64,000 bases of DNA from contig NZ_JARWAC010000005.1 of assembly GCF_029846175.1 (NCBI RefSeq), positions 1 through 64,000 of the forward strand, written 5' to 3'. The position numbers were made by a program, and so were the translations under genes. The notes under the pieces were generated by a model, which made no database searches, was not told the DNA's origin, and saw nothing but the letters and a program-made list of their open reading frames with translations. Each line of letters begins with the position of its first letter. Positions within the stretch are counted from its first letter, which is position 1. Below, one piece after another: positions 1 through 64,000 of the stretch. The DNA is from Sphaerisporangium sp. TRM90804. Its GTDB lineage: Bacteria > Actinomycetota > Actinomycetes > Streptosporangiales > Streptosporangiaceae.

Positions 1-92
1 GGATAACTCCCAGCCCCAGGCCCGGGCAACTCCCAGCCCCGGACCCGGATAACTCCCAGCCCCAGGCCCGGGCAACTCCCACACCCCTGGGT
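1..92. repeat. 23-bp imperfect tandem repeat, about four copies
   Basis: Four imperfect 23-bp units built on a core 'aactcccagcccc' run head to tail; pairs of units make a 46-bp higher-order repeat (copy 1 starts at base 1, copy 2 at 47). No convincing ORF uses it. It begins at the window edge, so the array may extend leftward. Confidence 0.75.
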
Positions 93-718
93 CCGAGTCC
101 ACGCCAAACCCCCAGGGCCGGGCCGCCCCACGTCGCCCCGCCCTCTCCTCCCCTCCTACGCCCGCTGCCTCCGCCGCCTCCTCCCCCTCTACGCCTGTCG
201 GTCCCGCCCCCTCCTCCCCTCTTACGCCCGCTGCCTCCCGGCGCCGCGACGGCGAGTAGCCCCACAGAGAAGACGGCGCCGCTCACGGCGACCGACCAAC
301 CCGCCCCCCAAAGAAGCACAAACCACACCCCACCACGGCCGACACCCCACCCACCGCCACCAACCCAGTCCCGGCACCGCGACGGCGAACAGCCCCACAG
401 AGAAGACGGCGCCGCTCACGGCGACCGACCCCCCAATAGAGAAGTCTCACCCCAGACACCACCACAGCACAGCTGCCAACCCATCCCCGGCACCGTGACG
501 ACGAACAGCCCACGGCGAAGCCGCTCACGGCGACCGACGAACCCGCCCCTCAAAGAAGCCACAAGCCACACCCACCCACCGCCGCCAACCCAACCCCCGG
601 CCCCCGCCCTACCCTCACCCCCGGCGCCGCGACGGCGAACAGTCGTACGGCGAAGACGGCGCCGCCGTACGGCGGCCGGCCTGCGGGTGCGGGGCCTGAG
701 CATGAAAGAGGATCTTCG
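93..718. repeat. Non-coding region with dispersed ~120-130 bp repeats
   Basis: This stretch holds no credible gene. It contains four related copies beginning near 238, 371, 487 and 621, each opening with a variant of 'ccggcgccgcgacggcgaa' and continuing with 'gcgccgctcacggcgaccgac'-like sequence. Spacings are 133, 116 and 134 bp. Open frames here are composition artefacts: proline- and arginine-rich, and open on several frames at once. A Shine-Dalgarno for the next gene lies at about 703-711. Confidence 0.6.
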
Positions 719-1540
719 TTGAGTCAGCCCGTCGCCGCCGCGCCTTCGGCGGGGCGTCACACCGCCGCGATCACCGGTCTGGGAGTCGTCGCCGACGTGG
801 CGGCGGTGGCGCAGCTTCTCACCAGCAGGCCGCTCATGGGCGTCCTGTTCACCGGCCTGCTGGCGGCGCTGATCGGCCTCGGCGGGCTCGTCCGGCACTT
901 CGGGAAGCCGGTGGGCGCCACCGCCGTGGTCATGGCGACGCTCATCGCCGTCGGCTCCGCGACCGCCGGCGCCGCCCTCGGCCGCCTGTGGGACGCCCCG
1001 GCCACCGCCACAGCCGGCAGCGCGACGTCCGGCCCGTCTACGACGGACCCATCTACAACGGACCCACCGACGACGGGCCCATCCACGGCGGGTCCGTCTG
1101 CCTCCGCCACCGAGGACGGCCACACGCCCGCCCCCACCTCGAGTCGCTCCCCTTCGGACAGTGCACGGCCCACACCGAAGGCATCCAGCGGCGACGTCGT
1201 CAACACGGGCGAAGCGATCCTGGTGGACAGGGACTACCTGGACTTGGAAAGCGGCGTCATCAGCGAGGTGAGCCAGACCGCCGACATCGTCTATGACGCC
1301 ACCTACACCGACATGTGGGGCAAAGGCGGCGGCGAACTGCACCTCACCCCGCACCCCGGCACACCCACACTCGACTCCTGCGCCGAGCACCTCGCCCGCC
1401 GTCACTACAGCAGCATCGATATCAAGCTGGACGAATGGTTCTGTCTGGAGACCACCGAGAACAACATCGGCGCCGCCAAGGCCACCGCCCTCCCTGCCGA
1501 TGACAGCGTCACGCTGACCTACACGGTCTGGAAGCGCTAG
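719..1540 (+). CDS. Membrane-anchored protein with Ser/Thr/Pro-rich linker and extracytoplasmic domain
   Basis: A 273-residue protein I do not recognise as a named family. The N-terminal ~90 residues hold hydrophobic stretches around residues 17-60 and 66-88, consistent with two or three membrane segments. A low-complexity linker (about 92-155) follows, with repeated TTDP/TTGP/STAGP units typical of actinobacterial cell-surface spacers. The C-terminal ~110 residues form a mostly polar domain with two cysteines that could make a disulfide outside the cell. The start is a TTG preceded by 'aaagagga' at good spacing; an ATG just upstream (near 702) hits a stop after six codons. The gene stands alone. 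A substrate or partner cannot be inferred. Confidence 0.6.
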   Translation: MSQPVAAAPSAGRHTAAITGLGVVADVAAVAQLLTSRPLMGVLFTGLLAALIGLGGLVRHFGKPVGATAVVMATLIAVGSATAGAALGRLWDAPATATAGSATSGPSTTDPSTTDPPTTGPSTAGPSASATEDGHTPAPTSSRSPSDSARPTPKASSGDVVNTGEAILVDRDYLDLESGVISEVSQTADIVYDATYTDMWGKGGGELHLTPHPGTPTLDSCAEHLARRHYSSIDIKLDEWFCLETTENNIGAAKATALPADDSVTLTYTVWKR

Positions 1541-1989
1541 CACGGCACGACGATCGCCCACAGGGGTGCCGGCAACAGAGACCGGGATCCCACCCAAGCT
1601 CCGACCGCCATCGGATCACGCCCCGCGCGTGCCAGCGGGAGTGACCCGACCCAGTCGCGGTGATCCTCTCTCCGCGCCTGAAGGCGTTCACTAGCGCGAT
1701 GGGCCGGGGCGGGGGGCGAGGGTCGCCCTTAACCCTTAGAAGGGCGGCGCCGAAGGCACCATTTCAAGGGCGACGGCCTGCCGGCGAAAGTGGTGCGGGC
1801 GGTCTGGGAGTTCATCACCGTCCGCTCCTGGACGCCCCCCACCGGGTGGCCAGGCCCCTGGCCCCGTGACCGCGCCGGCTCGCGCGGTCACCGTGTGACC
1901 GCGCGAGCCGCGACGCGTCCGCCGTGTAACCGCCCCGAGCCGGCGTGTCCGCCGTCGACGGGCTCAGGTGACGGGCTCAGGTGACGGGC
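1541..1989. other. Intergenic region between convergent genes
   Basis: About 450 bases with no convincing gene. It holds a strong hairpin at 1876-1910 and, at about 1959-1993, three short direct repeats of 'acgggctcaggtg' that run into the stop of the minus-strand gene. Short plus-strand frames have no Shine-Dalgarno and no recognisable domain. Confidence 0.5.
1876..1910. terminator. Bidirectional hairpin terminator
   Basis: A perfect 15-bp stem (1876-1890 with 1896-1910) closes a 5-base loop. It lies between a plus-strand gene ending at 1540 and a minus-strand gene ending at 1990, so it can serve both. There is no long T-run, as is usual for GC-rich actinomycete terminators. Confidence 0.65.
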
Positions 1990-3945
1990 TCAGAGGACCG
2001 GGCAGGGTTTGCCGGGGTGGGTGAGGGCGGCTCGGGTGTGGCCGATGACGGTGTCGGTTCCGGCTGGGGTGCGGATGTGGATGGCGTTCACGGCGACGCC
2101 GGCGCCGTCCGCGTAGGGCACCCGCTCGTTGACGGTGACGCTGGCCACCTTCGGGACGTCGATCACCAGGTTGACCCGCGTGGTGTCCACCGGGGCACCG
2201 GAGATCCTCAGGTTGGCGAACTCGGCCTCGCCGGTGGCGGTCACCCGGCCGGCGCCGTCGCCGCGTGCCGTCGCGGCCGACCTCACCTTGTCGGCGGTGA
2301 CGAGGCCGCCGAGCAGGCTCACCTGGGTCACCTCGGCGGTGCCGGTCGCCGTACGGCGGCCGGCGCGGTCGACGGTGCCGGCGACGCTCGTGGCGACGAC
2401 CTTCACCGAACCGGCCCCGACGGGCAGGACGGTGCCCGCCAGGCTGGCGTCGTGCCAGCCCGGCAGGGGCGTGCAGACGAGGTCGGAGGCGGCCAGCGGC
2501 CCGGCGGTGAGCGGCCCGGTGACCCGGGCACCGTGGGCGTGCACGTCGAACGTGAGCGCCGGCGGGACGAACCGGGCGCGGGCGCAGCCGTGCGGATGAA
2601 CGCCGGTGTGGGCGGTCAGGTTCTCGGCGCAGACGCTGTACGACCCGGCGCGGGCCGAGGTGACCGGGACGGTGACCGTACATGACTTCGCGCCCTCCGG
2701 GAGGGTGCCCGTGACGTCGATCCGCCCGCCCCCGGCCGGCGCCGTCACCTTCCCGTCCTGGCAGTCGGTGGTCGCCGCGTCCCCGGCCATGGTCAGCCCG
2801 GCGGGCAGTTCCCCGGTGAACGACCAGCCCTTCTTGGCCGCCAGCTCGCTGGTGTTCACGATGGTGAACTCCAGGCGGGACACCGCCCCCGCCTCCACCC
2901 GACGGGGTTTGACGGCGGCCTGCAGCCGTGGGGTCACGTCCAGCACCCGGACGTTGTCGAACGCGGCGTCGTTGCCGTAACCGCTGGGCTGGAAGTTCAC
3001 CAGCCGCAAGCCGAGCTTCGGCCCGCGGAACAGCACCGGGGCGTCGCTGGTGTAGGTGCCCACCGCGATGCCGTCCACCGTGCTGTCGGCTCGCGCGCAG
3101 GGCTCGATCGGGGTGGTGAACGCCGGGACGGCGTCCGACCCGTCCAGCAGGTGGAAGCCGAGCTTGGCGTGGTGGCCGTGGCAGTTGGTCTCGGCCACGT
3201 CGACGGAGAAGGCCAGGAACCGGCTGCCCGCGCCGACGCCGACGGACGTCCTGGTCTCCAGTTGGGTCTTGCCCGCGCCGGGGTCGGCGTGGGTGTAGGC
3301 CGCGACGGCGTGGTTGGTCGCCGGGTCACCGCCCGCCCACTCCCCCAGCGTCGCGGCCAGCTTCTTCACCGAAGGCCACCAGTCGCCGCACCCGGCGGCC
3401 CGCGGCGTGGCCTCCGGCCCCAGCCGCGAGACGATCCAGCCGTTGCAGGACGACAGCCACGCAGGATCGGCGGTGTAGGTCTGGTTCACCGGCGCCGCCC
3501 CGGTGTACTCCGTCACCAGAACCGGCGTAGCCCCCTGCCCGTTCTCGAAGTCCTCCGCGAAGACCACCCCCGGGTCCCGCGGCTCCACCCCGGCCCCGCT
3601 TTCCGTGAAGCCGATCCCCGCAGAACCGGCCCCCGTGACACCGGTCCCCGTGGCCCGGGCCTCCGTAACACCGGCCCCCGTAACGCGGGTCTCCGTGTAA
3701 CCGACCCCTGAGAGACCGGCCTCCATGAGACCGACCCCTGAGAGACCGGCCTCCGTGAAACCGGCACCCGTAGATCCACTCTCCATGAATCCAGACCCCG
3801 CGAACCCGGCTCCCGTAGAGCCGGCGGCCCCGGCGGCGGGCCCGCCCTGCATCGCGCAGGCGAGTACCGCCGTCACACCGACCGCGACCATGCGGGCCCC
3901 CGCGCGCGGCGCCGTCCCGTACCGGCGCCCCTGTGAACCGTTCAC
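1990..3945 (-). CDS. Secreted repeat-containing protein with DUF11-like and choice-of-anchor-type domains
   Basis: About 650 residues. An N-terminal signal peptide ('AVGVTAVLACAMQGG...AAGAAG') is followed by roughly 75 residues of degenerate short repeats rich in G, A, T and E (units such as 'GAGFTEAGLSGVG'). Next comes a beta-rich domain opening 'VFAEDFENGQGATPV', then a DUF11/conserved-repeat-like module ('LEFTIVNTSE...GELPAGLTMAG'). The C-terminal ~190 residues resemble the choice-of-anchor P class of surface domains. I chose the GTG at 3945, which has 'ggggga' seven bases upstream; ATGs at 3969 and 3993 are alternatives. It is likely a cell-wall or exported surface protein. The family assignment is from memory of sequence style and is moderate. 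Confidence 0.6.
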   Translation of the reverse strand: MNGSQGRRYGTAPRAGARMVAVGVTAVLACAMQGGPAAGAAGSTGAGFAGSGFMESGSTGAGFTEAGLSGVGLMEAGLSGVGYTETRVTGAGVTEARATGTGVTGAGSAGIGFTESGAGVEPRDPGVVFAEDFENGQGATPVLVTEYTGAAPVNQTYTADPAWLSSCNGWIVSRLGPEATPRAAGCGDWWPSVKKLAATLGEWAGGDPATNHAVAAYTHADPGAGKTQLETRTSVGVGAGSRFLAFSVDVAETNCHGHHAKLGFHLLDGSDAVPAFTTPIEPCARADSTVDGIAVGTYTSDAPVLFRGPKLGLRLVNFQPSGYGNDAAFDNVRVLDVTPRLQAAVKPRRVEAGAVSRLEFTIVNTSELAAKKGWSFTGELPAGLTMAGDAATTDCQDGKVTAPAGGGRIDVTGTLPEGAKSCTVTVPVTSARAGSYSVCAENLTAHTGVHPHGCARARFVPPALTFDVHAHGARVTGPLTAGPLAASDLVCTPLPGWHDASLAGTVLPVGAGSVKVVATSVAGTVDRAGRRTATGTAEVTQVSLLGGLVTADKVRSAATARGDGAGRVTATGEAEFANLRISGAPVDTTRVNLVIDVPKVASVTVNERVPYADGAGVAVNAIHIRTPAGTDTVIGHTRAALTHPGKPCPVL

Positions 3946-4539
3946 CAGCAAATCCCCCGACGAAGTCATCGCACTGCCGTGGCAGACCGCCACTCAGGCG
4001 GCGTCCCCCGACGCCGGCGGTCCCCCGCCGGCGACCGGCAAGGCAGGCGGCGCCGACATGCCCCGACGCACGCACAGACAAGCTGGCGCGCTACCCCCGC
4101 CGAGTCAACGACGACTCCCCCCGAAGTCCTCCACGCACGGCAAAGACTTCCCCCACCCCCCCGCACCTCGCCCAGGCCCCAACCTCAAAGCCCGCCAGAC
4201 AGCACATTCCCCACCGCCGCCGAACCTCCGAATCGCCTCAAGCACCACCCCCCACCCGACGCACACTCCAGCCACCCCCGAACCCGGCCCCGGCTCGGGC
4301 GTCAAGCCCCACCAAATCGCGCGACCAAAGGCCGACCCACACTCCAGCCCCCCCGAACCCCGCCCCGGCTCGGGCGTCAAGCCCCACCAGATCGCGCCGA
4401 CCACGAAGGCCGGCTCACACACCGGCTCACACACCGGCTCCGGACCGCTGGCGCGCCCGGCCTGAGGCCGAACCCGCGCATCGAACCAGATCCGGATCGC
4501 ACACGCTGACCACTGGAACCCCGGGGGCTGAATGCTGGA
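3946..4539. other. Gene-free region with 76-bp tandem duplication
   Basis: No credible gene. All frames through here are proline/arginine/threonine composition artefacts and none has a ribosome binding site. It contains the 76-bp duplication listed separately, then two 12-bp copies of 'ggctcacacacc' at about 4412-4435. The promoter of the minus-strand secreted protein should lie at its left edge. Confidence 0.5.
4262..4413. repeat. 76-bp tandem duplication
   Basis: Two near-identical copies lie at 4262-4337 and 4338-4413, sharing 'ggctcgggcgtcaagcccc' and flanks with only a few substitutions. It is non-coding. Confidence 0.7.
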
Positions 4540-5232
4540 TCACACCCAGATCGCGCACTCCAGCCCGTCGCCGAATCGCTGAGGGGGGTCGGGGAGGGGG
4601 CGTGCCTCACCGGCGGCGAGGCGGCGGGCCGTCCAGGCGGCGGCAGCGGCGTCAAGCACGTCGTCGACCCCGGCCATCGCGCCGGCGAGCCCCAGATCGC
4701 CGGCCGGCGCGACGCCTACGCCGGCGAGCAGCGCGCGCCGGGTCTCCGCGCCCGCCCACGTGGACTTGCGGGACGGCAGCGGAGCGCCCGCCAGTGTCGC
4801 GAAGCACAGCTCCGGATGCACCTCGGCGACCCGGTGCCGCGTCGACCGCACCCACCCGTCGACCTGGAGCAGCTTCTCCTTGAGGTTGAACGCCTGACGA
4901 GAGATCCCCTCCCCGGCCAGCCGCCTGCTGATCGCCACCGCCGACGCGTGGTCGTCCGCCTCAAGCGCCGCGCGCACCGGCGTCATGAACACCGACGCCC
5001 ACCGCGGCCCCACGGCCCGCCGCGCCAGCACGTCGGCCTCCCGGCGCCCGGCGTCGGGCAGCCCGATCGGAATGTCGATCGCCACCGCCGCCAGCTCACC
5101 CTCCCGCTCGGCCAGCGCGACCAGCTCACCGATGCTCACCGCGAAATGCGCACTCGTGCACCCCTTCGCCAACACGATGCCGACCCATCCCGCCTTACAC
5201 GCGTCGACACCAAGCACTCGCTCGCCACCCAT
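4540..5232 (-). CDS. DUF429 family protein (predicted RNase H-fold nuclease)
   Basis: A 230-residue protein with the features of DUF429: an N-terminal 'GVDACKAGWVG' strand-loop carrying an acidic residue, the central 'AIDIPIGLP' strand with a second Asp, 'LCFATLAG' and a C-terminal 'GVDDVLDAAAAAWTA' helix with further acidic residues. The family is predicted to have an RNase H-like fold; its substrate is unknown. The open frame extends 60 codons upstream, but that part is translated tandem-repeat DNA. I take the ATG at 5232, immediately before the conserved domain. Isolated gene. Confidence 0.8.
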   Translation of the reverse strand: MGGERVLGVDACKAGWVGIVLAKGCTSAHFAVSIGELVALAEREGELAAVAIDIPIGLPDAGRREADVLARRAVGPRWASVFMTPVRAALEADDHASAVAISRRLAGEGISRQAFNLKEKLLQVDGWVRSTRHRVAEVHPELCFATLAGAPLPSRKSTWAGAETRRALLAGVGVAPAGDLGLAGAMAGVDDVLDAAAAAWTARRLAAGEARPLPDPPQRFGDGLECAIWV

Positions 5233-5809
5233 ACATGCATGCTCCCCGACCCCACCCCCACCTGTCCCCAGCACCCGACCGCCCACAGCCTCGCCACGAA
5301 CTCGCACACCCCACGAACCCCCGCGCCCACCTGTCCCCAGCACCCGACCGCCCACAGTCTCAGCACGAACTCGCACACCCCACGAGCCCTCGCGCCCACC
5401 TGTCACCGTCACCCGTCACCCGTCACCCGACGCCTCGTCACGGACCCGCACATCCCCACCCGAGCCAGCAGACCCCACACCGGCCCACGCACCCCGCCCC
5501 ACGCGGCGATCACACCCACACGACCGCCCCACACGAGACCGCCACGCCCCGCGGACCACCCCCCACCCGGCGCCCCCTCCACACCGGCCCACGCAACCCA
5601 CCTCATGCGCCGGCCACACCCGCACGACCGTTTATGTGAGAGCTCCTGCTCCTAGAGAGCAGCCCTATCACGACCAGGTGCCGCGCGACGCCCCGCGTGG
5701 AGCGGCGGCCGTGCCCGCATGCGCATCACCGTTCCAACGTCCGTGACCCTGTGTGATCGAGTGACTACGCTGACCCGGATAGATCAACGTTCGTCCCACG
5801 AGGAGGATC
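5233..5809. other. Gene-free region with tandem repeats and promoter of the next gene
   Basis: No gene is visible. It begins with a 69-bp tandem repeat (listed separately) and a run of 'gtcaccc' heptamers near 5405-5430, followed by C-rich low-complexity DNA to about 5640. The last ~150 bases return to normal composition and must hold the promoter of the small secreted protein at 5810. Confidence 0.5.
5259..5410. repeat. 69-bp tandem repeat, about 2.2 copies
   Basis: Copies begin at 5259, 5328 and 5397 (partial), each starting 'cacctgtc'. The 69-bp period is a multiple of three, so it keeps an open frame fused upstream of the DUF429 gene and would mislead start prediction. Confidence 0.75.
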
Positions 5810-6115
5810 ATGCGTACGCTCGTCCACACCACCGGCACCGCTATGGCAGGCGTCGTTCTGGCCGCAGGGCTCTCGGCGGCGGTTCCCGCCTCCGCCGCGC
5901 ACGCCGCGTCCCTCAAGCCCGCGGCTGCCGTCTGCACGACCGAAGCCGCGGCCAAGGGCTGGATCTGCTTCCTGCGCTACTGCGACGCCTACTTCTGCTA
6001 CTACGACTGCTACCCCACCCTCTACGCACGCAACAAGGGCGAGAAGCCGTCCAAGTCGATCCGCCTTCCCAAGCCCAAGGAAGGCGAAGCTCCCAAGGAG
6101 ATCACCGCTCCCTGA
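5810..6115 (+). CDS. Small secreted cysteine-rich protein
   Basis: A 101-residue protein with a clear Sec signal peptide (hydrophobic 'AMAGVVLAAGLSAAVPASA', likely cleaved after 'AHA' near residue 32). The mature part is about 68 residues: a compact segment with five cysteines (C42, C53, C58, C63, C67) and many aromatics ('FCYYDCYPTLY'), then a lysine-rich tail with 'KPKEGEAPKE'. An excellent 'gaggagg' Shine-Dalgarno precedes the ATG. I do not recognise a family. The odd number of cysteines would leave one free or allow dimerisation. Confidence 0.75.
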   Translation: MRTLVHTTGTAMAGVVLAAGLSAAVPASAAHAASLKPAAAVCTTEAAAKGWICFLRYCDAYFCYYDCYPTLYARNKGEKPSKSIRLPKPKEGEAPKEITAP

Positions 6116-6133
6116 CCGTCGCCGCACCCGGTA

Positions 6134-6170
6134 CCGAGCCGTCGCCCAGCCGATGGGCCGCACGGCTCGG
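6134..6170. terminator. Hairpin terminator after small secreted protein
   Basis: A 9-bp outer stem (6134-6142 with 6162-6170, 'ccgagccgt'/'acggctcgg') encloses a 5-bp inner stem (6144-6148 with 6154-6158). It starts 18 bases after the stop codon. Confidence 0.55.
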
Positions 6171-6262
6171 CCCCCCGCTCACACTCGCACCGACCCGGCT
6201 CCACACACCCCGGTGGCGCGCCCGGCCCGAGCCTTCGCACACCCGCGCACCCGCGCACTCGC

Positions 6263-6318
6263 GCACTCACGCACTCACGCACTCACGCACTCACGCACTC
6301 ACGCACTCACGCACTCAC
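6263..6318. repeat. 8-bp microsatellite, seven perfect copies
   Basis: Seven perfect head-to-tail copies of 'gcactcac' with degenerate flanking copies on both sides, between convergent genes. Replication slippage would be expected, so copy number may vary between strains. Confidence 0.85.
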
Positions 6319-6349
6319 GCACCCGGACGCTCGCGCGGCCGATCGGCTC

Positions 6350-7039
6350 TCACAGAGCGGCGGGTGTCTCGCCGGACGTGCCGCGGCGTAATCGGGCCAG
6401 CCAGGCGGGCGACCTGGAGCCCGGGCCCAGGCGGTAGGCGCCCAGGAGCCAGTCGGCCAGGCGGTCGCGGTCGATGACGATCACGTCGTGGTCGCGGGCC
6501 GTCTGAGCGGCCTGGGCGGTGAGGCTGTGCGAGGTCACCAGGACACCCCGGTGGTCGCGGTACGGCCTGGCCTGCAGCGCGCCGACGAAGTCGCGGACGT
6601 CTCCAGGGCCGACCTTGCGGGTGTAGTACTTGCACTGGAGCGCGTACGGCGTGCCGTCGGGCGCGACGCCGAGCACGTCGACCCCGCGGTCGCCCGCCCC
6701 GCCGACCACCTTGACCTGCCGGAAGCCGTCACGCCTGAGCAGCTCCCCGCTCAGGCCCTCGAACCGGCGGTGATCGAGCCGGTCGACGCCGCACCGCCGC
6801 AGCGCCTCCTGCCGGTACACGTCGCCGAAGTGCCTGGCCACGAGCATCGCCGCCCCGCCGAGCGCCACGAGCACGGCGACGACGGCGAGCGGCACCACCC
6901 ACCCCGACGAGACCAGATCGACGACCACCGGCGCCACCGCGAGCGCGACCGCCACGCCAGCCACCACCCAGACCCAGCGCCCGCCGCCCGCCCTCCGCCG
7001 CCGGGCCCGGCTCCTTACCCGTGATCTGCGCCTCGCCAT
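6350..7039 (-). CDS. Membrane-anchored Mrr-type (type IV restriction-like) endonuclease
   Basis: A 229-residue protein. A basic N-terminus is followed by two transmembrane segments (about 22-41 and 46-68), then a restriction-endonuclease-like Mrr_cat domain: 'FEGLSGELLRRDGF', 'GAGDRGVDVLG' with catalytic Asp near 121, 'YALQCKYY' with the Q-x-K motif at about 135-137, and the following 'VRDFVGAL'. These are the standard Mrr catalytic elements of the PD-(D/E)XK fold. The ATG at 7039 has a 'ggagg' five bases upstream. Family members may cut modified or foreign DNA or act in repair; the membrane anchor recurs in actinobacterial members. Isolated gene. Confidence 0.85.
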   Translation of the reverse strand: MARRRSRVRSRARRRRAGGGRWVWVVAGVAVALAVAPVVVDLVSSGWVVPLAVVAVLVALGGAAMLVARHFGDVYRQEALRRCGVDRLDHRRFEGLSGELLRRDGFRQVKVVGGAGDRGVDVLGVAPDGTPYALQCKYYTRKVGPGDVRDFVGALQARPYRDHRGVLVTSHSLTAQAAQTARDHDVIVIDRDRLADWLLGAYRLGPGSRSPAWLARLRRGTSGETPAAL

Positions 7040-7198
7040 CGAGACCTCCAGGATTCGAAACACCGGAGTCGATTCTGAACGAGACCACCGACAAAATCAG
7101 CCACGCCGATAGAAAATGATATTCGGCATTTGGCCGGTTATGACGAGACAGCGGAAACGGTCGACGGATTTATTTCAGGCCTAAATGAAACGGTCGTA

Positions 7199-9187
7199 CT
7201 AAAACGTCTCGTCGTCCGCGGCGACCAGGGCCCCGCTGAACTGCGCGGAGTACAGCCGGTGGTAGGCGCCCCGCAGGGCGAGCAGCTCGTCATGTGTGCC
7301 CTGCTCGACGATGCCTCCGGCCTCCATCACCAGGATCAGGTCGGCGTCGCGGATGGTCGACAGCCTGTGCGCGATGACGAAGCTGGTGCGGTCGGTGCGC
7401 AGCGCGGCCATCGCGTGCTGCACCAGGACCTCCGTCCGGGTGTCGACCGAGCTGGTGGCCTCGTCCAGGATGAGCAGCGACGGGTTGGCGAGAAAGGCCC
7501 GGGCGATGGTCAGCAGTTGCTTCTCCCCCGCGCTGACGTTGCCGCCCTCGTCGTCGATCACGGTGTCGTAGCCGTCCGGCAGGCTGCGCACGAACCGGTC
7601 GACGAACGTGGCCCGCGCGGCGGCGTGGATCTGCTCGTCCGTCGCCAGCGGGTTGCCGTAGGCGATGTTCTCGCGGATGGTGCCGCCGAACAGCCAGGTG
7701 TCCTGGAGCACCATGCCGATGTGCGAGCGCAGGTCCTCGCGGCGCATCGCCGTGACGTCCACACCGTCGAGCGTGATGCGCCCGGCGTCCAGCTCGTAGA
7801 AGCGCATGATCAGGTTGACCAGCGTGGTCTTCCCCGCGCCGGTCGGCCCCACGATCGCGATCGTGTGCCCGGGGTCGGCCACCAGCGACAGGTCCTCGAC
7901 GAACGGCTGGTCGGCGGTGTAGCGGAAGGACACGTGCTCGAACTCGACGCGGCCACGCCGGACCGTGGGCAGCACGGGGTCGGCGGGGTCGGGGCGCTGC
8001 TCCTCGGCGTCCAGCAGCTCGAAGACCCGCTCGGCCGACGCCACCCCCGACTGCAGCAGGTTGGCCATCGAGGCGACCTGGGTCAGCGGCTGGGTGAACT
8101 GCCGGGAGTACTGGATGAACGCCTGCACGTCACCCAGGCTCATCGACCCGGTGGCCACCCGCACGGCCCCGACGACGGCGATCGCGACGTAGTTCAGGTT
8201 CCCGATGAACATCATCGTCGGCATGATGACGCCGGAGATGAACTGGGCGCCGAAGCTCGCCTTGAACAGCTCCTCGTTCCGTTGCCGGAAGACCTCCTCG
8301 ACCTCCGGCCCGCGCCCGAAGACCTTCACCAGCTCGTGCCCGGTGAACGCCTCCTCGATGTGGGCGTTCAGGCTTCCGGTGTTGGCCCACTGCGCGACGA
8401 ACAGCTTCTGCGAGCGCTTGGCGATCAGCCCGGTGACGACCATCGACAGCGGGATCGTCACCAGGGCGATCAGCGCGAGCAGCGGCGAGATCACGAACAT
8501 CATCGCCAGCACGCCGACCACGGTCAGCAGCGACGTGAGCAGCTGGCTCAGCGTCTGCTGCAGGGTCTGGGAAACGTTGTCGATGTCGTTGGTGACCCGG
8601 CTGAGCAGCTCGCCGCGCGGCTGGCCGTCGAAGAACCGCAAGGGGAGGCGGTTCAGCTTGTCCTCGACGTCCGCCCGCAGCCGGAACACGGTGCGCTGTG
8701 TCACGTCGTTGAGCAGGTATCCCTGCAGCCAGCCGAACATGGACGCCGCGACGTAGAGCGCCAGTGCCCACGCCAGCAGGGTGCCCAGCGCCGCGAAGTC
8801 GATGCCGTGCCCGGGCACGACGTCCATCCGGGCGAGCATCGCGGCGAAGTTGTCGTCGCCCGACGCGCGGGCGGCCTCGACCGCCTGCTCCGTCGTCGTC
8901 CCGGCCGACAGCTGCTTGCCGACCACGCCGCTGAAGATGACGTCCGTGGCGCGCCCGAGAATCGTCGGGCCGATGACGGCGAGCACCACGCTGACCACGG
9001 CCAGGCCGATCACGGCGAGGATCTTCGGACGTTCGGGGTCCAGCCGCCGGATCAGCCGCCGGGTGGACGGCCCGAAGTCCATCGACTTCTCGGCGGGCAT
9101 CCCGCCGCCGCCGAAGGGCCCCCGCCCGAACGGGCCGCCGCCCGCGGGCGGGCGCGGGCGGGTGGGTGCCATGGGCCGCTCGCTCAT
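7199..9187 (-). CDS. ABC exporter subunit with canonical ATP site (permease-ATPase fusion)
   Basis: A 662-residue half-transporter: an N-terminal Gly/Pro-rich cytoplasmic extension (1-45), six membrane helices (about 55-390) and a nucleotide-binding domain with Walker A 'GPTGAGKTT' (447-455), signature 'NVSAGEKQ' (550-557), Walker B 'LLILDE' with catalytic Glu576, and the switch histidine in 'IAHRLST' (607). Its ATG overlaps the stop of the upstream gene (ATGA), so the two are translationally coupled. The partner lacks the catalytic Glu and switch His, which identifies a heterodimeric exporter of the TM287/288 or LmrCD kind. Such pairs export drugs, lipids or peptides; the substrate is unknown here. 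A long upstream frame extension in this reading frame is only the shadow of the partner. Confidence 0.92.
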
Positions 9188-10917
9188 ATCGCGCTCTCCG
9201 CGGTCAGCTGGGACTCCACGATCTCGACGTAGGTCGGGCAGGAGTCCAGCAGTCGGTCGTGGGTGCCGATGCCGGCGATCACACCGTCGTCCAGCACGAT
9301 GATCTGGTCGGCGTCGGCGATGGTCGACACCCGCTGGCCGACGATGACGACGGCGGCCTCGGCGGTGTGCGGGCGCAGGGCGGCGCGCAGCCGGGCGTCG
9401 GTCGTCAGGTCCAGCGCCGAGAAGGAGTCGTCGAACAGGTAGATCTCGGGCTTGCTGACCAGCGCGCGGGCGATCGAGAGCCGCTGCCGCTGCCCGCCTG
9501 ACACGTTCGTGCCGCCCTGGGTGATGGGCGCCTCCAGGCCCTCGGGCATCGCCTCGACGAAGTCGCGAGCCTGGGCGACGTCCAGCGCCTCCCACAGCTC
9601 GTCGTCGGTGGCGGCCGGATTGCCGTACCGGAGGTTGCTCGCGACCGTGCCGGTGAACAGGTACGGCTTCTGCGGCACCAGCCCGATGCGGGTCCAGAGC
9701 ATCTGGGGCGCCAGGTCGCGGACGTCGACGCCGTCGACCGACACCGTGCCCGACGTGGCGTCGAACAGCCGGGGCACGAGCGAGACCAGCGTCGTCTTGC
9801 CCGAGCCCGTGCTGCCGATGATGGCGGTGGTCTGCCCGGCGACGGCGCGGAAGGAGATGCCGGACAGCACCGGCGCCGCGGCGCCCGGGTAGCGGAACCC
9901 GACGTCACGCAGCTCCAGCTCGGCCCGCTTGCGCACCTCCCGTACGGGCCGCTCGGGCGGGCGCACCGACGACTCGGTGTCCAGCACCTCGCCGATGCGC
10001 TCGGCGCAGACGGCGGCCCGCGGGATCATGATCGAGATGAAGGTCGCCATCATCATCGAGGTGAGGATCTGCATCAGGTACATGAGGAACGCGGTGAGCG
10101 CGCCGATCCCCATCTCGCCGCTGTTCACGCGGGCCGCTCCGAACCACAGGACGGCGACGCTGGAGACGTTCAGGATCAGCATCACCGTGGGGAAGATGAG
10201 CGCGGTCAGCCGCCCGACGCTCAGCGCGGTCCCGGTGAGCGCGTCGTTGGCCTCGGCGAACCGGCGGGTCTCCTCGCGTTCGCGGACGAAGGCCCGCACG
10301 ACGCGGATGCCGGTGAGCTGCTCGCGCAGCACCCGGTTGACCTCGTCGATGCGGGTCTGCATCGCACGGAACTGCGGCACCATGCGCGAGACGATCAGGC
10401 CGATGGACACCAGCAGCGCCGGGACGCAGACCAGCATGAGCCAGGACAGGCCGACGTCCTGGCGCAGCGCCATGACGACGCCTCCGACGCCCATGATGGG
10501 CGCGGCGACCAGCATCGTGCAGGTCATCACCACGAGCATCTGGACCTGCTGGACGTCGTTGGTGCTGCGGGTGATCAGCGACGGCGCGCCGAACTGGGCG
10601 ACCTCGCGGGCGGAGAACCCGCCCACCCGGTGGAAGACGGCGGACCTGACGTCCCGCCCGAACCCGGCCGCCACCTTGGACCCGTAGTACACCGCGGCGA
10701 CGGCGCAGGCGATCTGCATGAGCGACACGGTGAGCATCCAGCCGCCGCTGGACAGGATGTAACCGGTGTCGCCGACGGCGACGCCGCGGTCGATGATGTC
10801 GGCGTTCAGGCTGGGCAGGTACAGCGACGCGATCGTGCCGACCAGCTGGAACACCACCACGGCGACCAGCGCCGGCGTGTAGGGCCGCAGGTGGACGCGC
10901 AGCAGCCGGCTCAGCAC
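9184..10917 (-). CDS. ABC exporter subunit with degenerate ATP site
   Basis: A 577-residue half-transporter, first in the operon. Six membrane helices (about 15-300) precede an ATPase domain with intact Walker A 'GSTGSGKTT' (368-376) and signature 'NVSGGQRQ' (471-478). Walker B reads 'IYLFDD', with Asp497 where the catalytic Glu should be, and the switch position is Gln528 ('VGQRVST') instead of His. The same D/Q pair marks the degenerate site of TM287 in the known heterodimer TM287/288. It works with the overlapping downstream subunit. The start is a GTG at 10917 with a weak ribosome site. A 15-base palindrome lies 57 bases upstream. Confidence 0.92.
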
Positions 10918-10973
10918 GGGCGTGCCCGGGCCGCTCGGCGTGTGGAAATCACGCGGGCAACGCTATATGAGCA

Positions 10974-10988
10974 CGTAGGTCACCTACG
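10974..10988. promoter_or_regulatory. Operator-like palindrome upstream of ABC exporter
   Basis: 'cgtaggt-c-acctacg' is a perfect 7-bp inverted repeat with a one-base centre, placed 57-71 bases before the exporter start. On the minus strand a TATA-like 'catatag' follows it immediately, so a bound repressor would cover the promoter. The adjacent ROK regulator is one candidate binder, but that is inference. Confidence 0.5.
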
Positions 10989-11070
10989 CCTGGTTTTTCA
11001 GCGGCGTAGCGAGCCGGTCGTCCGGCGGTTTCGCGGGTCCGGGGCCGCCGAGCGCCGGTTGGTATCCTCA

Positions 11071-11100
11071 CGGTGCGACAGGATCGGTTCTGTCGCACCG
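11071..11100. promoter_or_regulatory. 11-bp inverted repeat upstream of ROK regulator
   Basis: 'cggtgcgacag' (11071-11081) and 'ctgtcgcaccg' (11090-11100) form perfect arms around 8 bases, 70 bases before the ROK start. It could be an operator for the regulator itself, or a hairpin in its 5' leader. Confidence 0.55.
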
Positions 11101-11170
11101 CGACCGGCCCGGGCACCCGTGCCGTCGCGGCGCACGACGATGACAGCCCCCGAGTCGTCAGGATCCCCAC

Positions 11171-12403
11171 ATGCCGAAAGCCGGTCGGTCCCAGGAGGAG
11201 ATTCGCCGGCACAATCTGGGCGCCCTGCTCCGGCACGTGCACCTCGGCGGCCCGGCCTCCCGCACCACGCTGGCGGGCCGCATGGGGCTCAACCGCAGCA
11301 CCATCATGGGCCTCACGGCCGAGCTGACCTCGGCCGGCCTGGTGCGCGAGGAACTGCCCGGGGACACCGGCAAGGCGGGCAGGCCGTCCCTGGTGGTCCG
11401 GCCGGAGTCCGAGCGGGTGTACGCCCTGGCCTTCGACGTCCGCGTCGACCGGCTCGTGGCCGCCAAGGTGGGGCTGGGCGGGACGATCCTCGACCGCCGG
11501 GAGGCCGTCAGGCCGCGCGCCGGGGCCGACCTCCACGACGTGGTGGGGGTGCTGGCCGGGTTCGCCCGCCGCATGCAGCGGGAGGCGGGCGCCGGCTCGG
11601 TGTGCGCCGGGGTCGCGGCGGCCTACTGCGGCATGATCCGGCCCGGTGACGGGATGGTGCGTTTCGGGCCGAACATGGGCTGGGTCGACCAGGCCTTCGG
11701 CACCGAACTGGGCCTGAGGCTGGGCCTCGGGCTGCCGGTCGCGGTGGGCAACGAGGCCCACCTGGGCGCGCTGGCCGAGCACCAGCGCGGCGCGGGGGTC
11801 GGCTTCCAGAACCTCATCTACCTGCACGGGGACGTCGGCGTGGGCGGCGGCATCATCGTCGGCGGCAAACTGCTGGACGGCGACGGCGGGTACGGCTGCG
11901 AGCTCGGGCACATGATGGTGAACCCATACAACGGCCGGCCGTGCGGGTGCGGCTCGCGAGGCTGCCTGGAGGCGGAGGTCGGCGAGCAGGCCCTTATCGA
12001 CGCCGCCGGCCGCTCATCCGAGCTGACCGGCCGCGACGGCGTACGAGCCGTCGTCGACGCCGCCGCCCGCGGCGACACCGCGGCCCGCGACGCGCTGCGC
12101 CGGATCGGCGACTGGCTCGGCATCGGGGTGGCGAACCTCATCAACCTGTTCAACCCCGGCCTGGTGATCTTCGGCGGCATGCTGCGCGAGGTCTACCAGG
12201 GCGCGGCGCCCCAGGTACACAGCCGGGTGGCGGCCAACGTCCTGGTGATCTCCCGCGAGCGGGTACAACTGCGCACCTCGGCCCTCGGAGACGACGCCAC
12301 CCTGATCGGCGCCGCCGAACTCGCCTTCTCCAACCTCCTCACCGACCCCCTGGGCGTGCTCGCCTCATCAGCCCTCGCCCCGCACGACGCCATGACCGGC
12401 TAG
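11171..12403 (+). CDS. ROK family transcriptional regulator
   Basis: A 410-residue protein with an N-terminal winged helix ('RTTLAGRMGLNRSTIMGLTAEL', shown in part, about 31-52) and a ROK sugar-binding domain. The ROK signature is intact: 'ELGH' (244-247) and the zinc motif 'CGCGSRGC' (258-265). In ROK sugar kinases the catalytic Asp sits in an 'NDA' motif; here it reads 'GNEAHLG' with Glu195. With the DNA-binding domain this points to a sugar-responsive repressor (XylR/NagC/Mlc type) rather than a kinase. It is divergent from the ABC exporter operon, with two inverted repeats between them. Good 'aggag' upstream-proximal region but the ribosome site is ordinary. Confidence 0.88.
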   Translation: MPKAGRSQEEIRRHNLGALLRHVHLGGPASRTTLAGRMGLNRSTIMGLTAELTSAGLVREELPGDTGKAGRPSLVVRPESERVYALAFDVRVDRLVAAKVGLGGTILDRREAVRPRAGADLHDVVGVLAGFARRMQREAGAGSVCAGVAAAYCGMIRPGDGMVRFGPNMGWVDQAFGTELGLRLGLGLPVAVGNEAHLGALAEHQRGAGVGFQNLIYLHGDVGVGGGIIVGGKLLDGDGGYGCELGHMMVNPYNGRPCGCGSRGCLEAEVGEQALIDAAGRSSELTGRDGVRAVVDAAARGDTAARDALRRIGDWLGIGVANLINLFNPGLVIFGGMLREVYQGAAPQVHSRVAANVLVISRERVQLRTSALGDDATLIGAAELAFSNLLTDPLGVLASSALAPHDAMTG

Positions 12404-12478
12404 GTCACGCGGGAGCCGCCCCACGTCGGTGTGATCCTCGGAAACGCGCGGCAGGAGCGAGCGCCGCCCGGAGCCGGG

Positions 12479-13441
12479 TCAGTGTTCGGCGTTCAGGTGG
12501 GGCAGGACCTCGGTGGCGATCAGCTCCAGGTGGTCGAGGTCTGACATCTCGGTCAGGCGTAGGTGTACCCGGGTCACGCCTATCTCGGCGAACTCGCCGA
12601 TGCGCTGGACGAGCTGGGCGGGCGAGCCGACCACCGGGTCCTCCGGGGGGAGGGCGCTCGCCTCGTGCAGCGGGGCGGCACGGCGCCGGGCTTCGGCGTC
12701 GGTGCGCCCGATCGCGACGACGATCCCCGCAGAGAGCACGAGCGGGGGGCGGCCGGCGGCGGCCCGGCCGACGCGCTCACCGGCCTCGGCGACCCGCGCG
12801 AACGCTTCGGCGGTCACCTCCACCGTCTTGAACGGCATGTTGAACTCGTCCGCGTAACGGGCGGCCAGCTCGGGAGTGCGCTTCGGCCCGCCGCCGCCGA
12901 CGATGATCGGCGGGCCCGGCGTCTGCACCGGCTTGGGCAGGGCGGGCGCGTCGACCAGCCGGTAGTGGTCGCCCTGGTAGCTGAACCCCTCGCCGGCCGG
13001 GGTGCCCCAGAAGCCGGTGATGACGGCGAGCTGCTCCTCCAGGCGGTCGAAGCGCTCACCGGTCCGGGGGAACGGGATGCCGTGCGAGATGTGCTCACGC
13101 TCGTACCAGCCGGCGCCGAGGCCCAGCTCGACCCGGCCGCCGCTCATCTGGTCCACCTGCGCGACCATCACGGCCAGCGGCCCGGGCAGCCGGAAGGTCA
13201 CCGGGCTGACCAGCGTGCCGAGCCGGATGCGCGAGGTGTCCCTGGCGAGGCCGGCCAGCGTCAGCCAGGCGTCCGTCGGGCCGGGCAGGCCGCCGCCGGA
13301 CTCCAGCGACATCGACCGGTAGTGGTCCGCGCGGAAGAAGCCCTCGAAACCGCCGTCCTCGGCCAGCCGGGCCAGCCGCAGCTGGTCGTCGTAGGTGGCG
13401 CCGCGGTGAGGCTCGGTGAAGACGCAGACCCGCATGCTCAC
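12479..13441 (-). CDS. LLM class flavin/F420-dependent oxidoreductase
   Basis: A 320-residue luciferase-like monooxygenase with typical motifs: 'LARLAEDGGFEGFFRADHY' near the N-terminus, 'SRIRLGTLVSPVTFRLPG', 'GGRVELGLGAGWYE', and 'PIIVGGGGPKRTPELAARY' in the second half. The family name covers FMN (SsuD-like) and F420 (TIGR03560-like) enzymes; the 'MRVCVFTEPHRGATYDDQLRLA' style opening (partial) favours the F420 group. Its GTG start overlaps the stop of the upstream transporter ATPase (GTGA), so it is made together with the uptake system and probably acts on the imported compound. An ATG two codons in is an alternative start. Confidence 0.85.
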   Translation of the reverse strand: MSMRVCVFTEPHRGATYDDQLRLARLAEDGGFEGFFRADHYRSMSLESGGGLPGPTDAWLTLAGLARDTSRIRLGTLVSPVTFRLPGPLAVMVAQVDQMSGGRVELGLGAGWYEREHISHGIPFPRTGERFDRLEEQLAVITGFWGTPAGEGFSYQGDHYRLVDAPALPKPVQTPGPPIIVGGGGPKRTPELAARYADEFNMPFKTVEVTAEAFARVAEAGERVGRAAAGRPPLVLSAGIVVAIGRTDAEARRRAAPLHEASALPPEDPVVGSPAQLVQRIGEFAEIGVTRVHLRLTEMSDLDHLELIATEVLPHLNAEH

Positions 13442-14220
13442 CGTCCCTTCTCCGCCGCCGCGGGGATGTCCCGCTCCATCAGCAGTTCGTGCAGGTCGGC
13501 GCTGGACCGGGCGACCTCTTCCAGGTGCGCGTTGCGGCCCAGGCCGCGGGGTCGCGGGATGTCTATGGCGACCACCTCGCGGACGCGGCCGGGTCGCGGG
13601 CTGAGCACCACCACCCGGTCGGCCAGCAGCACCGCCTCGTCGATGGAGTGGGTGACGAAGACGATGGTGGCCGCGTTCTCCATGTGCAGGCGTTGCAGTT
13701 CGACCGACAGCTCCTCGCGGGTGAGCGCGTCGAGCGCGGAGAACGGCTCGTCCATCAGCATCACCCGTGGCTCGCCGATGAGCGACCGGCAGAGGGCTAC
13801 CCGCTGCTGCATGCCGCCGGAGAGCTCGTGCGGCAGGCGCTTCTCGAAGCCGCCCAGCCCCACCATGTCCAGCAGCCGCCGGGCGCGCTCACGGTACACC
13901 GCCCGCGGCCCGCCGAAGATCTCGGCCGGCAGCAGCACGTTGTCGAGCACCGACCGCCAGGGCAGCAGCGCGGGCCGCTGGAACAGCATCGCGATGTCAC
14001 GGCGCGCCTTGGTCACCCGCTCCCCCGCGACGGTGATCTCGCCTTCGGTGACGGGCAGCAGGCCGGCGACGAGCCGCAGCAGAGTGGACTTGCCGCAGCC
14101 CGACCGGCCGACGACCGCGACGAACTCGCCCTCCGCCACATCCAGGTCGATGCCCCGCAGGGCCTCCACCGTGCCGGACCGCCCGGTGAAGGTACGGGAG
14201 ACACCGGTCAGTCGGATCAT
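13438..14220 (-). CDS. ABC transporter ATP-binding protein, nitrate/sulfonate/taurine type
   Basis: A 260-residue ATPase of the SsuB/TauB/NrtD group. Walker A 'GRSGCGKST' (38-46), Q-loop 'LFQRPALLPW', signature 'LSGGMQQR' (133-140), Walker B 'VMLMDE' (153-158) and switch His191 are all intact. It is the first gene of a two-gene minus-strand unit with the LLM oxidoreductase. The matching binding protein and permease are divergently transcribed on the other side of a 245-base intergenic region, so the complete importer is split over two units. Confidence 0.9.
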   Translation of the reverse strand: MIRLTGVSRTFTGRSGTVEALRGIDLDVAEGEFVAVVGRSGCGKSTLLRLVAGLLPVTEGEITVAGERVTKARRDIAMLFQRPALLPWRSVLDNVLLPAEIFGGPRAVYRERARRLLDMVGLGGFEKRLPHELSGGMQQRVALCRSLIGEPRVMLMDEPFSALDALTREELSVELQRLHMENAATIVFVTHSIDEAVLLADRVVVLSPRPGRVREVVAIDIPRPRGLGRNAHLEEVARSSADLHELLMERDIPAAAEKGR

Positions 14221-14465
14221 CGGGCAGGCTCCCCAACCAGCGGACCGCGGTTTACGTCGCGACCAGAGTATCGAGGATTACCCGGCAAAATGCATCCCTG
14301 GCATGCGAAGTCGCTTAGCTGCCGTTTTGCGTGCTGACATGACTGGCATCCCAACCGTGTTCCCTCGTACGCTTGCACCAAGATCTTCGCGCGCGGGGCC
14401 CACCCCCGACCCCGGCTCGCATCCCCTCCGTCGGTCCGGTGCCGCCGGTCGAAAGAAACGGTGTC

Positions 14466-15497
14466 ATGAGAAAGCTCACCCGTCTGGCCTCCATCCTGAC
14501 CCTGGCCGCGACGACCGTCGCCATGACCGGTTGCGGGAATTCCGACAATCCGGACACAGCTAGCGAGACTCCCGCAAAGGCGCTTGAGAAAGTCACCTAT
14601 CTCACGTCGTTCGGGAATTTCGGCAGGGACGCGTACGCCTGGGTGGCCAAGGAGAAGGGCTTCTTCGCGGACGCCGGGTTCGAGGTGGACGTCAAACCCG
14701 GAGGCGGCACGGGCGACAACATCACCAAGGTCGAGGCCGGCGCGGCGATGTTCACCCCGGTCGACCTCACCGGCCTTCTGCTGGCCCGTGGGGCGGGCGG
14801 CGCCAAGGGCGTCACCGTGGTGGCCGGCATCCAGCAGAACACCATGGCCGCGATCATCGCTCTCGAAGGCAGCGAGATCGCCGGCCCCAAGGATCTGGAG
14901 GGCAAGACCCTCGCCGACACTCCCAGCTCCGTGGTGCGCAACCTGTTCCCCACCTACGCGAAGATGGCCGGCGTCGACGCCTCCAAGGTCAAGTGGGTCA
15001 ACGGCTCCCCGGCGAACCTGATCGGCCTGCTCGCGGGCGGGTCGGTGGCCGGCATCGGCCAGTTCGTCGTCGGCAAGCCGACCGTGGAGTCGGTCGCCAA
15101 GGGCAAGAAGGCGGTGGTGCTGCCGTACAGCGACGTGATGAGCGACCTGTACGGCAACGCGCTCGTGACCTCCACGAAGATCGCGAGCGAGAAGCCCGAC
15201 ATGGTCAAGCGGTTCACCGCCGCCCTGCTCAAGGGCCTCGTGTACAGCATCGAGAACCCCCAGGAGACCGGGACGATCCTGCAGAAGAACGTGCCGGCGT
15301 CGGCTGCGGCACCGGCGGCCGCCGAGGCCGAGCTGATGGCGGCGTTCGTCCGTCCGGAGGGTTCGAGCGCGGCGCCCGGCACGGTCGACACCGAGCGGGT
15401 CGGCCGCACCATCGAGATGCTGACCACCGCCGGCGCGATCCCGTCCGGCCTCACCCCCGATCAGGTCGTCAACACGAGCCTGACCCCGAAGTCCTGA
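14466..15497 (+). CDS. ABC transporter substrate-binding lipoprotein (NMT1/THI5-like)
   Basis: A 343-residue protein. It has a lipoprotein signal peptide with the lipobox 'MTGC' (Cys23), then an NMT1/THI5/SsuA-like fold: 'FGRDAYAWVAKEKGFF' near the start of the mature domain, 'GPKDLEGKTLADTP' in the hinge region and a C-terminal lobe ending in helices. The family binds small ligands such as alkanesulfonates, nitrate, taurine or pyrimidine precursors; the ligand cannot be read from sequence. The ATG at 14466 directly precedes the signal peptide and has a 'gaaaga' ribosome site; the frame is open 31 codons further upstream without meaning. It is followed by its permease after 82 bases. Confidence 0.88.
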   Translation: MRKLTRLASILTLAATTVAMTGCGNSDNPDTASETPAKALEKVTYLTSFGNFGRDAYAWVAKEKGFFADAGFEVDVKPGGGTGDNITKVEAGAAMFTPVDLTGLLLARGAGGAKGVTVVAGIQQNTMAAIIALEGSEIAGPKDLEGKTLADTPSSVVRNLFPTYAKMAGVDASKVKWVNGSPANLIGLLAGGSVAGIGQFVVGKPTVESVAKGKKAVVLPYSDVMSDLYGNALVTSTKIASEKPDMVKRFTAALLKGLVYSIENPQETGTILQKNVPASAAAPAAAEAELMAAFVRPEGSSAAPGTVDTERVGRTIEMLTTAGAIPSGLTPDQVVNTSLTPKS

Positions 15498-15579
15498 CCG
15501 CGCGCCCCGTGCGGAGGGACGCGCCCGCCGGACGATTCGCGGACAGGCCAGACCAGACGAGGAGACCGCGGACCACGCC

Positions 15580-16407
15580 ATGACCGAATCGAGCGAGGCC
15601 GGCCCCGCGCCGCGCGCCGGCGTACCCCGCGGGCTCGCGGGCGGGACGGCGGCCACGGCGGCGCTGCCGGTCCTGGGGCTGATCGTGGCGGTCACCGGCT
15701 GGTGGCTCGTCACCTCGGCCTTCCAGCTCGTCCACCCCGCGGTGCTGCCGCCCCCGCAGGACGTGCTGGCCGCGTTCGACGCCAGGTCCGCGGAGCTGCT
15801 CGACGGGCTGGTCGCCACGACGCTGGAGACCGTGGCCGGCTTCCTGATCTCCGCGGTCGCGGGGGTGCTGATCGGCCTCGCGCTGGCCGCCTCGCGGGTG
15901 GTCGAGCGGATGTTCTCCCCGCTGCTGGTGGCCGTCAACGCGGTGCCCAAGATCGCGCTGGGCCCGCTGCTGGTCGTCTCCCTCGGCTGGGGCCAGACGC
16001 CGATCCTGACCATGGTGGTCCTGCTCAGCTTCTTCCCGATCGTGCTCTCCACAGCGACCGGGCTGACCACCACCCCGTCCGACCTCGCCGAGCTGATCCG
16101 GTCCCTGGACGCGTCGCGCTGGCAGGCGTTCCGCAAGGTGCGCCTGCCCGCCGCGCTGCCGCAGATCTTCGTCGGCCTGAAGGTCGCCATGCCGCTGGCC
16201 GCGATCGGCGCGGTCATCGGCGAGTTCCAGGCCGGCGAAGGCGGCCTCGGCTACCAGATCGTCCAGTACAGCGGCGTCGCCGACAGCGCCACCGCCTGGG
16301 CGGCCATCGTCCTCATCGGCGTGATGAGCATCGTCCTGTACTTCGCCCTGGCCCTCACCGAACGCCTGGCCCTGCCCTGGGTCCGCGAGACCACGTCAGC
16401 CAGATGA
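15580..16407 (+). CDS. ABC transporter permease, nitrate/sulfonate/taurine type
   Basis: A 275-residue inner-membrane permease of the SsuC/TauC family with about six membrane segments. The EAA loop that docks on the ATPase is visible as 'ELIRSLDASRWQAFRKVRLP' near residues 168-187. It follows the binding protein in the same orientation and completes the importer whose ATPase lies on the opposite strand at 13438-14220. Confidence 0.88.
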   Translation: MTESSEAGPAPRAGVPRGLAGGTAATAALPVLGLIVAVTGWWLVTSAFQLVHPAVLPPPQDVLAAFDARSAELLDGLVATTLETVAGFLISAVAGVLIGLALAASRVVERMFSPLLVAVNAVPKIALGPLLVVSLGWGQTPILTMVVLLSFFPIVLSTATGLTTTPSDLAELIRSLDASRWQAFRKVRLPAALPQIFVGLKVAMPLAAIGAVIGEFQAGEGGLGYQIVQYSGVADSATAWAAIVLIGVMSIVLYFALALTERLALPWVRETTSAR

Positions 16408-16411
16408 GCGC

Positions 16412-16446
16412 CGCCCCGCTCACGCGTGGGCGGTCACGGCGGGGCG
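16412..16446. terminator. Hairpin between convergent permease and epimerase genes
   Basis: Arms 'cgccccgc' (16412-16419) and 'gcggggcg' (16439-16446) enclose a 19-base loop. It lies just after the permease stop and before the epimerase stop, so it may serve both. Confidence 0.4.
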
Positions 16447-16473
16447 CCGGCGCGCCTTGGGACCTGCCCGGTG

Positions 16474-17307
16474 TCACACGTGGTCTCGCCAGGAATGCCG
16501 CGGGGCGAAGCCGAGGACCTCGCGGGCGCTGTCGATCGCGAGCAGCGTCTCGAACGTCCCGAGGTCACGCCTGATCTCCACCCCGGGGAAGACCTCCCGC
16601 ATCAGTTCGGCCGACGGGCGGTTCATCACGGTGTCGGCGGCGGCGATGACGAAGCTCCGCGCGCCCTCGACGGGTGCGTCCAGGGCGAGCCGGCAGGACG
16701 CGGCGGCGTCCCGCGTGTCGATGTACCCCCACAGGTTCCACTTGCGAAGGAGCGGGTCGTCCCAGTAGCCGGGGAAGGCCTTGTAGTCCTCGGGGCCGAG
16801 GATGTTGGAGAAGCGCAGGGCCACGAACGGGATCCCCGACCACTGCGAGACGTGCTCGGCCAGGGTCTCGGTGACGACCTTGGACAGCGCGTACGTGGAG
16901 GTGGGGAAGGGATAGTGGCCCTCGTCGAGGGGAGCGTAACGCGGGGGCACGTCGAACGGCAGGCCGAGCGTGGTCTCGCTGGAGGCCCAGACCACGCGGT
17001 CGATCTCCAGCCCCGCGGCGGCCAGGAAGACGTTCGAGTTCATCACCGTGTTGGAGTTGAGGGTCTCGGCCGGGGTGCGGATCCCGGGGGCCGGGATGTT
17101 CGCCAGGTGGACGACGGCGTCGACACCGTGCAGGACCTCCACCGCCTGCCCGTAGTGGGTCAGGTCGGCCAGCAGCACCTCCACTCCCAGGTCCGCGGGC
17201 GCCGCCCTGACGTCGGTCGCCACGACCTCGTAGCCGTGGTCGAGCAGGTCGCGCACGACTGCCCGCCCCAGCTTGCCGCTCGCTCCTGTCACGCAGATCC
17301 TCGCCAT
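16474..17307 (-). CDS. NAD(P)-dependent epimerase/dehydratase family protein
   Basis: A 277-residue extended short-chain dehydrogenase. The Rossmann motif 'GASGKLG' is at residues 8-14, 'LANIP' ends the NAD-binding lobe, the Ser of the catalytic set lies in 'WASSETTLG' and the Tyr-Lys pair in 'STYALSK'. The ATG at 17307 has a strong 'aggagg' ribosome site; a 17-codon upstream extension is excluded. The family makes or modifies nucleotide sugars or reduces small carbonyls; there are no sugar genes next to it, so the substrate is open. Confidence 0.87.
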   Translation of the reverse strand: MARICVTGASGKLGRAVVRDLLDHGYEVVATDVRAAPADLGVEVLLADLTHYGQAVEVLHGVDAVVHLANIPAPGIRTPAETLNSNTVMNSNVFLAAAGLEIDRVVWASSETTLGLPFDVPPRYAPLDEGHYPFPTSTYALSKVVTETLAEHVSQWSGIPFVALRFSNILGPEDYKAFPGYWDDPLLRKWNLWGYIDTRDAAASCRLALDAPVEGARSFVIAAADTVMNRPSAELMREVFPGVEIRRDLGTFETLLAIDSAREVLGFAPRHSWRDHV

Positions 17308-17396
17308 CGTTCCTCCTGCGGTGAGCTGATCGCGGCGAGACTGTCGCGCCGAGGGCACCGTTCAGGAACAGGGTAGTGATCGTTGCGCGGGTCAGG

Positions 17397-17663
17397 TCAG
17401 GGGACGATCACCGTCCATTCCTTCAGGAAGGTCACCTCGTAGCCGTCGACGGCGGTGTACGGGTCGCGGGCGAGGATGCTTCGTACCTCGGCCTCGTCGT
17501 CGGCCTGGTAGACGTGCAGCGCGCCCGAGTCGTCGGCCCACGGGCCGGCCGTGAGCAGCGTGCCTTTCGACTGGAGTTCCCGCAGATGCTCGCGGTGGGC
17601 CGGGCGGACCGCCAGCCGGGCGTCGTCGTTCCGGAACGTCATGTGCAGTACGAATCTCGGCAT
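17397..17663 (-). CDS. YciI family protein
   Basis: An 88-residue protein matching the YCII-related ferredoxin-like domain: 'HREHLRELQSKGTLLTAGPW' with the conserved histidines, then 'EVRSILARDPYTAVDGYEV' with the family Asp-Pro-(F/Y). Members are small dimeric proteins sometimes fused to sigma factors or shown to be dehalogenase-like; the function here is unknown. It is divergent from the Crp-like regulator, 72 bases apart, with a shared inverted repeat. Confidence 0.85.
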   Translation of the reverse strand: MPRFVLHMTFRNDDARLAVRPAHREHLRELQSKGTLLTAGPWADDSGALHVYQADDEAEVRSILARDPYTAVDGYEVTFLKEWTVIVP

Positions 17664-17720
17664 GCGCGAACGCTACGAAAACCGCCCGGCGGCTGTCAGC
17701 GTCACCGGACACCGCGAAGG

Positions 17721-17736
17721 TGTATCACGGGATACA
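17721..17736. promoter_or_regulatory. Inverted repeat abutting the Crp-family gene start
   Basis: 'tgtatc-acgg-gataca' is a 6-bp perfect inverted repeat with a 4-base centre whose right arm touches the ATG at 17736. It sits in the 72-base divergent region and could be an autoregulatory operator blocking translation or early transcription. Confidence 0.45.
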
Positions 17737-18395
17737 TGCCGTCCTCGCTGTCCGACCTGCCGATGCTGCACGGCGTGAGCGCTGAGCGTCTCGACGCGCT
17801 GGCCGCCCGCGCCCGCCACCGTCGCTATCCGGCGGGCCAGGTGCTCTGCACCGCCGGTGACCCCGTCGACCACCTGGTGGTCCTGCTCGGCGGGAGGGTC
17901 AAGTCGGCCCGCGTCGGCGTGGACGGCCGTGAGGTCGTCCTGCGCGCCTGCGGGCCGCCGGTCGCCTTCGACAAGGCCGCGCTCCTGGCCGGCACCCCGC
18001 ACCGGACGACGCTCACCGCGCTGACCCCGGTCGACGTCGCCTACCTGCCCCGACACACGATCCTGGACCTCATCGCCGAGGAGCCCTCCGTCGCGGCCCG
18101 CCTGCTGCGCACCCTGGCGGAGACGGTGTGCGACCTGGACGAGCGCCTCACCGACGTCGTCCTGCTCGACGTCACCTCCCGCGTGGCCAAGTGGCTCGTA
18201 CGCAACGGCGCCGACGGCCCGGCCGTCCTGCACGCGGGCCAGTCGGGCCTGGCCGCCGAGCTGGGCGCCTCCCGCGTCGCCGTCAACCGCGCCCTCAGAT
18301 CCCTGGAACGAAGGGGCCTGATCAAGATCACCCAGGGCGAGCTCCACCTTCTCGACCACCCGGCGCTGGCGCTCCTCTACGACACCCCCGGCTGA
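17736..18395 (+). CDS. Crp/Fnr family transcriptional regulator
   Basis: A 219-residue regulator. The N-terminal cyclic-nucleotide-binding-like beta-barrel includes 'YPAGQVLCTAGDPVDHLVVLLGG' (partial, ~28-50), a long dimerisation helix follows ('LLRTLAETVCDLDERLTDV'), and a C-terminal helix-turn-helix reads 'GLAAELGASRVAVNRALRSLE'. The ATG at 17736 begins the normal family N-terminus; the frame is open far upstream only because it shadows the YciI gene. No Fnr-type iron-sulfur cysteine cluster is visible. The last 19 bases overlap the end of the convergent TetR gene. Confidence 0.88.
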   Translation: MPSSLSDLPMLHGVSAERLDALAARARHRRYPAGQVLCTAGDPVDHLVVLLGGRVKSARVGVDGREVVLRACGPPVAFDKAALLAGTPHRTTLTALTPVDVAYLPRHTILDLIAEEPSVAARLLRTLAETVCDLDERLTDVVLLDVTSRVAKWLVRNGADGPAVLHAGQSGLAAELGASRVAVNRALRSLERRGLIKITQGELHLLDHPALALLYDTPG

Positions 18396-18964
18396 TCGCG
18401 CGAACCGGCGGCGAGACGTTGCAGCTGTAGGTCGAGGATCGCGACGGCCTCATCGCGGCTGATCTCGCCCAGCATGCGCGCGTCGGCGAGCGCTCCGGCT
18501 ACGCCGAGCAGGATGCGTGCTTCGGCCTCGGGGGCGGTGGGGCCGTGGGCGTCGGTGACGAGGTGTGCGACGGCGGCGGTCGCGGCGGAGGATCCCTCCT
18601 GGTAGAGCCGGCGTAGCTCGGGGTTGGCCGCGGCTGAGGCGAGGAAGGCGTGGCCCGCCAGGATCTGCTCGGTCCCGAGATCGACCAGTGCCAGCAGGAT
18701 CCGGCGCAGTGCCGCAGGTGGTGGGTCGCCGGGTCGCACGGCCGCGGCGACGGCGGCCTCGATGTCGCGCCGCTGCATGGCGGCGGCCAGTCGCAACAGG
18801 GCTTCCTTCGTGGGGAAATAGTGCTGCACCAGGCCTTTGGAGATCGCGGCCTCCGCCGCGACGCGTCCGATGGTCACCGATGCCAGGCCCTCACGCACGC
18901 AGAGCCGAAGCGCCGCCCGGGCGATCTCCGCGCGGCGTGCCTCGTGGTCCACCCGTTTGGGCAT
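18377..18964 (-). CDS. TetR/AcrR family transcriptional repressor
   Basis: A 195-residue TetR-type regulator. The DNA-binding domain holds 'IARAALRLCVREGLASVTI' followed by the turn helix 'AAISKGLVQHYFPTKEALL'. The C-terminal ligand domain is of the BetI-like TetR_C group. It is divergent from an alpha/beta hydrolase, with a perfect 12-base palindrome between the two genes; the usual arrangement is a repressor controlling itself and its neighbour. Confidence 0.9.
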   Translation of the reverse strand: MPKRVDHEARRAEIARAALRLCVREGLASVTIGRVAAEAAISKGLVQHYFPTKEALLRLAAAMQRRDIEAAVAAAVRPGDPPPAALRRILLALVDLGTEQILAGHAFLASAAANPELRRLYQEGSSAATAAVAHLVTDAHGPTAPEAEARILLGVAGALADARMLGEISRDEAVAILDLQLQRLAAGSRDQPGVS

Positions 18965-18987
18965 CGTCTCTCCCGCCGACTTTTACG

Positions 18988-18999
18988 ATACGATCGTAT
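18988..18999. promoter_or_regulatory. TetR operator candidate
   Basis: 'atacgatcgtat' is a perfect 12-base palindrome in an AT-rich patch between the divergent TetR and hydrolase genes, 23 bases before the TetR start and 19 before the hydrolase start. Position and symmetry fit a TetR dimer site. Confidence 0.65.
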
Positions 19000-19018
19000 G
19001 ATAAACGAGGGAGTCGCC

Positions 19019-19942
19019 ATGGACGGCATCGCACCGAACATCGGGCCCGCATTCAAGGCGGCGAGGCTCGGCCACTTTCGCGACGCCTCCGCCTACGCCA
19101 GGTACCGGCGGGCGTACGACCGCGCGATGGCGGGCCTGCCCGCGCCGAGCGCGACGCTGGATGTGCCGACCCGCTTCGGCACCGTTCGCGTCTACCGGTT
19201 CGGGCCCGCCGACGGGGTGCCGGTCCTGCTGCTGCCCGGTCGCACGGCGGCCGCGCCCATGTGGGAGGCCAACCTGGCCGGTCTGGCGCGGAGCCGCCCG
19301 GTGTACGCGGCGGATCTCATCGGGGAGCCGGGACTGTCGGTGCAGACCCGCAGGCTGGCCTCCTCCGACGACCAGGCGTCCTGGCTCGCGTCGCTGATCG
19401 ACGGGCTGCCCGAGCGGGCGCTTCACGTGCTGGGCCTGTCGATCGGCGGCTGGTCGGCGCTCAACCTCGCCGTTCACCGGCCCGCCGGAGTCCGCTCGCT
19501 CATCCTGCTCGAACCGGCCGCGACGTTCGGCCCCATCACCTGGAAGGTCGTGGTCATCTCCCTGGGGGCCGTGCTCCCCATGCCCGCGGCCGTCCGGCGG
19601 CGCCTGCTGAGCTGGATCGCCGCCGGCGCCGACGCCTCCGAAGACGACCCCGTCGCCGCGCTGATCGACTCCGGCATGCGCGACTTCACCGCCGACCTTC
19701 CCCGGCCCGGCTACCCCACCGACGAGCAGATCGCCGGCATCGACCTGCCCACCCTGGTGATCATCGGGGGTCGCAGCGTCATCCACGACCCCGGCAAGGC
19801 CGCGGCACGGGCACGCCGCCTCCTGCGGCACGGCACCGTCGAACTCTGGCCGGAGGCGTCGCACGCCGTCAACGGCGAGTTCCCCGACCGCATCGCCGGC
19901 ACCGTCGACGCCTTCCTGAACAAGGTGGAGGCGACGTGGTGA
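19019..19942 (+). CDS. Alpha/beta hydrolase
   Basis: A 307-residue alpha/beta-hydrolase. The nucleophile elbow is 'GLSIGGWS' (G-x-S-x-G), preceded by the oxyanion strand 'PVLLLPGRTAAAPMW', with the acid strand near 'LPTLVIIGGRS' and the catalytic His in 'EASHAVNGEFP'. The ATG at 19019 follows a 'gaggga' ribosome site; an ATG seven codons upstream overlaps the operator palindrome and is less likely. It is probably repressed by the divergent TetR protein and induced by its substrate or a related small molecule. Its stop codon abuts the stop of the next, convergent gene with no spacer. Confidence 0.86.
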   Translation: MDGIAPNIGPAFKAARLGHFRDASAYARYRRAYDRAMAGLPAPSATLDVPTRFGTVRVYRFGPADGVPVLLLPGRTAAAPMWEANLAGLARSRPVYAADLIGEPGLSVQTRRLASSDDQASWLASLIDGLPERALHVLGLSIGGWSALNLAVHRPAGVRSLILLEPAATFGPITWKVVVISLGAVLPMPAAVRRRLLSWIAAGADASEDDPVAALIDSGMRDFTADLPRPGYPTDEQIAGIDLPTLVIIGGRSVIHDPGKAAARARRLLRHGTVELWPEASHAVNGEFPDRIAGTVDAFLNKVEATW

Positions 19943-21540
19943 TCACGACGTCTTCACGGAGAGGAGGTCGAGGGTTCCGAGGGGGGTGAGGGTGACGTTG
20001 GAGACGTTCTCCGAGTAGCCGGCGATGCTGCGGTCGAAGAACAGGGGAATGGCCGGCATGTCGCGAACCAGCACCTTCTCGGCGGCGCGGTAGAGGGAGG
20101 CCGCCTTGGTTCTCGACGGCGTGCGGTCGGCGGCGTCGAGCAGCGCGTCGTAGCTCCTGCTGCGGTACCTCCCGTGGTTCCAGGGGGAACCGCTCCGGTA
20201 GGTCGCCAGCACATCGGCCATGTGGAGGCTGTCGAGGACCCACGCCCAGCGGAACATCCCCTTGGGCTTGCCGGTGGCGGTGAGGTCGAGCAGGTCGGCG
20301 AACGTGGCCTTCGGCTTGGCGACGACCTTCACCTGGCCGTTCAGCGTCTTGCCGACGGCGTCCACGACCTTCTCGACCCACTCCTCGTGCATGCCGTCCG
20401 CGTTGTAGTAGAGCGCGAACTCCTTGGGCGGCTTGAATCCGGCGGCTCGCGCCTTGGCGAGCGCGGCCCGCGCGCCGGCCGGGTCGTACCGGCAGAACCG
20501 GCCGCAGGTGGCCCTCCCCGCCCCCGGCGTGGGCGGCGGTATGAAGGAGTCGGCCGCAACGCGGGTGGCCCCGAGCTCCTCGGCCACGTCGTCACGGGGA
20601 ATGGCCATCGAGAGCGCCTTGCGGAAGTCGGCGTTGCCCGCCGTCTTGGGATCGCCCATGGGGAAGTTGAGCAGGTGAATGCCCGGGTACGGCCTGTTCA
20701 GCACCCGGCCGCCGAGGCCCGTCGTGCTCGCCACCTCGGGCACGAAGTCGACCTTCCCCTGAACGAGCGCGTCGTAGGCGTCGTCCCAGTCGGGGAAGGG
20801 CCGGTAGACGACCTTTCGCACGTTCGGCTTCACCTTGCCGCCGTAACGGTCGAACCGCTGGACGGTGATCTCCCCTCCGGCCGACCGCGAGACGAAGCGG
20901 TACGGCCCGTTGCCCACCGGCCTCTTCCGGTAGCCGGCACGGTTCGTGAAGAAGGAGTCGGGCAGCGGCGCGAACGCCAGCCCGCCGAGCTGGCTCACGA
21001 AGCCGCCGTACGGCTTATTCAGGGTGACCGTGAAGGTGTGGTCGCCGACCACCTTGAGGCCCGACAGCCCACGCGACCGGGTGACCTCGCCGCTGCCCGC
21101 GATGTGGATGAAATACCCGGCGCCCCGCTGGCCCTTCTTCGCGGAGTAGTCCCACGCCTTGACGAAGTTCCGGGCCTTGACCTCGGTGCCGTCGTGGAAA
21201 CGCCAGCCCTTCCTCAGCCGTACCGTGAAGACCTTGTTGTCCTTGGTGGAGATGGAGGACGCCACGGCGTTCCGCGTGGCCGCCGTCCCGGGAACGTACT
21301 CGACGAGCCGCGTGAACATCGCGCCGACCGCCTCGCCCCCGCATTCCTCGGCGATCTCCCCCGGCTCCATGGCGACCCCGGAGTGCACGCGGCGATGACG
21401 ATCTCACCGTCACCGGCCGCCGCTTTCCCGGCGGATCCGCCGAATCCCGAGGCGTGCGCGCTCGGAACACCGCCGCTCAACGCGCCGACAGAAAGCACGG
21501 ATAAGACCGCCGCCGCCCGGGCCCGGGAAAAAGCGAACAC
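19943..21540 (-). pseudogene. Oligopeptide-type ABC substrate-binding protein, frameshifted near its N-terminus
   Basis: The main frame (downward from 21370) encodes about 475 residues of an SBP_bac_5 protein, with 'EECGGEAVGAMFTRLVEY', 'WRFHDGTEVKARNFVKAWDY' and 'LALSMAIPRDDV'-type blocks, but lacks a secretion signal. The signal peptide is in another frame: a GTG at 21540 with 'ggagg' five bases upstream starts '(M)FAFSRARAAAVLSVLSVG' and runs to 'GEIVIAACTPGSP'. Adding one base at about 21370-21372 joins the two as '...CTPGSP-x-EPGEIAEECGG', the pattern seen at the start of mature SBP_bac_5 proteins. The gene is therefore disrupted by a 1-base deletion, real or from sequencing. No permease or ATPase is adjacent, so it is an orphan binding protein. 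Confidence 0.8.
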
Positions 21541-21646
21541 GATTACCTCCGTCATAGGGAGGAATCACGTTAGGGCAAATACTGATCATTCACCGGCGAC
21601 CGGCGGAACCGCGCCCACTCCGTGACGCGGCCGACGAGCCTCGGTC

Positions 21647-22519
21647 TCAGCGGGCGTCGGCGGGCGTCGTGCGCGCCTGGGGGCCGGGGGTGGTCCAGCT
21701 GCTCAGCAGACGCAGGGCCTCGGCGGTGGCGGAGCCGGGTTCGGCGTTGTAGACGCACAGGGACTGGTCGGGGTCGCCGGCAGGCTGGAAGGACTCGTAG
21801 GCGAAGTACAGGTCGCCGGCCACGGGGTGGCGGTAGTGCTTGGTGCCGTGGGTGCGGCGCAGGACGTGGTGGTCGTTCCACCAGGTGGTGAACTCGGGAC
21901 AACGCAGGGTCAGCTCGCCCACGAGGTCGGCGAGCCCCCGGTCGTGCGGGTGGCGGCCCGCTTCGAGACGGAGCATGGCGACGGTCTCGGCGGCGATCTG
22001 CGCCCAGTCCCCGACGCGCTCACGGGCCTCGGGGTCCAGGAGGTAGTAGCGAGCGAGGTTCCGCTTCGGGACGGGCAGGGCGTCGAAGTCGGTCAGGACC
22101 TCGCGCGCCAGCCGGTTGGAGGCCAGCACGTCGGTGCGCCGGCCGAGGATGAAGGCGGGGACGTGCTCCAGGGTCTGGAGCATGAGGTGCAGGCCCGGGC
22201 GGACCCGCTGCGGGCTCGCGGAGGTGCGGCGGGCGGACGCGGGCCGGGCCAGCAGGTCGCTGAGGTGCTCGCGCTCGGCGAGGTCGAGCCGAAGCGCCCG
22301 CGCGAGAGCCTCCAGGACCTCCGGGGAGGGGGTTCCCCCGCGGCCCTGTTCGAGACGGGTGTAGTACTCGGTGCTCACCCCGGCCAGGTCGGCGACCTCG
22401 CCGCGGCGCAGGCCGGGCACCCGCCGGGCACGGCCGCCGCCGGGGAGCCCCGCCTGGTCGGGTGTGATCCGGGCGCGACGGGAGCGCAGGAAGTCGGCGA
22501 TCTCGCTACTACGGTCCAT
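21647..22519 (-). CDS. XRE family regulator with MmyB-like ligand domain
   Basis: A 290-residue protein. The N-terminal helix-turn-helix has the typical 'RVPGLRRGEVADLAGVS' and 'EYYTRLEQGRG', continuing into 'PSPEVLEALARALRLD'. The C-terminal MmyB-like (PAS-type) domain contains 'RTDVLASNRLAREVL', 'NLARYYLLDPEARE' and 'KHYRHPVAGDLYFAYESF'. This is a very common actinobacterial regulator architecture, usually controlling a divergent SDR or oxidoreductase; here an SDR gene is divergent 192 bases away. The ATG at 22519 is the family start; a large upstream extension is excluded. Confidence 0.92.
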   Translation of the reverse strand: MDRSSEIADFLRSRRARITPDQAGLPGGGRARRVPGLRRGEVADLAGVSTEYYTRLEQGRGGTPSPEVLEALARALRLDLAEREHLSDLLARPASARRTSASPQRVRPGLHLMLQTLEHVPAFILGRRTDVLASNRLAREVLTDFDALPVPKRNLARYYLLDPEARERVGDWAQIAAETVAMLRLEAGRHPHDRGLADLVGELTLRCPEFTTWWNDHHVLRRTHGTKHYRHPVAGDLYFAYESFQPAGDPDQSLCVYNAEPGSATAEALRLLSSWTTPGPQARTTPADAR

Positions 22520-22711
22520 GTACCCAGTGTCGGTCAGCCGGGTGTGGCGCGCTCCCGGTTGGGTGGCCCCGCCGGTACCTGCCTTACCGGAACCTCCCTG
22601 CTCAGGGCCCATCCGAGCCGCCCAGCCGTAGCTCACAGGTGGTGTGCTGGATGCATGGCGGACGGCCGCCGGCCGTCCCCGCCCCGCTCCCCTCTTCGGA
22701 AGGTATGCCTC

Positions 22712-23488
22712 ATGTCCACACAAACCATCGCCAAGCCCCTGACCGGCCGCGTGGCGGTCATCACCGGCGCCTCCAGCGGGATGGGCGAGGCCTCGGCCGA
22801 GCACCTGGCGCGGCTGGGCGCGCGCGTCGCCGTCCTGGCCAGGCGCGAGGACCGGCTGCGGGAGCTGGTCGCCCGCATCGAGAAGGACGGCGGCACCGCC
22901 CTGGCGATCGCCGTCGACGTGACCGACGCCGCGGCGGTGCGATCGGCCGCCGAGCGGGTGGCGACCGAGCTGGGCGGCGCCGACCTGCTGTTCAACAACG
23001 CGGGCGTCATGCTGCCCGCCCCGATCGAGGAACTGGCCGTCGATCAGTGGCAGCGTCAGATCGACCTCAACGTCACCGGGCTGATGAACGTCATCGGCGC
23101 GTTCGTCCCGCAGTTGGTCGAGGCGGCCGCCGAGCGTGGCGTGGCCGACCTGATCAACACCTCCTCGATCGGAGCGCAGAACATCTTCCCGAACTTCGCC
23201 GTCTACTGCGGCACCAAGGCGTACGTCACCCACCTCTCGCGCCATCTGCGTGTCGAGCTGGGCGCCAAGGACGTGCGGGTGTCGGCGCTGGAGCCAGGCA
23301 TCGTCGGCACCGAGCTGCAGAACCACGTCACCGACGAGGGTGCGCTGCAGTGGCTGGCGGGCTCCAAGGAGACCACGGAGTGGCTCACGCCGCAGGACAT
23401 CGCCGAGACCGTGGGGTTCATCGCCACGCTGCCGCCGCGCGTGAACCTGCAGCAGGTGACGATCATGCCCACCCGCCAGCCCAGCTGA
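22712..23488 (+). CDS. SDR family NAD(P)-dependent oxidoreductase
   Basis: A 258-residue classical short-chain dehydrogenase: cofactor motif 'TGASSGMG' (18-25), 'NNAG' (95-98), catalytic Ser in 'NTSSIG' (~150) and Tyr165-Lys169 in 'YCGTK'. The ATG at 22712 has 'ggaagg' upstream; an open extension to 21827 is a shadow of the divergent regulator. It is probably controlled by the MmyB-like XRE protein. Substrate unknown. Confidence 0.92.
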   Translation: MSTQTIAKPLTGRVAVITGASSGMGEASAEHLARLGARVAVLARREDRLRELVARIEKDGGTALAIAVDVTDAAAVRSAAERVATELGGADLLFNNAGVMLPAPIEELAVDQWQRQIDLNVTGLMNVIGAFVPQLVEAAAERGVADLINTSSIGAQNIFPNFAVYCGTKAYVTHLSRHLRVELGAKDVRVSALEPGIVGTELQNHVTDEGALQWLAGSKETTEWLTPQDIAETVGFIATLPPRVNLQQVTIMPTRQPS

Positions 23489-23497
23489 CGACGGTCG

Positions 23498-23537
23498 CGC
23501 GGAGGCCGCCGGGCGGGGCGCCCCGGCGGCCTCCGCG
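23498..23537. terminator. Strong bidirectional hairpin terminator
   Basis: A perfect 16-bp stem ('cgcggaggccgccggg' at 23498-23513 with its complement at 23522-23537) and 8-base loop. It lies between two convergent genes, ten bases after the SDR stop. Confidence 0.75.
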
Positions 23538-23543
23538 TTCAGC

Positions 23544-25733
23544 TCACTGGTCGTCGCGCCAGTAGGCGGAGCGCACGGTGACGTCGCCTGGCTGGCCGCC
23601 GTTGTTGGTGCAGACGTGGCGCTTCTTGGTGCCGTCGGCGGCGGCGACCTTGCCCAGGCAGGCGCCGAGGGCGAGCTGCCCGTAGTAGTTGGGGTGCATC
23701 GACTCCTGGGACGTGCCTTGGCTCTCCATCAGCACCAGGAAGCGGGACCACTCGCTGAGCGCGGGGTCCAGGGGGTTGGTCAGGGAGTTGAACCTGGAGG
23801 AGTGTCCGACGCCCTTGGCGCACACCTCGTGGCCGTTCATCAGATCACGCAGGTCCAGGGACTCCACGTTCTCGGCGCGCGCGGCCCCGCGGATCATGTT
23901 GGCGATGCTCGGGACGACGTCGTTGCGGGCCCAGTCGAAGTCGGCGTCGAACATCGGGCAGCCGCCGTGAACGTTGCGGCCGCCCCGGTTGTCCTGCGTG
24001 TAGCGGTTGTTGGCCGCCGTGGTCACCGGGGAGGGGTAGGACTGCACGACGATGCGGTAGGAGTCGGCGGGGTAACCGGCCATGGTCAGGGTGAGGCGGA
24101 TCTGCTGGATGGCGAGGCGGATCAGCGGTTCGGTGTTGATGACGCCTTGGCGGATGACCGGGTCCTGCTCCTGGTTGCACGGGTCGCGCAGGGGATGGAA
24201 CATGTACAGCCGCACGCACGCCCCCAGCACGCGGCCGAAGCCGAGGTCGTTGCCGCCGATCGACAGCACGACCATCTTGATCGTGTTGCGCCGGGCGAAG
24301 CCGGCGAGCTGGTCCATCTGCGGCGGCTCACCCAGGTACGGCTCGCCGTGGGCCGCCGCGCTGACCACGTTGATGGTCCTGGCGCCGGAGCACGCGATGT
24401 TGATCCGCGTCTGCACGTTGACGGGCGCGTTCTGGACCTCGGCGGAGTCCGAGCGGTCCCACTAGTTGCGGAAAGTGGCCCCGTAGATGCGCTGGCCGTC
24501 GTAGTTGCAGTTGGAGCCGCCGGCGTTGCAGTTGTACGCGGCTCGGTCGGTGCCCCAGCGGTCGCCTCCCAGATTCAGCGGCACGGCGTTGCCCAGCCAG
24601 CGGCCGGCCTCCCCGGAGATGTAGCTGTCGCCCATGGTCACGATGGCCGTGGGCTTCTCGTAGGTGGGCATCGCCACACCGGTGGGCCGGGTGCCCAGGG
24701 CCTTGGTCGCGATCACTCGGTTGGCCGCGCTGTCGATCACGCTCATGGTGCCGGCCCGCTGGCTGGTGACGTAGAGCGTGCCCGACCAGGTCATCAGGGC
24801 GCTCGACGGCCCGGCGCCGACCGGGATCGTGGCGATGGACCGATCGGTGGCGGTGTCGACGACCGAGACGCTGTTCCCGTCGGCGTAGGTGACGTAGACG
24901 TACCTGCCGTTCGAGCTGACCGCCGAGCCCTTGGGGAAGTCACCGACGTTGATCTCGTTGACGACCTCGCCGGTCGCGGTGTTGATCACCGCCAGCTCGT
25001 CGTCGTCCGCCTTGGTGACGTAGGCGTAGGCCCCGTTCGGGCTGATCGACACGTTCGATGGCCGGCCCCCGACACTGATGGTCTTGACGTTGGTCTCGGT
25101 GTCGGTGTCGATCACCGACACCTTGCCGGAGTCGCCGCTGGCCACGTAGAGGCGGCTGTCGTCGGGGGTGAGCGCCAGCCGGGTGGGGCTCGACGCGACG
25201 CCGATCGTCTTCACGACGGCGTTGCTGGAGGTGTCGATCACCGACACGCTGCTGGACTTGCTGTTCGCCACATAGACCCTCGGCGTGCTGAGCGAGGCCG
25301 TGACGCCCTCGGGCGCGGTGCCGACCGGGAAGCGCCGGATGACCCGCCTGGCGGCGGTGTCGATCGCCGACACCGCGTCGCCCTTGTTGTCGGGGACGTA
25401 GGCGCGGGTGTTGTCGGGGATGATCGCCACCGCGCTCGGGAAGCCGCCGATGTTGGCGACCTTGTCACGGGTGTCGGCGTCGATGAGCGCCACGTCCCCG
25501 GTGCCGGCGACGGTCGTGTACAGCAGCCGCTGGTCGACCGCGGCGGCACTGGTCGCCGCCACCTCCGGCACGGCCACCGGCACCACCAGCCCCGCGAGCA
25601 CGGCCACCCCGGCCGTCCCCACGGCCACCGCGGCCCGCGCCCACCGACCGCCCGGTCGTCGTATGAAGAAGCGCCATCCGGCCCGCGAGAAAGAGAAACG
25701 CGACGGTCCGGCGCGGCATACGCGTTCATCCAT
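23544..25733 (-). pseudogene. Secreted YVTN beta-propeller / SGNH hydrolase fusion interrupted by an in-frame amber codon
   Basis: One continuous frame of about 730 codons is broken by a single TAG at 24462-24464 (codon 424). Before it: a long-n-region signal peptide (to about residue 65), then ~300 residues of YVTN/surface-antigen beta-propeller repeats (blades such as 'VSVIDTDTETNVKTISVGG'), then SGNH block I 'MGDSYISGEAG' with nucleophile Ser370. After it, still in the same frame: 'WDRSDSAEVQNAPVNVQTR', 'VVLSIGGNDLGFG' (Gly and Asn blocks) and 'SMHPNYYGQLALG' (catalytic His). The hydrolase is useless without the second part. A CAG-to-TAG change explains the lesion. Readthrough, decay or read error are all possible. 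The ATG at 25733 has 'gcagg' upstream. Confidence 0.82.
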
Positions 25734-26053
25734 ACACCTGCAATACGCATTTACCGGTGCGGCGTTACGAACTTCACCGTTTCGGTCAAGAGGACCCCGC
25801 TGAAACGTCCTGTGCTCAGCGTTAAGCCCGAACGCCTAATGGGGATAACATGCAGCACATATTTGCGCGCCACCGATTACCTTATAAATTGCCCAATTTA
25901 CTACTTCTCACCGCTAATCGTGCGGCCGTCCTTGACGGGGTGTTACAGCACGAGCAAGCATGGAAGTCCGTTTCAGGTCTGAGAGGGAGAAGGCCATCCA
26001 CTCCTCCAGAGCGGTCTCACCGGCTTCCCGGCCCCGACGATGCGCGCAGAGTG
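25734..26053. other. AT-richer divergent promoter region
   Basis: Between the minus-strand propeller/SGNH gene and the plus-strand NB-ARC gene. The part 25850-25930 is clearly richer in A+T than its surroundings and, read in the NB-ARC frame, is open from an ATG at 25850, but it contains several TTA codons and no conserved protein sequence. I treat it as promoter DNA. A 'ttgacg' at 25932-25937 could be a -35 element, but no good -10 follows. Confidence 0.45.
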
Positions 26054-28154
26054 ATGAGCGACGATCCCGGTGACGACGGCGCCTCCGAAGGGCACGTCAA
26101 CGACTTGAGCGGGTCGGTTCTGGGCCCCGTCGTACAGGCACGAGACATTCAAGGCGGAATCCACGTACACCAGTCGGGATCACTTCCCAGACCGTCCCAG
26201 CTTCCCCCGGCCGGCATCCTGGTGGAACGCGACGAGGAACTGGCTCTTCTCGACTCCGTGCACTCCGACGACCGCGGATCGGGTGTGGCCAAGGTCGTCG
26301 TGGTGAGCGGACCCGCCGGCATCGGCAAGACGGCGCTTGCCCTGCACTGGGCGCACCGTGAACGCCACGCGTTTCCCGACGGCCACCTTTACGCCGACCT
26401 CCGCGGACACGCGGCGGGTGATCCCGTGGAGTCGGCAGAGGTACTGGGCCAGTTCGTCAGATCGTTCGGCATCTCCCCCGAGCACGTTCCCGCGAGCCTG
26501 GCGGAGCGCGCGGCGCTCTACCGATCCATCGTCAGCGAGCGCCGCGTGGTGATCGTCCTGGACGACGCGCTCTCCGCGGCCCAGGTCAGCCCGCTGCTGC
26601 CCGCCTCAGCCGGCAGCGTGGCCATCGTGACCAGCCGCTGGCGTCTGGCCGGGCTGTTCATGCGTGGCGCCCAAGGCGTGCAGCTCGAACGGCTCACCCG
26701 CGAGGGAGCCATGGATCTCCTCAGGCGAACCCTCGGCGACGCGCGGATCGACAGGGAGCGGGACGCCGCGGGCGAGCTCGTCGAGCTGTGCTCGGGGTTC
26801 CCGCTGGCGCTGTGCGTGGCCGCCGCCCGTCTCGCCACCCGGCCGGGCTGGGACCTGGCCGAGATGGTCGACGCCCTCCGTAACGAGCGACAGCGCCTCA
26901 ACGCCCTGTGCGTGGAGGAGGAGGTGACGATGCGCGCGGCCCTGACCCTCTCGTACCGCGCCCTCTCCGCGACGGAGGCTCGCGCCTACCGGCTGCTGGC
27001 ACTCTCGCCGGGGACCACGTTCGACATCCGGGTGGCCGTCGCCGTGATCGATCTTCCGCGCGCGGGTGCCCAGCGGCTCCTGGACGTACTGGTGGACGCC
27101 AACCTCCTGGACGACGCTCCCGGCGGACGCTACCGGTTCCACGACCTGACCCTGCTCCACGCACGTGACATGGCCGAGCACGACGAGGCCCCGGCGACCC
27201 GCGACCAGGCCCTGCGACGGGCCCTCGACCTGTACACGCACACCTCGTTCGCCGCGAGCCGCGTGATACTCCCGTACCGACGCCTCCCGGCGCCCGAGCT
27301 GGAGCATCCACCCGCCGAACCTCTCGTGTTCGCCCGTCCGACGCAGGCTCTCGACTGGCTGGAGCACGAGTTCGGCAACGTGCGGGCGGCCGCGCGGACC
27401 GCCTTCGACCGGGGATGGTTCCGCACGGCCGTTGAGCTCGTCGACGCCCTGTGGCCGCTGTTCCTCTACCGCGGCCACCACGCCGAACGGCTGGAGGTGG
27501 ACCGGCTCGGGCTCGCGGCGGCCCGGGCGTGCTCCGATCCCACGGCGGAGGCCAAGATGCTGAACCGCACGGGATTGGCCCTGCTCTCGCTCGGCCGGTT
27601 GGAGGAGGCGGCGAACGACTTCCGGCAGGCGCTGCTGCTCTGGCGCCGGGCAGGCGACCGGCAGCGGGTCGCCGGGACGCTGCGGCGCCTGGGTCTGGTG
27701 GAGAAGGACCTCGGCCGTCTGGACAGGGCGATCACGCTGTTCGGTGAGGCGCTGGACGGTTAACCGCGCCGAGGGCGAGACCCGCAGGGCCGGCCGTACG
27801 CTGATCGACCTCGGCGAGGCCCTGCTCGAGAAGGGGGACGACGAGGAGGCCGCGTCACGTCTGACGGAGGCATGGAGCCTGCTGTCGGGGGAACCGGACC
27901 CGAACAACCAGGCGCGGGTGCTCATCCACCTCGGCCGTGCGCGAGCCGGGAACAGCGCGCTCGCCTCCGATCTACTGACCCGGGGGCTGCGCATCATGCG
28001 GGAGATCGGCTCCGCCACCGGCGAGGTGCTCGCCCTCCGGGCCCTGGCGGAGCTCGCACTGTCGGACGGCAGGAGGGACGACGCCCGCGGATACCAGGAC
28101 GAGGCGCGAGCGGTCGCGGCGCGGCTGACGGGCGGGAACCGCACGACGGGGTAG
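26054..28154 (+). pseudogene. NB-ARC/TPR STAND protein with N-terminal RHIM/BASS-like motif, frameshifted in the TPR region
   Basis: From the ATG at 26054: residues 16-39 form 'NDLSGSVLGPVVQARDIQGG' plus 'IHVH', matching the pseudo-palindromic, Val-Gln-Ala-containing motif placed before NB-ARC domains in many actinobacterial STAND proteins (the RHIM-like/BASS class). Then come NB-ARC with P-loop 'GPAGIGKTA' (86-94), 'RRVVIVLDDA' Walker B, 'IVTSRWRLAG', a winged-helix region ('RYRFHDLTLLHA') and TPRs. The frame stops at TAA 27761-27763. Continuing one base shifted gives 'VNRAEGETRRAGRTLIDLGE' and ~125 more residues of TPR sequence to 28154, so one extra G at 27758/27759 breaks the gene. No DNA-binding domain is present, unlike the two SARP proteins nearby. 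The true start could also be the ATG at 25850, but that region is AT-rich and not conserved-looking. Confidence 0.78.
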
Positions 28155-28163
28155 ACGCGTCCG

Positions 28164-29165
28164 TCACCCGTCCGCTCCATCAGGCCGGCGGCCGTCGTCC
28201 CGGTGCCCGGTGACGACGGCGGGCGTGCACGCGTTCGCGAGGCCGGCCAGTTGGGGACCGGTCAGAGACGCCGTCACCGGCTGACGATGTCCAACCTTCC
28301 AGCCGGCGTGCAGCACGGCCATCCGCAGCGCGCGTTCGACGTCCCCCGTCCGCGACCACACGTGAAGAAACGTCGCGAACAGCGCGTCACCCGCGCCCGT
28401 GGTGTTGACCACGCCGCGCGGCGCCACCGCCTCCGCTCGGAGCAGCGCGCCCTCACGCGTGCCGAGCAGCGCCCCCCGCGCTCCCAGCCCCACGCAGACC
28501 AGCCGGCATCGCGGGTAGCGGTCGAGGATCCGCGCCACCCACGCATCCGGTGGGCAGGGCAGGGCTTCGTGGCTGCAGAAGACGACGTCGGCCGCCAGCA
28601 GCCACGGCAGGTTGTACGGGTCGGCCAGGTCGGCGATGAGGTGGACGTCCACCGCTACGGGGACGCCGAGCCGGGCGGCCGGCGCGACGAGCGGACGGAC
28701 GAACTTGGCGTTCGTCAGCACCAGCAGGTCGGCGTCGCGGGCCGCCGCGCGCAGCGTCTCGAAGGGGTAGGTGACTCCGTTGACGGGCTCCAGGTGAGGC
28801 AGGCCCAGCCGGCTCCCGTCCGGGGCGACCAGCGCCACTCCCATGGACGACCCGCCGCCGTCGACCACACCGGGTCCCAGCAGGCCGCCGTGGTCCAGCT
28901 CCGAACGGATGTGCGCCCCGAGCGGGTCACGCCCGACCACGGTGCACAGGCGCACGTCGGCCCCCAGGGTGCGCAGCACGTGCGAGATGTGCCCCGCCGA
29001 CCCGGAGACCTGCGCGGCCATCCAGCGAGGGGTGCACTTGGAGGTGTAGCGCAAGGGGAAGTCTGGTACGCCCACCGACACGTAGAAGCTGACGGCGCCG
29101 GCGACGACGATCCTCGGTCCGTTCGCCGCTTCTTCGCGGCCCGCCCGCGGGCTCGCCGACGTCAC
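28164..29165 (-). CDS. PfkB family carbohydrate kinase
   Basis: A 333-residue ribokinase-fold protein. It shows the N-terminal Gly-rich region ('GSAGHISHVLRTLGADVRLC'), central 'VDVHLIADL' and the PfkB signature 2 'NTTGAGDALFATFLH' with catalytic Asp and anion-hole Gly residues. It therefore should be an active sugar or nucleoside kinase. The GTG start overlaps the stop of the upstream gene (GTGA), placing it last in a three-gene unit: glycosyltransferase-like protein, degenerate PfkB paralogue, active PfkB. Its stop lies 9 bases from the end of the convergent NB-ARC gene. Confidence 0.85.
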   Translation of the reverse strand: MTSASPRAGREEAANGPRIVVAGAVSFYVSVGVPDFPLRYTSKCTPRWMAAQVSGSAGHISHVLRTLGADVRLCTVVGRDPLGAHIRSELDHGGLLGPGVVDGGGSSMGVALVAPDGSRLGLPHLEPVNGVTYPFETLRAAARDADLLVLTNAKFVRPLVAPAARLGVPVAVDVHLIADLADPYNLPWLLAADVVFCSHEALPCPPDAWVARILDRYPRCRLVCVGLGARGALLGTREGALLRAEAVAPRGVVNTTGAGDALFATFLHVWSRTGDVERALRMAVLHAGWKVGHRQPVTASLTGPQLAGLANACTPAVVTGHRDDGRRPDGADG

Positions 29166-29824
29166 GGGGCACTCCTTCGCGCGCCTCTGAGCATGGACTC
29201 GGCCACCGTGATCTGCGCCCGCCCGGTGACCTCCAGCGACCCGGCGCCGCCCGCCGCGGGGCCGGCGTAGCGGCCGTGCACCACCGACGCCGTGGTGAGG
29301 CAGCCCAGCGGCAGGCCGGCGACCAGCCAGCCGTACAGGAAGGAGCCGTAGACGGCCGGTCCCGGTGACGTGCCGGCGAGGGGTTCACCCACCTCGGTGA
29401 CCTTGGCCAACCGGCCGTCACGGAGACCCGCCAGGCAACCCCGCCGTCGCCTGCTGGTCGCCACCTCGCATCCGGGATAACGGTCCAGAATGCGCGTCAC
29501 CCTGTGGGCCGGGAAGGGGTACGGGCGCCGTGCCGCCCCCACCACGACGTCCGCGGCCTCCGGCCACGCCTCCTTCAGGCCGTCGTCGAGATGGACGACG
29601 ACGTGCGACCCCTCCGCGACCAGCGTTCCGGGTGGTATGGCGCACAGGTTGCTCGCGCCTGTGAGCAGCACCAGGTGCGGTTCGTGCGGGGGTACCTCCC
29701 GTGGGAGCACCAGGATCGCGAGGGCGGGCACCTTGGACGCCGTCCGCGCGGTGGAGCCCACGCGGCTCATGTTCAGGACGTCCCCAAGCCGCAACACGTG
29801 GACGCCGACAAGCCTCTCGAACAC
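29162..29824 (-). CDS. Truncated, degenerate PfkB-like protein
   Basis: A 220-residue protein that aligns with the middle and end of the neighbouring PfkB kinase: 'VTRILDRYPGCEV' parallels 'VARILDRYPRCRL' next door, and 'TSPGPAVYGSFLYGWL' sits where the kinase has 'NTTGAGDALFATFLH'. The catalytic GAGD is lost (PGPAVYG) and the N-terminal sugar-binding third is missing, so kinase activity is unlikely. A GTG start with 'ggaga' upstream is used. The conserved overlap with the active paralogue suggests a regulatory or scaffolding partner, by analogy with pseudokinase pairs; that is inference. Confidence 0.6.
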   Translation of the reverse strand: MFERLVGVHVLRLGDVLNMSRVGSTARTASKVPALAILVLPREVPPHEPHLVLLTGASNLCAIPPGTLVAEGSHVVVHLDDGLKEAWPEAADVVVGAARRPYPFPAHRVTRILDRYPGCEVATSRRRRGCLAGLRDGRLAKVTEVGEPLAGTSPGPAVYGSFLYGWLVAGLPLGCLTTASVVHGRYAGPAAGGAGSLEVTGRAQITVAESMLRGARRSAP

Positions 29825-29875
29825 ATCCGTCTCCGTCCGCTGTCGAACAGCAGGGTCTCGTGGCGTAGAGCCCGG

Positions 29876-31153
29876 TCAGTACGGGAAGCCGTCGGGCGTG
29901 CGCGCCCACCGGTGCGGAGCCTGATGGGCGGCCCATCGGTCCAGGAGGAACGGCGCCGCCGCCGGCGGGGTCGCGGTGATGGCCGCGGGCTGTCTGAGGC
30001 GCAGCAGCCGGTACATGAGCCCGCGCATGTTGCGGTCGAAGCGCCCCGGCGCCGAGGTGATGCGTTCGGCCACGCCGCTGTATCGGTCCCCCGGCCTCTC
30101 TGACCGCAGCATGGCCACCTGCTCGCGCAGTGACACGTCCGGGGACAGCCGGGGCGCGACGGCGGCGAGCACGCTCTGCGGGGAGGCCGGATCGACCTCT
30201 CCTTCGGAGTAGCTCGCGAGCACGACGGGGGCCCCGGTGACGGTTCCGTACAGGGTCGCCGACCCGTGGTCGCCGATGATCAGGTCGGCGGCCGCGAGCA
30301 CCGCCCGCCAGTCCGCCTCGGGCGGCACCAGTCCGAGCCCTCGCCGCAGACAGTCGGCGAGCCACGTTCGCACCTGCCAGACCCCGTGCGCGAACCAGAT
30401 GTTCGGATGGAGGAGCATCACGACGCGGAAGTGACGCCGGGGAAGTTCGTCCAGCAAGCGGGGCAGCAGGTCGGCGGCCGCCCGTCCGAACAGGGACCGC
30501 GGCCCCCACGTCGAGGTGACCACGACGAGGGTCTGGTCCGCCCCCACCTCCAGCGCCCTGCGGTAGGCGGCACGATGCGCCAGGCTCGCCACCAGACGGT
30601 CGTACGAGGGGTCGCCGACCACGGCCGCCGCGGGCACCGCCTCGGGGCACGCCCGGCCGAGCCGGCCGAGGTCGTGATCGTGCGAGAGCGCGATCGCCGC
30701 CGGGACGACCTCACCGTCGTACACCAGCCGCTGGGCGTCGAGGCCGTAGGCCACCGAACCGCCGACGGCGCGAACGCCCCGGCGTCCCCTCACCAGCTTC
30801 CCGAAGCCCGCGCCGTGCGGCATGACGATGAGCGGCGCGTGGATCTCGTGGATCGCTCCAAGACTGGCCGCGACGGCGAGGGCGAACCGCTCCTGCGTCG
30901 CCTGCCGCCAGGGGATGCGTATCGCCTTGAGCCCGTCGATGAACTCGGCCACGCCGTTGTTGAATACATCCGGTGCCATTGTGAAGATTATTTGGATCCG
31001 CAGGTCGGACTCCACGAGTCTCACCGTGTCGAGCAGCCGCTGCCCCGAGGTCACCGTGTGGACCACCACCAGCACCGCCTTGCAATCCGGGCGTGTCACC
31101 CATCTGCGCGCGTCGAGCCCAAGCGGGACTCGGCGCCACTCCTGACCAGACAT
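29876..31153 (-). CDS. GT-B-like glycosyl/glycerophosphotransferase family protein
   Basis: A 425-residue protein. The C-terminal half has the look of a GT-B or CDP-glycerol glycerophosphotransferase fold: 'TLVVVTSTWGPRSLFG', 'VVMLLHPNIWFAHG', and 'LAAADLIIGDHGSATLYGTV' followed by 'GAPVVLAS', the classical nucleotide-binding D-H-G-S region. The N-terminal half contains 'APLIVMPHGAGFGKL'. There is no signal peptide or membrane segment. It heads the unit with the two PfkB-type proteins and is divergent from the large SARP regulator. I cannot name donor or acceptor. The ribosome site ('gaggggg' 11 bases upstream) is weakly placed. Confidence 0.5.
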   Translation of the reverse strand: MSGQEWRRVPLGLDARRWVTRPDCKAVLVVVHTVTSGQRLLDTVRLVESDLRIQIIFTMAPDVFNNGVAEFIDGLKAIRIPWRQATQERFALAVAASLGAIHEIHAPLIVMPHGAGFGKLVRGRRGVRAVGGSVAYGLDAQRLVYDGEVVPAAIALSHDHDLGRLGRACPEAVPAAAVVGDPSYDRLVASLAHRAAYRRALEVGADQTLVVVTSTWGPRSLFGRAAADLLPRLLDELPRRHFRVVMLLHPNIWFAHGVWQVRTWLADCLRRGLGLVPPEADWRAVLAAADLIIGDHGSATLYGTVTGAPVVLASYSEGEVDPASPQSVLAAVAPRLSPDVSLREQVAMLRSERPGDRYSGVAERITSAPGRFDRNMRGLMYRLLRLRQPAAITATPPAAAPFLLDRWAAHQAPHRWARTPDGFPY

Positions 31154-31384
31154 CGGTTGACGTATCCCCCTCGCCGGCCTTCGGCCGTCCGGGCGAGGCC
31201 CCCTCGCCCACCCCCGAAGCCTCGGTCACCGGCCTTGCGGAATTGCTTGCGGCCGGCTTGCGATTTACACGCGGCGTTACCGGCGGCAAGAGATCGCCTT
31301 ACTCATGCACGTTCGGCACTGGATCAGACACGGGGGCGATGAAAAAATGCCACACAGGGGAGGGGATGCCAAGAAAGGACTCGA

Positions 31385-34300
31385 ATGGATTTTCGCATTC
31401 TGGGTCCAGTGGAACTCTGGTCCCACGAACGGCGCCATGACCTGGGCTGGGCCAAGGAAAGGCTGGTCATCGCAGCCCTCCTCATGACGCCCGGGCGCCC
31501 GATCTCCGCACAGTCGCTGGTCGCCAGGTTATGGGACGGCGATCCGCCCCCGAAAGCCCGTGACCGCCTGCACCCCCACATCACCCGGCTGCGGAGCCGC
31601 CTGCAGTCCATCGAGCAAGGAAAGGGAGCACACCTCCGGCACATTTCCGGAGCATACATATTGGAAACGGATGCAGATAACATCGATTATCACCGGTTCC
31701 GCAAATTGCGCGCACAGGCCCGGACGTCGATGGAGAACGGCCGCGTCGACCACGCTCTCCGGCTCCACCGCGAGGCGGCCGACCTGTGGCGAGGGGATCC
31801 CCTCGCCGGCCTGCCGGGGCTGTGGGCCGCCATGACCCGCAAGAACCTCGAAGACGAGATGCTGAGCAACGTCATCGAGCGCATCTCCCTCGAACTGGAC
31901 CACGGCGATCCCGTTCACCTGATCGCAGAGCTTTCCGAGCTCGTCACCCGCTTCCCCTTCGACGAGAAACTGGTCGAACTGCTGATGCGCTCCCTGTACG
32001 CCGGCGGACGGCAGGCGGACGCCCTCGCGGCCTACCGGCAGGCGCGCGGCCGGCTGGTCGACGAACTGGCGATGGAGGCGGGCCCGGCGCTTCAGGAGCT
32101 GCACCAGCGCATCCTGCTCCGCGACCCCCGGCTTCTCCCGCCGGCCCGGCCGCGAAAGGCACCGGGAAACGTCGCGCCCAACGACCTGCCGCGCGACGTT
32201 CCCACCTTCACCGGCCGGACCGCCGAGCTCGCCTTGCTGACCTCGGACAGGGTTCTGCAGGAAACGGCGGTGCCGGTGCTGGCGATCGACGGGATGCCCG
32301 GGGTCGGCAAGACCGCGCTCGCCGTCCACCTCGCTCACCGCCTCGCGGGCAGGTACCCCGACGGGCTTCTGTATCTCAACCTGAACGCGCACAGCGCCGT
32401 ACACGAGGCCGTCGACCCGGCCGCCGCCCTGGACCGGCTGCTCCGCCATCTCGGGCTGCCGGCCGACGACATCCCCGAGGAGCTGGACGCCCGCGCGGCG
32501 CGGTGGCGCAAGGAGCTGGCCGGGCGCAAGGTCCTCATCGTGCTGGACGACGCGACGGGACAACAGCAGATCGACTGTCTGCTCCCCGGCGTGCCGGGTT
32601 GCCTGGTCATCGTCACCAGCCGACGCAGACTGGCCGGGCTGGACGGCGCCGAGTCGCTGTCCCTGGACGTCCTGTCCCACGAAGAGGCCACCGCGCTGCT
32701 CCGCCGTGTCGTCGGCGCCCAGCGCGCGCTCGAAGCCGACCACGTCGCCGAGGTCGCCCGGCTCTGCGGCCATCTCCCGCTCGCCATCCAGCTCGTCGCC
32801 GGCAGGCTCCGGCACCGGCCGGCGTGGAGCGTCGCCGACCTCGCGGAACGGCTGAGGCGCGAGGGTCGGCGGCTCGCCGAGATCAGGGCCGAGAACCGGG
32901 AGATCACCGCCGCGTTCCGCCTCTCCTACGACGGGCTCGCGGGCGCGCTGCGACACGCGTTCGTCCGCCTCGGCCTCTACCCCGGAACGGAGCTGACCTC
33001 CCACTGCGCGGCGGCGCTGCTGGAGACGTCGCCCACCGAGGCCGAGAACCTGCTGGAAGAGCTCCTGGACCACCACCTGATCGCCGAACCCCGCCGCGGC
33101 CGCTACCGCTTCCACGACCTGATCCGCGACTACACCGTCTCACTGGCCCAGCTCGAGCCGGAAGCCGAGCGAAAGGCCACCGTCCAGCGCGTCCTCGACT
33201 ACCACCTCTTCCTCGCCGACCGCGCGGACCGGCTCCTCTACCCGCATCGCGCGCGCATCGCCGTGGACGTCAACCCGCCGCCGGGCGCGTCACCCGACAT
33301 CACCACCGAAGCCCGGGCCCGGCACTGGCTGAACACCGAGCTGGACGACCTGCTGCGGATGACCCGCCACGCGTCCGGCCACGGCTGGACGTGGCACGCC
33401 GCGATGTTCCCGCACGTACTCAGCCGCCACCTGAGCTTCTGGGGGCGCTGGCACGAAGCCGTCCTCTCGCACACCGGCGCTGTCGAAGCGTGGCGGTGCC
33501 TGGACGACCAGCGCGGCGTCGCCCTCGCCTTGACAGACCTCAGCGAGGCGCTGTGGCGGAACGGCCGGCTCGACGAGTGCCTCGGCGTCGCGGCCGAGGG
33601 GCTGCGCATCCAGCACGACCGGGACGACCAGCGCGGGATCGCCGATCTCCTCGACCAGACCGGCCTCGCCCACTGGCATCGGTCAGAGTTCGACACCGCG
33701 TCGCACTATTTCGAGCGGGCGCTGGCGATCAGGAGAACGATCGGCGACCGGCACGGGCAGGCCGCGAGCCTCAACCACATCGCCGCCATAGCGTACGGCC
33801 GGGGAGACTATCGCGAAGCGTCCCATCGTCTGCGGAAGGTCCTCAGCCTTTACGAGGAGGACGGCGACCGGCGGGGCCGCCAGGTGGCGCTGAACAACCT
33901 CGGCGAGCTCGAAACCCGTCTCGGCAACCACGCCACCGCGCTCAGGCACTACGAGGAGGCCGCCGCACTCGCCCCCGAGACGGGGCCCAAAGACAGAGCG
34001 ACGCTGCTGCACAACATCTCCAAGGCCCTGCACCACCTCGGCCGCCACGCCGAGGCCCTGGAACGCTACACGATCGCCTTGCGGCTCCATCGCGAGATAG
34101 GGGACGCCCGCTCCGAGGCGCACACGCTCAACAGCATCGGCTCTTGTCACGCGAGCATCGGCGACGACGAGCAGGCGCTCCTCCATCACCACGAGGCCCT
34201 CCGCATCTCGGCAGCGGTCCTGGAACACGCGCAACAGGTGCGCGCACTGCTCGGCATCGGCGATGTGCACATGCGCGCGCGGCGTCACGAAACCGCCGGG

Positions 34301-34522
34301 GAGCTCTTCGGCAGAGCCCTGCACCTCGCCCGTGACATCGGGGACCTCCACCAGGAGGCACACACCTTGGACCGCATGGGCACCGTCCTCCATGAGAGCG
34401 GGGACGCAGAGGCGGCGGTGCACTGGTGGCGGGCGCTCGCCCTGTATGAACGACTCGGCGTCCCCGAGGCGGAGGACCTTCGACGCCGACTCCCAGGCCC
34501 GCCGGACGCGGTCGGCTCGTAG
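31385..34522 (+). CDS. SARP-type regulator with NB-ARC and TPR domains (AfsR-like), TTA-containing
   Basis: A 1045-residue AfsR-type activator. Residues 1-95 are the OmpR-like winged helix ('MDFRILGPVELW'), 100-245 the bacterial transcriptional activation domain ('SLYAGGRQADALAAYRQAR'), then NB-ARC with P-loop 'GMPGVGKT' (303-310), 'RKVLIVLDDATG' Walker B, 'IVTSRRRLAG' and 'RYRFHDLIRDYTVSL', and from about 670 a run of TPRs ('QAASLNHIAAIAYGRGDYREA'). Codon 49 is TTA (31529-31531), the rare leucine codon read by the bldA tRNA, so expression may be tied to development. 'aaagga' precedes the ATG. Such proteins usually activate a nearby biosynthetic cluster; it is divergent from the GT/PfkB unit and upstream of the 51-codon gene. 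Confidence 0.93.
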   Translation: MDFRILGPVELWSHERRHDLGWAKERLVIAALLMTPGRPISAQSLVARLWDGDPPPKARDRLHPHITRLRSRLQSIEQGKGAHLRHISGAYILETDADNIDYHRFRKLRAQARTSMENGRVDHALRLHREAADLWRGDPLAGLPGLWAAMTRKNLEDEMLSNVIERISLELDHGDPVHLIAELSELVTRFPFDEKLVELLMRSLYAGGRQADALAAYRQARGRLVDELAMEAGPALQELHQRILLRDPRLLPPARPRKAPGNVAPNDLPRDVPTFTGRTAELALLTSDRVLQETAVPVLAIDGMPGVGKTALAVHLAHRLAGRYPDGLLYLNLNAHSAVHEAVDPAAALDRLLRHLGLPADDIPEELDARAARWRKELAGRKVLIVLDDATGQQQIDCLLPGVPGCLVIVTSRRRLAGLDGAESLSLDVLSHEEATALLRRVVGAQRALEADHVAEVARLCGHLPLAIQLVAGRLRHRPAWSVADLAERLRREGRRLAEIRAENREITAAFRLSYDGLAGALRHAFVRLGLYPGTELTSHCAAALLETSPTEAENLLEELLDHHLIAEPRRGRYRFHDLIRDYTVSLAQLEPEAERKATVQRVLDYHLFLADRADRLLYPHRARIAVDVNPPPGASPDITTEARARHWLNTELDDLLRMTRHASGHGWTWHAAMFPHVLSRHLSFWGRWHEAVLSHTGAVEAWRCLDDQRGVALALTDLSEALWRNGRLDECLGVAAEGLRIQHDRDDQRGIADLLDQTGLAHWHRSEFDTASHYFERALAIRRTIGDRHGQAASLNHIAAIAYGRGDYREASHRLRKVLSLYEEDGDRRGRQVALNNLGELETRLGNHATALRHYEEAAALAPETGPKDRATLLHNISKALHHLGRHAEALERYTIALRLHREIGDARSEAHTLNSIGSCHASIGDDEQALLHHHEALRISAAVLEHAQQVRALLGIGDVHMRARRHETAGELFGRALHLARDIGDLHQEAHTLDRMGTVLHESGDAEAAVHWWRALALYERLGVPEAEDLRRRLPGPPDAVGS

Positions 34523-34666
34523 CCGGGACTGACTCCTCGCGCGGTATCGACGACGTGGGCACGAGTCCTGCGTCATGTCCGGACTCGCCTGCCATATCGG
34601 CACATGACACGCATATCCACTTGTTTGTCAGAACTTCAGCATGGTTCGCCCTCGCCCAATATCATT

Positions 34667-34700
34667 AGGCCTGCCTGGAACCACTGAAGTGGCCGGGCCT
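34667..34700. other. Hairpin between SARP gene and 51-codon gene
   Basis: A two-part stem: 'aggcctg' (34667-34673) pairs with 'cgggcct' (34694-34700), allowing one G-T pair, and encloses a 'ccac-tgaa-gtgg' hairpin at 34681-34692. It could end the SARP transcript or be a 5' leader structure of the small gene, whose ribosome site starts 13 bases downstream. Confidence 0.4.
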
Positions 34701-34722
34701 TAAAGAAAAGGCGAGGATACTC

Positions 34723-34878
34723 ATGATACAGAGAGTAATCACCACGGGAGTGCTCTGCGGCGCGTGCATATGGATGACATATGCACCTAAACCGGACGAT
34801 GCCACCCGGGGAAGCGTGGCGAGTGTCGTACAGAGCGTTACCCATCATGCTAGCAGTACAACATCACTGGTGATCTGA
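34723..34878 (+). CDS. 51-aa small exported peptide candidate
   Basis: An ATG preceded by 'gcgagga' at ideal spacing (five bases) opens a 51-codon frame. The product begins 'MIQRVITTGVLCGACIWMTY', with a basic n-region and a hydrophobic core, then a helix-breaking 'APKPDDATRG' and a polar C-terminal half ending 'ASSTTSLVI'. This has the shape of a secreted pro-peptide. By hand count the gene is about 54% G+C, well below its neighbours, as often seen for small peptide genes. It lies directly after the AfsR-like TPR regulator and before the nuclease-helicase. No family is recognised; it could be a signalling peptide, a RiPP-like precursor or a small membrane peptide. Confidence 0.5.
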   Translation: MIQRVITTGVLCGACIWMTYAPKPDDATRGSVASVVQSVTHHASSTTSLVI

Positions 34879-35060
34879 ACACTTAGCGTCCGGGCGGCGC
34901 CGTCCACAGCTCCCACCCCAGATCGACTGCGCCGCCCGCCAGCCTCCGTGCCTGAACGGCGCGATAAGAGTGCCGCTCCATACGCCCCGAAGTAGCGGTA
35001 ATGTGCGTGACGTAGTGATGCGGCCCGCCGGGCTTCCGTCGATCGTCTGATCCGGATAGG

Positions 35061-35097
35061 CCCCCACACCGCACGAGTCTCTCGTGCTGCCTGGGGG
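35061..35097 (+). promoter_or_regulatory. Hairpin that can sequester the Shine-Dalgarno of the nuclease-helicase
   Basis: A 7-bp stem 'gcacgag-tct-ctcgtgc' (35071-35087) is extended after a 4x4 internal loop by 'ccccca' (35061-35066) pairing with 'tggggg' (35092-35097). The latter G-run is the likely Shine-Dalgarno of the GTG at 35105. In the folded state the ribosome site is closed. Confidence 0.5.
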
Positions 35098-35104
35098 TAC
35101 GTTC

Positions 35105-36985
35105 GTGACGGCGTTTCGGCATTCCGCCGAAAGTCTGGCCAAGCTCACAACTGGAATGTCGGTTGTCGAACATCGGCTCAGCGAGGCCATCGCAGCCCAC
35201 ATACGCGGCACCATGCGCGTGAACCCGTCACCCGCCGAACTCAGGTCCTGGGACCGGAGCCTTCCCATTCTCGCCCGTGACCTGGTCGACGCCGGGCTGG
35301 GCGACGTCGAGATGCTGGTCGAGTACCAACTACCTCTGACGAGCAAGCGCGCCGACGTCGTGCTCGCGGGAGTGGACCTCCACACGGGGGCCGACGCCTA
35401 TGTGGTGGTGGAGCTGAAGCAGTGGAGCCAGGCCGAGCTGTTCGAGGACGACCCCGGGCTCGTGCTCGTCGACGGCATGCCGGGCGGCCCAAAGCTGCAC
35501 CCGCTACTTCAGGTACAAGGCTATTGCGAATACATATCCGACTTCGTCGGCGCTCTGCACGGCCGGAGCGACGCCATCAGAGGCGTGGCGTATCTTCACA
35601 ACGCCGCTGAGCCGGACATCGACGACCTCTATCGAGGCGTTCGAAGCGAGCAGACCCGCCTGTTCGCGAAGAGCAGCAGAGGAGCGTTCCTCGCCTACCT
35701 TCGCGACCGGTTCGCCCCGCGATCGGGGGCCGAGGCCGCCGACCGGCTGCTCACCAGCGCGATCCGTCCCTCGAAACAACTGCTCAAGCTCGCCGCCGCC
35801 GAGATCAGGGACCGCGAGCAGTTCGTGCTGCTCGCGGAGCAGCGCCTGGCGTACGAGATCGTGCTCAACGCGGTCGCCAGGGCCCGGCGGGCGAGTTCCA
35901 AGGAGGTCGTCATCGTCACCGGAGGCCCCGGGAGCGGCAAGAGCGTCATCGCGCTCTCCCTGCTCGGTGAACTGTCCCGCCAGGGCCGCCCTGTCATGCA
36001 CGCCACGGGGTCGCGTTCTTTCACCGAGACCCTTCGCCGGGTACCGGGCAGGGGCTCCTCCCGGGTGAAGGGCCTGTTCAAGTACTTCAACAGCTTCACG
36101 ACGAGTGACACCAACGACCTCGACGTGCTCATCTGCGACGAGGCGCACCGCATCCGGCGGACGTCGCACAACCGGTTCACTCCGTCACATCTGCGCGGGG
36201 AGCGTCGTCAGGTGGACGAACTCATCGACGCCGCACGCGTCCCGGTGTTCCTGCTGGACGAGCACCAGGTGGTGCGCCCGGGCGAGATGGGAACCGTGGC
36301 CGAGATCAGGGAACACGCCGAGGTGCGAGGGCTCCCGGTGCACGAGATCAGCCTCGACGAGCAGTTCCGGTGCGGAGGCAGCCGCGCCTACGAGGAGTGG
36401 GTTCTGCGCCTGCTCGGCCTCCGGCCGGGCGGCCCCGTCCCCTGGCCCGGCGACGACCACTTCACCGTGGCACTCGCCGCGTCGCCGGAGGAGTTGGAGA
36501 GCCGGCTGCGCGAAAAGCGCGACGAGGGCTACTCGGCACGAATGACCGCCGGCTTCTGCTGGCCGTGGAGTGAACCCCGGAGGGACGACACCCTCGTATC
36601 CGACGTACGCGTCGGAGCATGGTCCCGTCCCTGGAACGTCAAGGGCGACAGGGCGGTGGGCACCGCGCCGGCCAGTTCCCTATGGGCCACCATGGACGGC
36701 GGCTTCGAGCAGATCGGCTGCGTCTACACCGCCCAGGGGTTCGAATACGACTGGAACGGTGTCATCCTCGGTCCCGACCTGGTCTGCCGCGACGGGAGAT
36801 TAGTCACGGTGAGAAAAGCCAGCAAAGACCCCGCCCTCACCCGCGGAACCACCGAAGGCGAAACCGACCGGTTGATCAGGAACACCTACAAGGTCTTGCT
36901 CACACGAGGCATGGTCGGCACGTTGCTGTACTCCACCGATCGAGAGACGAACGACTTCCTACAGCGGCTCGTACCGCCGCGGTGA
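35105..36985 (+). CDS. PD-(D/E)XK nuclease-DUF2075 (Schlafen group 3-like) helicase fusion
   Basis: A 626-residue protein. The N-terminal ~200 residues resemble a PD-(D/E)XK nuclease: 'VEYQLPLTSKRADVVLAG' supplies a Glu and Asp84, 'YVVVELKQW' the E-x-K (103-105), and 'LLQVQGYCEYI' a following Gln. The C-terminal part is a DUF2075 SF1-like helicase/ATPase: Walker A 'GGPGSGKS' (273-280), Walker B 'LICDEAH' (342-348), 'FLLDEHQVV', 'YTAQGFEYDWNGVILG' and 'KVLLTRG'. Single-protein nuclease-helicases of this kind occur in anti-phage loci, so defence is plausible but unproven. The GTG at 35105 has 'gggggt' upstream; a GTG at 35084 lies inside the hairpin and is less likely. Codon 566 is TTA. Confidence 0.82.
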   Translation: MTAFRHSAESLAKLTTGMSVVEHRLSEAIAAHIRGTMRVNPSPAELRSWDRSLPILARDLVDAGLGDVEMLVEYQLPLTSKRADVVLAGVDLHTGADAYVVVELKQWSQAELFEDDPGLVLVDGMPGGPKLHPLLQVQGYCEYISDFVGALHGRSDAIRGVAYLHNAAEPDIDDLYRGVRSEQTRLFAKSSRGAFLAYLRDRFAPRSGAEAADRLLTSAIRPSKQLLKLAAAEIRDREQFVLLAEQRLAYEIVLNAVARARRASSKEVVIVTGGPGSGKSVIALSLLGELSRQGRPVMHATGSRSFTETLRRVPGRGSSRVKGLFKYFNSFTTSDTNDLDVLICDEAHRIRRTSHNRFTPSHLRGERRQVDELIDAARVPVFLLDEHQVVRPGEMGTVAEIREHAEVRGLPVHEISLDEQFRCGGSRAYEEWVLRLLGLRPGGPVPWPGDDHFTVALAASPEELESRLREKRDEGYSARMTAGFCWPWSEPRRDDTLVSDVRVGAWSRPWNVKGDRAVGTAPASSLWATMDGGFEQIGCVYTAQGFEYDWNGVILGPDLVCRDGRLVTVRKASKDPALTRGTTEGETDRLIRNTYKVLLTRGMVGTLLYSTDRETNDFLQRLVPPR

Positions 36986-37273
36986 CCGGCCCCTGCGGAA
37001 CCGCCCCACCGAACGTGAGTTCCAGCCAGACCAGCAGTGCCGGTGAGCCGTGGCGGCCCCTGGCCGACCGTCGAAGGCGGTCCGGCGCGGGCGCGGCGGT
37101 GTGGATCGTACTCCTGATCGATTCAGGGGCGACTTTCAGAACTCACACTCGGTAGCGGTCTTATCATTTAGAGTCATCTCAAATACTCGTGTCGAGTCGG
37201 CGTCCTGCACCAGAGCCGATTCACTACGGCGATCAGGTGGCGATTCCGGCGATCCCCCGGAGGTGATGGCGGC

Positions 37274-38641
37274 GTGCCCGCACCGCGTAAGAGCACCGAC
37301 CGATATCGGTCGATGGCCCATTATTTCGGGGCTTTGGTCCGGGATCTGCGCGACACCTACGAGCTGCGGACCGGCGAGCCGATGACGGTCGGCCGGTTGG
37401 CGGCCAGAACGGGTTATTCGCCGTCGATGCTCGGGGCCGTGGAGCGCGGCGAGAGCCTTCCGGAGTCCGGGCAGCGCGTCCAGGCGATCGACGACGCACT
37501 GCGGGCGGACGGCCATCTGAAAACGCTGTGGCCTGTGGTGCAACGCCTGGGACATCGCCCTCTCGACGAGCTGGCCTCCACGACAAACCGGACAATCGCG
37601 GGTTACCGTGAATACGGGAACAGCGCCCTCGCCGAGGAAGACGATATGGAACGCCGTCACCTATTGCAGTTGGCCGGGCTGGGATTGCTGGCGCAAGCCC
37701 CGATCTTCAGCACAGGCGAGCCGCTCCGTCAGATGCTTGAACTCACGCTCGACAGCACCGGCAGGCACAGTCGAGATGACTGGGAACTCGTCTGCGCCGG
37801 TCACGTGTACGCCGTCAACAACCAGCCCCCCGCGGAAGTACGCGATGACCTCGCTCTCGATCTCGCCGCCGTCCAGCGGGCGCTTGCGAAGAGCTCTCCC
37901 GACCAGGTGAGTCACCTCCACCAGGTCGCGGCCTGGTTGTCCGCCCTCCACGCCAATGTGCTGACGCGGCTTGGCGAGCACGGAGCGTCCCGCCGCTGGT
38001 GGACGACCGCCCGTCACGCCGCCGACCTCTCGGGCGACCGGGACATGCAGGTGTGGGTGCGCGGCAGCGAGGCGGTCTTCGGGTTGTACATGCCGCGTCC
38101 CGCCGAGGTAGTGCTCACCCTCGCTCGCAACGCGCAGCAACTGGCCGGCGAGCGGGTCACCCCGGGGCTGATCGGAGCGGTGTCCGCGGAGGCACAAGCG
38201 TTGGCGGTCAGGGGGCAACGGCGCGAAGCCCTTGACCGCCTGCGCCATCTTCACGATCTGGCCAGTCGTTCCATCAGTCGTCAGGAGTTCGGCTGGAGTC
38301 CGGATTCAGTGTGGTTCACCACCTCATGGGTGCATTCCTTCAGCGGTAGCAGCGAGACGGCTCGTGAGGCGCGCGACGCGACCCTCGCCGTTTCGTCCGG
38401 CTACCAGAACGAGGCGAGTGTTCGACTGCATGAGGCGATCCGCCTCAGCAACGAAGGTGGCTACAACGAAGGGCTCGTTCTCGCCTCACAGGTCATATCC
38501 CAGCTCGATCCGGCCTATCTCACGCACATGATCCTTCACACCGCCCGCATGGTGCTCGGCACCGTCCCGGTCGAAAAGCGCAGCGGCCTGCCCTCGCTGG
38601 GCGACTACCGTGCCGCATTGGCGGTACCGGTGCCGTCCTGA
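37274..38641 (+). CDS. XRE-type regulator with C-terminal TPR-like sensor
   Basis: A 455-residue protein. Residues ~14-80 form an XRE helix-turn-helix ('MTVGRLAARTGYSPSMLGAV', 'ERGESLPESGQRVQAIDDAL'). The remaining ~330 residues are all-helical with TPR-like spacing ('LHQVAAWLSALHANVLTRLG', 'AEAQALAVRGQRREALDRLR'). This is the common actinobacterial HTH-TPR architecture, related in logic to RRNPP peptide receptors. It starts at a GTG with 'ggaggtg' upstream and follows the nuclease-helicase after 288 bases, so it has its own promoter. Confidence 0.8.
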   Translation: MPAPRKSTDRYRSMAHYFGALVRDLRDTYELRTGEPMTVGRLAARTGYSPSMLGAVERGESLPESGQRVQAIDDALRADGHLKTLWPVVQRLGHRPLDELASTTNRTIAGYREYGNSALAEEDDMERRHLLQLAGLGLLAQAPIFSTGEPLRQMLELTLDSTGRHSRDDWELVCAGHVYAVNNQPPAEVRDDLALDLAAVQRALAKSSPDQVSHLHQVAAWLSALHANVLTRLGEHGASRRWWTTARHAADLSGDRDMQVWVRGSEAVFGLYMPRPAEVVLTLARNAQQLAGERVTPGLIGAVSAEAQALAVRGQRREALDRLRHLHDLASRSISRQEFGWSPDSVWFTTSWVHSFSGSSETAREARDATLAVSSGYQNEASVRLHEAIRLSNEGGYNEGLVLASQVISQLDPAYLTHMILHTARMVLGTVPVEKRSGLPSLGDYRAALAVPVPS

Positions 38642-38729
38642 CCGGTGTCCGAGCGTAGATAGGCGAACGCGAGATTTGGGGGTTAATACACCGACTATCG
38701 GGATGTGCGCGGCTCGTGGGAGGGCCGGT

Positions 38730-39497
38730 TCACCAGCGGTGGGTCGTTGGTGGGTTCGCGAGGGTGTGGCCGGCGGCGACGGCCTCGCTCACGGTGCGGG
38801 CGAGCATGTCTTCGACGCCGTCCGCCCGGTGCGCGAGGGTGCGAAGTCCCCGGGGTGTCGTCGGTCTGGCCAGAAGCGCGTGGTATTTGTCGTTGCTCTG
38901 CAGCAGATGCCGGGCGCGGAGCGCCGCGTCCGCTTCCTGCACGCGGTGAACGGCGTTTGCGGCGCGGTCGAACAGAAAGCGGGCATCGCGATCGAGGTCG
39001 GCGGGGATGACGTAGCCCGCCCGGTACAGATGGCTCAGGCGAGCGGGTGACTCCCGCTTCTCCGATCGAACCCAGGCGAGGCCGAGGGCGGCCACCAGAG
39101 AGCTGCCCACGATGGCGGCGACCGCGCCGAGACCCGAAAGGCCCGCCAGCTGCCTTTGCACCTCCACCAGGAAGGCGCCCAGCCCCGTAAAGGCCGCCAA
39201 GGCGACGACGAACCAGCCCGCGATTCCCGCTCCCCCAAGAAGACCGCTGAGACGCGGGTCACTGAGCAGAGCGGCATTCTTGAGTATGCGGCGCCGATCA
39301 GCATCCGGTATGTCCGGATCAATGACCGGCCACCTGCCGAACCCTTCGAATGCCACGCGAAGACCGCCTTCCAGACGACGGGGCACTGCGACGGCGACAC
39401 AAGTCCTCAGATCCAGCCCCCGGGAGAAACAGCCTAATTCAGCAGTACGCCGAATGCGGGCGAGACGAGCGGCGAAGGCGCCCGGATCGCCGCCCAA
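38730..39497 (-). CDS. Unknown membrane protein
   Basis: A 255-residue protein with two central membrane segments ('GIAGWFVVALAAFTGLGAFL' and 'LGAVAAIVGSSLVAALGLAW', about 97-147) flanked by soluble parts. The C-terminal ~90 residues are helical and charged ('RDARFLFDRAANAVHRVQEA'). It resembles hypothetical membrane proteins of actinomycetes with a cytoplasmic helical tail. The predicted start is a TTG at 39497 without an obvious ribosome site, so the true start may be internal. It is convergent with the HTH-TPR gene. Confidence 0.6.
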   Translation of the reverse strand: MGGDPGAFAARLARIRRTAELGCFSRGLDLRTCVAVAVPRRLEGGLRVAFEGFGRWPVIDPDIPDADRRRILKNAALLSDPRLSGLLGGAGIAGWFVVALAAFTGLGAFLVEVQRQLAGLSGLGAVAAIVGSSLVAALGLAWVRSEKRESPARLSHLYRAGYVIPADLDRDARFLFDRAANAVHRVQEADAALRARHLLQSNDKYHALLARPTTPRGLRTLAHRADGVEDMLARTVSEAVAAGHTLANPPTTHRW

Positions 39498-39728
39498 TGG
39501 TGAAATGTTTTCGGCTGGCCATAATCACCGCCTTGTCATGGCCGAGGCCATGAATTCATAGCGTAGTCGTCCAGTTACAGAGACGTATCGCCACGGTACA
39601 ACAAAAGGCGAGATACCCCTCCGGGTGGGTTTTCGAGGGCCGGGACTGCGTCGTCGCGGGGCGGCGGCCTCGCGATCTTCCACCGACGCCTGTGTTGTTC
39701 TCGTCCTCCGAACTCGAAGGCAGGTGCC

Positions 39729-41012
39729 GTGGATTCACAAGGTCCGGAGCCCGTAACTCCGGCTGAGGTACAGCGCGCCCGGAAGGTTCCGCTTCATCCG
39801 CTGGGGCGGATGCGGCAGCGGATGGTCGGGCTCATGGGGCCCGCGTTCGTGGCCGCCGTCGCCTATGTCGATCCGGGGAACTTCGCGACGAACGTGGAGA
39901 GCGGGGCGCGGTTCGGGTTCCTGCTGCTGTGGGTGGTGCTGTGCGCCAACGTCGTCGCGATGCTGCTGCAGTACCTGTCGGCCAAGCTGGGGATCGCCAC
40001 CGGGCGCAACCTGCCGGAGCTGTGCCGCGACCACTACCGGCGGCCGGTGGTCTGGGGGCTGTGGCTGCAGGCCGAGATCGTGGTGATCATGACGGACCTC
40101 GCGGAGTTCATCGGCGGGGCCGTCGCGCTCAACCTGCTGTTCGGCATTCCGCTGCTCCAGGGCGGCGTGCTGATCGCGGTCGCCTCGTTCGTCGTGCTGG
40201 CGATCCGGACGGCGCGCCAGAGACGGTTCGAGGCCGCCATCACCGGCCTCCTGGCGGTCATCGTGGGGGCCTTCCTCTACCAGCTGCTGAACGCCGACGT
40301 CCCCTACGGCGGGCTCGCCGGGGGGCTGGTCCCCCGGTTCGAGGGGTCGGCGAGCGTGCTGCTCGCGGCCGGCATCGTGGGCGCGACGGTGATGCCGCAC
40401 GCCGTCTACCTGCACTCGGCGCTCACCCAGGAACGCTTCGCCGACGCCCCCGGCCTGCTGCGGCAGACGTTGATCAAAGCGCAGCGGATGGACGTCATCC
40501 TGGCGATGGGCGTGGCCGGGCTCGTCAACATGGCGATGCTGGTGTCGGCGGCGTCGATCCTGCGCGGGACCGACGCCGAGCCCACCCTGCACGGGGCCTA
40601 CGCGCAGTTCGGCGAGAGCTCGGGCCCCCTCATGGCGCTGCTGTTCGCCATCGCCCTGCTGGCCTCGGGGCTGGCGTCCTCCAGCGTCGGCGTGTACGCC
40701 GGGCAGGTCGTGATGCAGGGGTTCCTGCGCCGCCGCATCCCGCTGTCGCTGCGGCGGCTGATCGCGGTCGTCCCCGCTCTGGCGGTGCTGGCGTTCGGCG
40801 TCGACCCGACGCAGGCTCTCGTCCTGAGCCAGGTGGTGCTGTCGTTCGGCATCCCGTTCGCGCTCATCCCGCTCCTGCTGCTCACCCGCCGCCCCGACGT
40901 CATGGGCGCCTGGGTGAACCGCCGGGCGACCACGCTGGCCGCCGCCTGCGCCACCACCGTCATCGTCGCCCTCAACGTCGTCCTGGTCTTCCTCGCCCTG
41001 CCCTCCCTGTGA
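39729..41012 (+). CDS. mntH: Nramp family divalent metal (Mn2+/Fe2+) transporter
   Basis: A 427-residue Nramp transporter with about 11 membrane helices. The two broken-helix metal motifs are intact: 'DPGN' in TM1 ('YVDPGNFATNVESG') and 'MPHAVYLHSAL' in TM6 (Met and His ligands). It imports Mn2+ or related divalent metals with protons. A GTG start with 'ggcagg' upstream is used. No metalloregulator is adjacent and I found no clear Mn riboswitch in the 230-base leader. The gene ends 12 bases from a convergent gene. Confidence 0.92.
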   Translation: MDSQGPEPVTPAEVQRARKVPLHPLGRMRQRMVGLMGPAFVAAVAYVDPGNFATNVESGARFGFLLLWVVLCANVVAMLLQYLSAKLGIATGRNLPELCRDHYRRPVVWGLWLQAEIVVIMTDLAEFIGGAVALNLLFGIPLLQGGVLIAVASFVVLAIRTARQRRFEAAITGLLAVIVGAFLYQLLNADVPYGGLAGGLVPRFEGSASVLLAAGIVGATVMPHAVYLHSALTQERFADAPGLLRQTLIKAQRMDVILAMGVAGLVNMAMLVSAASILRGTDAEPTLHGAYAQFGESSGPLMALLFAIALLASGLASSSVGVYAGQVVMQGFLRRRIPLSLRRLIAVVPALAVLAFGVDPTQALVLSQVVLSFGIPFALIPLLLLTRRPDVMGAWVNRRATTLAAACATTVIVALNVVLVFLALPSL

Positions 41013-41024
41013 AGCCGCGGCACC

Positions 41025-41705
41025 CTAGACCGCCGAGGCGGCGCGGTCGGGGTCCTCGGGCGGGCGGCCGGACTCCCACGCCGTGCTGAACAGCAGGGCC
41101 GCGTAGTCGTACAGCAGGCCCGGTCGGCGGGCGACGAGGCAGGGGGAGTTCCGGCCGTGCTCGTGCTGGCCGTAGAAGGTCAGGTAGGCGATGTGGTCGG
41201 TCAGGATCACCCGGTGCAGGTTGGGGAGGTTGTAGAAGCGCAGGACGACGTCGTCGCGCTGGCGGGCCACTTCGAGGATGTAGGCCGCGTTGACCGCGAT
41301 CTGCTCGGCGAGCAGGCCGAAGGAGAAGCCGCGGTCGACGCGGCGCAGTTCGTCCGCCCTGGTGGCCAGCCAGGAGCCGGTACCGCGGGCGGGGTCGGGC
41401 AGCAGGATGCGCACCGACTCCACCGCGTTGCCGGCGCCATGCCAGACGGGGACGAAGCCGTCGCGGGTGATCTCGTTCCCCCGCCCGGCGAGGACCTTCA
41501 CCCATCTCGCACGGGCGAGGTCGGCGGGCAGGTCGTGGTTGGAGTCCCTCTGGTGGGCGTAGACCCGTTCGACGCCCAGGCCGGTCAGCCGCGACAGGAG
41601 CAGCAGCGGCCATCGGGCGGGACGGCGGGCGAGCATCCATCCGCCGGCGCACGTCAGCACGGTCGCGAACAGGGAGCTCAGCACCCCGAGCGTGAAGTCG
41701 TCCAC
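41025..41705 (-). CDS. Single-pass membrane protein, unknown soluble domain
   Basis: A 226-residue protein. An N-terminal membrane helix ('LGVLSSLFATVLTCAGGWML') is followed by a cytoplasmic domain with 'NAVESVRILLPDPARGTGSW', 'INAAYILEVARQRDDVVLRF' -like strands and 'YGQHEHGRNSPCLV'. The 'RILLPDP' strand and later 'LRFYNLP...LTDHIAYLTFY' pattern resemble inactive phospholipase-D-like or DUF5919-type sensor domains, but I am not certain. The GTG at 41705 has 'aagaagg' upstream. It is convergent with the Nramp gene. Confidence 0.6.
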   Translation of the reverse strand: MDDFTLGVLSSLFATVLTCAGGWMLARRPARWPLLLLSRLTGLGVERVYAHQRDSNHDLPADLARARWVKVLAGRGNEITRDGFVPVWHGAGNAVESVRILLPDPARGTGSWLATRADELRRVDRGFSFGLLAEQIAVNAAYILEVARQRDDVVLRFYNLPNLHRVILTDHIAYLTFYGQHEHGRNSPCLVARRPGLLYDYAALLFSTAWESGRPPEDPDRAASAV

Positions 41706-41986
41706 CGAGACCTTCTTTCGCGCGGCTCATGCACGGGCGGGCCCGTCCAGCGGGAGGTGAGGCAGCAGGCAGCGCAGGACGTAAGCGGCGTGCCAGGCCG
41801 CGTACGCCCGCGGCGTCGCCGTTGTGGCGGTCGGCGTTGCCGGAGATGCGCGGACGACCACCCGCCCGCGGACGCGCACGGGGCCGGACTGCTCAGGGAG
41901 TTGACGACACGTCACTTTAGGTAATTCTGACCATAAAACAGTCGACCGGTTTGAGTCAAGGTGACCTTTAGGGCTAGGGTGACTTC

Positions 41987-42733
41987 GTGATCGACGTGAC
42001 CGCGAAGCCGGGCCACGCGCCGGTCTTCGTGACGGTGGACCTGGTGATCCTCACCGTCCGGCAGGACGTGCTCCAGGTCCTGCTGATCGAGCGCGGCAAC
42101 GAGCCCTACCTCGGCTTCCCCGCCCTGCCCGGGGGCCACGTGCGCGACGGCGAGACGCTCGACCAGGCGGCGCTGCGCGAGCTCGGCGAGGAGACCGGGG
42201 TCGACGGCCGATCCCTGCACCTGGAGCAGCTGAGGGCCTACAGCGACCCCGGGCGCGACCCCCGAGGTCGCGTCATCACCGTCGCCTACCTGGCCCTCGG
42301 CCCCGGCCTCCCGCACCCGACCGCGGGGACGGACGCGACGGCCGCGCGCTGGGTCCCCGTCGCGGACGTGTTCGACGGGCCGGTGCCCCTGGCGTTCGAC
42401 CACGCGGGCATCCTGCGCGACGCGCTGGAGCGGGCGAGGTCACAGCTGGAGCACACGACCGTCGCCGCGGCCTTCTGCGCCGAGCCGTTCACCGTCGGGG
42501 ACCTGCGGCACATCTACGAGGTGGTCTGGGGCATGCCGCTCGACCCCAGCAACTTCCGCCGCAAGGTGACCAACGCCGACTCCTTCCTCGTGCCCACCGG
42601 CGAGCGGCGCCATCCGGAGACCGGGCGCCCCGCGGCCCTGTACCGGCGGGGCGCGGCGCGCCTGCTGCTGCCCCCGCTGCTCCGCTCGGGCGACGTCACC
42701 CGCCCGGGACCGGTGGTCGTCACACCGCACTGA
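41987..42733 (+). CDS. NrtR-like Nudix-winged-helix regulator/hydrolase
   Basis: A 248-residue protein in two parts. A Nudix domain comes first, with a perfect Nudix box at 50-72 (G-x5-E-x7-REL-x-EE-x-GV, including 'RELGEETGV'); the second is an NrtR-type winged helix ('FTVGDLRHIYEVVWGMPLDP' with 'NFRRKVTNADSFL'). NrtR proteins are ADP-ribose-sensing repressors of NAD metabolism, most of which have lost or retained Nudix activity to different degrees; the intact box suggests activity here. It starts at a GTG. A small palindrome 'aaggt-g-acctt' (41958-41968) upstream could be its operator. The last 14 bases overlap the convergent DUF917 gene. No NAD genes are nearby. Confidence 0.85.
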   Translation: MIDVTAKPGHAPVFVTVDLVILTVRQDVLQVLLIERGNEPYLGFPALPGGHVRDGETLDQAALRELGEETGVDGRSLHLEQLRAYSDPGRDPRGRVITVAYLALGPGLPHPTAGTDATAARWVPVADVFDGPVPLAFDHAGILRDALERARSQLEHTTVAAAFCAEPFTVGDLRHIYEVVWGMPLDPSNFRRKVTNADSFLVPTGERRHPETGRPAALYRRGAARLLLPPLLRSGDVTRPGPVVVTPH

Positions 42734-43826
42734 GCGGGAGCCGCTCCACCGGGACGTAGGGGTCGGGCAGGCCGAAGGCGGACGGGCCGAAGCAGGCCAG
42801 GGCTTCGGGGGTGCGCATGAGGGCGGGGGTGGAGATGGCGAACACGGTGAGGCGCTGGCCGTAGGCGAGGGACTCGGTGGTGACGGGGGCGCCGGTCTCG
42901 CTGTTGAGGGTGCAGATCAGGTCGGGGACGATCGCGGCGACCCGCCCGCCGTGGCGGGCGACGAGGTGCTCGTTCTGGAAGGTGAGGGTCATCCGGCCGG
43001 CATCGCCCTCCAGGGTGACCTGGCCGCGGGCGAAGCCGGCGACGGTACGGCGCTCGACGTCGACGACCTTCCCGGCGAACAGCACCAGGCCGTGGCTGTA
43101 GATGGTGTCCTTCAGGGCGCCGGTCAGCCGCTCGAAGGGGTCGGCGTGGTCCTGCCGGGCCCGGCGCAGGGCGGCGCCGATCTTCATGGCGAGCGTGAGG
43201 GTGCCGGGGATGGAGGTGCGGCGGACGGTGGCGGCGTCCATGGGGTAGTCGCAGATGTAGGCGGCGCCGCCCATCTCCACGGTCATCGCGCGGGCGCGGC
43301 GCTCCATGAGGAGGTTGTCCTGGCCGGTGTCGATGACGCAGTGGTCACCGTGGTCGGAGGCGATCGCCATGGGCGAGCCGGGCACGCCGTAGACGTTCCA
43401 GGTCTCCATCTGCAGCTCGGGGAAGGCCCGGCCCATGCCGTCGGCGTCCACGACCGGCAGGCCGAGCTGCGCGCCGAGCAGCAGCGGGATCATCGAGTTG
43501 AGCCCACCGGACTCGGTGGGCATCGTGGCCGCGGCGGCACGGCCGAGGCGGGCCTCCAGCGCTCGCAGCGCCGCGATGTTGCCCCGTCCGGAGGGCAGCT
43601 TCTCGATGAACACGGTCGGCGCGCCCATCATGGCGGACGGCACCACCAGCGCGTCCCCGGGCAGCTCGTCGACGCCGATGACGCGCACCTCGCGGCCGGC
43701 GCGGAGCTGCTGTTGCACCAGCAGGCGGCCGATGTGGGGGTCGCCGCCGCCGCCGGTGCCCAGGACGGCGGCCCCCTCGGCCAGGTCGCGCAGGCCCTGT
43801 TCGGTCAGGGTGAACGCCACGGTCAT
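42720..43826 (-). CDS. DUF917 protein (S-methyl-thiohydantoin desulfurase-like)
   Basis: A 368-residue protein of the DUF917 family: 'AAVLGTGGGGDPHIGRLLVQ' at the N-terminus, 'ATMPTESGGLNSMIPLLLGA', 'DADGMGRAFPELQMETW' and 'RTSIPGTLTLAMKIG' in order. Databases now describe the family as S-methyl-thiohydantoin desulfurase-like, consistent with its constant pairing with hydantoinase/oxoprolinase proteins. Its ATG overlaps the HyuA-like gene's stop (ATGA), so the two are co-translated and probably form a complex. Confidence 0.88.
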   Translation of the reverse strand: MTVAFTLTEQGLRDLAEGAAVLGTGGGGDPHIGRLLVQQQLRAGREVRVIGVDELPGDALVVPSAMMGAPTVFIEKLPSGRGNIAALRALEARLGRAAAATMPTESGGLNSMIPLLLGAQLGLPVVDADGMGRAFPELQMETWNVYGVPGSPMAIASDHGDHCVIDTGQDNLLMERRARAMTVEMGGAAYICDYPMDAATVRRTSIPGTLTLAMKIGAALRRARQDHADPFERLTGALKDTIYSHGLVLFAGKVVDVERRTVAGFARGQVTLEGDAGRMTLTFQNEHLVARHGGRVAAIVPDLICTLNSETGAPVTTESLAYGQRLTVFAISTPALMRTPEALACFGPSAFGLPDPYVPVERLPLSAV

Positions 43827-45403
43827 CGTCCTCTCGGGCCGCCGGCCGCGGGGTCGTGGGCCGGGTGCAGATCGCCCACGGCGCGCACGCGGACGCGGAC
43901 GGCGTTGCCGGGCAGGTAGGGCACGTGCACCTCCTCCATCTCGACGATCTCGACGCTGCCGGCGGTGGCCCCGGCGGCGAGGGACCGTTCGACGGCCTCC
44001 TGCCGCGCCTCCTCCAGCACCTCCTCACGGGTCCGCTCGCCCGTGAGGGCGTACAGCCGGTCGACCTCTCCCCCGATCTGGCCGATGGCGGCGCCGATGG
44101 CGTTGGCCACCGCGTGGTGCTCGGGCCGGTGGATCCGCGCCCCGCCGGGCAGGACGTCCGGGACGAGCACGCCGCCGCCGCCCACGACGACCACCGGCAG
44201 CGGCGCGGGCGAGGTGCGCATCTGGTCGACCCGGTCGGCCACCCGCGTCGCCATCTCGGCGATGCCGTCCCGCACCAGGTGCGTGTCCAGGCCCCGGACC
44301 AGGCCGCGGTCGCCGATGTCGGCCAGGCCCCCGGCCACGGCGAGATCGGTGGCGGTCAGCACCTCGCCGCCGAACACCAGAGCCCGGCTCGTCAGCTCGT
44401 AGCCGACGCTGTCGGGCCCGATGCGCGGCGGAGCGCCGGGCACGACCCGGCTGCCCCCGCCGAGGCCGATGCTCAGGATGTCGGGCATCCGGAAGTTGGT
44501 GCGCACCCCGCCGATGTCCACCTCTCCGGTCGCCTGGCGCGGGTAGCCGCCGGTGAGCACGCCCACGTCGGTGGTGGTGCCACCGATGTCGACGACCGCG
44601 CAGTCGGCTCGCCCGGCCAGGAACGCGGCGCCGCGCATGGAGTTGGTCGGCCCGGAGGCGAACGTCCGCACCGGATAGCGGCGGGTGTACCGGGCGTCCA
44701 TCAGCGTGCCGTCGTTCTGCGACAGGTAGAGCGGCGCGTCCACCCCGACCGCGCGCAGGGCCGCGGTGAACGCGTCGACGATCTCTTCGGCCAGCTCGCG
44801 CAGGCAGGCGTTGACGATCGTCGCGTTCTCGCGTTCGAGGAGCCCGATGCGGCCGATCTCGTGCGACATGCTGACGTGCAGCCGCGGCAGCCGCTCCAGC
44901 AGCAGCGCGGCTGCCCGCTCCTCGAAGTCGTGGCTGACCGGGGAGAACACCGAGGAGATGGCCACGGTGGTGATGTCCTCGTCGTGCAGGTGCTCGGCCA
45001 CCCGTTCCAGCTCGGCGGGCCTGAGCGGGGAGATCTCGCGGCCGTCGAACTCCACCCCGCCGTGGCACAGGTGGACGCTCGGCCGGATCGCCTCGACCAG
45101 CCGGCCGGGCCAGCCGACGGTGGGCGGCAGCGCGGCGGTGGCGGGCAGCGCCAGCCGGACGACGGCGGTGCGGGCGAGCCCGCGCCCGGTCACCAGCGCG
45201 TTGGTGAAGTGCGTGGTGCCGATCATGACGGCGCCGACCTCGTCGTGGCGGGCGCCGGAGGAGGCCAGCAGCCGGCGCAGGGCGGTGACGACGCCCGTGG
45301 TGACGTCGCCCGTGGTGGGGGTCTTGACCGTGGCGACGACGGCGTCGGCGTTCATCAGCACGGCGTCGGTGTGGGTGCCTCCCACGTCGATCCCTACACG
45401 CAT
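43823..45403 (-). CDS. Hydantoinase/oxoprolinase family protein (HyuA-like)
   Basis: A 526-residue ATP-dependent amidohydrolase of the HyuA/OplA family. It has the actin-like phosphate-1 loop 'RVGIDVGGTHTDAVLMNADA', 'GTTHFTNALVTGRG', the central 'RTFASGPTNSMRGAAFL', and a second actin-like motif 'CAVVDIGGTTTDVGVLTGG'. Length fits the short HyuA form that works with DUF917. 'gaggag' precedes the ATG by eight bases. It lies between a NCS1-type permease (16 bases upstream) and DUF917 (overlapping), a recurrent operon for uptake and ring-opening of hydantoin-like compounds. Confidence 0.88.
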   Translation of the reverse strand: MRVGIDVGGTHTDAVLMNADAVVATVKTPTTGDVTTGVVTALRRLLASSGARHDEVGAVMIGTTHFTNALVTGRGLARTAVVRLALPATAALPPTVGWPGRLVEAIRPSVHLCHGGVEFDGREISPLRPAELERVAEHLHDEDITTVAISSVFSPVSHDFEERAAALLLERLPRLHVSMSHEIGRIGLLERENATIVNACLRELAEEIVDAFTAALRAVGVDAPLYLSQNDGTLMDARYTRRYPVRTFASGPTNSMRGAAFLAGRADCAVVDIGGTTTDVGVLTGGYPRQATGEVDIGGVRTNFRMPDILSIGLGGGSRVVPGAPPRIGPDSVGYELTSRALVFGGEVLTATDLAVAGGLADIGDRGLVRGLDTHLVRDGIAEMATRVADRVDQMRTSPAPLPVVVVGGGGVLVPDVLPGGARIHRPEHHAVANAIGAAIGQIGGEVDRLYALTGERTREEVLEEARQEAVERSLAAGATAGSVEIVEMEEVHVPYLPGNAVRVRVRAVGDLHPAHDPAAGGPRGR

Positions 45404-45419
45404 GGGCGTACTCCTCGGC

Positions 45420-46769
45420 TCAGCGCGCGGCGGGGGTGTCTGCGCCCTCCGGGACGGATGGCCGGTCGGCGGCGATCAGCCCGGCCCGGCCCGCCGCGAC
45501 GTAGGCGACGAAGGCGACCGCCAGCGCGTTGAGCGCCGGGACGCCCCAGGTGACGAACTTGCCGACCAGCGCGGCGCCGAGCCATACGACCAGCGCGGCC
45601 GGGACGACGGCGGGGGCGCTCGCCGGCAGCGTGCCGGTCCGGCGGGACTCCTCCAGCGCGGGGCGCCAACGGCGGACGACGTAGTACTCCGCCACCATGA
45701 TCCCGGCGACCGGCGGGATGGCGACGCCCAGCAGGACGAGGAAGTCGATCAGGTGGTCCAGGATGCCGGCCGCCGCCAGCGTGGTGCCGACGGCGCCGAG
45801 CACGACGGTGACCAGGGGGCGGCTGACCCGCACGCCGAACGCGGTCTCCAGCGTGTTGGTCATGCCCAGCCCGGCCGAGTACAGGTTCCAGTCGTTGATC
45901 TTCAAGGTGGCGGTGACGAGCACCAGCGTGCCCACGGCCCCGGAGGTCGTGGTGACGATCGCGATCACGTCCCCGGTGCGCAGGGCGTGCGCCAGCAGCA
46001 CGCCCACCAGGGCGATCACGTACTCCCCCAGCGTGATGCCGAGAACGGTCTGCTTGACGACGTCGGCGACGCTGCGGTTCATCCGGCACATGTCAGGCGA
46101 GATCACCGCACCGACGATGAACCCGCCGGCCACCAGGGTCGTCGCCTGGGCCAGGTCGAGCGGCGGCCCGGGCGGGGCGGACGCGACCAGCGCGCTCAGG
46201 GACTGCTTCGACAGCTCCACCGTGATGGCCCACCCGGCCAGCACGAGGAACGCGGGGACGGTGATCCAGGCCAGCCACGCCATCCCCCGGAACCCGTGCA
46301 CCACCACGGCGGTGACGACGAGGCCGGCGAGCACCGACCACACCCACACCGGAGGCCCGCCCAGCAGGGAGGACAGCCCGGACGCCAGGACGGCCGACTG
46401 CACGCCGAACCAGCCCAGCAGCGCGACCGCCACCACCACGCCGACGACGCCGGCGCCGTAGCGGCCGAACCCGGCCCACCGGGCCAGCACCGTGGTGGAC
46501 AGGCCCTCCCGCATCCCCGCGACGCCGACGGCGATCGCCACGACCTCCAGGATCACCGCGCCGAGGGTGATGGCGAGCACCGCGTCCCAGAAGCGCATGC
46601 CCATGCCCAGGGTGGCGCCGAGCAGGAACTGCGACAGCGCGCTCAGCATGCCGAAGCGCTGCACGGCGACGGTCCACCAGCCGTACCGGGCCGAGGGCGG
46701 CACCCGTTCGAGAGCGTAGTCGTCGTGGCCGAGTTTCACGCCTGGTGGTTGGACCGCCGAATCAGGCAT
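45420..46769 (-). CDS. NCS1 family cytosine/hydantoin-type permease
   Basis: A 449-residue membrane protein with about 12 helices of the CodB/NCS1 family: 'ALERVPPSARYGWWTVAVQRFG' (partial) at the N-terminus, 'GWFGVQSAVLASGLSSLLG', 'SPDMCRMNRSVADVV' and 'KINDWNLYSAGLGMTN', the substrate-site regions of the family. It probably imports a hydantoin, cytosine or related N-heterocycle for the HyuA-DUF917 pair encoded just downstream. 'gaggag' ribosome site. A 148-base gap with possible promoter separates it from the TSUP gene. Confidence 0.9.
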   Translation of the reverse strand: MPDSAVQPPGVKLGHDDYALERVPPSARYGWWTVAVQRFGMLSALSQFLLGATLGMGMRFWDAVLAITLGAVILEVVAIAVGVAGMREGLSTTVLARWAGFGRYGAGVVGVVVAVALLGWFGVQSAVLASGLSSLLGGPPVWVWSVLAGLVVTAVVVHGFRGMAWLAWITVPAFLVLAGWAITVELSKQSLSALVASAPPGPPLDLAQATTLVAGGFIVGAVISPDMCRMNRSVADVVKQTVLGITLGEYVIALVGVLLAHALRTGDVIAIVTTTSGAVGTLVLVTATLKINDWNLYSAGLGMTNTLETAFGVRVSRPLVTVVLGAVGTTLAAAGILDHLIDFLVLLGVAIPPVAGIMVAEYYVVRRWRPALEESRRTGTLPASAPAVVPAALVVWLGAALVGKFVTWGVPALNALAVAFVAYVAAGRAGLIAADRPSVPEGADTPAAR

Positions 46770-46917
46770 CCGCCGTCTCCTCGATGATCAGCCGGGTCTG
46801 GAATGACGGTAAATGCGCGACGGCCGGTTTGGAAGAGGCGGAATTGACCGAGGTGAACGCACAATCGGGTGGTCAGCACGGTGATGCGGCGTTCGGCGGA
46901 CCGGGCGGCGTCAGAAG

Positions 46918-47655
46918 TCAGAACAGGAGGCGGAGGGCGGCCAGGAAGGTGAGGGCCAGGGTGACACGTTCGAACCACGTTCTGTTGATGTGGGCGACGG
47001 CCACGCGGCCGGCGGCGGCGCCCGCCAGGACGGCGGGGGCGGTGACCGCGGCGAAGGCCAGGCCGGCGGGGGTGATGAGGCCCAGGGCGATGCTGAAGGG
47101 GAGCTTGAAGACGTTGATGGTCAGGAAGAACCAGGCGCTGGTGCCGAGGAAGCCGAGCACGGGTAAGCCCGCGGCCAGCAGGTAGAGCGCCATGATCGGG
47201 CCGGCGGCGTTGGCGGTCATGGTGGCGAAGCCGGAGAAGACGCCCGCCAGGGCGGCCACCGCGCGGTGGCCGGCCAGGGAGGCGTCCGGGCCGCGGCGGC
47301 GGTTCCAGAAGTGGACGGCGAGGATGATCAGCAGGATCGCGCCGATGAGGCGCCTCATCTGGGCGTCGTCCACCCAGCGGACGACGACGGCGCCCGCCAC
47401 CACTCCGGCGGCCACCCAGGGGAAGAGCCGCAGCAGCCGGGGCCAGTCGGCGTGGCCGCGGTAGGAGGCCACGGCGACCACGTCGCCCAGCAGGAGCAGG
47501 GGCAGGAGCACGCCCGTGGAGCTCTTGGTGGGCAGCACCAGGGCGAACAGGGCGATGGCGATCGTCCCGGCGCCGGACACCCCGGTCTTGGAGAAGCCGA
47601 CGAGGAAGAGCGACCCGACCAGCACCGCCCACTCCCCGGCGGCGAGGGACGGCAT
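46918..47655 (-). CDS. TSUP (TauE/SafE) family exporter
   Basis: A 245-residue protein with about eight membrane helices and the TauE/SafE pattern: 'LFLVGFSKTGVSGAGTIAIA' near the N-terminus and the second-half repeat 'GVFSGFATMTANAAGPIMAL'. TSUP proteins move sulfite, sulfoacetate, thiosulfate or other organosulfur anions. It is upstream of, and in line with, the permease-HyuA-DUF917 operon, which may link it to sulfur released by a thiohydantoin desulfurase. It follows the 187-aa unknown gene by 28 bases, so those two are probably co-transcribed. Confidence 0.85.
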   Translation of the reverse strand: MPSLAAGEWAVLVGSLFLVGFSKTGVSGAGTIAIALFALVLPTKSSTGVLLPLLLLGDVVAVASYRGHADWPRLLRLFPWVAAGVVAGAVVVRWVDDAQMRRLIGAILLIILAVHFWNRRRGPDASLAGHRAVAALAGVFSGFATMTANAAGPIMALYLLAAGLPVLGFLGTSAWFFLTINVFKLPFSIALGLITPAGLAFAAVTAPAVLAGAAAGRVAVAHINRTWFERVTLALTFLAALRLLF

Positions 47656-47683
47656 CAGCCTCGCCCGGCCGCGTGCGCGCGGG

Positions 47684-48247
47684 TCATGTCTTCCGGTGCT
47701 CGTCCGGCGCGTCCTCGGGTGGCGCGGCGCCGGGCTCGCCCGGCGAGAGCCGCGGGCCCTGCCCGCCGTGGGGATCGGCGGCCGTAGGGTCGCCGGCCTC
47801 GTCCAGGGAGAGCTGCTCGCCCCCCTCCACCTGAGGCTCGCCGGGCGGGCCGGCCGGAGCGTCCTCGGGCGGCTCGGCGGGCACGGTCTCCGGCGAGGGG
47901 GGCGCGGGGTCGGGCTCTTCCTGTTCGGCCTGGGGGTCGAAGCAGACGAAACCGTGCCGTTCGGCCAGCTCCAGGACGGCCCGGCAGATCTCGCCCGCCC
48001 GGGGGAAGACGATGGACATCACCACGAAGTCGTCGCCGACCGTCAGCGGCGTGGCCCACGGCGAGGTCTCGTAGTCGGCGTCGGGCAGGTCGGGGTAGGC
48101 GCGCGTCAGCGCGTCGTAGAAGGCACTCACCTCCGGGGCCGGTTCGGCCTCCGGGTGGGCGCCGGCGCGCCATTCCACGTACTTGCGCGCCGCCTCCTCC
48201 GGCGTGAGGGGCGTGCGTGCGTACCAGACCCCGAGATCGACACTCAC
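47684..48247 (-). CDS. Unknown 187-aa protein with acidic Pro-rich tail
   Basis: Residues 1-105 form a small alpha/beta domain ('SVDLGVWYARTPLTPEEAAR', 'SPWATPLTVGDDFVVMSIVF', 'ICRAVLELAERHGFVCFDP'), of a kind seen in many actinomycete hypothetical proteins. The last ~75 residues are a disordered Glu/Pro/Gly-rich tail. The GTG at 48247 has 'gcgagga' upstream. No function can be given. It precedes the TSUP exporter gene by 28 bases. Confidence 0.65.
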   Translation of the reverse strand: MSVDLGVWYARTPLTPEEAARKYVEWRAGAHPEAEPAPEVSAFYDALTRAYPDLPDADYETSPWATPLTVGDDFVVMSIVFPRAGEICRAVLELAERHGFVCFDPQAEQEEPDPAPPSPETVPAEPPEDAPAGPPGEPQVEGGEQLSLDEAGDPTAADPHGGQGPRLSPGEPGAAPPEDAPDEHRKT

Positions 48248-48320
48248 GGACGTCCTCGCCTTCCGACGACGGTGTTCCCGGCTGTCGGATCTTACGGGGC
48301 GCGGGACTCCACATGATCCC

Positions 48321-49328
48321 TCAGCGGAACAGGCCGCTGTAGGCGTTCAGCGCGGGCTGCCCGCCGAGGTGGGCGTACAGGACGTTGGACTCGCGCGGGA
48401 TCTCGCCGCCGCGGATCAGTCCGATCAGCCCGGCCATCGACTTGCCCTCGTAGACCGGATCGAGGATGACCCCCTCCAGACCGCCGGTGAGCCGGATCGC
48501 CTCCATGGTGGAGTCGACGGGGATGCCGTAGCGGTCCCCCGCCCAGCCGGACAGGACGCTGATCTCGTCGTCGCGCAGGTCGCGGCCGAGGCCGATCAGC
48601 TCGGCGGTGCCGCGGGCGATCCTCTCGACCTGGGCGCGGGTCTCCTCCGGCTTCGCCGAGGCGTCGATGCCCAGGACGCGGCGGGGCCGGTCCTGGCCGG
48701 CGAAGCCCGCGACCATGCCGGCGTGGGTGCTGCCGGTGACGGTGCAGACCACGATCGTGTCGAAGAAGACGCCGAGCTCGCGCTCCTGCTCCTGGACCTC
48801 CCCGGCCCAGCCCGCGAAGCCGAGCCCGCCGAGCGGGTGGTCGGACGCGCCGGCCGGGATCGCGTACGGCGTGCCCCCGGCGGCCCTGACCTCCTCCAGC
48901 GCCCGGTTCCAGCTGTCCTTGACGCCGATGCCGAAGCCGGCGTCGACCAGCTCGACGTGGGCGCCCATGACGCGCGACAGCAGGATGTTGCCCACCTTGT
49001 CGTTGACCGGGTCGGGCCAGTCGACCCACGACTCCTGGACCAGCCGGGCCTTCAGCCCCACCTTGGCCGCCACGGCGGCCACCTGCCGGGTGTGGTTGGA
49101 CTGCACGCCGCCGATGGTCACCAGCGTGTCCGCCCCCTGCCGCAGCGCGTCGGGGACGAGGTACTCCAGCTTGCGGGTCTTGTTGCCGCCGAACGCGAGC
49201 CCGCTGTTGCAGTCGTCACGCTTGGCCCAGATACGGGCGCCTCCGAGGTGCGCGCTCAGCCGGTCGAGCGGGTGAACGGGGCTCGGGCCGAAGAGCAGGG
49301 GGTAACGGTCGAAGTCACTCAGAGGCAT
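48321..49328 (-). CDS. acdS: 1-aminocyclopropane-1-carboxylate (ACC) deaminase
   Basis: A 335-residue PLP enzyme; ACC deaminases are about 338. The PLP lysine sits in '[11 protein letters not shown]' (K50), the catalytic Ser in 'GGVQSNHTR' (S77), and the ACC-deaminase-specific Tyr-Glu pair in '[14 protein letters not shown]', which separates it from D-cysteine desulfhydrases. It converts ACC, the ethylene precursor of plants, to 2-oxobutyrate and ammonia, so the organism may live with plants. The ATG at 49328 has 'gggag' five bases upstream; an upstream 20-codon extension is excluded. No AcdR-type regulator is adjacent. Confidence 0.9.
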
Positions 49329-49422
49329 GCGGGCTCCCGGGTTCTGTGCGATGACGGCCGGCGCGGCGGCCCTGCCCACATTAGGCATATGTCCGCCAAT
49401 GCCGGAATGGCGCAGTCGGGCC

Positions 49423-50826
49423 TCACGCCGCCCGGCGCAGGGGCGAGAGGTAGATGGGCAGCCAGCTCAACGCCATGATCACAGCCCCGGCGCCGATCGC
49501 GGCGCGGACGCCCGCCGCCTCGCCGAGCAGCCCGGCCAGCAGCGCCCCCGCCCCCACCGCACCCGTCAGGATCAGGCGCATGGTGGCGTTCATCCGGCCG
49601 AGCATCGGGTCGGGCGTGATCCGCTGGCGGAAGCTGACCAGCAGCACGTTGTTGACGCCGGTGCGGAAGGTGAGCACCAGCCAGGCCGCCGCGGCGAGCC
49701 AGAGCAGCGGGCCGTGGCTCATCAGCGGGAGGAAGAGCGCCGCCGGCGCGGTGACCACGCCGGCCAGCCAGGTGGCCCGGCCCGTTCCCAGCCGCCGTCC
49801 GATGCGGTGGGCCAGCGCCGACCCGGCGAGCGTGCCCAGCCCGCCGGTGGCCAGGAAAGCGCCGTACACCCAGGCGGGATGGCCGAGCTGCCCCACCAGC
49901 AGCACCGGCAGCAGCACCGAGCAGAGCGGGAAGGCGAGGTTGACCATCGCCCCCTGCACGGCGATGGCGAGCAGCACGCGGTCACCGAGGACGAAGCGGA
50001 TCCCCTCGGCGATCTGAGGTCCGAGCCGATCGGCCGGCTCACGCGAGCGACCCGTTCCCCGCCGGCCCTTCCCCCGGCCCCCCGGCCCCGTAACCGGCCC
50101 GGGCGATACGGTCTCCGGAACGGACGGTGGGACGGTCTCCGGGACGGACGGCGGCCCGGGCGCCGGGCCGGCCGGCGGTCCGGGCGCCGGGCCGGCCGGC
50201 GGTCCGGGCGCCGGGGCGGCCGGCGGTCCGGTCTCCGGGTCGCGGAGCGTCCGCAGCAGCCAGGCCGACCACAGGTAGGTCGCGGCGTCGAGCAGGATCG
50301 CGAGCGACGCGCCCGTGAGCTGCGCCAGCACCCCGGCCAGGCTCCTGCCCGAGACGTCCATGGCCGCCGCGGTGGCGACCAGCGCCGAGTTGGCCTCGGG
50401 CAGCCGGTCGCGGCCCACCAGGTGCGGCAGCAGGCTCTGCGCGGCGACGTCGAAGAGCAGGCCTCCCGCGCCCACGGCGACGGCCACCAGGTAGAGCTGC
50501 GGCATCGTCAGCGCGCCGGCCCACCAGGCGACCGGCACCGAGCCCAGGACGACGGCGCGGACGAGGTCGGCCGCGATCATCAACCGGCGACGCCGGGTCC
50601 GGTCCACCCAGGTTCCGACGGGCAGCCCGACGAGGAGCACCACGAGTGTGCCCAGGGCGCTGAGCAGGCCCACCTCGCCCGGCCCGGCGCCGAGCGCGGT
50701 CACGGCCAGCAGGGGCAGCGCCACCACCGACACCTGGCTGCCGAACTGGCTCACCGCGGCGGCCAGGTAGAGGGCGCGGAAGTCCTGCCCGCGCAGCAGA
50801 GGGGTTGCCGTCACGGCGCCCACCAT
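49423..50826 (-). CDS. MFS transporter
   Basis: A 467-residue major facilitator with about 12 membrane helices in two halves. The A-motif region reads '[20 protein letters not shown]'. The central cytoplasmic loop (about 213-265) is a Pro/Gly/Ala repeat tract ('GPPAGPAP' units, then 'PPSVPETV' twice). Layout matches the enterobactin-exporter (EntS)-like group. The ATG at 50826 starts the first helix; a 58-codon extension is a shadow of the divergent gene. It is divergent from an ArsR-type regulator 48 bases away, which most likely represses it. Confidence 0.86.
50157..50235. repeat. In-gene tandem repeat in MFS linker
   Basis: About three copies of a 24-bp unit 'ccgggcgccgggccggccggcggt' (one base changed in the last) encode the GPPAGPAP repeats of the MFS central loop. 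In-frame unit length lets copy number vary without loss of function. Confidence 0.7.
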
Positions 50827-50874
50827 GCTGACATGCCGGAGACATCCGCCAACGATTAAGGGAGGAACGAATCC

Positions 50875-51855
50875 GTGGCACCCCTGACGCTCGCCTTCAC
50901 CGCCCGCGACGTGGCCGCCACCCGGTTCGCGGTGTCCCCGTTGTGGGAGGTCGTGGCCGGCGTCCGCGTGCTCAAGGACCCGGCGGCGCACGCCGTGCAC
51001 CGTCCCTGGGCCGAGTGGGCGCGCGAGCGCCTGTCAGGCGTCGAGTGGGGCCTGCTGTCGGAGCTGGTGCCGGTGCCCACCCCGGCGATCGCCGGGTTCC
51101 TGTGCCCTCCGCCCTCGACCTCGGCGCCCGAGCTGGAGGTCGAGCTGGGCACGATGCTGGGCATGGCCGCCCTCGTACGCCCCTCGCTCGACCGGTGCCG
51201 CCCGGCCGGCGCACGGGTCGCGGAGCTGCGCGCCGACCCCGGACGCGGGCTGGAACGGCTGGCGGCCGAGATCCGCGGGTTCTGGGAGGCCGCGCTGGCG
51301 CCGCACTGGCCGCGGGTGCGCACGCTGCTCGACGGAGACGTGCTGCACCGGGCGCGACTCCTCGCGCGGGGCGGGCTGGCCGAGATGTTCGACGACCTGG
51401 CGCCGAACGTCCGGTGGCGGGAGGACACCCTGACCATCGAGCACCGGACGGCCACCGGCCCGCGCCCGCTGCGGGGCCGCGGCCTGTTGCTGGTCCCCTC
51501 CGCGTTCACCTGGCCGGACGTCTTCTCCGTCAGCACCGCGCCGTGGCAGCCCACCCTGCGGTACCCGCCGCGCGGGGTCGGCACGTTGTGGGAGCGCGAG
51601 CCGCGGGACGCGCCGCGGGCGCTGGCCGGCGTCCTTGGCCGCACCCGCGCCCTGCTGCTGGCGGAGTTGCACCAGCCGACCTCCACCAAGGAGCTCGCCC
51701 GGCGGACGGGCCTGTCGGAGGCGGGCGCGAACCAGCATCTCACCGCGCTGCGCCGGGCCGGGCTCGCCAGCGGACACCGTGCCGGCAGGCATGTCCTCTA
51801 CGCGCGCACGGCCGCCGCCGAGGCGCTGCTCGCCGCCGCCGCGTCCGGCCGGTGA
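50875..51855 (+). CDS. ArsR-type regulator with N-terminal DUF5937 domain
   Basis: A 326-residue protein. The N-terminal ~240 residues match the DUF5937-type region ('LAFTARDVAATRFAVSPLWE', 'RGRGLLLVPSAFTWPDVFSV'). The C-terminal winged helix reads 'LHQPTSTKELARRTGLSEAG' and 'NQHLTALRRAGLASGHRAGR'. Such proteins usually repress a divergent MFS exporter, as here. The GTG at 50875 follows 'gggaggaa'. Confidence 0.87.
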   Translation: MAPLTLAFTARDVAATRFAVSPLWEVVAGVRVLKDPAAHAVHRPWAEWARERLSGVEWGLLSELVPVPTPAIAGFLCPPPSTSAPELEVELGTMLGMAALVRPSLDRCRPAGARVAELRADPGRGLERLAAEIRGFWEAALAPHWPRVRTLLDGDVLHRARLLARGGLAEMFDDLAPNVRWREDTLTIEHRTATGPRPLRGRGLLLVPSAFTWPDVFSVSTAPWQPTLRYPPRGVGTLWEREPRDAPRALAGVLGRTRALLLAELHQPTSTKELARRTGLSEAGANQHLTALRRAGLASGHRAGRHVLYARTAAAEALLAAAASGR

Positions 51856-52197
51856 CGTCACCGGGGCCGGAATCCGTCGTGCCCGCGGTACCCGGAGAAA
51901 ATTATTTCCTTCCCCTTACGGCCCCTTACGCGGGGGCTTTATCGAAGCATCCGTTGCTAAAGTCGGCGGCCAGCCCATTCGGAATCGTCACACGGTCGCG
52001 GCGAACGGTCTTTCACGTAGATATCCGATGAGCGGCGGGCCATGAGGACAACGGCCCGCGAAGCTCCTGAGAAGGTCGGCCATATCGGGGACGAAACCGG
52101 CGGGCAGCGCCGGGTGGCCGAGCTCCACGACGATTTCCGCATGGTTCATTCCGTCACCCGCGACCGTTCTGCCCCTATCGTCCTTCCGGGAGCAACA
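51856..52197. other. Intergenic region with terminator and promoter of membrane protein
   Basis: About 340 bases. The first part is AT-richer and carries a 9-bp direct repeat 'ccccttacg' (51912-51920, 51922-51930) and the hairpin listed separately. From 52042 on the frame is open into the next gene but shows no conserved protein sequence. Nothing else is recognised. Confidence 0.45.
51921..51940 (+). terminator. Short intrinsic terminator after ArsR-type gene
   Basis: 'gcccc' (51921-51925) pairs with 'ggggc' (51933-51937), followed by 'ttta'. It is 66 bases after the regulator's stop codon. Confidence 0.4.
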
Positions 52198-52758
52198 ATG
52201 ACGTCCTTCCTGCGCTTCGGCGCCGTCAGCGGCCTGTTATGCGGCCTGTTCATCGCCCTGCCCGGGGCCATCGAGGTGTTCGCCGGCGAGACCGCGCCGA
52301 CGAGCTTCATGCTCGCCGTCTCCCCGGCGCTGGCCACCCCGCTGCTCACCGCCCTCTGGCTCGCCCAGCGGGCGCGTGACGAGCGGTTCGGCCTCGTCGC
52401 CTACGGCGTGAACCTCATCGGGCTCGGCCTGTTCGGCGGCGCGGCGTTCACCCTGAACCTCGCCCTGTTCTACCTCGACGAAGCCACGGTGCGCACCCTG
52501 CTGCAGGGCCCCACCCGCACGGCGCTGATCGGCAGCGCCGCCGTGTTCGCGATCGGGTCGGCCCTGTTCGCCGTCTCGATGGTGCGAGCCGGGGTGCACC
52601 CGCGCGTCCCCGCCGTGGCCTACGGCATCGCCCTGCCGCTGTTCGCGGTGCTCGCCCCGCTTCCCGACACCCCGTTGATCAGCCTCCTGCACGTCCTGGC
52701 CGGGCTCGTTCTCGTCTGGCTCGCGGTATCGCTGTGGTCGGCGGCCCGCACGGAGTAG
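52198..52758 (+). CDS. Unknown integral membrane protein
   Basis: A 186-residue protein that is almost all membrane: about six hydrophobic segments ('SGLLCGLFIALPGAIEVF', 'LAVSPALATPLLTALWLA', 'VNLIGLGLFGGAAFTLNLAL', and three more). The ATG at 52198 has 'gggag' upstream; a longer frame to 52042 lacks conserved sequence. No family is recognised. A strong terminator follows. Confidence 0.7.
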   Translation: MTSFLRFGAVSGLLCGLFIALPGAIEVFAGETAPTSFMLAVSPALATPLLTALWLAQRARDERFGLVAYGVNLIGLGLFGGAAFTLNLALFYLDEATVRTLLQGPTRTALIGSAAVFAIGSALFAVSMVRAGVHPRVPAVAYGIALPLFAVLAPLPDTPLISLLHVLAGLVLVWLAVSLWSAARTE

Positions 52759-52789
52759 CGTGCGTGCACGACGCCCCCGGAGAAGCCGA

Positions 52790-52818
52790 ACGGCCGGGCG
52801 CCCCAGGCGCCCGGCCGT
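52790..52818. terminator. Perfect 13-bp hairpin terminator between convergent genes
   Basis: 'acggccgggcgcc' (52790-52802) pairs with 'ggcgcccggccgt' (52806-52818) around a 3-base loop, between the membrane protein and the aldo/keto reductase. Confidence 0.7.
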
Positions 52819-52841
52819 CAGGCCGACAGGCGGTCAGGCGG

Positions 52842-53702
<861 letters not shown>

Positions 53703-53744
53703 GTGTTCCTCCTCAGAGAGGGTTTGTTACCCGAACCATTCTGC

Positions 53745-53808
53745 GCTCCGGCGCCCGGCGCCCCGCCACCGGCTCGACGCCGGCGGGTGCGGGCACGGGC
53801 GCCGGAGC
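53745..53808 (-). terminator. Long-loop hairpin terminator after SMP-30-like gene
   Basis: A perfect 13-bp stem, 'gctccggcgcccg' (53745-53757) with 'cgggcgccggagc' (53796-53808), encloses 38 bases. It lies just past the stop at 53814 of the minus-strand gene. Confidence 0.5.
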
Positions 53809-53813
53809 GAGGT

Positions 53814-54740
53814 TCACGGGCGCTTGACGGCGACCACGTCGTACGGGGTCGTGGGGGTGGGGGGCGTGGTGAAGCGGCCGTTGGGGAGGTAGAGCCGGCC
53901 CGCGTAGGCGGCCACGGTGGTGGGGACGTCGAACCGGCCGTCCAGCAGCTTCTGCGTGACCCGGCCCGAGGTGCCGTCGCGGCTGAGCTTGACCTCGGTC
54001 AGGGTGTTCAGGAAGTTCTGGACGGCGTACAGCGTGCGGCCCTCCAACAGCAGGCCGTCTCCGTTGGTGAGCGACTCGCCGCCCAGGTCGACCTGGGCGG
54101 TGACGCCGGTCTTCGGGTCGGCCCGGAACAGCCCGCCGGTGTTGGACTGCACGATGAGCAGCGCGTCGCCGTCCGGGGTGGCGGCGATGCCGTTGGCGTT
54201 GATGCCCGTGCCGTAGACGATGTCCCCGGTGAGCGGCACGGTCTCGGCCTCGTCGGGCAGCCGTCCGCCGCGCAGCGGCAGCTTGTACAGCACGGGGTTG
54301 GTGGAGTCGGTGAACCACGCGGCGCCGCCCGTCAGCACCACGTCGTTGACGAACGAGGCGCCGGTGGCGAGCGTGTACGTCGCGAGCACCTTGCCCGTGC
54401 GGGTGTCGATCACACGGGCGTCGCCGCCCGTGCCGCCCGCGACGAACAGCCGCCCGCGGCCGTCGGTCTTCAGGCCCAGTGACGGCGTGCCCGGCCCGGG
54501 AGTGATCACCCGCCCGGCGCCGGTGCGCAGGTCGGCCTTGTAGATGTCGCCGGTCGCACGCGAGCCGAAGTAGGCGACCGGGCCGGGCCCGGTCGCGATG
54601 CCCTCGGGCGCGAATCCGTCCGGCAGGGGGAAGGTCTCGGGGAACGCGGTGCCCGCTTCGCGGTCCCCGTCCGTCTCGGCGTACGCGGGGGCCCCGGCGA
54701 GAACCAGGAGCAGTCCTGCTAAGACAGCGAAAGCTTTCAT
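53814..54740 (-). CDS. Secreted SMP-30/gluconolactonase-like beta-propeller protein
   Basis: A 308-residue protein with a signal peptide ('MKAFAVLAGLLLVLAGAPAY', cleaved after 'AYA'). The mature part has propeller-type repeats: 'FAPEGIATGPGPVAYFGSRA', 'GLKTDGRGRLFVAGG', 'GINANGIAATPDGDALLIVQ' and 'LPNGRFTTPP', matching extracellular SMP-30/strictosidine-synthase-like proteins. It may be a lactonase or a binding protein. I took the ATG at 54740, where the signal peptide starts; the ribosome site is weak. Isolated gene. Confidence 0.78.
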   Translation of the reverse strand: MKAFAVLAGLLLVLAGAPAYAETDGDREAGTAFPETFPLPDGFAPEGIATGPGPVAYFGSRATGDIYKADLRTGAGRVITPGPGTPSLGLKTDGRGRLFVAGGTGGDARVIDTRTGKVLATYTLATGASFVNDVVLTGGAAWFTDSTNPVLYKLPLRGGRLPDEAETVPLTGDIVYGTGINANGIAATPDGDALLIVQSNTGGLFRADPKTGVTAQVDLGGESLTNGDGLLLEGRTLYAVQNFLNTLTEVKLSRDGTSGRVTQKLLDGRFDVPTTVAAYAGRLYLPNGRFTTPPTPTTPYDVVAVKRP

Positions 54741-55005
54741 CCGGAATGTCCCGTCTTGTGATGGCTGCCGTGGTGTACCCACGTGCCCACGTGGCTTACC
54801 GATCTAACCCCCGCGGGCCTTCTCACGTACCGCGGCGGCCGTGCCACGATTCCTGACACGCCGTGTGACGTTCCCGGGAAGGCCGTGAAAGATCACGTAA
54901 GGTGATCGTCGTCCTTTCGTGACGGATCGATCCGGCTCCTCCGGCGATGCGGCCGGCCTGTGCGCGTCCGACGCGGCGCGCGTCCCCGAGCGTGAAAGGG
55001 TTCCG

Positions 55006-56985
55006 ATGCTGAGAACGCGGGCGGCCGTCGCGACTGTGGCTGCGTCCTTGCTGGCCGGCCTCTCCCCCACCCTGGCGCCGGCCCACGCCGCGCCCGTGGG
55101 CGCGGCGTCGCGGCAGGAGCCGTCGCGTGACCCGGCGACGTCCCGGCAGCAGGCCTTCAGGGACGCCGCGGCCGAGTACGGCGTGCCCGAGCCGGTCCTG
55201 CTCGGCGTCTCCTACCTGTCGTCCCGATGGGACGCCAACCAGGGCGCGCCGAGCGTCGCGGCCGGGTACGGCCCCATGCACCTCACCGACGCCCGCACGG
55301 CCCTGGCCGCCGCGCGCCCGCACCACGGCGCGGGCACCGAGGATCCGCGCGGCGACGACGCCAGGCCCGCGGGGCCGCCGGCGGAGCCCGCCCCGGCGCC
55401 TCCCACGGAGGCGGCGCAGACGGTGGACGAGGCCGCCCGCCTCACCGGCCTTCCCGCCGCCACGCTGGCCGCCGACCCCGACGCCAACGTCCGCGGCGGC
55501 GCGGCCCTGCTCGCCCGGTACCAGCGAGAGCTGGGGCTGCCGGCCGGCGGGGACGCCGGGAGCTGGTACGGGGCGGTGGCCCGCTACTCGGGCGCCGAGG
55601 GCCGGCAGGCCGCGCGGCGGTTCGCCGACGAGGTGTTCACGCTGGTCAGGTCGGGCGCGCACCGGGTCACCGACGACGGGCAGGAGGTTTCGCTGCCCCC
55701 GTCGCCGGAGATCGCTCCGCGCATGGAGCAAGTCGACCGCCTGGGCCTGCCGGAGGCCGCCGGGGGCAGGAACGCCGAGTGCCCGCGCTCGCTGGCCTGC
55801 GAGTGGATCCCGGCGCCGTACCAGAAGCTGGGCGAGCCGCCGACGTCCTACGGCAACCACGACCTGGCCTCCCGGCCCCGCGACCTGAAGATCGACTACA
55901 TCGTCGTCCACGACACCGAGGCGACGTACGACACGACGCTCCGGCTGGTCAGCGACCCGGCCTACGTAAGCTGGCACTACACGATCCGCTCCTCCGACGG
56001 CCACATCGCCCAGCACGTCCGCCACAAGGACGTGGCCTGGCACGCCGGCAACTGGTACATCAACTCCAAGTCGATCGGCATCGAGCACGAGGGCTTCCTG
56101 GCCACGGCCGGGCGCTGGTACACCGAGGCGATGTACCGCAGCTCGGCCGCACTGGTGCGCTACCTGGCCAAGCGGTACGACATCCCGCTCGACCGGGCGC
56201 ACATCATCGGCCACGACAACGTGCCCGGCACGCTGCCCGGCAACGTGGCGGGCATGCACGTGGACCCGGGGCCCTACTGGGACTGGGGGCACTACTTCGA
56301 GCTGCTGCACCGCCCCTTCAAGCCCACGGGCGGCCCCGGCGGCCTGGTGACGATCAGGACCGACTACGCCCGGCACCGCCCGCGCTACACCGGCTGCCAG
56401 GCTGCAGGCACCGACTGCCCGCCGCACGGCTCGGCGTCGGTCTGGCTGCACACCGCGCCGGCCCACAACGCCCCCCTGGTCAGGGACATCGGGCGGCGGC
56501 CGAACGGGGAGTCCACCTACGAGGTCTACGACCACGGCGCCCGCGCCACCACGGGCCAGCAGTTCGCCCTGGCGGGCCGCAGGGGCGACTGGACGGCCAT
56601 CTGGTACCTCGGCCAGCTCGCCTGGTTCCACAACCCGCCCGGCCGTCCCACCGCCGTCGAGGCCACCGGCTACGTCGTCACGCCCAAGCCCGGCGCCGCC
56701 GCGATCCCCGTGTACGGCAGGGCCTACCCCGAGCCGGAGGCCTTCCCCGCCGGCGTGCCGGTGCAGACCATCACCCCGCTGCAGTACACGATCGCCCAGG
56801 GCCAGCGGTACGCCGCCGGCCTGGCCACCCGGGGCGAGTACTACTACTCCACCACCTTCGACGTCGCCACCCATCGCGTCGTGCGCGGCCGCCTGCTGTA
56901 CTACCAGATCCAGCTCGGCCACCGCATCGCGTTCGTCAAGGCCGCGGACGTGGACCTGCTCCCGTCGGCGGGCAAGCTCCACTGA
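55006..56985 (+). CDS. Secreted N-acetylmuramoyl-L-alanine amidase, multi-domain
   Basis: A 659-residue exported peptidoglycan hydrolase. The signal peptide is 'AAVATVAASLLAGLSPTLAP' with cleavage after 'AHA'. Residues ~45-210 resemble a lytic-transglycosylase-like helical domain ('FRDAAAEYGVPEPVLLGVSY', 'AGYGPMHLTD', 'GGAALLARYQRELG'). The Amidase_2 domain (~295-435) has zinc ligands H302 ('VVHDTEA'), H403 ('GHDNVPG') and an Asp in 'HVDPGPYWDW', plus the catalytic Glu in 'SIGIEHEGF'. The C-terminal ~220 residues look like SH3-type repeats ('SVWLHTAPAHNAPLVRD'). It cleaves stem peptides from muramic acid, probably in growth or sporulation. The ATG at 55006 follows 'aaaggg'. Confidence 0.88.
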   Translation: MLRTRAAVATVAASLLAGLSPTLAPAHAAPVGAASRQEPSRDPATSRQQAFRDAAAEYGVPEPVLLGVSYLSSRWDANQGAPSVAAGYGPMHLTDARTALAAARPHHGAGTEDPRGDDARPAGPPAEPAPAPPTEAAQTVDEAARLTGLPAATLAADPDANVRGGAALLARYQRELGLPAGGDAGSWYGAVARYSGAEGRQAARRFADEVFTLVRSGAHRVTDDGQEVSLPPSPEIAPRMEQVDRLGLPEAAGGRNAECPRSLACEWIPAPYQKLGEPPTSYGNHDLASRPRDLKIDYIVVHDTEATYDTTLRLVSDPAYVSWHYTIRSSDGHIAQHVRHKDVAWHAGNWYINSKSIGIEHEGFLATAGRWYTEAMYRSSAALVRYLAKRYDIPLDRAHIIGHDNVPGTLPGNVAGMHVDPGPYWDWGHYFELLHRPFKPTGGPGGLVTIRTDYARHRPRYTGCQAAGTDCPPHGSASVWLHTAPAHNAPLVRDIGRRPNGESTYEVYDHGARATTGQQFALAGRRGDWTAIWYLGQLAWFHNPPGRPTAVEATGYVVTPKPGAAAIPVYGRAYPEPEAFPAGVPVQTITPLQYTIAQGQRYAAGLATRGEYYYSTTFDVATHRVVRGRLLYYQIQLGHRIAFVKAADVDLLPSAGKLH

Positions 56986-57020
56986 CCCGCGGAGCCCGCT
57001 CGACCGGGCGGGCGGCGATC

Positions 57021-57069
57021 CGGATCACCGGCCCGGGTGCTCCTTCTTTCCGGCTATCACGGTGATCCG
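57021..57069. other. 10-bp inverted repeat between amidase and SARP genes
   Basis: 'cggatcaccg' (57021-57030) and 'cggtgatccg' (57060-57069) flank 29 bases, 36 bases after the amidase stop. It may be a terminator stem or a regulatory site upstream of the SARP gene. Confidence 0.4.
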
Positions 57070-57156
57070 CCGGTATAGGAACACCGGTCGCCCGCGGGGC
57101 GCCGCCCTCCTACCGGGGTGTCTGTCTGCTCGGAGAAAAGGCCCGTCCGAGAGGTT

Positions 57157-57198
57157 CCTTGGGCCCACTTCGCGTTTTTCGCTTAGTATTTACCTGCC
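57157..57198 (+). promoter_or_regulatory. Candidate leaderless promoter of the second SARP gene
   Basis: A -10-like 'tagtat' at 57182-57187 lies only 11 bases before the ATG, with 'ttgggc' at 57157-57162 as a possible -35 (19-base spacing). No Shine-Dalgarno is present, so transcription may start at or next to the ATG. Confidence 0.35.
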
Positions 57199-60087
57199 AT
57201 GACAAGGGGAGCGCATCGCGGGAACCTTCGATTTCAGATACTGGGGCCGCTCACGCTCACGGTAGACGGGTCCCCCGTCGACCTGAAGGGCGGGAAGGTC
57301 CAGACACTTTTGGCCCTCCTTCTCAGCAGTCCCAATATCGCCGTCCCGGACGACCAACTGGTCGACGGTCTCTGGCCGTCCGATCCGCCTCCCTCGACGG
57401 CGGCGAACCTCCGGGCTTACATCCGCACGCTGAGAGGAATACTCGGCGATCCCGAACGCATCATCCGGGCCGCCCGCGGTTATCTGCTGGAGGTCGAGCC
57501 CCACGAGGTGGACGCCCTGAGGTTCGGGCGGTTGACCTCCAGGAGTGAGCAGCTCCTCCGCACGAACGACACCGCGCTCGCCGCCGAGACCCTCCGTTCA
57601 GCACTCGACGAATGGACCGGAACCCCCTTCGCGGGGCTTCACGACTGCGCCATCCTCCGAACGGAGGCGGCGGTGCTCGAGGAGCAGCGGCTCACCGCCA
57701 CGAACCAGTGGATCGAGCTGCAGTTCGACCTCGGACGGCACACGGACATGATCCCGGTCCTGGTTCAGCTCGTCGAGGACTTCCCGCTGCGCGAGACGCT
57801 GCGCGCCCGGCTGATGGAGGCGCTCTACCGTTCCGGTCGCCAGGCGGAGGCCCTGGAGCTCTACCGGGGGACGCGCACGCTCTTCGTCGAGTCGCTCGGC
57901 ATCGAACCCGGCCCCCAGTTGCGCGACCTGGAGCAGGCGATCCTGCGTGGCGCCGTTCCCCTCAAGGGGACTCCCGTCAAGTCCGCGCCCACCCCGTGCA
58001 ACGTCCCCGCCGACACCCCCGACTTCACCGGGCGTTCGGAGGAGATCGCCACCATCGTCGACTGGCTGACCGCCGGCGGGCAGGGCAGCCCGTCGATCGT
58101 GGCCATCTCCGCACCCGGCGGCGTCGGCAAGACCACCCTCGCCATCCACCTGGCCCATCGGCTGCGCGGCGAGTTCCCCGACGGGCAGATCTACGTCCCG
58201 CTCAGGGGGGCCGAGGCGGAGCGACGCATCGCGCCGGGTGTCGCGCTGGCCGGCCTGCTGCGCACGCTCGGGGTGCCCGACGCCCTGCTTCCCGAGCACA
58301 TCGACGAGCGCAGTGCGATGCTCCGGGACGTCCTGTCAGAACGCCGGACTCTACTGGTCCTCGACGACGCCTCCGACGAGAGCCAGATCATGCCGCTCAT
58401 TCCCGGCACAGGCGGCTGCGCCGTCCTGGTGACGAGCCGGCACCGCATCACCGCCGTGCCCGGTATCCGCTCCCTTGAGCTGGAGTCCTTCACCGAAGAG
58501 CAGGCGCTCGACTTCCTCCGCCACATGGTGGGCGTCGACCGCATGAGGAACAGCACGCAGGACGGCGCCCGGCTGGTCAGCCTCTGCGGCCGTCATCCCC
58601 TCGCGCTGCGGGTCACCGGGGCCCGGCTGTCCGCCCGGCCGCACTGGCCGCTGGCCCGGATGGTCAGCCGGCTGGCGGACGAACACCGCCGGTTCGACGA
58701 GCTCGTGCACGGCCAGCTGGACGTCCGGGCGAACCTCATGCTCTCCTACAACGGCCTGGAGCCGCAGGCCAGGCTTCTGCTCATGTTGCTCGGCAGCCTG
58801 GAGGTCGTCGACCTGGAGGAGTGGCTGGCGTCGGCGCTCCTGGACCGCCCTCTGCGAGAGGCCCAGGACGTCCTGGACCAGCTGGCCCACAGCCATCTGA
58901 TCACCGTGACGGCCGCTCACGACCGCCTACCTCGCTACGGCCTGCACGATCTCGTCCGTATCTTCGCCCGTGAACGCGCACAGATCGAGGTCGCGCCGCC
59001 CGACCTGCGCGCGGCGGTGGAGCGAGCCCTCGGCGCGATGCTGACGGTGACCGAATACGCCCACACCCTGCTGGCCGGCCACGACCACCTCGTCGTCCAC
59101 AGCCGGGCCCCGCGCACGCCCGTCGACGACGGGCAGCTCAAGGAGATCGTGACCGATCCCGTCGCCTGGTGTGAGGCCGAGCTGCCCAACCTCTCCGGCG
59201 CCGTCCGTCAGGCCGCGCAGCAGGGCTTCGACGAGCTGTGCTGGGATCTCGCGGTGACCGCCGCGCCCCTCCTTGAGATCCGCCGGCACCACGACGAGTG
59301 GCAGCAGATGCACGAGATCGCCCTGGCCGCGGTCAGGGCCGCCGGCAACCACCGCGGGGAGGCCGTCCTCCTGGCCGAGCTCGGCGAACTGGACCTCCAC
59401 CGGCACGACTACACCGCGGCGGCCAGGTCCGCCGAGCGGGCGACCCAGATGTTCGTGGAGCTGGGTGACGGGCACGCTCAGGCCATCACCGAGCACAAGC
59501 TGGCCATCCTCGACCGCTTGGACGGGCGGCTTCACAAGGCCCTCTCCCGGGCCGAGCGCAGCGCGAGCACCTTGAGCGCGCTCGGTGACGTCGGCAACGG
59601 GGCGCTCGTCCTGCGCCAGATCGGGCAGATCCACATCCAGCTCGGCAACCTGGACGCGGCGCGGGACAAGCTCGAAACGGCCCTGAGCATGGCGGAGCAG
59701 GTGGGGGCGGCTCGCCTGGCCCAGCAGGTGAACTACAGGCTGGGCGAGCTCGACCTCGGATGCGGGAGGGCGACCGCCGCCGCCGTTCGGTTCGAGCAGG
59801 TGCGTGAGTTCTGCCAGAGCATCAACGACCGGGTGGGCGTGGCCTACAGCCTGTACGGGCTGGGCAGGGCTCTGGCCGCGCTGACCGAGATGGACGCCGC
59901 TCACCACAGCCTCATGCTCGCGTTGTCCCACGCGCGCGAGACCGGCGAGCGGGTCGTGGAAGCCGACGTGCTCCACCATCTCGGCCGGGTGGCCCTGAGC
60001 CGGGGTCGATCGGACGAGGCCTCCGAGGTGTTCCGCCTGGCGCACGCCATCTGTCAGGCCCTCGGCATCAAGCCGGCGTGGAGCTAG
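57199..60087 (+). CDS. SARP-type regulator with NB-ARC and TPR domains (AfsR-like)
   Basis: A 962-residue AfsR-type protein. The winged helix begins 'RFQILGPLTLTVDGSPVDLK' (11-100, with 'GDPERIIRAARGYLLEV'), the activation domain spans ~108-255 ('ALYRSGRQAEALELYRGTR'), NB-ARC carries the P-loop 'APGGVGKTT' (~305-313), 'RRTLLVLDDASDE' and 'VLVTSRHRI', then 'RYGLHDLVRIFARERAQ' and C-terminal TPRs. It probably activates the convergent operon of MetRS-like, ATP-grasp and MFS genes, or genes beyond the window. No TTA codon was seen. No ribosome site is visible, suggesting leaderless translation. Confidence 0.92.
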   Translation: MTRGAHRGNLRFQILGPLTLTVDGSPVDLKGGKVQTLLALLLSSPNIAVPDDQLVDGLWPSDPPPSTAANLRAYIRTLRGILGDPERIIRAARGYLLEVEPHEVDALRFGRLTSRSEQLLRTNDTALAAETLRSALDEWTGTPFAGLHDCAILRTEAAVLEEQRLTATNQWIELQFDLGRHTDMIPVLVQLVEDFPLRETLRARLMEALYRSGRQAEALELYRGTRTLFVESLGIEPGPQLRDLEQAILRGAVPLKGTPVKSAPTPCNVPADTPDFTGRSEEIATIVDWLTAGGQGSPSIVAISAPGGVGKTTLAIHLAHRLRGEFPDGQIYVPLRGAEAERRIAPGVALAGLLRTLGVPDALLPEHIDERSAMLRDVLSERRTLLVLDDASDESQIMPLIPGTGGCAVLVTSRHRITAVPGIRSLELESFTEEQALDFLRHMVGVDRMRNSTQDGARLVSLCGRHPLALRVTGARLSARPHWPLARMVSRLADEHRRFDELVHGQLDVRANLMLSYNGLEPQARLLLMLLGSLEVVDLEEWLASALLDRPLREAQDVLDQLAHSHLITVTAAHDRLPRYGLHDLVRIFARERAQIEVAPPDLRAAVERALGAMLTVTEYAHTLLAGHDHLVVHSRAPRTPVDDGQLKEIVTDPVAWCEAELPNLSGAVRQAAQQGFDELCWDLAVTAAPLLEIRRHHDEWQQMHEIALAAVRAAGNHRGEAVLLAELGELDLHRHDYTAAARSAERATQMFVELGDGHAQAITEHKLAILDRLDGRLHKALSRAERSASTLSALGDVGNGALVLRQIGQIHIQLGNLDAARDKLETALSMAEQVGAARLAQQVNYRLGELDLGCGRATAAAVRFEQVREFCQSINDRVGVAYSLYGLGRALAALTEMDAAHHSLMLALSHARETGERVVEADVLHHLGRVALSRGRSDEASEVFRLAHAICQALGIKPAWS

Positions 60088-60166
60088 CCGGCGCCGCGCG
60101 GTCCGGCCTCGCCGGTGAGCCGGGCGGGTGCGTCGAGGGGCAAGAATCCCCACTCGGCAGATCGGC

Positions 60167-61423
60167 TCAGCCGGGGGCAAGGGCGTCCTCCCGCTCGTCG
60201 CGAGCCAGCGTCCGCGTACCTCGGTCGGCGATGCTCACGACCACGGCGAGGACGATGACGACGGCGCTCAGCGTGAATACGAACGAGGCGTCGAACCGGG
60301 AGATGGCCGCGGCCGTCAGGGCGAGCCCCGCGGGCCTCAGGATGAAGGACCCCGCGTAGTCGAACGACGAGACCCGTGACAGCGACGAGTTGGGAATGTG
60401 CTGCTGCAGAGCCGTGTCCCACAGCGTGTTGGGGAAGCTGATCGCGACACCGGCCAGTAGCCCGCCCACGATCAGCAGAGGCGCCTCTGGCGCGGCGCCG
60501 AGCACCACGATCAGCGGGGTGGTGAGCAGCATCAGGACGCGCGCGGGCAGCAGGAGCAGGCGCGGCCGGTACCGCACCGCGAGCGCGCTGCCCAGAACCT
60601 CGCCGACGCCGAGGCTTGCGGCGACGGCTCCCCACAGGAGGCCGCCCTTCTCGGAGCCGGACAGCGACACCGGGCCCAGCACGTGAAGCGAGGAGTAGAC
60701 GAAGTTGAAGACCATGAAGAAGACGATGCCCGTCCACACCCAGGATCGGCTCCGCACCTCGTGCCAGCCGCCCCGGAGCTCACGCAGGAAGTTGGCCTGC
60801 GTGTCGCCCCTGGGCCCGGCGGGGACCCGGAGCCGGCGAAGCAGCAGCAGGCTGCCCAGGAACGTGAACCCGTCCACGATGAGCGCCCAGCCGGCCCCCA
60901 CGAAGACCACCGCCAGCCCGGCGAGCATCGGCCCGGTGCTCACCGCCAGGTTCCGGGTGAACGACAGCAGCGCGTTGGCCTCCTGCACGAGTCGCGACGG
61001 CACGGTGTCGGCGACCAGTCCCACGGACGCGGGCACGAAGAGGGCGCTCGCGGCGCCGGCCATACCGTGAAGAACGATCATCGCCCACAAGGACGCGTGT
61101 CCCGACAGCAGGAGAAGGCCGAGGGTGATCTGGGAGGACATGCTGATCCCGTCCGAAAGGATCATGAGCCGCTTGCGCGGCAGCCGGTCGGCCCAGACCC
61201 CGCCGACCAGCATGAAGACGATCTGTGCCACCGAGTAGGACATGAGGACCAGGCCGAGGTCCACCGCGGAGCCCGTCGCGGTGAGCACGCCGAAGGCCAA
61301 GGCGACGGGGGTCAGGGCACTGCCGACCGTGGACAGCGCGTTGGCGAGGAACTGATCGCGGAACTGGGGGATTCTCACCAGTTCCGCGACGTTGCTCCAG
61401 TGAACGCCGGTCCTGTCCCTCAT
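60167..61423 (-). CDS. MFS exporter
   Basis: A 418-residue major facilitator with about 12 membrane helices; the A-motif is 'GGVWADRLPRKRLMILSDG'. It resembles the MFS_3/EntS-like exporters common in antibiotic clusters. Its ATG overlaps the stop of the ATP-grasp gene (ATGA), so the exporter is made with the ligase and probably carries its product out and gives self-resistance. It is convergent with the SARP gene. Confidence 0.88.
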   Translation of the reverse strand: MRDRTGVHWSNVAELVRIPQFRDQFLANALSTVGSALTPVALAFGVLTATGSAVDLGLVLMSYSVAQIVFMLVGGVWADRLPRKRLMILSDGISMSSQITLGLLLLSGHASLWAMIVLHGMAGAASALFVPASVGLVADTVPSRLVQEANALLSFTRNLAVSTGPMLAGLAVVFVGAGWALIVDGFTFLGSLLLLRRLRVPAGPRGDTQANFLRELRGGWHEVRSRSWVWTGIVFFMVFNFVYSSLHVLGPVSLSGSEKGGLLWGAVAASLGVGEVLGSALAVRYRPRLLLLPARVLMLLTTPLIVVLGAAPEAPLLIVGGLLAGVAISFPNTLWDTALQQHIPNSSLSRVSSFDYAGSFILRPAGLALTAAAISRFDASFVFTLSAVVIVLAVVVSIADRGTRTLARDEREDALAPG

Positions 61424-62646
61424 GGGGCTTCGAGTGGCGCGAACTCGACCACGTACTCGTCCATGACCCTCCGGGCCGCGGCGCGGACGCTCCGCTCGTC
61501 CGGCCCGGTGAGCCTGAACCGCCCGGGGACGTGGAAGTAGCCCCCGGTCCCGTCGAACACCTCACCGGGCTCGGGCAGCACTTCGGCGTACACCTGGGGG
61601 ACCACCCCGGTCATGGCGGTGCGACGGACCACCCGGCCGGGAAGGTGACGAGGCTCCGGCATCACCACCCAGCCGGCCGAGGCGTCCCCGGAACGCGGCC
61701 GCGCCGACTGCAGCGGGATGCCGAGGACGGTGCGGAAGCTCTCCGCCATCAGGTCGACGCCGTGGAAGTCCCGATGGATGTACGGCACCTCAGCTCCGCC
61801 CGGGCGCATCCCCGCCTCCAGGAACACGAGCCCGCCGTCCGGCCGGCGGATGATCTCGACGTGAAAGCAGCCGGTCACGAGCCCCAGGGCCTTGACACAG
61901 GTGATCGCCAGCTCGGAGATCTGCTCGCGGAGCGGGCCGGCGTCGAGTGAGGCGGAACCGAGCGGCTTGCCCCGGAGGAAGTCCAGGGGCGTGTTGACAT
62001 AACCCGAGACGCTCAGGAAGTGCCGCCGCCCTTCGGAGAGGACTCCGTCGGCATGGTAGATCTCCGTGGAGACGAACTCCTCGCACTCGAACCGCGTGAG
62101 ATCCAGCCCTTGGACCGCGGCGGTGAGCTCTCGCTCGTCGCCGAGGATTCGCACGCCGACGGACCCCGCCTCGGCTCGCGGTTTGAGCACCAGCGGATAA
62201 CCGATCCGAGCGGAGATCTCCGCGAGCGGCGGGGAGGAGCCCAGTTCCATGAACCGGGGAATCGGAAGGTCCTGTTTGGCCAGGCGGTCCTTCATGACGA
62301 CCTTGTCCCTGAAGGCCCGCACGAGGTCGGCGCCCGGCCCCGGGCAGCCGAACTCCTCGCGAAGCAACGCCGCGGTGAGCACGTCGTGCTCGGAGAGCGC
62401 GGCGATCCCGTCGAAGGGGCCGTACCGTTCCGCGAGCTCCCGGGCCGGTGCGACCAGGGTCGCCGGTCGGAGGTCCGCGACGGTGGCGACCCTGCCCGGT
62501 TCGACCGGGCCCAGCGCCTTGACGCACCCGGGCGGGGTCAGGAACGACAGAGCGCAGTCGTGCCCCGCGCAGTACCGGAAGTACTCGGCGTCCTCGTCGT
62601 CGTACCGGTTGACGACCAGGTAGTGAGGGAGAGCCCGGCTCGGCAT
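61420..62646 (-). CDS. ATP-grasp ligase
   Basis: A 408-residue ATP-grasp enzyme. ATP-binding strands read 'IGYPLVLKPRAEAGSVGVRI' and 'FECEEFVS'; the Mg/catalytic region is 'FHVEIIRRPDGGLVFLEAGM' followed by 'RPGGAEVPY', with the conserved Glu and Arg. This matches the carboxylate-amine ligase group (L-amino-acid ligase or BacD-like), which activates a carboxylate as an acyl phosphate and joins it to an amine. Upstream (81 bases) is the MetRS-like gene and downstream the overlapping exporter. Together they suggest formation of a small amide or dipeptide-type natural product. The ATG at 62646 has 'aggacc' upstream. Confidence 0.88.
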   Translation of the reverse strand: MPSRALPHYLVVNRYDDEDAEYFRYCAGHDCALSFLTPPGCVKALGPVEPGRVATVADLRPATLVAPARELAERYGPFDGIAALSEHDVLTAALLREEFGCPGPGADLVRAFRDKVVMKDRLAKQDLPIPRFMELGSSPPLAEISARIGYPLVLKPRAEAGSVGVRILGDERELTAAVQGLDLTRFECEEFVSTEIYHADGVLSEGRRHFLSVSGYVNTPLDFLRGKPLGSASLDAGPLREQISELAITCVKALGLVTGCFHVEIIRRPDGGLVFLEAGMRPGGAEVPYIHRDFHGVDLMAESFRTVLGIPLQSARPRSGDASAGWVVMPEPRHLPGRVVRRTAMTGVVPQVYAEVLPEPGEVFDGTGGYFHVPGRFRLTGPDERSVRAAARRVMDEYVVEFAPLEAP

Positions 62647-62727
62647 GGTGGTCCTGTCGGTCGAGGTGGGTGGGATCGCGGCGGCCGCGGCGCGGGAGCG
62701 GTCACGGTGACTCCAGGCCGCGGGGTG

Positions 62728-64000
62728 TCAGGCCAGGGAGTGGCGCGAGGAGTCCGGCAGCAGCGGCGCCAGGTCGCCGAGCGTGATCGCCTCGAATCCC
62801 CAGGGCGCCCCGCCCTGTCGTGGCCGCGTACAGTCCAGGAAGGCGGCCAGGCGTGGTTCCCCGATCCCGCCGAGCTCCTTCCAGATCCGCAGGGAGAGGC
62901 CGGGCATGATCGGGAATCCGAGGACGCTCGTGCCCTTCAGCCACCAGTAGGCGCTCTGCTCCAGGTTCCCGGCGCTCCGCCACCAGAGGTCGAACGCCCT
63001 CACCGCCTCCGACGTCGACACGACCTGCGCGTCCAGGGCGGCGTTCTGCCGGTCGAGCAGCGCCTCCAGCGTCACCAGTCGCTCTTCGGTGACGGGCTCG
63101 GGAACGGAGGAGACGTCGAGTGAGCGGCGGGCCCTGAGCAGCAGCGGCGTCAGCGCGCCGGCCAGCCGGGTGTTGACGACGTCGACGAAGGACCGGGGGT
63201 CCATGCTCTCTCGCCGCTCCTCCAGCCGGGTCCCCGCGAGGAAGTACCGGACGGCGTCCACGTCGATGCGTGGCGACCCGGCGATGTCCGCGGCCCAGAT
63301 CGCGTGCTTCCTGCCGGTGGAGAACTTCTCGCCCTCCAGCAGGTAGAAGTCGTTGATCAGCGCCCGGTCGTAGGCCTTCATGTCCCCGTGCAGCAGCGAG
63401 GTGCCGACGATGCAGACGAGCGTGGGAATCACGTTGTCGATGCCGAGGCTGGTCACCGTGGTGACCCCCGAGTGCGGGTGGAAGGCGTTGACGCCGCTCC
63501 CGCTCATGTGCCCGTGCAGGGCGCCCGCCAGCCTGGCGAACATGAAGATCCCCGCATAGGGGAAGAGGGTCCGCGGCACGTCGGGTTCGGTCCGCTCCAG
63601 CGGGATCCCCCATGCTTCGGGAGCGCTCACCCGCACCATGCCGCCATCGCGGGTCAGGTGATGCCGCACCGTTTCCCGGTAACGTGACGGCACGCCCATC
63701 TCCACCATTCGCGCGCCGAGTTCCCCGGGGTCCGCCGGCTTCAGGAAGAGCGACGAGATCTCGCGCCATTCGAGCGGGCCCACCCCGCCGACGCCCCGGG
63801 CGTCGCGCAGGTTCTCCGGCTGGAAGTGCCCACCGCAGGCCTCACAGAAGTAGCTGCCCGTCTCCGCATCGCAGTCGGGGCAACGGCCCGCGAGCCAGGG
63901 GCCGACGGCGAAACGCCCCGCGGAACGGCTGTAGGGCACCCGCTCCCGGCGGGTGACCACCGCTCCCTTCTCCTTCAGCCGTCGAAGGCACCCGGCCACC
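62728..64000 (-). CDS. Methionyl-tRNA-synthetase-like class I enzyme, 5' end beyond window
   Basis: At least 423 residues; the N-terminus (with the HIGH motif, if present) lies past base 64000. The visible part begins in the connective region: 'CLRRLKEKGAVV', a zinc knuckle with Cys at visible positions 40, 43, 52 and 55 ('CPDC...CEAC'), 'EAWGIPLERTEPD' where MetRS has its W-G-I-P block, and 'LGIDNVIP' at the position of F-G-K-D-N. The KMSKS loop reads 'GEKFSTGRKHAIW': the second Lys and Ser are replaced by Thr and Gly. The helical C-terminal domain follows. It lacks the usual tRNA-binding tail. It is a paralogue rather than the housekeeping MetRS, and it heads the visible operon with ATP-grasp and MFS genes. 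Confidence 0.82.
   Translation of the reverse strand, partial: VAGCLRRLKEKGAVVTRRERVPYSRSAGRFAVGPWLAGRCPDCDAETGSYFCEACGGHFQPENLRDARGVGGVGPLEWREISSLFLKPADPGELGARMVEMGVPSRYRETVRHHLTRDGGMVRVSAPEAWGIPLERTEPDVPRTLFPYAGIFMFARLAGALHGHMSGSGVNAFHPHSGVTTVTSLGIDNVIPTLVCIVGTSLLHGDMKAYDRALINDFYLLEGEKFSTGRKHAIWAADIAGSPRIDVDAVRYFLAGTRLEERRESMDPRSFVDVVNTRLAGALTPLLLRARRSLDVSSVPEPVTEERLVTLEALLDRQNAALDAQVVSTSEAVRAFDLWWRSAGNLEQSAYWWLKGTSVLGFPIMPGLSLRIWKELGGIGEPRLAAFLDCTRPRQGGAPWGFEAITLGDLAPLLPDSSRHSLA

What the first reader, a model, noticed from the sequence alone, without database searches (positions are those of the whole stretch)
60167..64000. Candidate biosynthetic operon: MetRS-like enzyme + ATP-grasp ligase + MFS exporter next to an AfsR-like SARP
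A minus-strand unit encodes a class I aminoacyl-tRNA-synthetase-like protein, an ATP-grasp carboxylate-amine ligase and, by ATGA overlap, an exporter; a SARP-NB-ARC-TPR activator sits at the convergent end. tRNA-synthetase paralogues are known to supply or transfer amino acids in some antibiotic pathways, and ATP-grasp ligases make amide bonds. The combination suggests a small amide/peptide product made without NRPS modules. I do not know a characterised pathway with a MetRS-type paralogue in this exact set-up.
Basis: partly seen in the sequence, partly recalled or inferred. Interest (0 to 1): 0.85.

Follow-up and report, generated by a model that had tools for sequence, protein, structure and literature searches.

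The report
Split hydrazine-synthetase gene cluster
What looked like a spare tRNA-charging enzyme is most likely half of a two-protein machine that joins two nitrogen atoms, in a soil-bacterium gene cluster that probably makes a small nitrogen-nitrogen-bonded peptide; the machine is of a known type, but its set of partner genes seems undescribed.

Summary
On the same contig the minus-strand unit runs on to about base 70991: oxygenase fusion, AlaX-like protein, ATP-grasp 1, lysine/ornithine-type N-hydroxylase, small cupin, FAD oxidase, MetRS-like, ATP-grasp 2, exporter. The MetRS-like protein is not metG; a canonical metG sits beside a tatD-family gene on another contig. MetRS-like plus zinc cupin plus N-hydroxylase is the signature of split hydrazine synthetases (Spb40/PyrN/RHS1 family), which join an N-hydroxy amino acid to a second amino acid through an N-N bond. 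The cupin keeps all four RHS1 zinc ligands; the N-hydroxylase is 42% identical to that of the RHS1 cluster. The six-gene core is kept in 8 clusters from four genera. What I did not find in the papers searched is the company: an AlaX-like tRNA-editing protein and a GATase-like/clavaminate-synthase-like fusion, together in 6 of 8 clusters and apparently recruited separately in one. I propose a ligase-made hydrazine peptide with AlaX-based self-protection; the N-N core is well supported, the product moderately, the AlaX role a testable guess. No chemistry was seen.

The parts
57199..60087 (+). SARP-type regulator (BTAD, NB-ARC, TPR), AfsR-like; convergent to the operon
   Evidence: Pfam/NCBIfam; tblastn relatives beside 4 of the 7 other clusters
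60167..61423 (-). MFS exporter
   Evidence: Pfam MFS_1 6.6e-37; ATGA overlap with the ATP-grasp gene
61420..62646 (-). ATP-grasp 2 (AG2); nearest solved structure by sequence is an L-amino acid ligase (4wd3)
62728..64000 (-). MetRS-like protein (546 aa, gene reaches contig base 64368); proposed adenylating and ester-forming half of a split hydrazine synthetase. The rest of the operon lies past the window end on the same contig (C45, same numbering, minus strand): FAD oxidase 64368-65453, zinc cupin 65450-65785, N-monooxygenase 65782-67002, ATP-grasp 1 66999-68246, AlaX-like 68268-69155, GATase-like/oxygenase fusion 69198-70991; then housekeeping glyS 71093-72775
   Evidence: Pfam tRNA-synt_1g; H34, G36, H37, K348 and four zinc-knuckle cysteines invariant in 10 proteins; 94 bits against metG cut-off 336. 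Past the window: DAO 1.1e-29, Lys_Orn_oxgnase 6.9e-99, ATP-grasp_4, TauD; Cupin_2 2.8e-12 with D50, H52, E56, H90 as in RHS1; AlaX 2e1b profile hit 1.4e-8; glyS single copy

Best explanation
A SARP-controlled biosynthetic cluster, without an NRPS gene, built round a split hydrazine synthetase. Proposed route: the flavin monooxygenase N-hydroxylates the side-chain amine of an amino acid (lysine most likely). The MetRS-like protein activates a second amino acid with ATP and, without tRNA, passes it to the N-hydroxyl as an ester. The zinc cupin rearranges the ester so that an N-N bond forms. The FAD oxidase cleaves a C-N bond to free a hydrazino acid. Two ATP-grasp ligases join it in amide bonds to one or two amino acids, one perhaps hydroxylated by the 2-oxoglutarate oxygenase fusion; the MFS protein exports the product. 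The AlaX-like protein probably clears tRNA mischarged with a toxic amino-acid-like intermediate or product (self-protection). Shown by sequence: gene identities, catalytic residues, operon order and its conservation. Inferred: every substrate, the order of steps, the product, and the AlaX role (about 0.4 on its own).
For: Operon with overlapping genes NMO-cupin-DAO-MetRS-like. Cupin: all four zinc ligands of RHS1, invariant in 5 orthologues and of the pattern [D/H/E]-H-E-H in 9 of 9 cupins compared, RHS1 among them; best PDB profile hit is RHS1, 5uqp, 1.5e-14. [quoted passage not shown]). MetRS-like: class I motifs kept but far under the metG cut-off, with a canonical metG elsewhere. N-hydroxylase: keeps the Lys and Asn counterparts of SidA K107 and N293, which SsDesB lacks (PMC8009421 passages; mapping mine), and its binding-site stretches closely match the RHA1 enzyme. 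The six-gene core AG1-NMO-CUP-DAO-MetRS-AG2 is in 8 of 8 clusters of this clade. Of 32 plasmid records matched I inspected 5: all 5 have NMO and cupin within 3 kb of the MetRS-like gene, and 3 (Pantoea, RHA1, Burkholderia) also an ATP-grasp gene.
Against: No chemistry was seen. The only experimentally tested relative I could compare (RHA1 MetRS-like) is about 27% identical, and in the tree of 17 the cupin-linked MetRS-like proteins do not form one clade: the deep forks are unresolved (57/37) and the canonical and C16 proteins fall among them. The two best PDB hits of the MetRS-like profile, 9vq4 and 9l8v (about 1e-46, ahead of an archaeal-type MetRS, 1rqg, at 2e-29), are deposited as methionine-tRNA ligases; I did not see their titles. 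The substrate pocket cannot be read from my alignments. The counterpart of SidA N323 is not kept, though the RHA1 enzyme lacks it too. The AlaX-like protein scores 22 bits against the AlaX-M cut-off of 300. Both AlphaFold models were poor (mean pLDDT 52 and 50).
Confidence: 0.8

Rival explanations
1. The hydrazine synthetase works as above, but the AlaX-like protein is a biosynthetic catalyst (for example a zinc ester hydrolase or acyl-transfer enzyme acting on the unstable aminoacyl ester), not a tRNA editor.
For: It is encoded beside AG1 in 5 clusters and beside AG2 in one. The pathway has an ester intermediate, and AlaX enzymes cleave esters (general knowledge). Homology to true AlaX is weak.
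Against: G490 and G752 have the full six-gene core and no AlaX homologue in the genome at E 1e-10, so the core does not need it. Outside clusters, relatives stand beside a CynX/NimT-like MFS gene in 10 of 16 loci, which looks more like a transport/detoxification pair.
Confidence: 0.25
2. One reading: a MetRS paralogue that supplies or transfers amino acids, possibly on tRNA, to an ATP-grasp amide-forming pathway with no N-N bond.
For: Class I synthetase motifs and ATP-grasp genes are real.
Against: It leaves the co-operonic cupin with intact zinc ligands and the N-hydroxylase unexplained. PyrN, the studied family member, is tRNA-independent (PMC8664883 section 5 part 1).
Confidence: 0.06
3. 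An NRPS-independent hydroxamate siderophore cluster: N-hydroxylase plus ATP-dependent ligases.
For: Lysine/ornithine N-hydroxylase, ligases, and an exporter with a sub-threshold EntS match (90 bits, cut-off 324).
Against: No operon protein matched an IucA/IucC synthetase; the only acyltransferase-named matches were weak ones of the MFS protein to much longer models (34 and 27 bits, cut-offs 1221 and 1349).; the cupin was scanned against Pfam only and the NCBIfam lists of the two ATP-grasp proteins were capped at 25. MetRS-like, cupin and DAO stay unexplained.
Confidence: 0.04
4. The MetRS-like gene is a resistance copy of metG protecting against a MetRS inhibitor made by the cluster.
For: Clusters can carry resistant copies of their target (general knowledge).
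Against: The protein is far from metG (94 bits, cut-off 336) and it comes with a cupin in all 8 clusters of the clade.
Confidence: 0.03

Closest known systems
Split hydrazine synthetase of Rhodococcus jostii RHA1 (cupin RHS1, PDB 5uqp, + standalone MetRS-like protein)
   Same: Separate cupin and MetRS-like genes with an N-hydroxylase; same zinc-ligand set D-H-E-H; N-hydroxylase 42% identical; an ATP-grasp gene nearby
   Different: MetRS-like parts about 27% identical; no hit of the window's DAO, AlaX-like or oxygenase-fusion proteins in the 17 kb RHA1 locus
Fused cupin-MetRS hydrazine synthetases Spb40, Tri28, PyrN, AzsN (s56-p1, triacsin, pyrazomycin, azaserine)
   Same: N-hydroxylase, cupin, MetRS-like part and, for s56-p1, triacsin and azaserine, an FAD oxidase of the Spb39/Tri27/AzsM kind (PMC11705231 and PMC10445470 passages)
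   Different: Two proteins instead of one; no carrier protein, NRPS or PKS domain matched in the operon; two L-amino-acid-ligase-like enzymes, AlaX-like protein and oxygenase fusion instead. No Spb40, Tri28 or PyrN sequence was compared directly
Pantoea agglomerans plasmid cluster (NZ_CP134760.1): SidA-type monooxygenase, cupin, MetRS-like, FAD oxidoreductase, MFS, ATP-grasp
   Same: Same six functions in one run of genes
   Different: MetRS-like 25.5% identical; its FAD oxidoreductase was not hit by the window's DAO protein; one ATP-grasp; no AlaX-like or oxygenase-fusion hit; product not known to me
AlaX trans-editing proteins
   Same: Zinc motifs HxxxH and CxxxH, collinear weak match to AlaX 2e1b
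   Different: Far below the AlaX-M model cut-off; inside a biosynthetic operon

Membership tests
MetRS/cupin hydrazine synthetase | MetRS-like part with class I ATP-binding motifs | tested here: met
   H34, G36, H37 (HLGH) and K348 (KFSTG) invariant in the 10 proteins, canonical MetRS included
MetRS/cupin hydrazine synthetase | zinc cupin with [D/H]-H-E-H ligands, the Glu being invariant | tested here: met
   D50, H52, E56, H90; same set as RHS1
MetRS/cupin hydrazine synthetase | co-encoded side-chain N-hydroxylase | tested here: met
   contig 65782-67002, Lys_Orn_oxgnase 6.9e-99; amino-acid-type site residues K59 and N228
MetRS/cupin hydrazine synthetase | tRNA-independent, ATP-dependent N-N bond formation | not testable with these tools
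   needs an enzyme assay
MetRS/cupin hydrazine synthetase | MetRS-like part in one clade with a tested family member | tested here: inconclusive
   RHA1 protein used; deep forks unresolved. Spb40 and PyrN sequences were not at hand
canonical methionyl-tRNA synthetase (metG) | score over TIGR00398 cut-off (336 bits) | tested here: not met
   94.3 bits; the C13 copy scores 477.8
AlaX trans-editing protein | HxxxH and CxxxH zinc motifs | tested here: met
   HTxxH and CGGTH in all 5 aligned; also in the G567 protein
AlaX trans-editing protein (AlaX-M) | score over NF040865 cut-off (300 bits) | tested here: not met
   22.3 bits; hence 'AlaX-like' only
L-amino acid ligase (ATP-grasp) | closest solved kin among L-amino acid ligases | tested here: met
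   AG1 best 3vot 5.2e-31, AG2 best 4wd3 1.3e-20
L-amino acid ligase (ATP-grasp) | dipeptide-forming activity | not testable with these tools
   curated DdaF and BacD cut-offs not reached where listed
clavaminate synthase / VioC oxygenases | HxE...H iron ligands and an Arg for 2-oxoglutarate | tested here: met
   H417, E419, H552, R566 invariant in 5; the roles of these residues are recalled, from no call
clavaminate synthase Cs1 | score over NF043003 cut-off (450 bits) | tested here: not met
   241.7 bits
AfsR (SARP global regulator) | score over NF053617 cut-off (1430 bits) | tested here: not met
   501 bits; BTAD + NB-ARC + TPR architecture is present

The most novel reading that the evidence does not exclude
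A distinct, undescribed family of ligase-built hydrazine antimetabolites whose producers protect their translation with a dedicated AlaX-like trans-editing enzyme. The oxygenase fusion and the AlaX-like protein would form one functional pair (hydroxylated amino-acid analogue made, mischarged analogue cleared), recruited more than once to hydrazine-synthetase clusters. tRNA proofreading would then be a self-resistance mechanism for an N-N natural product.
Probability: 0.35. Interest if true: 0.72.

Novelty: new variant of a known kind. Interest (0 to 1): 0.52.

Why it matters
N-N bond-forming enzymes are few and sought after as biocatalysts. This places a compact, split hydrazine synthetase in a short pathway with no NRPS or PKS gene in the operon, so the route might be rebuilt from about nine genes. 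The frequent company of an AlaX-like protein suggests a mechanism (editing of tRNA as self-resistance) and hence a mode of action (amino-acid mimicry) that can be tested before the product is known.

Tried and rejected
Resistance-type glyS: the glycyl-tRNA synthetase gene beside the cluster is the only one found in the genome, so it is a housekeeping boundary. Siderophore, tRNA-donor and metG-copy readings: rejected for the reasons given under rivals. Diamine N-hydroxylase: the best solved-structure hit is 6xbb, the cadaverine enzyme SsDesB (identified from PMC8009421 passages), but the window protein keeps the Lys and Asn that SsDesB lacks.

Counting: by the first cluster-by-cluster look the oxygenase fusion was in 5 of 8. 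A whole-genome search then found the Sphaerisporangium album copy under 5 kb from its AlaX-like gene, on the other strand, making 6 of 8. The same search found a full-length copy in G752 on another contig (C13), which I did not count as part of the cluster. G321 (MetRS-like, 36% identical, no cupin hit in 20 kb) and L025 (38% over residues 13-89 only) were left out of the 8. The genome searches score only the first candidates of a loose look, so the numbers of genomes are lower bounds.

AlphaFold on 6- and 5-row alignments gave poor models. The MetRS model was not searched. The oxygenase-fusion model was searched whole; its GATase-like, ThuA-like and GH42 hits most likely reflect the better-modelled N-domain and are weak evidence. 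Substrate of the MetRS-like protein: no call settled it. Paper searches for AlaX-type self-resistance or for this cluster in the genera concerned listed nothing that I recognised as this system; there I saw only the listed titles and abstract openings, and only the best 20 of 513, 2 of 2 and 15 of 36 papers.
Full report
Observation. All four genes described are present at the stated places. The window is bases 1-64000 of a 186 kb contig (C45) of an 8.3 Mb genome. The minus-strand unit does not stop at 64000; on the same contig it continues to about 70991, just downstream of the only glycyl-tRNA synthetase gene found in the genome.

Anatomy, 5' to 3' on the minus strand, in contig coordinates that equal window coordinates up to 64000. 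Oxygenase fusion (70991-69198), AlaX-like (69155-68268), ATP-grasp 1 (68246-66999), N-monooxygenase (67002-65782), cupin (65785-65450), FAD oxidase (65453-64368), MetRS-like (64368-62728), ATP-grasp 2 (62646-61420), MFS (61423-60167). The junctions AG1/NMO, NMO/cupin, cupin/DAO, DAO/MetRS and AG2/MFS overlap by 1-4 bases. The cupin was missed by my first gene call because a longer wrong-frame ORF covers it. The oxygenase fusion may start at an ATG 33 bases further in, the first residue invariant.

Not metG. The MetRS-like protein scores 94 bits on the metG model (cut-off 336); the C13 gene scores 478 and lies next to a TatD-family gene. The genome has two further MetRS-like genes, on C3 and C16.

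The core is a split hydrazine synthetase. In this published family a MetRS-like part makes an ester between an amino acid and an N-hydroxy amino acid with ATP, and a zinc cupin rearranges the ester into an N-N bond; PyrN does this without tRNA, and the two parts may be separate proteins (PMC8664883: abstract, section 5 part 1 of 3, sections 10 and 12). Here the cupin has D50, H52, E56 and H90, the spacing and the residues of the RHS1 zinc site, and RHS1 is its best solved-structure relative by sequence. The RHA1 plasmid locus fetched carries that very cupin (the printed stretch is identical), and its N-hydroxylase is 42% identical to the window's, with closely similar residues in the four binding-site stretches compared. 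The Lys and Asn that in SidA hold the substrate, and that the diamine enzyme SsDesB lacks (PMC8009421 passages), are kept. The amino acid partner chosen by the MetRS-like protein is not known.

Against. The MetRS-like part is only about 27% identical to the tested RHA1 protein. In a tree of 17 the cupin-linked proteins are not one clade; the deep forks are unresolved and the canonical and C16 proteins fall among them. So membership rests on the gene partnership, the cupin site and the N-hydroxylase, not on the MetRS-like phylogeny. The best PDB hits of the MetRS-like profile are entries named methionine-tRNA ligase whose titles I did not see.

Conservation. Searches for the MetRS-like protein found it in 3 of 149 genomes, the window's own included (E 1e-80), 3 of 396 of the phylum (own, G490, G321; E 1e-60), 3 of 392 of the genus of G490 (G490, G567, G752; E 1e-100), and at 5 loci in named genomes, one only a short weak match. 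Eight clusters hold the six-gene core AG1-NMO-cupin-DAO-MetRS-AG2: the window, Microbispora triticiradicis, M. amethystogenes, Sphaerisporangium album, Streptosporangium violaceochromogenes, G490, G752 and G567. AG2 of St. violaceochromogenes is only 37% identical. SARP relatives lie beside 5 of the 8, the window's included; none was hit in G490 at 1e-5 or in G752 and G567 at 1e-20. An MFS gene was seen in 7 of 8; the candidate in G752 was not scanned. St. violaceochromogenes and G567 carry a third ATP-grasp gene, about half identical to AG1, between the fusion and an MFS gene.

Accessory pair. The AlaX-like gene and the oxygenase fusion are both in or next to the cluster in the same 6 of 8 and both missing from it in G490 and G752, where a beta-eliminating-lyase-family gene follows the MFS (in G752 presumed MFS) gene. 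These clusters are related, so 6 against 2 is not a count of independent events (Fisher 0.036 if they were). Two things suggest more than descent. The S. album AlaX-like protein falls in a well-supported branch with stand-alone chromosomal relatives, away from the other four in the tree (the G567 protein was not in that tree). The S. album oxygenase fusion is only 51% identical to the window's and sits, reversed, near an M20 peptidase and an AsnC-type regulator; a second copy on contig C4 of the window genome has neighbours that look the same by length and opening residues. In G567 the AlaX-like gene lies at the other end of the operon. Whole-genome searches of five cluster genomes found one AlaX homologue in each of three, each time the one in the cluster, and none in two. 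Of 11 genomes of the window's genus searched, the two with the cluster have an AlaX homologue and the nine without it do not.

What the AlaX-like protein may do. It keeps both zinc motifs and aligns collinearly, though weakly, with AlaX. Outside such clusters, relatives stand beside a CynX/NimT-like MFS gene in 10 of 16 loci (two of the ten scanned, 348 and 352 bits against a cut-off of 406). An editing domain paired with a transporter suggests defence against an amino-acid-like toxin; in the producer this would be self-protection. This is inference. The 20 papers listed (of 513) include none on AlaX-based self-resistance that I recognised; I did not read them.

Known versus new. Hydrazine synthetases with N-hydroxylase and DAO-type oxidase are known for s56-p1, triacsin and azaserine, and separate MetRS-like and cupin genes for albofungin and others (PMC11705231 passages and section 15 part 1 of 2; PMC10445470 passages). 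PMC13061610 and PMC13274452 (passages only) describe further such pathways. ATP-grasp genes near the core also occur in the Pantoea, RHA1 and Burkholderia loci, and azsJ of the azaserine cluster is an ATP-grasp gene thought dispensable. I found no description of the present combination in the searches, which cover open-licence papers only; subscription papers on the family are outside that library. Novelty is therefore a new variant of a known kind. The core claim is strong, the product claim moderate, the AlaX claim speculative but cheap to test.

Noticed in passing
G000:C3, locus L012:4800-9201 (+): A second split hydrazine-synthetase cluster in the same genome: N-hydroxylase, cupin (H-H-E-H), MetRS-like, then a clavaminate-synthase-like oxygenase, with an ATP-grasp gene about 4 kb further on.
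   Followed up: partly
G000:C16, locus L013:5851-7260 (-): A further MetRS-like protein of about 470 aa with a KFSTS motif but no cupin hit in the 13 kb locus, near Sir2-family and GNAT genes; role unknown.
   Followed up: partly
G000:C4:82732-84507 (locus L088:10730-12493): A second full-length GATase-like/oxygenase fusion (51% identical), near genes resembling the M20 peptidase and AsnC-type regulator that flank the S. album cluster. One search counts one TAG in the matched stretch; the ORF called is unbroken (587 aa).
   Followed up: partly
Loci L060-L075 (16 loci): Stand-alone AlaX-like genes, most in the window's own family, beside a CynX/NimT-like MFS gene in 10 of 16 loci: a possible two-gene resistance unit against amino-acid analogues.
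   Followed up: partly
L035:6357-13045 (Pantoea agglomerans plasmid, from onion): A plasmid typed as conjugative carries monooxygenase, cupin, MetRS-like, FAD oxidoreductase, MFS and ATP-grasp genes in a row: a possibly mobile cluster of similar logic.
   Followed up: no
window 62728-64000, NCBIfam model NF008863 (PRK11893.2-5): The protein's best family model is named 'methionine--tRNA ligase' (468 of 551 bits), so hydrazine-synthetase halves of this kind may be annotated as metG in databases.
   Followed up: no
L024:2716-3963 and L059:3713-4918: A third ATP-grasp gene (about 52-53% identical to AG1) in the St. violaceochromogenes and G567 clusters, absent from the window's, suggesting a longer product there.
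   Followed up: no
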